A DNA stretch of 16,326 nt from Candidatus Desantisbacteria bacterium CG1_02_38_46. Its GTDB lineage: Bacteria > Desantisbacteria > UBA1551 > UBA1559. The position numbers and the translations under genes are program-made. Location: contig MNUO01000075.1 in NCBI GenBank assembly GCA_001871015.1, positions 1-16,326 of the forward strand. Reading direction: 5' to 3'. The notes below the pieces were generated by a model. It was not told where the DNA came from and ran no database searches. It saw only the letters and a list, made by a program, of their open reading frames with translations. This document shows positions 1 to 16,326 of this stretch, piece by piece (the first letter of the stretch is position 1; each line of letters opens with the position of its first letter).

Positions 1-226
1 AATAGAAAAAAGTTTTATTGAGGATAAATCTATGCCCATAAAGTTTTATAACTATAGCTACCTCAAAGACCAGATTTGGCGCAACTACAAGCAAAAGGTT
101 TCTTTACCAACAATTATCAATAGGGCAAAGAATCAGGGTTTTTATATTCCTCATAAAGAGAGAAAAATTCATGACAGAGAAGTATTAACTAATTATCCAG
201 GGGAATTACTCCTCTTCCACTTCCAG

Positions 227-262
227 AGTGCCTACTTTTGGCAGAGAGCCTACTTTTGGCAG
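227..262 (+). repeat. 18-bp tandem duplication inside the transposase relic
   Basis: Two adjacent 18-bp units, differing at one base, share the 15-bp core GCCTACTTTTGGCAG (230-244 and 248-262). They encode SAYFWQ-RAYFWQ. These residues sit in a stretch of about 17 that separates GELL from HDSSHH, two blocks normally almost contiguous in this transposase type, so the insertion is in frame. Confidence 0.75.
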
Positions 263-301
263 CATGATTCTTCTCATCATCGCTGGTCTCCTTATGCTCT
301 G

Positions 302-325
302 GAGTCGCCCGAGGCGACTCACTAC
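302..325 (-). repeat. REP-like palindrome (GTAG-T-GAGTCGCC stem) in transposase relic
   Basis: On the minus strand this reads GTAG, then T, then a perfect 8-bp stem GAGTCGCC/GGCGACTC closed by a TCG loop. The GTAG tetranucleotide before an imperfect or perfect hairpin is the layout recognised by RAYT transposases. It shares the GTAGTG lead with the elements at 9838-10011 but has a different stem. It lies where the transposase reading frame shifts. Confidence 0.7.
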
Positions 326-641
326 CCTTGATGATTATAGCCGGTTTTTACTATACGCAGAATTAGTTGAAAGAGCATTAAAGGACAAGAAATCATTTGG
401 AAAGTGGACTCTACCACCACCTTTTCAATCAACAAAAGATGTTTTCTGTATTAGGATGAATAGAATGGTGAATGCTTATCGCAAAATCTCCATAAGTAAT
501 TTAGATTTAACAGTTCCTAAAGCACCTTTGCATGAAGAAGTTGAAATCCGTCTTTTCCTTGATGAAGAAACAGACTTGGTAGAAGTCAGATTTTGGTATG
601 AAAAAAAATTATTAGGCACCCAAAGAGTTAAAAAAAACTGA

Positions 642-755
642 CTTGAATTTAGTCTCCTTTTGAATTTTAGCTAACAGATAAAAATATTTTTAAATTCGCA
701 CAAAATTCGCACAAAAATTTGCAAATTTGCTGGCAAATTTTTCTCAAAAATCTCC
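642..755. other. Intergenic spacer with AT-rich hairpin, between convergent genes
   Basis: This AT-rich gap lies between the end of the transposase relic and the end of hepT. It holds a short direct repeat (AAATTCGCACA repeated at about 691-711) and a palindrome, AAATTTGC/GCAAATTT at 723-740 with a 2-base loop, followed on the plus strand by TTTTC. The hairpin could act as a weak bidirectional terminator, but its low GC content and short T-run make that uncertain. No coding sequence was seen. Confidence 0.4.
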
Positions 756-1112
756 CTACTTTTCTCTTTTATTTCTTTCCAGCTTATTGATTATTGTTTC
801 TATTTTTGGTTTGAGTTCAGGAATTATTTTTTGTATCACATCCCATACTATGTCCCAGTTTACTCCAAAATAATAATGGATAATTTTATCTCTCATCCCT
901 GCCATTTTCCTCCATTCAATCTCCTTGTGTTTATTCTTTAAATCGTTAGAAATATTTTTAACTGCCTCGCCAATAACTTCGATACTTCTTGCACATCCCC
1001 TTTTGAGTAATTCATTAGAAATAAAATCTTCATAGGTTAATCTTTTAGTTTCACTTAATAAAAAAATTATCTCATCGAGGATGTGTTTGAGAAACGGCAG
1101 GTTCTGTTTCAT
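756..1112 (-). CDS. hepT: HepT-type HEPN ribonuclease toxin
   Basis: This is a 118-residue, mostly helical HEPN-domain protein. The family RNase motif Rx4HxY is present as RDKIIHYY, with Arg74, His79 and Tyr81, and the family block RSIEVIGEAVKNIS is at about 42-55. In characterised systems HepT is an RNA-cleaving toxin that the partner MntA inactivates by transferring AMP to the tyrosine of this motif. The start ATG lies inside the end of mntA (41-bp overlap), so the two are probably translationally coupled. All active-site residues are intact. The toxin role is inferred from the family and the pairing. Confidence 0.88.
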   Translation of the reverse strand: MKQNLPFLKHILDEIIFLLSETKRLTYEDFISNELLKRGCARSIEVIGEAVKNISNDLKNKHKEIEWRKMAGMRDKIIHYYFGVNWDIVWDVIQKIIPELKPKIETIINKLERNKREK

Positions 1113-1407
1113 ACCATTTAATCTCCTTTTTCACGTAAGGTAAAATATATGGACTTATGTTTCCGTTTGTTATCAATTCTATTTCTCTGTCAAACAAATC
1201 TTCAAGGTAAAATACCAAGTCCATAAAGTTATCGAAGTTAGATCTGTCAAACTCAACGAGAAAATCTATATCACTATCTTTTTTTTGTTCTCCTCTCGTA
1301 TAGGAACCAAATAAACCTATTTTTTTTACCCTATACTTTCTCAAAACACTTCTATGGTGTTTTAATATATCCAATATTTCTTTAGAAGTAAGTTTTTTTG
1401 TTTTCAT
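1072..1407 (-). CDS. mntA: MntA-type minimal nucleotidyltransferase antitoxin
   Basis: This 111-residue protein carries the nucleotidyltransferase motif GSx10DxD exactly: Gly34-Ser35 and Asp46-Asp48 within LFGSYTRGEQKKDSDIDFLV. In MntA/HepT pairs it is the antitoxin, using ATP to adenylylate the HEPN toxin. The ATG at 1405-1407 follows a purine-rich AAGGGAAAG site. The antitoxin is transcribed first, from a promoter at 1477-1504 just beyond the proC stop. Its last residues lie in the overlap with hepT. The pair is a discrete unit at the edge of the dcw cluster and was probably acquired horizontally. Confidence 0.88.
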   Translation of the reverse strand: MKTKKLTSKEILDILKHHRSVLRKYRVKKIGLFGSYTRGEQKKDSDIDFLVEFDRSNFDNFMDLVFYLEDLFDREIELITNGNISPYILPYVKKEIKWYETEPAVSQTHPR

Positions 1408-1476
1408 CTTTCCCTTCTGATGGGAGAAAAATACAAAGGGACGCTTTTTTTCGTTCCATCCCCCCTACAATGTATA

Positions 1477-1504
1477 ATTATAACGAGTTTTTACAAAAAG
1501 TCAA
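1477..1504 (-). promoter_or_regulatory. Sigma-70-type promoter for mntA-hepT
   Basis: On the minus strand, TTGACT (1499-1504) and TATAAT (1477-1482) are separated by 16 bp, close to the consensus. The predicted transcription start is near 1470, giving a leader of about 60 nt before the mntA ATG. The -35 box begins 4 bp past the proC stop codon, so the toxin-antitoxin pair has its own promoter even if dcw transcription reads through. Confidence 0.7.
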
Positions 1505-1507
1505 GGA

Positions 1508-2326
1508 TTATAAGCTCAAATCCTTAAATTTTGCCAACTGACCTGCCCTTTTCTTTGCAGCAGAAACAGCTTTTATTAAAATTTCTTCGAGGTGATTATC
1601 CCACAAAATTTTCAGTCCTTCAATAGTTGTGCCTTTTTTTGAAGTGACCATTTTGCGAAGGGCAACCGGATCATTATTTATCTGCTCGAGCATTTTAACT
1701 GCACCGCGGGCAGTCTGGAAAACAAGATTTTTGGCTTGACCCAAGGAAAACCCCAGCCTCATTCCGGCCTTAACGAATGAGTTAATAATTTCAAAAAAAT
1801 ATGCCGGGCCACTACCGGACAAAGCAGTCACTGAGTCCATAAATTTTTCAGAAACTTTAAAAGTCTTGCCCATTGTGCTGAAAATCTTACATCCTATTTC
1901 CTCATCATGTGCTGTTGCATATTTCCCGCGGCAGATTGCTGAAGCGCTTTCCTTAACCAGAATTGCGATGTTGGGCATTACACGTATGATGCGAATTTTC
2001 CCAACAATTCTCTCAATATATTCTGTAGATATTCCTGCTGCAACAGATATAATAAGTTTATCTCTATTAAGGAAATTTTTGATTTCGTTTAGAACCAAAC
2101 CAATTTCCTGTGGCTTTACTGCCAGAATAATAATATCACTCATCTTAACCAGTTCACAACTGTTCTTTGCTATTCTGATTCCTAACTTTTTAATTTTTGC
2201 ACATTTCTTCTTGTCGATGTCAAAACCTATGGTCCGCCACTGAATCGACGGCGGACCGCTACAATTAGCAATGGCATTGCCTATGTTGCCCAGACCAATA
2301 ATACCAATTGTTTTACTCTGCTTCAT
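1508..2326 (-). CDS. proC: Pyrroline-5-carboxylate reductase
   Basis: The enzyme reduces 1-pyrroline-5-carboxylate to L-proline with NAD(P)H. At 272 residues it has the family's usual length. The N-terminal Rossmann motif is IGIIGLGNIGNAIA (7-20), VKPQE follows the second half of the nucleotide fold, and the C-terminal helical domain carries the signature ALSGSGPAYFFEIINSF. The ATG follows GAGG with 6-nt spacing and lies 10 bp after the ftsZ stop, so it is likely in the operon. Residues 22-32 (CSGPPSIQWRT) do not look like a ProC and coincide with a GTAG-type palindrome at 2231-2263, which is read through in frame between the Rossmann helix and the IGFDID strand. The catalytic domain appears intact. 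Confidence 0.93.
   Translation of the reverse strand: MKQSKTIGIIGLGNIGNAIANCSGPPSIQWRTIGFDIDKKKCAKIKKLGIRIAKNSCELVKMSDIIILAVKPQEIGLVLNEIKNFLNRDKLIISVAAGISTEYIERIVGKIRIIRVMPNIAILVKESASAICRGKYATAHDEEIGCKIFSTMGKTFKVSEKFMDSVTALSGSGPAYFFEIINSFVKAGMRLGFSLGQAKNLVFQTARGAVKMLEQINNDPVALRKMVTSKKGTTIEGLKILWDNHLEEILIKAVSAAKKRAGQLAKFKDLSL
2231..2263 (-). repeat. REP-like palindrome read in frame within proC
   Basis: On the minus strand this reads TGTAG, C, then an 8-bp perfect stem GGTCCGCC/GGCGGACC around an 11-base loop. The TGTAGCGG lead differs by one base from the TGTAGTGG lead of the units between murD and ftsW. It encodes ProC residues 22-32 and is more GC-rich than the surrounding gene. Confidence 0.7.
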
Positions 2327-2336
2327 TTTAACCTCA

Positions 2337-3491
2337 CTACATAATTTTGTTCCTCAGAAATGTAGGAATTTCAAGATTACTTGCAGCATAAACTTTCTTT
2401 TCCTTGTTAAGGTCAAGTTCAGCACCATATTTATCAATTATATTTCTCCTTCGAAATGCAGGACGGTCGAGATTCTGGTTCATATATGTAGAAAAATCAA
2501 GTTCTGCCCCTTTCTCGGACTCAACATAGAATTTCTTTCTGTCAAATCCTGAAGCAATAACGGTAACCCTGACTTCGTTTTTCAGACTTTCATCAGGCAC
2601 CACCCCAAAAATAATATTGGCATCTTCACCGACCATTTTATAAATCAATAAGGCAGCTTCGTTTGCCTCGCTCATTTCCAAATCCAGGCTCCCGGTAATA
2701 TTAAAAAGAACCCTCGTAGCTCCTTCAAGGGAAATGTCCTCTAATAGGGGACTGGAAATTGCAAGTTTTACCGCATTAATTGCCTTTCCATCTCCTGAAG
2801 CAGACCCCATACCCATCAACGCCTCTCCCCCATCTTTCATGATTGTTCTTACGTCTGCAAAATCCAGGTTTATCAATCCAGGAGTAGTAATCAGCTCAGA
2901 AATGCCTCTCACTCCATGATATAGCACATCGTCTGCAATGCGAAATGTTTCCACCAGGGGAATATGCTCACTGGAAATTTTAAGCAGGCGATCGTTGGGA
3001 ATAACAATCAGGGTATCAATTTTTCCTTCTAATTCCTTCAATCCCTGTTCAGCCTGCATTCTCCTCTTCCTGCCTTCAAAAGTAAATGGTTTGGTGACAA
3101 TAGCAACTGTGAGGATACCCATCTCCTTTGCAATGCTGGCAACCACTGGAATACCTCCTGTGCCGGTCCCTCCTCCCATTCCAGCAGTGAGAAATACCAT
3201 ATTTGCACCTTCCAATGCTTCGCGCATTAAATCTCTGTCCTCTTCTGCTGCCTGTTTTCCTATTTCAGGGTTAGAACCCGCTCCTAAACCTTCGGTTATC
3301 TTTGCGCCAATTTGAATTTTGCAACTAGCCTTTGATGCACGAAGCGCCTGTGCATCAGTGTTAATAGCAATAAACTCCACGCCCTGGATCTGTGATGCAA
3401 TCATGCGGTCAACAGCGTTGCTCCCACCACCACCCATACCTACCACCTTTAAATTTGCCCAGTAGCCCCTTTCTTCCTCAAACTTGAACAT
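2337..3491 (-). CDS. ftsZ: Cell division GTPase FtsZ
   Basis: This tubulin homologue polymerises into the cytokinetic ring. The tubulin signature GGGTGTG is at 106-112, the N-terminal [13 protein letters not shown] binds nucleotide, and the T7 synergy loop NLDFAD is at 208-213. The protein is 384 residues. A short linker leads to a clear C-terminal peptide, [11 protein letters not shown], which docks FtsA and other partners. I chose the ATG at 3489-3491 because AGGAGG (3497-3502) lies 5 nt upstream; an in-frame GTG one codon earlier would be too close to it. It starts 12 bp after the ftsA stop and ends 10 bp before proC. Confidence 0.98.
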
Positions 3492-3496
3492 CACAC

Positions 3497-3502
3497 CCTC
3501 CT
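3497..3502 (-). promoter_or_regulatory. Strong ribosome binding site of ftsZ
   Basis: A perfect AGGAGG with 5-nt spacing fixes the ftsZ start at the ATG 3489-3491 rather than the GTG at 3492-3494. It is among the strongest sites in the cluster, fitting the high FtsZ demand known in other bacteria. Confidence 0.8.
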
Positions 3503-3503
3503 T

Positions 3504-4724
3504 TTAAAAGAAATTTTTAAACCATCTTTTCAACCTTTCAGAAAATGTACTTTTAGCAAAAAAGGAGAAACCTTTTATGTCTGAGTACCTGAGTAATCCT
3601 GTTGCAACTGCCCATTCAGGGTTATTCAATTCTCCCAAGATTTCTCCTGTTTTAATATTTTTGGGTAAACCTATTTTAATTGGCAATTTTAAAATTTCGC
3701 CTGCCAACTCTGATATACCACGGGTATTTGCCACGCCACCGCTCAAAACAGCCCCTGCTGAAAGAAGGTCCTCATATCCAGTTTTCTTCACTTCAGCTTT
3801 AACAAGTTCGAAAATCTCTTCAATCCTCGCCTGAATAATTTCATTCAGCATCATAACGGAAAAAAAATTGCTTGCCCTTCCACCTAAACCCGGAACTTCA
3901 AATTCCCCTTCCTGTGGTACAAGGGAATAGGCACAACCATATTCTTTTTTTATGCGCTCTGCCACTTCTTGAGAACTACGCAATCCTATTGCAATATCCC
4001 CTGTAATCTGCTCGCCACCCAGCCCAAGTATATGGGTATGAATGAGTGCTCCTTTAACAAAAATGGCAATGTCCGTAGTCCCGCCTCCTATATCAATTAA
4101 CACAACACCATTTTCAACTTCTTCTTCATCTAACACGGCAAGCCTTGAGCCAAAAATGCCAGGGATTATGTTTTTCACCCTCAGTCCTGCCAGATTTATG
4201 CTTTTTACAATGTTTTGCATAGATGTTATTGCACCCATCAAGAGATGAACTTTTACATCAATGTTTTCCCCTAAAATTCCTACAGGAGGCTCCTTTATTC
4301 CATCATGCCCATCCACAATATATTCCTGCGGCGAGATAAAGATTATTTCCTGGTCAAGGGGAATGGTCAAGGCACAGGAAGCATCCATAACAGATTTGAC
4401 GTCCCCCTTTGCAATTTCTTTGTTTCCTCGTGTTATTTTTCTGGACCCGCTGCTATTTATACCCTTCAAATAAATCCCGCCCACATTTGCTATTGATTCT
4501 TTCACCTTTACATCTGCCATTTCCTCTGCTTTTTCCACTGCCTCTTCAATAGCCCGAACTGTATTTTCCAAATTTATTATAACTCCCTTCCTCAGTCCAC
4601 CCGATGTTGGGCTAGAACCAAAACCAAGAATTTCAATACTGCCTTCTTTGTCCACCCTGGAAACAACAGCACAAGTCCTGGTAGTTCCGATATCTAAGCC
4701 TGTTAAGATCTCTTCTTTAGTCAT
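3504..4724 (-). CDS. ftsA: Cell division protein FtsA
   Basis: This actin-like ATPase tethers FtsZ filaments to the membrane and recruits later division proteins. It has 406 residues. The phosphate-1 motif LDIGTTRTCAVV is near the N-terminus, the phosphate-2 motif DIGGGTTDIAIF lies centrally, and the adenosine motif SGGVANTRG is near 335-345. The last residues (SERLKRWFKNFF) form the expected amphipathic membrane-targeting helix. The start is MTKEEILTGLD at 4722-4724, because GGAGG (4732-4736) lies 7 nt upstream; the frame is open further upstream, but that stretch would translate the ftsQ-ftsA junction, including a GGGGA palindrome. The gene lies between ftsQ and ftsZ as usual. Confidence 0.97.
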   Translation of the reverse strand: MTKEEILTGLDIGTTRTCAVVSRVDKEGSIEILGFGSSPTSGGLRKGVIINLENTVRAIEEAVEKAEEMADVKVKESIANVGGIYLKGINSSGSRKITRGNKEIAKGDVKSVMDASCALTIPLDQEIIFISPQEYIVDGHDGIKEPPVGILGENIDVKVHLLMGAITSMQNIVKSINLAGLRVKNIIPGIFGSRLAVLDEEEVENGVVLIDIGGGTTDIAIFVKGALIHTHILGLGGEQITGDIAIGLRSSQEVAERIKKEYGCAYSLVPQEGEFEVPGLGGRASNFFSVMMLNEIIQARIEEIFELVKAEVKKTGYEDLLSAGAVLSGGVANTRGISELAGEILKLPIKIGLPKNIKTGEILGELNNPEWAVATGLLRYSDIKGFSFFAKSTFSERLKRWFKNFF

Positions 4725-4731
4725 TTCATAA

Positions 4732-4736
4732 CCTCC
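4732..4736 (-). promoter_or_regulatory. Ribosome binding site that decides the ftsA start
   Basis: GGAGG with 7-nt spacing to the ATG at 4722-4724. It argues against the longer open frame, which would begin near 4781 inside ftsQ. Confidence 0.75.
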
Positions 4737-4739
4737 AAA

Positions 4740-4753
4740 GGGGAACAGTCCCC
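4740..4753. repeat. GGGGA/TCCCC palindrome between ftsQ and ftsA
   Basis: A 5-bp GC-rich inverted repeat with a 4-base loop sits just after the ftsQ stop and just before the ftsA ribosome binding site. In mRNA it would form a small hairpin next to that site. It resembles short dispersed palindromes of the GGGGACNGTNCCCC type seen in many genomes, but a single copy here proves nothing. Confidence 0.45.
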
Positions 4754-4755
4754 AT

Positions 4756-5523
4756 TCACATTTTAGTAATTGCTTCTTCACCGAATCGCAAATCTACATA
4801 TTTAACAGGAATTCCTTTCTTTCTTATTTCAGAAAGAATTATACTTGCTCTTTTCAACCTCTTATATAAGTCTTCATTACCTAAATGAAATTCAGTCCCC
4901 TGAGTGGTAAAAAATATAATATCATCTGGATCTTTTAAATTCACCTCAGAAATCTCTTCCATCCGAATATTAAAGGAGACACTCATTTTCAGAACCTCTA
5001 TTGCCCTTTTGAGAATGTTTATGCCATTTACTTCTGGGCCGCCAGATGAATAATTGATAGATAGTCCAGTTATTAAAGGTACATTATTAGATATATTATC
5101 TGTCTCTCCTATAATAATCCCATCTGCATCCACCTCTAAACATTTGCTTGTTCCACTTTTTAGCACTTTGACAAAAGGTATGCGTTCATTTATTTCAATT
5201 TCAACTTTGCCTTCAGATAAGTTTCTAAATATGTGGACACTTTTTATCCTTGAATCTTTAGTCAATTTTGATGCTATCCCTTTTAATTTTGTCTTGAACA
5301 GATTGGTCCCGGGATTTAATTCGACCATCCTCTGGACATCCTCGTGGTTGACTTTGTTACACTTTATCCCGAGGCTTCGAAGTGGAGAACCCCGGTCTAT
5401 AAATTCACAGAACTCTACCACTATCACGATAAAGAAAAAAATAAATAATAAAACAATCCACTCGTTAACTCCTTTTCTCTTTCTTCTTTTAATCCTTCTG
5501 TTTTTTAATCTTAATCTCTGCAT
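4756..5523 (-). CDS. ftsQ: Cell division protein FtsQ/DivIB
   Basis: This bitopic divisome protein links cytoplasmic FtsA/FtsZ events to the periplasmic synthases. Of its 255 residues, 1-19 form a very basic cytoplasmic tail (RLKNRRIKRRKRK) and about 22-40 a hydrophobic membrane span (WIVLLFIFFFIVIVVEF). A POTRA domain follows, recognisable by NPGTNLFKTKLKGIASKL and VEIEINERIPFVKV, and then the FtsQ domain ending KYVDLRFGEEAI. The ATG lies 1 bp after the ddl stop with no clear ribosome binding site, so translation is probably coupled to ddl. An imperfect palindrome at 5368-5395 underlies the start of the POTRA domain. Confidence 0.92.
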   Translation of the reverse strand: MQRLRLKNRRIKRRKRKGVNEWIVLLFIFFFIVIVVEFCEFIDRGSPLRSLGIKCNKVNHEDVQRMVELNPGTNLFKTKLKGIASKLTKDSRIKSVHIFRNLSEGKVEIEINERIPFVKVLKSGTSKCLEVDADGIIIGETDNISNNVPLITGLSINYSSGGPEVNGINILKRAIEVLKMSVSFNIRMEEISEVNLKDPDDIIFFTTQGTEFHLGNEDLYKRLKRASIILSEIRKKGIPVKYVDLRFGEEAITKM

Positions 5524-5524
5524 T

Positions 5525-6442
5525 TTAGTGTTTTAAAGCCAGATCAATCAGTCTCCTGACAAGTTCACTGAATTCAATCCCTGCTGCTCTTGCTGCTTCA
5601 GGCACAAGGGAAAGTTTAGACATGCCCGGAACTGTATTTACCTCTAAAACATATATTCCTTTTTTCCCGACTCTCATATCCACTCGCGAGTAATCCCTGC
5701 ATCCCAAAACCCGATGCGCCCTCAACGCGAGTTCCTGTGCCTCTTTGTAGATTTCTTTTGGTAACGGAGCAGGAACAATATGCTCACACATACCAACTTT
5801 GTATTTTGCCTGATAATCATAAAATTTCCTCTTTGGTCTCAATTCAATCACCGGTAATGGCTGCTCATCTAAAATACTAACAGTAATCTCCGCGCCCGCA
5901 ATATATTTCTCGATAAGAATTTCATTATCATATTTAAAAGCTAATCGCATTCCACTCCTTAACTCTTTCTTATTTTCGACAATGCTCACCCCTATCGTTG
6001 AGCCTTCACAGGACGGCTTTACCACAACCGGGAAAGGTAAAATTAGCCTCGAACGTCGCAGGGCAAAAGTCGAACGCCTAACAATATGGTAATCTGGAGT
6101 TGGAATCCCTTCTGCCTGAAATATTTTTTTGGAAAGAATTTTATTCATAGCCAGTGCAGAAGCCAGCACACCTGAACCTGTATAGGGAATATTCATTCCC
6201 TCTAAAAATGCCTGAATACCACCATCCTCTCCAAACTTACCGTGCAGGACAATAAATACCACATCAAATTTCTTTCTCATCATCTCAGCAAGCGATTTTC
6301 TACCTTTTATGTCAAAGGAAGAAACTTTGAATCCACCATCCTTGAGAGCTTTCTCCACTGCTGCTCCACTTTTCAGCGAAATTTCTCTTTCGCTGGACCA
6401 CCCCCCTTTAAGCACAATTATCCGCAATCCCTTTGTCTTCAT
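5525..6442 (-). CDS. ddl: D-alanine--D-alanine ligase
   Basis: This ATP-grasp enzyme makes the D-Ala-D-Ala dipeptide that MurF adds. It has 305 residues, typical of the family. Visible motifs are the N-terminal GGWSSEREISLKSG, VLHGKFGEDGGIQAFLE near 72-90, the glycine-rich ATP loop KPSCEGSTIGVS, and the Mg-binding C-terminal EVNTVPGMSKLSLVPEAA. The ATG directly follows the murB stop (TGAATG), and GGGA inside the murB end serves as a plausible ribosome binding site. The segment RRSTFALRRSR before the ATP loop is unusually basic and lies on an imperfect inverted repeat (6043-6081). Confidence 0.97.
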   Translation of the reverse strand: MKTKGLRIIVLKGGWSSEREISLKSGAAVEKALKDGGFKVSSFDIKGRKSLAEMMRKKFDVVFIVLHGKFGEDGGIQAFLEGMNIPYTGSGVLASALAMNKILSKKIFQAEGIPTPDYHIVRRSTFALRRSRLILPFPVVVKPSCEGSTIGVSIVENKKELRSGMRLAFKYDNEILIEKYIAGAEITVSILDEQPLPVIELRPKRKFYDYQAKYKVGMCEHIVPAPLPKEIYKEAQELALRAHRVLGCRDYSRVDMRVGKKGIYVLEVNTVPGMSKLSLVPEAARAAGIEFSELVRRLIDLALKH

Positions 6443-7357
6443 TCAGAACATCCCTACTTTTTCAATTTCTAACTCAAGTTTTATACGGAATAAGTTATAA
6501 ATCCTCTTTCTCACTTTTTCAATTAATTTAGAAATATCTCTGGACTTTGCCAGGTTCACATTGAGTATGAAATTAGCATGCTTCCTCGAAATTTGTGCAC
6601 CCCCGATTCTCAACCCCTTTAATCCTGCGAAGTCAATTAACACGCCTGCTGGAGATATAGGTGGATTTTTGAATATGCATCCAGCTGATGGAAAACCACA
6701 GGGCTGGCTCTTCTTTCTCTTCCTCAGAAAGAGTGCAATCTGATTTTTCATTTTGGTTGGGTTTTTCTTTTGTAAATTATTCAGAGCCACCTCCAGAATA
6801 ATCTCTTTCTCACTTTCAAGATTGCTGAATCTGTAGGAAAAACACATGGCATTCTTTTTTCTTATAACAATTTTCCCGGTCGGGGTCATCAATTTTACCG
6901 AAGAGACAAAATCACCAATCGCTCTCTGGGGAGAGCCCGCATTAGCAACAATTGCTCCTCCTAATATTCCAGGTATCCCTGCTATGCACTCCAGTCCGCT
7001 TAGCCCATGTCTTGAAGTTTCTTTGAGTAATTTTTTGACAGAAGTAGAAGGACCTGCCAGGACCTTACTCCCATTAAACTTTATCCAGTCAAATGACCTC
7101 CCCAATTTCAAAACTATTCCCTTTATTCCTTTATCACCCACAAGCAGATTAGTCCCCCCACCAATGGTAAAGAAAGGAATTTTTCTCTTTTTAACAAAGA
7201 TTAAAATTTTTTTCAACTCATCTATATCTTCAACCAGTATAAATGCATCCGCAGGTCCGCCAACTCTAAGAGATGTGTGTCTGCGCATCGGCTCGTCAAA
7301 TAATACTTTGCTCTTAATTAATATTTTCTCGAGTTCTTTTTTTATTTTTTTATTCAT
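6443..7357 (-). CDS. murB: UDP-N-acetylenolpyruvoylglucosamine reductase
   Basis: This flavoenzyme reduces enolpyruvyl-UDP-GlcNAc to UDP-MurNAc with NADPH. It has 304 residues. FAD-binding motifs are IGGGTNLLV (65-73) and GLECIAGIPGILGGAIVANAG (121-141), and SYRFSNL is near 174-180. The C-terminal substrate domain has FPSAGCIFKNP, where Cys227 stands at the position of the usual proton-donating serine. The domain lacks the extra tyrosine loop, so it looks like a type II MurB. It ends LELEIEKVG, with the conserved glutamate. The start overlaps murC by 8 bp and follows GGAGAAG. The order murC-murB-ddl is standard for this cluster. Confidence 0.96.
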   Translation of the reverse strand: MNKKIKKELEKILIKSKVLFDEPMRRHTSLRVGGPADAFILVEDIDELKKILIFVKKRKIPFFTIGGGTNLLVGDKGIKGIVLKLGRSFDWIKFNGSKVLAGPSTSVKKLLKETSRHGLSGLECIAGIPGILGGAIVANAGSPQRAIGDFVSSVKLMTPTGKIVIRKKNAMCFSYRFSNLESEKEIILEVALNNLQKKNPTKMKNQIALFLRKRKKSQPCGFPSAGCIFKNPPISPAGVLIDFAGLKGLRIGGAQISRKHANFILNVNLAKSRDISKLIEKVRKRIYNLFRIKLELEIEKVGMF

Positions 7358-8729
7358 TATTAATCTTCTCCAACAATTCTTCCCCTATTTTATACACATC
7401 TCCTGCTCCAAGAGTTAAGAGGAGGTCTTTGCTCTTCAATGTTTCCAGTAATGTAGATATAATCTTTTTAGTATCTTTTAAAAATTTCACATTTCTATTC
7501 AAGGGTTTAATTGCATCTAAAATTAGATTTGGATGAACCCCGCTAAGCGGTCTTTCACCTGCACTATATACTTTAGTAACAAAGATTAAATCAGCAACTG
7601 AGAGTGCAGCTCCCAATTCCCTCCCCATGAACTTAGTTCTTGTCCAGCGATGAGGCTGAAAAACTACGACTATTCTTTTTCGATTAAGCATTCTTGCAGC
7701 CTGCAGGGTCATTCTTACCTCGGTTGGATGATGTGCATAATCATCAAGAATCAATATTCCCCCAACTTCTCCTCTAACTTCAAATCTCCGACGGACATTT
7801 TTAAACTTTACCATAGCATTGCAGATTTTTTTAAATCTTATGCCGAGGAATAAACCAGCGCCAACTGCTGCCATGGCATTCAGGACATTATGAATTCCTG
7901 GTACATTCAATTGCAGAGTTCCTAACAAAACCCCATTTCTAAAAATTGAAGCCTGACTTCCCCAGGGTCTTAACTTGACGTCTTCAGCCAGAATGTCTGC
8001 TTTCTTATTTTTTATTCCATAAGTAATAAACTGGATATCAGGATTAAACTTTTGCGCCACAATACGGGAAATATTTTCATCATCCAGGCATAAAACTGCT
8101 GCTCCACCCGGTTTGATATTCTTAAGAAAACGCTTGAAAGCATTCCTTATTTCTTGAATATTCTTATAGTAATCCAGGTGTTCGGGCTCAACATTTGTCA
8201 CTATTCCAATATCAGGACTCAGATTTAAAAACGAACCGTCACTCTCATCTGCTTCGGCAACGAAATATTCTCCTTGACCTAATTTGGCATTGCCTCCGAA
8301 TATCTCTAATTCTCCTCCTATTGCCAGAGTCGGATCGAATCCGTTAGATTCAAGAAGAAAAGAAATCATAGAAGTGGTTGTAGTTTTCCCGTGTGTACCT
8401 GCAATTATTATTTTTTTACTACCCTCCATTAATAATGCTAACATCATGGCTCTGGCAATAATTGGTATTTTCTTTTTTCGGGCTTCTTTTAATTCCGGAT
8501 TAAACTTAGAAATGGCTGACGAAACTACTAATAACATGGCACCGTGAATATTCTTTGCTTTGTGACCGATGTAAATAACCGCACCCTTATCCCTTAATTT
8601 TTGAATTATGTGGGTATCTTTTATGTCTGAACCTGTTACTGATTCTCCCCTGTCTAATAGTATTTGGGCAATCGCACTCATTCCTATGCCACCTATACCC
8701 ACAAAGTGTATTGCCTTTTTATTTTTCAT
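7350..8729 (-). CDS. murC: UDP-N-acetylmuramate--L-alanine ligase
   Basis: This ATP-dependent Mur ligase adds the first residue, L-Ala, to UDP-MurNAc. It has 459 residues. The N-terminal UDP-binding fold begins HFVGIGGIGMSAIAQIL, the ATP loop is GTHGKTTTT (111-119), EADESDGSF and VTNVEPEHLDYY form the central metal and substrate region, and DDYAHHPTEV opens the C-terminal domain. The ATG overlaps the end of ftsW by 11 bp, with AAAGG 6 nt upstream. In most clusters murG separates ftsW from murC; here the overlap leaves no room for it. Confidence 0.97.
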   Translation of the reverse strand: MKNKKAIHFVGIGGIGMSAIAQILLDRGESVTGSDIKDTHIIQKLRDKGAVIYIGHKAKNIHGAMLLVVSSAISKFNPELKEARKKKIPIIARAMMLALLMEGSKKIIIAGTHGKTTTTSMISFLLESNGFDPTLAIGGELEIFGGNAKLGQGEYFVAEADESDGSFLNLSPDIGIVTNVEPEHLDYYKNIQEIRNAFKRFLKNIKPGGAAVLCLDDENISRIVAQKFNPDIQFITYGIKNKKADILAEDVKLRPWGSQASIFRNGVLLGTLQLNVPGIHNVLNAMAAVGAGLFLGIRFKKICNAMVKFKNVRRRFEVRGEVGGILILDDYAHHPTEVRMTLQAARMLNRKRIVVVFQPHRWTRTKFMGRELGAALSVADLIFVTKVYSAGERPLSGVHPNLILDAIKPLNRNVKFLKDTKKIISTLLETLKSKDLLLTLGAGDVYKIGEELLEKINNE

Positions 8730-9828
8730 TTTTTACCTTTTTCCTATGTCTCCATACACTCAGTAAAATTCCTACGCCACTCATTGTAAAAATAAGTGAT
8801 GAACCCCCAAAACTGATAAATGGAAGTGGAACGCCCTTCACTGGCAACATGCCACTGACTACACCCATATTGATGAAAGATTGAAAAACAATAAGAAAAG
8901 TTATTCCGGCTGCCAGCAGACTTCCAGATTGCTCCCTTGCCTCAGCGGCAATTCTGTAACCCTGCCAGAGGAAAACAAGAAATAAAAAAATAATTATTCC
9001 GGTGCCAACAAAACCAAATTCCTCTCCTATCACCGAAAAAATAAAATCAGTGTGCGGGGCAGGAAGATAGAAAAGTTTCTGCCGGCCCCCGCCCAAACCA
9101 AATCCTGTAGTACCACCTGAACCCATCGCGATAAGTGACTGAATTGTATGAAAACCTTTTCCAAGCGGATCTTCCCATGGATTTAAAAATGACAGGACTC
9201 TTTCCCTTCGATATTCCACCTTATATACAAACAAATAAAAAAATGGTAATGAACAAATAATTGATGCGAGTATATGCATCATTCTTGCTCCGGAAATAAA
9301 AAGCATTGTCATTGAAATTATTACAAGCAGAACTGCTGTTCCGAAATCAGGCTGCTTCATAATCAACGCAAAAATAACACCTATTATTATAAGGTATGGT
9401 AAAAAACCATTGGTAAAACCCTCTATTTTCCTGTTCTTTCGAGACAACGATGAAGCTAAATATATAATCAGGAATAATTTTACCAATTCAGATGGTTGAA
9501 ATACTACAGGTCCTATCTTTACCCATCTTCTGGCACCGCCAGCCAATCTCCCAAATTTAGGAATCAGAACTAACACGAGAAGGAAAATAGAAAAGAAAAA
9601 GAGTGGATAAATAAATTTTTCAAGAATCCTGTAATCTAAATGCATAAAGAATACCATTGAGACAAGACCAAGCAGGGTCCAGCATAATTGTTTCTTCAGG
9701 AAAAAATATGGGTCATTAAATTTCTCTGCAGCCATAATTGCGCTTGCGCTATAAACCATCACTACACCTACCCCTACCAGGATAAGCGTAATTATAAAAA
9801 TGGTGACATCAGGTGAAATTTTCTTCAT
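8719..9828 (-). CDS. ftsW: Septal peptidoglycan polymerase FtsW (SEDS family)
   Basis: This multi-spanning membrane glycosyltransferase polymerises lipid II at the septum with its partner PBP. It has 369 residues and about ten hydrophobic segments. Family motifs include VYSASAIMA in the first span, GGARRWVKIG and FQPSELVKLFLIIYLA, KQPDFGTAVLL, the periplasmic-loop region ending GFGLGGGRQKLFYLPAPHTDFIFSV, and VPLPFISFGGSSL near the C-terminus. I chose the ATG at 9826-9828 (MKKISPDVT), preceded by AGGA. The frame stays open further upstream, but only through the repeat array. A rodA assignment is less likely given the position between murD and murC. Confidence 0.94.
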   Translation of the reverse strand: MKKISPDVTIFIITLILVGVGVVMVYSASAIMAAEKFNDPYFFLKKQLCWTLLGLVSMVFFMHLDYRILEKFIYPLFFFSIFLLVLVLIPKFGRLAGGARRWVKIGPVVFQPSELVKLFLIIYLASSLSRKNRKIEGFTNGFLPYLIIIGVIFALIMKQPDFGTAVLLVIISMTMLFISGARMMHILASIICSLPFFYLFVYKVEYRRERVLSFLNPWEDPLGKGFHTIQSLIAMGSGGTTGFGLGGGRQKLFYLPAPHTDFIFSVIGEEFGFVGTGIIIFLFLVFLWQGYRIAAEAREQSGSLLAAGITFLIVFQSFINMGVVSGMLPVKGVPLPFISFGGSSLIFTMSGVGILLSVWRHRKKVKNEK

Positions 9829-9837
9829 ACAAGTCCT

Positions 9838-9899
9838 ATTTATGTAGTGGCAGAGTTTACTCTGCCCAATGTCGAGCAAGCTCGACCACTACATCTTTA
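9838..9899. repeat. Mosaic REP unit 1 (two inverted GTAG hairpins)
   Basis: The 51-bp core (9843-9893) begins TGTAGTGG and ends with its reverse complement CCACTACA. Inside are two perfect 7-bp hairpins: GCAGAGT/ACTCTGC with a TT loop, and GTCGAGC/GCTCGAC with an AA loop. Each hairpin is preceded by GTAGTG on its own strand, so the unit is two REP elements in inverted orientation, as in a bacterial interspersed mosaic element. With flanks it is a perfect 62-bp copy of 9950-10011. Transcribed, it could fold as a cruciform or cloverleaf just ahead of the ftsW ribosome binding site. Confidence 0.85.
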
Positions 9900-9920
9900 G
9901 TAGTGGCAGAGTTTACTCTG
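9900..9920 (+). repeat. Single REP, first-hairpin type
   Basis: GTAGTGG followed by the CAGAGT/ACTCTG hairpin, without the second inverted half. It is a solitary REP in the same orientation as the left half of the two mosaic units. Confidence 0.8.
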
Positions 9921-9925
9921 TTAAT

Positions 9926-9947
9926 GTAGTGGCAGAGTTTACTCTGC
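9926..9947 (+). repeat. Single REP, first-hairpin type
   Basis: GTAGTG followed by the perfect GCAGAGT/ACTCTGC hairpin. It is a second solitary REP, 5 bp after the previous one. Confidence 0.8.
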
Positions 9948-9949
9948 AG

Positions 9950-10011
9950 ATTTATGTAGTGGCAGAGTTTACTCTGCCCAATGTCGAGCAAGCTCGACCA
10001 CTACATCTTTA
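9950..10011. repeat. Mosaic REP unit 2, overlapping the 3' end of murD
   Basis: This is a perfect second copy of the 62-bp unit at 9838-9899 (51-bp core 9955-10005). The murD frame enters it and ends at a TAA (9969-9971) in the loop and stem of the GCAGAGT hairpin. Residues VVVELARHWAE of MurD are therefore encoded by the repeat. Confidence 0.85.
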
Positions 10012-11534
10012 AAAATCCTGCCTCTCTCTTTATAATCTTTAAACATATCAAAACTGCTGCAAGCCGGTGAAAGAAGCACGGAATCTCCAGCCGTAGCAAG
10101 TCTGTTCGCTATTCCGACCGCTTCCTTCATATCTTTGACTTCTTTTATCCTGGAAACAATCTGAGGATTATAGTCAATTATAGCTTTTTTAATCCTGTTT
10201 TTTGCCTCACCTAACAGAAGAATATACTTCACTTTGTCCTCTAACAGAGGACCTAGTATGCTGTAATCTCCACCTTTATCTCTTCCGCCCGCAATCAATA
10301 TAATGGTTCGAGCCTGCTTGCCACCGGGTTCGCCTGTACTTTCTAATGCCCTCAGGACAGCATCTACATTAGTAGCCTTAGAATCATCAATAAATTTAAC
10401 TCCATTTATTTCAGCCACAAATTCAAGCCGATGTTCCAGTCCAGCAAATTCCTTCAGAATTTTTAATATACTCTCTGTCCTGACATTAAAAATAATTGCA
10501 GATGCAACTGCAGCAAGGACATTTTCTAAATTATGCACACCCTCTAGCCTAACATCACTAATGTTACAGATAAAATTATCATCACCTGAAATCCTTGCAA
10601 CAATCTGCCCATCTCTGATAAATACTCCTTCCTTAAGTGCACATTTTCTGCTGAATGGGATAATGCGGGCTTTTGCTCCCAAGGCAAGAGAGAAAGTCCG
10701 CGGACAATCCCTGTTAAGTATAGCGAAGTCTTCTGGCGTCTGATTTTGCAAAATACGCGCTTTTGCTTCAACATAGTCCTCAAATTTAGCGTATCGGTCA
10801 AGGTGGTCCTCAGTGATATTCAGAACTGTGGCAACCTTTGGCTTAAACTTACTTATGGTTTCTAATTGAAAACTGCTTACTTCACTGACAACTAATTCTG
10901 TATTGGTCCAGCTACCATCCGGATTAATAAAAGAACATAAAGGTTGCCCTATATTTCCACCCACAGCAACTTTCCATCCATCTGCCTCAAAAATTTTTCC
11001 AATCAATGCTGTAGTGGTAGTCTTGCCGTTAGTTCCTGTAATAGCAATGATGGGGACCGGAATATAATAAAAAGCCAGCTCAAGTTCTCCAATAATTGGA
11101 ACTCCACTGTCCTTCGCTTTTTTAAGGATGGGGATATCCAATGGAACACCCGGGCTTACAACAATTATATCTGATTCAGCCACCCTGTCAGAGTGACCGC
11201 CAAATTCCATTTCCACTCCACCTGGAACCATTCCAAGATAATCTCCCACCCCGATGTTACTTAGTTCTTCTTTCTTTTTGCTATCACTAAGAAGAACTAC
11301 GGCGTCCAGGTTGGACAATAATCGAGCAGCATACACTCCGCTTACACCCATTCCTAACACCGCTATTTTCTTATTTTGACATTTTATCGACATTTCTTTT
11401 GCAAGAAACAAGCTTTGCTTATTTTGACATTTTATCGACATTTCTTTTGCGAGAAACAAGCTTTGCTTATTTTGACATTTTATCGACATTTCTTTTGCGA
11501 GAAACAAGCTTTGCTTATTTTTAAATTCTATCAT
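9969..11534 (-). CDS. murD: UDP-N-acetylmuramoyl-L-alanine--D-glutamate ligase, repeat-modified at both ends
   Basis: This Mur ligase adds D-Glu to UDP-MurNAc-L-Ala. The UDP-binding fold opens KKIAVLGMGVSGVYAARLL, the ATP loop is GTNGKTTTT (167-175), and NITEDHLDRY, HRLEFVAEINGVKFIDDSKATN and LLSPACSSFDMFKDYKERG are family blocks. It has 521 residues against about 450 for the family. The excess is an N-terminal run of three 16-residue repeats (6-53) inserted after MIEFK. The last residues are encoded by a REP unit and differ from a normal MurD end. The ATG at 11532-11534 has GGAAG 4 nt upstream; internal ATGs in each repeat (Met16, 32, 48) have only weak purine-rich leads. It lies 23 bp after mraY. 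Confidence 0.95.
   Translation of the reverse strand: MIEFKNKQSLFLAKEMSIKCQNKQSLFLAKEMSIKCQNKQSLFLAKEMSIKCQNKKIAVLGMGVSGVYAARLLSNLDAVVLLSDSKKKEELSNIGVGDYLGMVPGGVEMEFGGHSDRVAESDIIVVSPGVPLDIPILKKAKDSGVPIIGELELAFYYIPVPIIAITGTNGKTTTTALIGKIFEADGWKVAVGGNIGQPLCSFINPDGSWTNTELVVSEVSSFQLETISKFKPKVATVLNITEDHLDRYAKFEDYVEAKARILQNQTPEDFAILNRDCPRTFSLALGAKARIIPFSRKCALKEGVFIRDGQIVARISGDDNFICNISDVRLEGVHNLENVLAAVASAIIFNVRTESILKILKEFAGLEHRLEFVAEINGVKFIDDSKATNVDAVLRALESTGEPGGKQARTIILIAGGRDKGGDYSILGPLLEDKVKYILLLGEAKNRIKKAIIDYNPQIVSRIKEVKDMKEAVGIANRLATAGDSVLLSPACSSFDMFKDYKERGRIFKDVVVELARHWAE
11370..11513. repeat. Three 48-bp tandem repeats inside the 5' end of murD
   Basis: Units are 11370-11417, 11418-11465 and 11466-11513, and the start of a further partial copy follows to about 11520. 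The last two are identical and the first differs by one base (A for G at 11403). As 48 is a multiple of three, the murD frame is preserved, giving NKQSLFLAKEMSIKCQ three times. Each unit carries an in-frame ATG and an internal AAGCTT. There are no unique spacers, so this is not a CRISPR array. Confidence 0.92.
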
Positions 11535-11557
11535 AGTTCTTCCAACACAATGGGGAT

Positions 11558-12643
11558 TTACCTCAATTTCAATGTTGAAAATGTTATTAATGCCAGGATT
11601 ATGTTTATGATCCAGAATCTTACCACAATCTTTGGTTCACTCCAGCCTTTCATTTCAAAGTGGTGATGAATTGGTGTCATCTTGAATATCCTGATTTTCC
11701 TTAATTTGTAGCTTGCGACCTGCAATATAACTGAAAGTGTTTCAACCACAAAAATACCACCAACAATTAATAACAATATTTCCTTACGAATCAAAATTGC
11801 TACCAGTCCCAGTGCCCCACCAAGTGCAAGTGCGCCAGTATCACCCATCAGTATCTGAGCAGGGTAAGCATTAAACCACAGAAAACTAAGTCCTGCACCA
11901 ATTAATGCTGACAGGTATACTGTTATTTCACCACTTTCCTTGATAAATGGAAGAAGGAGATATTGGCTAAACTTAATATGCCCGGTCAGATAAGAGAAGA
12001 TTCCAAATGTAGCAGCGACAATTACCACAGAACCAATTGCAAGCCCATCCAGACCATCTGTAAGATTCACCGCATTGGATGAACTTACAATCACTATAAG
12101 TACAAACAATATATAAAACCACCCCAAATTAATAGTTAGCTCTTTAAGGAATGGAGTTGTAAGACTGTGAAAATCTCTGGCAGGAGGAAAATAATACAGG
12201 TAAAATCCAATAACCAATCCTAAAATTGCCTGTCCTAACAATTTGTACCATCCCCCCAACCCTCCCTTTTTCCCCTTCAACTTCAGATAATCATCTAAAA
12301 AACCTAATAATCCAAGGTATATCGTGGTAAACAAAATGAGTTGAATTAATGCATTTTCAAACCTGGACCACAGCAAGGTTGAAATAATCAGGACAGACAA
12401 AATAACAATTCCTCCCATTGTAGGAGTACCAATTTTCTTCTTATGAAGTTGTTCAAAAAAAGGAAATTCCCTGATCTGATCTCCTATCTTTGCTCCTTGC
12501 AACATTTTTATAATTACTGGACCTAATGTTATCCCCAAAATTAAACTGGTCAGAGCAGCTCCTGCTGCCCGAAATGTAATGTATTTAAAAACATTAAATG
12601 CGAAGAAATATTTATGAAGTGGATACAACAAATAATATAACAT
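11558..12643 (-). CDS. mraY: Phospho-N-acetylmuramoyl-pentapeptide transferase
   Basis: This integral membrane enzyme transfers phospho-MurNAc-pentapeptide from UDP to undecaprenyl phosphate, forming lipid I. Its 361 residues and roughly ten spans match the family. Catalytic and metal motifs are intact: LDDYLK (116-121), NLTDGLDGLA (193-202), MGDTGALALGG (267-276) and the HHH loop PIHHHFE (324-330). The ATG follows the murF stop by 1 bp, with a GGGGGG run as ribosome binding site inside the murF end. Position between murF and murD is standard. Confidence 0.98.
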   Translation of the reverse strand: MLYYLLYPLHKYFFAFNVFKYITFRAAGAALTSLILGITLGPVIIKMLQGAKIGDQIREFPFFEQLHKKKIGTPTMGGIVILSVLIISTLLWSRFENALIQLILFTTIYLGLLGFLDDYLKLKGKKGGLGGWYKLLGQAILGLVIGFYLYYFPPARDFHSLTTPFLKELTINLGWFYILFVLIVIVSSSNAVNLTDGLDGLAIGSVVIVAATFGIFSYLTGHIKFSQYLLLPFIKESGEITVYLSALIGAGLSFLWFNAYPAQILMGDTGALALGGALGLVAILIRKEILLLIVGGIFVVETLSVILQVASYKLRKIRIFKMTPIHHHFEMKGWSEPKIVVRFWIINIILALITFSTLKLR

Positions 12644-12644
12644 T

Positions 12645-14105
12645 TCATCCCCCCAATCGTCTAATTATCCCGCTTGCGATTTCTTCCATCTTCATCGCGC
12701 GTGAACCCTTTATTAAAATTAAATCGCCTCTGTGCATTTGTTTCAAGATGCCCTCTACCAACTTCTCTCTGTCATCATATACAAATGCGGTCCCACCAAT
12801 CTTATTAAACTCTCCTGCTGTAATTGCCGCCAGTTTTCCCATTGTAACTAAAATGTCTATTCCCCGTTTCATAGCGATACCGGCTAATTTCCTGTGCGCT
12901 TTAACCGACCATTTTCCCAGTTCAAGCATATTTCCTAAAATCAATATTTTCCTCCCGGATGCTAAAACCTTTTCGGCATTCCATTTCTCAATTATTGAAA
13001 TTGCCTCTTCAACTGAATGTGGATTAGCATTGTATGCATCATTAATGATTGTGCATTCTTTCAACTTAGTTATCTCCATACGCATTGGAAGAGTCTTGAT
13101 ACTTTCCAGACCATTTTTAATCGTCTTTGGTGATACATCAAACAATTTCGCAGTCGCCGCGGCGACAAGAGCATTGTAAACATTGTGCATTCCTATAAGA
13201 GGAATATGAATGGTTATATTTTGTGATGCACTTTTATTCCCTGACAGATTTACCCTAAATTTCATTCCCCTCTCTCGAAGATCATTAATTTCAGTTGCAT
13301 AAACATTCCCTCTATTCACAATCCCGCAGGTGATTTTCTTTAAGCCCTGTTTTTTTATTAGGTGTAAAGATTCGCGGATAATTTTATCATCAATATTGAG
13401 AATTGTAGTTCCCCTGTTTCCAAGTCCTGCAAGCAGGGATAATTTTTCCCTGGCTACTCCTTCTATATCCAACAATCCTTCTGTGTGTGTCAGACATATA
13501 TTGGTTATAACGCCCACTGTGGGCTGTGCAATTTCTGTTAGCTTTTTAATCTCTCCAGGCGCGTTGGTGCCTAATTCTAAAACAGCAAATTTATAAAACC
13601 TTGTCAATTCAAAAAGTGTCAGCGGCACCCCAATTTCATTATTATAATTGCCTTTATTTTTTAAAGTTAGGGCTTTACGGGATAAAATATTCCATAACAT
13701 TTCTTTTGTGGTTGTCTTTCCATTGCTACCGGTTATTGCAATTAATGGAAGAGTAAATCTCCTTCGGTAAGAATTTGCAATGTCCTGAAGTGCCGAAAGT
13801 GTATCTTTTACTTCAATAACTATTAGTACGTCATCCGTTGGAATACTTTGATACTTTTTAGCAAGGCTGAAGCCTTGCGATACAATCCCTTTTGCTCCTT
13901 TTTTTATAGCTTCTGGAATAAATCTATGACCATCAAAATTTTTTCCTTTCAGTGCAATGAATAAATTTCCTTTCTTCTCCGAATGGCTCCCTTTGGGAAG
14001 GGTACGCGTATCAGTAGAAATACTATTGAAACAGGTATTTTCTTTTCCCTGTATCAATCTACCCTTCGTCGCCTCTAAAATCTCTTTAACTGAAATCTTT
14101 TCCAT
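12645..14105 (-). CDS. murF: UDP-MurNAc-tripeptide--D-alanyl-D-alanine ligase
   Basis: This enzyme adds the Ddl-made dipeptide to complete UDP-MurNAc-pentapeptide. It has 486 residues. The N-terminal domain has NLFIALKGKNFDGHRFI, the ATP loop is GSNGKTTTK (126-134), ELGTNAPGEI follows, and the C-terminal domain carries IINDAYNANPHSVEEAI and LGNMLELG. Two N-terminal segments look inserted. Residues 36-45 (LPKGSHSEKK) lengthen the usual DSR-to-GDLF loop and contain a CCCTT/AAGGG inverted repeat. Residues 75-82 (VSQGFSLA) are encoded by a perfect palindrome at 13861-13878 and lengthen the loop before the DTLSAL helix. Both lie in surface-type loops and the frame is kept. The ATG is 3 bp after the murE stop. 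Confidence 0.96.
   Translation of the reverse strand: MEKISVKEILEATKGRLIQGKENTCFNSISTDTRTLPKGSHSEKKGNLFIALKGKNFDGHRFIPEAIKKGAKGIVSQGFSLAKKYQSIPTDDVLIVIEVKDTLSALQDIANSYRRRFTLPLIAITGSNGKTTTKEMLWNILSRKALTLKNKGNYNNEIGVPLTLFELTRFYKFAVLELGTNAPGEIKKLTEIAQPTVGVITNICLTHTEGLLDIEGVAREKLSLLAGLGNRGTTILNIDDKIIRESLHLIKKQGLKKITCGIVNRGNVYATEINDLRERGMKFRVNLSGNKSASQNITIHIPLIGMHNVYNALVAAATAKLFDVSPKTIKNGLESIKTLPMRMEITKLKECTIINDAYNANPHSVEEAISIIEKWNAEKVLASGRKILILGNMLELGKWSVKAHRKLAGIAMKRGIDILVTMGKLAAITAGEFNKIGGTAFVYDDREKLVEGILKQMHRGDLILIKGSRAMKMEEIASGIIRRLGG
13861..13883 (-). repeat. Palindrome read in frame within murF
   Basis: On the minus strand GTATC precedes a perfect 8-bp stem GCAAGGCT/AGCCTTGC with a TC loop. 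The layout matches the GTAG-led REPs elsewhere in the window, except for GTAT in place of GTAG and a different stem. It encodes MurF residues 75-82. Confidence 0.6.
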
Positions 14106-14108
14106 CTT

Positions 14109-15593
14109 TTACTTATCCAATCGTCCAATTACTTCCCTTGCCACTTCCCTATCATCAAAATGGATGGTTCTGTCACTGAGAATCTGATAGGTTTCATGCC
14201 CCTTTCCTGCAATGACTACAAGGTCACCTTCTTTTGCATAACGACATGCTTCTTCTATAGCTTGCCTGCGGTCCACAAAAACAAGATATTCACCCCTTGC
14301 CTTTATTTTCTGCATACCTGCTTCTGTATCCAGGAGTATTCTGAACGGGTCTTCACTGCGAGGATTGTCCGAGGTCAAAATACAAAAGTCAGCATAGGTA
14401 GCAGAGAGCTCACCCATTACGGGACGCTTGCTTCTATCCCTGTCTCCTCCGCATCCAAATACAACAATCAATCTTCCCTTAACAATTTCCTTTGCAGTTA
14501 TAAGCAGGTTCTTAAGAGCCTCGGGCGTATGGGCATAATCCACAATCAGATTAAATTTTTTCCCTTTTATCTTCTCAAACCTTCCAGGAATGTTTGAGAC
14601 TTCCTCCAATCCTTTTTTTATTGTCTCCAACGGGATTTCCAAAGCTATTGCGCTTGAAATTGCTGCGAGAGCATTATAAATATTAAAATTGCCGGTTAAC
14701 TTTAAATTTATATTCTCCCTGCCCTTGGGTGTATACGCATCAAACGAAATCCCGTCTATATCCATACTCTTCGGATGAGCATAAACCTGTGCCTCCTGCG
14801 AGAGCCCGTAGGTAATTTTTTTTGCAGCAGTAGCACTGAGAATCTTTTTAGAATTCGGGTCGTCAATATTTACAATTGCTACTTTCTCGCCTTTCTTCTT
14901 AAGTCTGTCTAACTGTGTAAATAATTTAATCTTTGCTTCAAGATATTTATCAATAGTCTTATGGTAATCCAGGTGGTCCAGACCAAGGCTAGTGAATATT
15001 GCCTGGTCGAATTCAATTTCCTCCACCCTGTGCAGATCTAAAGAGTGCGAGGATACCTCTATTACAATATCAGTAACGCCGTTATCCAGGGCTTTCTTAA
15101 AAAATGATTCAAGTTCAAGTGATTCAGGAGTAGTTCTTCCAGCCTCCTTCAAATCGTCACCTATTTGATAATTAATGGTGCCTAACAATCCGGTTTTTCT
15201 TTTGTCTTTTTGTAATATTGAATTTATTAAATAACTCGTGGTTGTCTTGCCATTTGTACCCGTAACTCCCAGCAATCTCAATTTTAAATCAGGAGCATCA
15301 TAGAATTTGCTGGATAATTTAGCAATCGCTCTTCGTGAATCTGTAACCCTGATTAAAGTTACACCTTTAAAGTCCACATCCTTTTCAACAACTATAGCGG
15401 TTGCACCTTTCTGAATAGCTTCGGCTATAAATTTATGCCCATCAGTATTGAAACCCGCGATACATACAAAAAGTGAGTTTGCCTTGACCGAACGGGAATC
15501 GTTAGTAATACTTTCAATTAAAAGATTTCCTGTCCCGCAGACATTTACTCTAATTCCATCTAATGCCTCAATCAATTTTGACAGTTCTTTCAC
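14109..15593 (-). CDS. murE: UDP-MurNAc-L-Ala-D-Glu--2,6-diaminopimelate ligase
   Basis: This ligase adds the third residue of the stem peptide. It has 494 residues. The N-terminal block is ITNDSRSVKANSLFVCIAG, the ATP loop is GTNGKTTT (112-119), VEVSSHSLDLHRV and GLDHLDYH are central, and DNPR (409-412) is the motif that selects meso-diaminopimelate rather than lysine. GKGHETYQ is near the end. The start is probably the GTG at 15591-15593, because GGGAGG (15598-15603) lies 4 nt upstream; a GTG at 15606-15608 would lack a ribosome binding site. It follows the PBP gene by 16 bp and precedes murF by 3 bp. Confidence 0.96.
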   Translation of the reverse strand: MKELSKLIEALDGIRVNVCGTGNLLIESITNDSRSVKANSLFVCIAGFNTDGHKFIAEAIQKGATAIVVEKDVDFKGVTLIRVTDSRRAIAKLSSKFYDAPDLKLRLLGVTGTNGKTTTSYLINSILQKDKRKTGLLGTINYQIGDDLKEAGRTTPESLELESFFKKALDNGVTDIVIEVSSHSLDLHRVEEIEFDQAIFTSLGLDHLDYHKTIDKYLEAKIKLFTQLDRLKKKGEKVAIVNIDDPNSKKILSATAAKKITYGLSQEAQVYAHPKSMDIDGISFDAYTPKGRENINLKLTGNFNIYNALAAISSAIALEIPLETIKKGLEEVSNIPGRFEKIKGKKFNLIVDYAHTPEALKNLLITAKEIVKGRLIVVFGCGGDRDRSKRPVMGELSATYADFCILTSDNPRSEDPFRILLDTEAGMQKIKARGEYLVFVDRRQAIEEACRYAKEGDLVVIAGKGHETYQILSDRTIHFDDREVAREVIGRLDK

Positions 15594-15597
15594 TCCA

Positions 15598-15603
15598 CCT
15601 CCC
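15598..15603 (-). promoter_or_regulatory. Ribosome binding site that decides the GTG start of murE
   Basis: GGGAGG followed by TGGA and then the GTG at 15591-15593. The other in-frame GTG at 15606-15608 lies upstream of this site and has none of its own. Confidence 0.7.
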
Positions 15604-15609
15604 TGCACT

Positions 15610-16326
15610 CTAACGCTGCCCAGAAACTCCCTTTAAAATCGGTTTTTCGTAATTAGGACCAAACTTGATTAAAACTTCCTGTCCCTCCTTCAAAGAACTT
15701 CCAGGAGCAGGAGATTGACTTCTGACTATACCTGTGCCCTGAAGAATAACTTTTACTGAATATTTCTTCAATATCTCGATTGCCAAACGCATCGTTTTTC
15801 CTGTTAAATCAGGCATAGTTATCTCTCCTGTATCATTTTGAGGTCCACTTAAATTTCCAGTTAAATTATCCTCTCTCTGAATGGATGCCGACGGAAAATG
15901 CAATGAAGATTCCTCTGATTTTTTTTCACTAAAAATTTTCAGATAATCAATTATTCCATGTGCTACTTTTTTGAACACAGGAGCAGCAACTACCCCACCA
16001 TAGTATTCCCCTTTTGGCTCATCAATCAGGACACAAATTATTATCTTTGGATTTTCAGCAGGAAAATAACCTATGAAAGATGAAACAAAATTCTTCGGGT
16101 CATATTGTTTTGTAATTGGATTAATTTTTTGCGATGTTCCTGTTTTACCGGCAATCCGATAGCCCGGTATCTTAGCTTGGATTCCGGTTCCATTTTCTAC
16201 AACGTCCTCTAAAATATTTGTTATTTTTCTTGCAGTTTGCAGGGAAACTACGCGTCTCACAGAAACGGGAGCAAATTCAAAAATTGTTTTTCCTTTATAC
16301 TCCCTTATGCTTCTGATTACCTGTGG
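15610..16326 (-). CDS. ftsI: Division transpeptidase (class B PBP) with C-terminal PASTA domain, 3' part
   Basis: The frame is open to the right edge and carries on as PQVIRSIREYKGKTIFEF, so the apparent GTG start near 16260 is internal and the gene is cut by the window. The transpeptidase third motif is intact as AGKTGTSQK, followed by VSSFIGYFPAENPKIIICVLI and PKGEYYGGVVAAPVF. After a low-complexity linker comes one PASTA domain (MPDLTGKTMRLAIEIL to VLIKFGP). It is the FtsI/SpoVD-type partner of FtsW that crosslinks septal peptidoglycan outside the membrane. The serine-nucleophile SxxK motif would lie off the window. Position directly upstream of murE supports the division role. Confidence 0.93.
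   Translation of the reverse strand, partial: PQVIRSIREYKGKTIFEFAPVSVRRVVSLQTARKITNILEDVVENGTGIQAKIPGYRIAGKTGTSQKINPITKQYDPKNFVSSFIGYFPAENPKIIICVLIDEPKGEYYGGVVAAPVFKKVAHGIIDYLKIFSEKKSEESSLHFPSASIQREDNLTGNLSGPQNDTGEITMPDLTGKTMRLAIEILKKYSVKVILQGTGIVRSQSPAPGSSLKEGQEVLIKFGPNYEKPILKGVSGQR

Follow-up and report, generated by a model that had tools for sequence, protein, structure and literature searches.

A dispersed palindromic element very probably inserted in frame and multiplied at the N-terminus of MurD in a Candidatus Desantisbacteria genome

The DNA analysed here (the window) is a stretch of 16,326 nucleotides of Candidatus Desantisbacteria bacterium CG1_02_38_46 that carries murD on the reverse strand, adjoining ftsW. 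Between the first five codons of murD and the codons for the Rossmann strand lies a tandem array of 48-bp units (Table 1), which Tandem Repeats Finder reports as a period-48 repeat at 11366-11532 with 3.5 copies, 95% matches and a score of 299, the highest in the window. The ORF translates as MIEFK-NKQSLFLAKEMSIKCQx3-NKKIAVLGMG. An earlier sequence-only reading had described this arrangement: three in-frame 48-bp units at the MurD N-terminus; MIEFK separated from NKKIAVLGMG by three 16-residue units just before the Rossmann strand; an ATG in every unit; and copies so alike that the array must be recent. Repeat finding and translation bear this out, with in-frame ATGs at residues 16, 32 and 48 and near-identity of the copies as listed in Table 1. 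Its suggestion that the unit ATGs could provide a choice of start codon fares less well: a plausible ribosome-binding site, a Shine-Dalgarno-like sequence (TTGGAAGAACTATG), precedes the first ATG only, and the internal ATGs are preceded by GCAAAAGAA.

Table 1. Features of the murD array and its surroundings (window coordinates)
Feature	Position	Strand	Remarks
Array of three 48-bp units (AGCAAAGCTTGTTTCTCGCAAAAGAAATGTCGATAAAATGTCAAAATA)	11372..11515	-	Short form of dispersed family; codes 3 x 16 aa
Unit 1 of murD array	11468..11515	-	RNA-model match 11466-11520
Unit 2 of murD array	11420..11467	-	Identical to unit 1; RNA-model match 11418-11472
Unit 3 of murD array	11372..11419	-	One synonymous difference, CTC to CTT
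TA, putative insertion point	11516..11517	-	Recurs at 3' end of every murD unit
murD (UDP-MurNAc-L-Ala:D-Glu ligase), 521 aa	9969..11534	-	Extension, residues 6-53
Shine-Dalgarno-like stretch (GTTGGAAGAACT) upstream of first murD ATG	11535..11546	-	From the sequence

The gene is single-copy: it is the sole full-length MurD match in the genome, and the remaining matches are sister ligases of the same cluster. Pfam identifies Mur_ligase_M, Mur_ligase_C and MurD-like_N in the protein, the N-domain match beginning at residue 55, and PDB MurD chains align with it starting at residue 52. The catalytic and ATP-binding motifs are present (invariant alignment columns). In a structure model, pLDDT is mostly 85-97 in the core and about 43-53 in the extension (residues 1-50), and the catalytic core is predicted to be intact. 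Fixed 16-residue repeats in all relatives, which the sequence-only reading had named as evidence against itself, were not found: the MurD of the nearest relative (55% identical; named MurD relatives, ~45%) begins MDLKGKKISVLGMG and has no insert. At that distance, no empty murD site was found at the nucleotide level. Because the array is in frame, consists of near-identical copies and is absent from the MurD of relatives, it is a recent, lineage-specific gain.

At the other end of the gene, a second, GTAG-tagged repeat family (GTAGTGGTCGAGCTTGCTCGACATTGGGCAGAGTAAACTCTGCCACTAC) is arrayed where murD meets ftsW (window 9838-10005). This array encodes the last MurD residues (VVVELARHWAE); repeats therefore make up the two ends of this protein. 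The listed ftsW ORF begins at a TTG within it (window 9829-9879); the ftsW start is likely the ATG that follows the array (MKKISPDV).

We searched the genome (1.73 Mb in 133 contigs, 87.8% complete) for the 48-bp unit elsewhere, as the sequence-only reading had proposed, and found it dispersed. With the murD array as the query, BLAST returned 14 places; a core pattern had 45 exact matches (reversed control pattern: 9 at <=1 mismatch); and a covariance model had 53 matches at E<=0.05. The murD unit belongs to a dispersed palindromic element of about 50 copies, mostly intergenic, with the consensus TA-AGAACC-(variable hairpin)-GAACCTTGTT..TCG..CGTCG..GTC..AA-TA, in which the fixed boxes are TA-AGAACC, GAACCTTGTT, TCG, CGTCG and GTC-RN-AATA. 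Unit lengths are 45-90 bp. Hairpin 1 varies in sequence by locus (CTCTTCGAG, CTGTCGCCTCGGGCGACAG, CCCCGTCAATAATTAGTGGCGGGG and others), and the murD unit is a short form with this hairpin cut down to AAGCAAAGCTT; this same short form is also present singly on contigs C24, C10, C41 and C85. The repeat CAGAGAGCCTACTTTTGG, at window 224-262, recurs on C82, where it lies within the variable hairpin of a copy of the element (L155); other repeats therefore appear to nest in hairpin 1. Tandem arrays of two to three copies are present on C16, C49, C78, C85, C92, C105 and C109, with periods at other loci of 57, 58 and 66, so a tendency to tandem copies characterises the family and is not specific to murD.

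Several copies lie within other genes. A ROK-family gene has an in-frame insert of 2x19 aa (QNKNLFENLVFRNKTSGVG): at this point its product has 43 residues against a 5-residue link in a PDB ROK chain, a surplus of 38, and the Pfam ROK match begins immediately after the insert. The gene mreD, identified by its position between mreC and the PBP2/rodA genes, carries one unit (1x16 aa), and a large PD40-repeat/beta-barrel-like (propeller/barrel) protein carries 3x22 aa, both in frame with the element antisense. All nine units within these four genes (murD, ROK, mreD and PD40/barrel) are multiples of three (48, 57, 66); among the other units of the genome the count is 11/35. The CarB of the same-order relative has 20 extra aa (CDRLSTFQSSNKVLSKTGSY) in the linker preceding the second synthetase half. 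Since the unit is dispersed genome-wide and occurs in frame in other genes, we consider it very probable that the murD array originated as an in-frame insertion of this palindromic element, multiplied, perhaps locally, to three head-to-tail copies.

Gene ends are also affected. At the 3' end of mfd (L172, C122), a 61-bp copy, whose length is not divisible by three, occupies the last codons and seems to have swapped the C-terminal tail. A copy upstream of a transporter-like gene (L010, C10:528-582) supplies the probable start codon of that gene (ATGGCAGATCAAAATAAA); new gene starts can thus come from copies as well.

An alternative for murD is that the array is untranslated, with MurD beginning at the ATG of the last unit (MSIKCQNKKIAVLG) and the copies forming a 5' untranslated element. 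The ATG in every unit and the mostly intergenic location of the family would allow this, and a survey of REPs cautions that REPs at N-termini may in many cases be extragenic (PMC3733652); but the 144 bp form an open frame continuous with the 5' codons for MIEFK, the Shine-Dalgarno-like sequence is placed at the first ATG only, and a later start cannot bypass the copies deep inside ROK, MreD and CarB. We regard an untranslated array as unlikely.

It could also be argued that the element is not selfish DNA but a functional RNA (acting at operon joints as an attenuator, processing site or stabiliser), its in-gene copies being accidental. Twelve of 35 arrays start exactly at the TAA stop codon of an upstream ORF (ORFs of >=50 codons counted), as do 5.4% of control TAAG sites; the remaining arrays are mostly intergenic, with several within genes. 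The element has two alternative stems with CTTGTT common to both, and in the 3' stem the base after CTTGTT pairs and covaries with the base before AATA (U-A 15, G-C 8, A-U 2 in 26 sequences), with 15 cells changed on both sides, a value reached in 0/500 shuffles. Against such a role, the in-gene copies occur in both orientations, no Rfam family matched the element, and hairpin 1 differs from copy to copy, which is why RNAalifold on the full element alignment returned no consensus structure. A functional RNA is thus improbable in our judgement.

The preferred reading, insertion of a dispersed element, draws further on other genomes. A strict pattern was found in 5/386 sampled genomes: 44 matches in this genome, 15 in its sole sampled same-order relative, 22 and 15 in two members of a family in another lineage, and a probable chance match in the fifth genome. 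On closer inspection the element is present in five of six members of that other-lineage family (22, 25, 15, 11 and 17 copies), and the sixth gives a weak covariance-model match. The 3' half of these copies differs in sequence, with the CTTGTT/AATAAG stem kept (by inspection). Viral contigs gave 50 pattern matches, nearly all chance as judged from their flanks, with one possible copy (L214), and no element was found in plasmid and phage records.

Filled and empty sites could be compared in two genes. An insert in RsmG is present in genomes G094 and G099 and absent from the congener G098, and also from G100 and G101; an insert in IspE is present in G094 and absent from its congener G099. On the element strand, the filled RsmG site reads CTCTAATA-AGAACC...GGCGTAA-TA-GGACC and the empty site CTCTAATAGGACC, the latter reconstructed from the sequence on either side of the insert in the filled gene; the aligned empty genes depart from this reconstructed site by a few substitutions. 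The gain is 63 bp, in frame, with TA or AATA on both ends. Both empty sites fit insertion at TA with duplication of the TA, a provisional reading because the sites are few (two empty sites plus the consensus ends). The RsmG insert (L301, L302) occupies the same site in two species of one genus and is absent from a third, and it may therefore predate the split of the two carrier species.

If the murD copy behaved as these related copies appear to have done, the element would have inserted at TA and left TA at both ends. The putative empty murD site is TTTAAAAATA|AGAAAATAGCG, and the target before insertion would be TTTAAAAATAAGAAAATAGCG, coding MIEFKNKKIAV; insertion at its TA would yield the observed sequence exactly, in frame. 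One copy could then have become three either through successive insertions or through duplication of an inserted copy, a step that slippage may explain. The insertion was presumably survivable because the unit length of 48 bp is divisible by three, one frame runs open through the unit, and the 48 residues gained would lie outside the folded core, N-terminal to it.

The three-copy count comes from one contig of a draft metagenome-type assembly, and false copies or junctions might be suspected given the contig number and completeness stated above, an array close to short-read length (144 bp) and Ns in another array of the same assembly (L020). We think an assembly artefact very unlikely, as short-form units occur singly elsewhere, unit 3 has its own substitution and the murD ORF is unbroken across the array. 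As an origin, pure replication slippage of MurD's own 5' codons, for which the tandem near-identical copies and 48-bp period might speak, is refuted and can hardly be credited, given dispersed relatives of the unit with common boundaries and MurD relatives that hold neither insert nor ancestral single unit. What stands of the expansion proposed in the sequence-only reading is the in-frame, near-identical array; what falls is its source, the unit being a dispersed genome-wide element and not MurD's own sequence.

The inserted element is probably a non-autonomous selfish sequence, moved by an enzyme supplied elsewhere. Y1/RAYT was rejected as a general mobiliser: matches to Y1_Tnp (PF01797) number 3 in this genome (G000) and 10 in its relative (G001), and there are none in the six genomes of the other lineage (f95). 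We put forward, tentatively, the wider possibility of an undescribed TA-inserting family without inverted ends, present in two distant lineages, with a freely changing hairpin and moved by some mobilising enzyme, that has repeatedly given in-frame segments to essential proteins (cell wall, cell shape, pyrimidine/isoprenoid synthesis, ribosome methylation). With filled/empty pairs one can ask by what route selfish DNA extends essential proteins; the element also offers a test of movement without inverted ends and of the possible neutrality of the peptides gained.

Most descriptions of protein-coding palindromes come from Rickettsia, Wolbachia and certain REP-rich genomes. The in-frame copies in MurD, ROK, MreD, PD40/barrel, CarB, RsmG and IspE give the present element the hallmark of such repeats (RPE/WPE class). 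RPE and intragenic REPs add segments to conserved proteins and provide stop codons (PMC2229807, PMC3733652, PMC10969869), and the presence of REP and Rickettsia elements in conserved genes (PMC3733652, PMC2229807) softens the earlier view that a repeat in an essential Mur ligase is unusual. RPE-1 and its relatives (Ogata et al. 2000) are short palindromes found in frame in unrelated conserved proteins and also between genes, about 105-150 bp long with 12-bp terminal inverted repeats, and N-terminal insertions occur (PMC2229807). Our element is likewise a palindromic repeat in frame within unrelated conserved proteins, with intergenic copies too, but it is shorter (45-90 bp), has a hairpin that varies, forms tandem in-frame copies and occurs in unrelated hosts. 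Its ends, AGAACC... and ...GTCRNAATA, are not inverted copies, so it lacks the terminal inverted repeats of both RPE and MITEs.

GTAG/CGTC REPs are small hairpins downstream of genes that carry stop codons, sometimes lie inside ORFs and are often grouped or in tandem (PMC3733652), all of which holds for the element; however, its aligned copies have TAAG, not GTAG. The CGTC REP has CGTC or TGTC at one end of an 8-9 bp stem, a 4-5 nt loop and a CCA tail (PMC3733652), whereas the invariant GTCG of the element is internal and is followed by neither a stem of this kind nor a CCA tail. No Y1 transposase came up in one of its host lineages. With TA-targeting MITEs such as RUP it shares TA at both ends, dispersal and probably a non-autonomous nature, and also, provisionally, a target-site duplication (filled RsmG has TA/AATA at either end, the empty sites a single one). 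RUP of pneumococcus is bounded by terminal inverted repeats and carries stops in each of the six frames (PMC2229807), whereas the element has no inverted ends and has open frames. Judged on its sequence features, the element falls outside RPE, GTAG REP, CGTC REP and classical MITE, each failing on a tested feature (ends, tag or inverted repeats). A literature search found no description of the family, which is weak evidence as subscription journals were poorly covered. The family is set apart by its different ends, tandem in-frame copies, congeneric filled/empty pairs and occurrence in two unrelated lineages.
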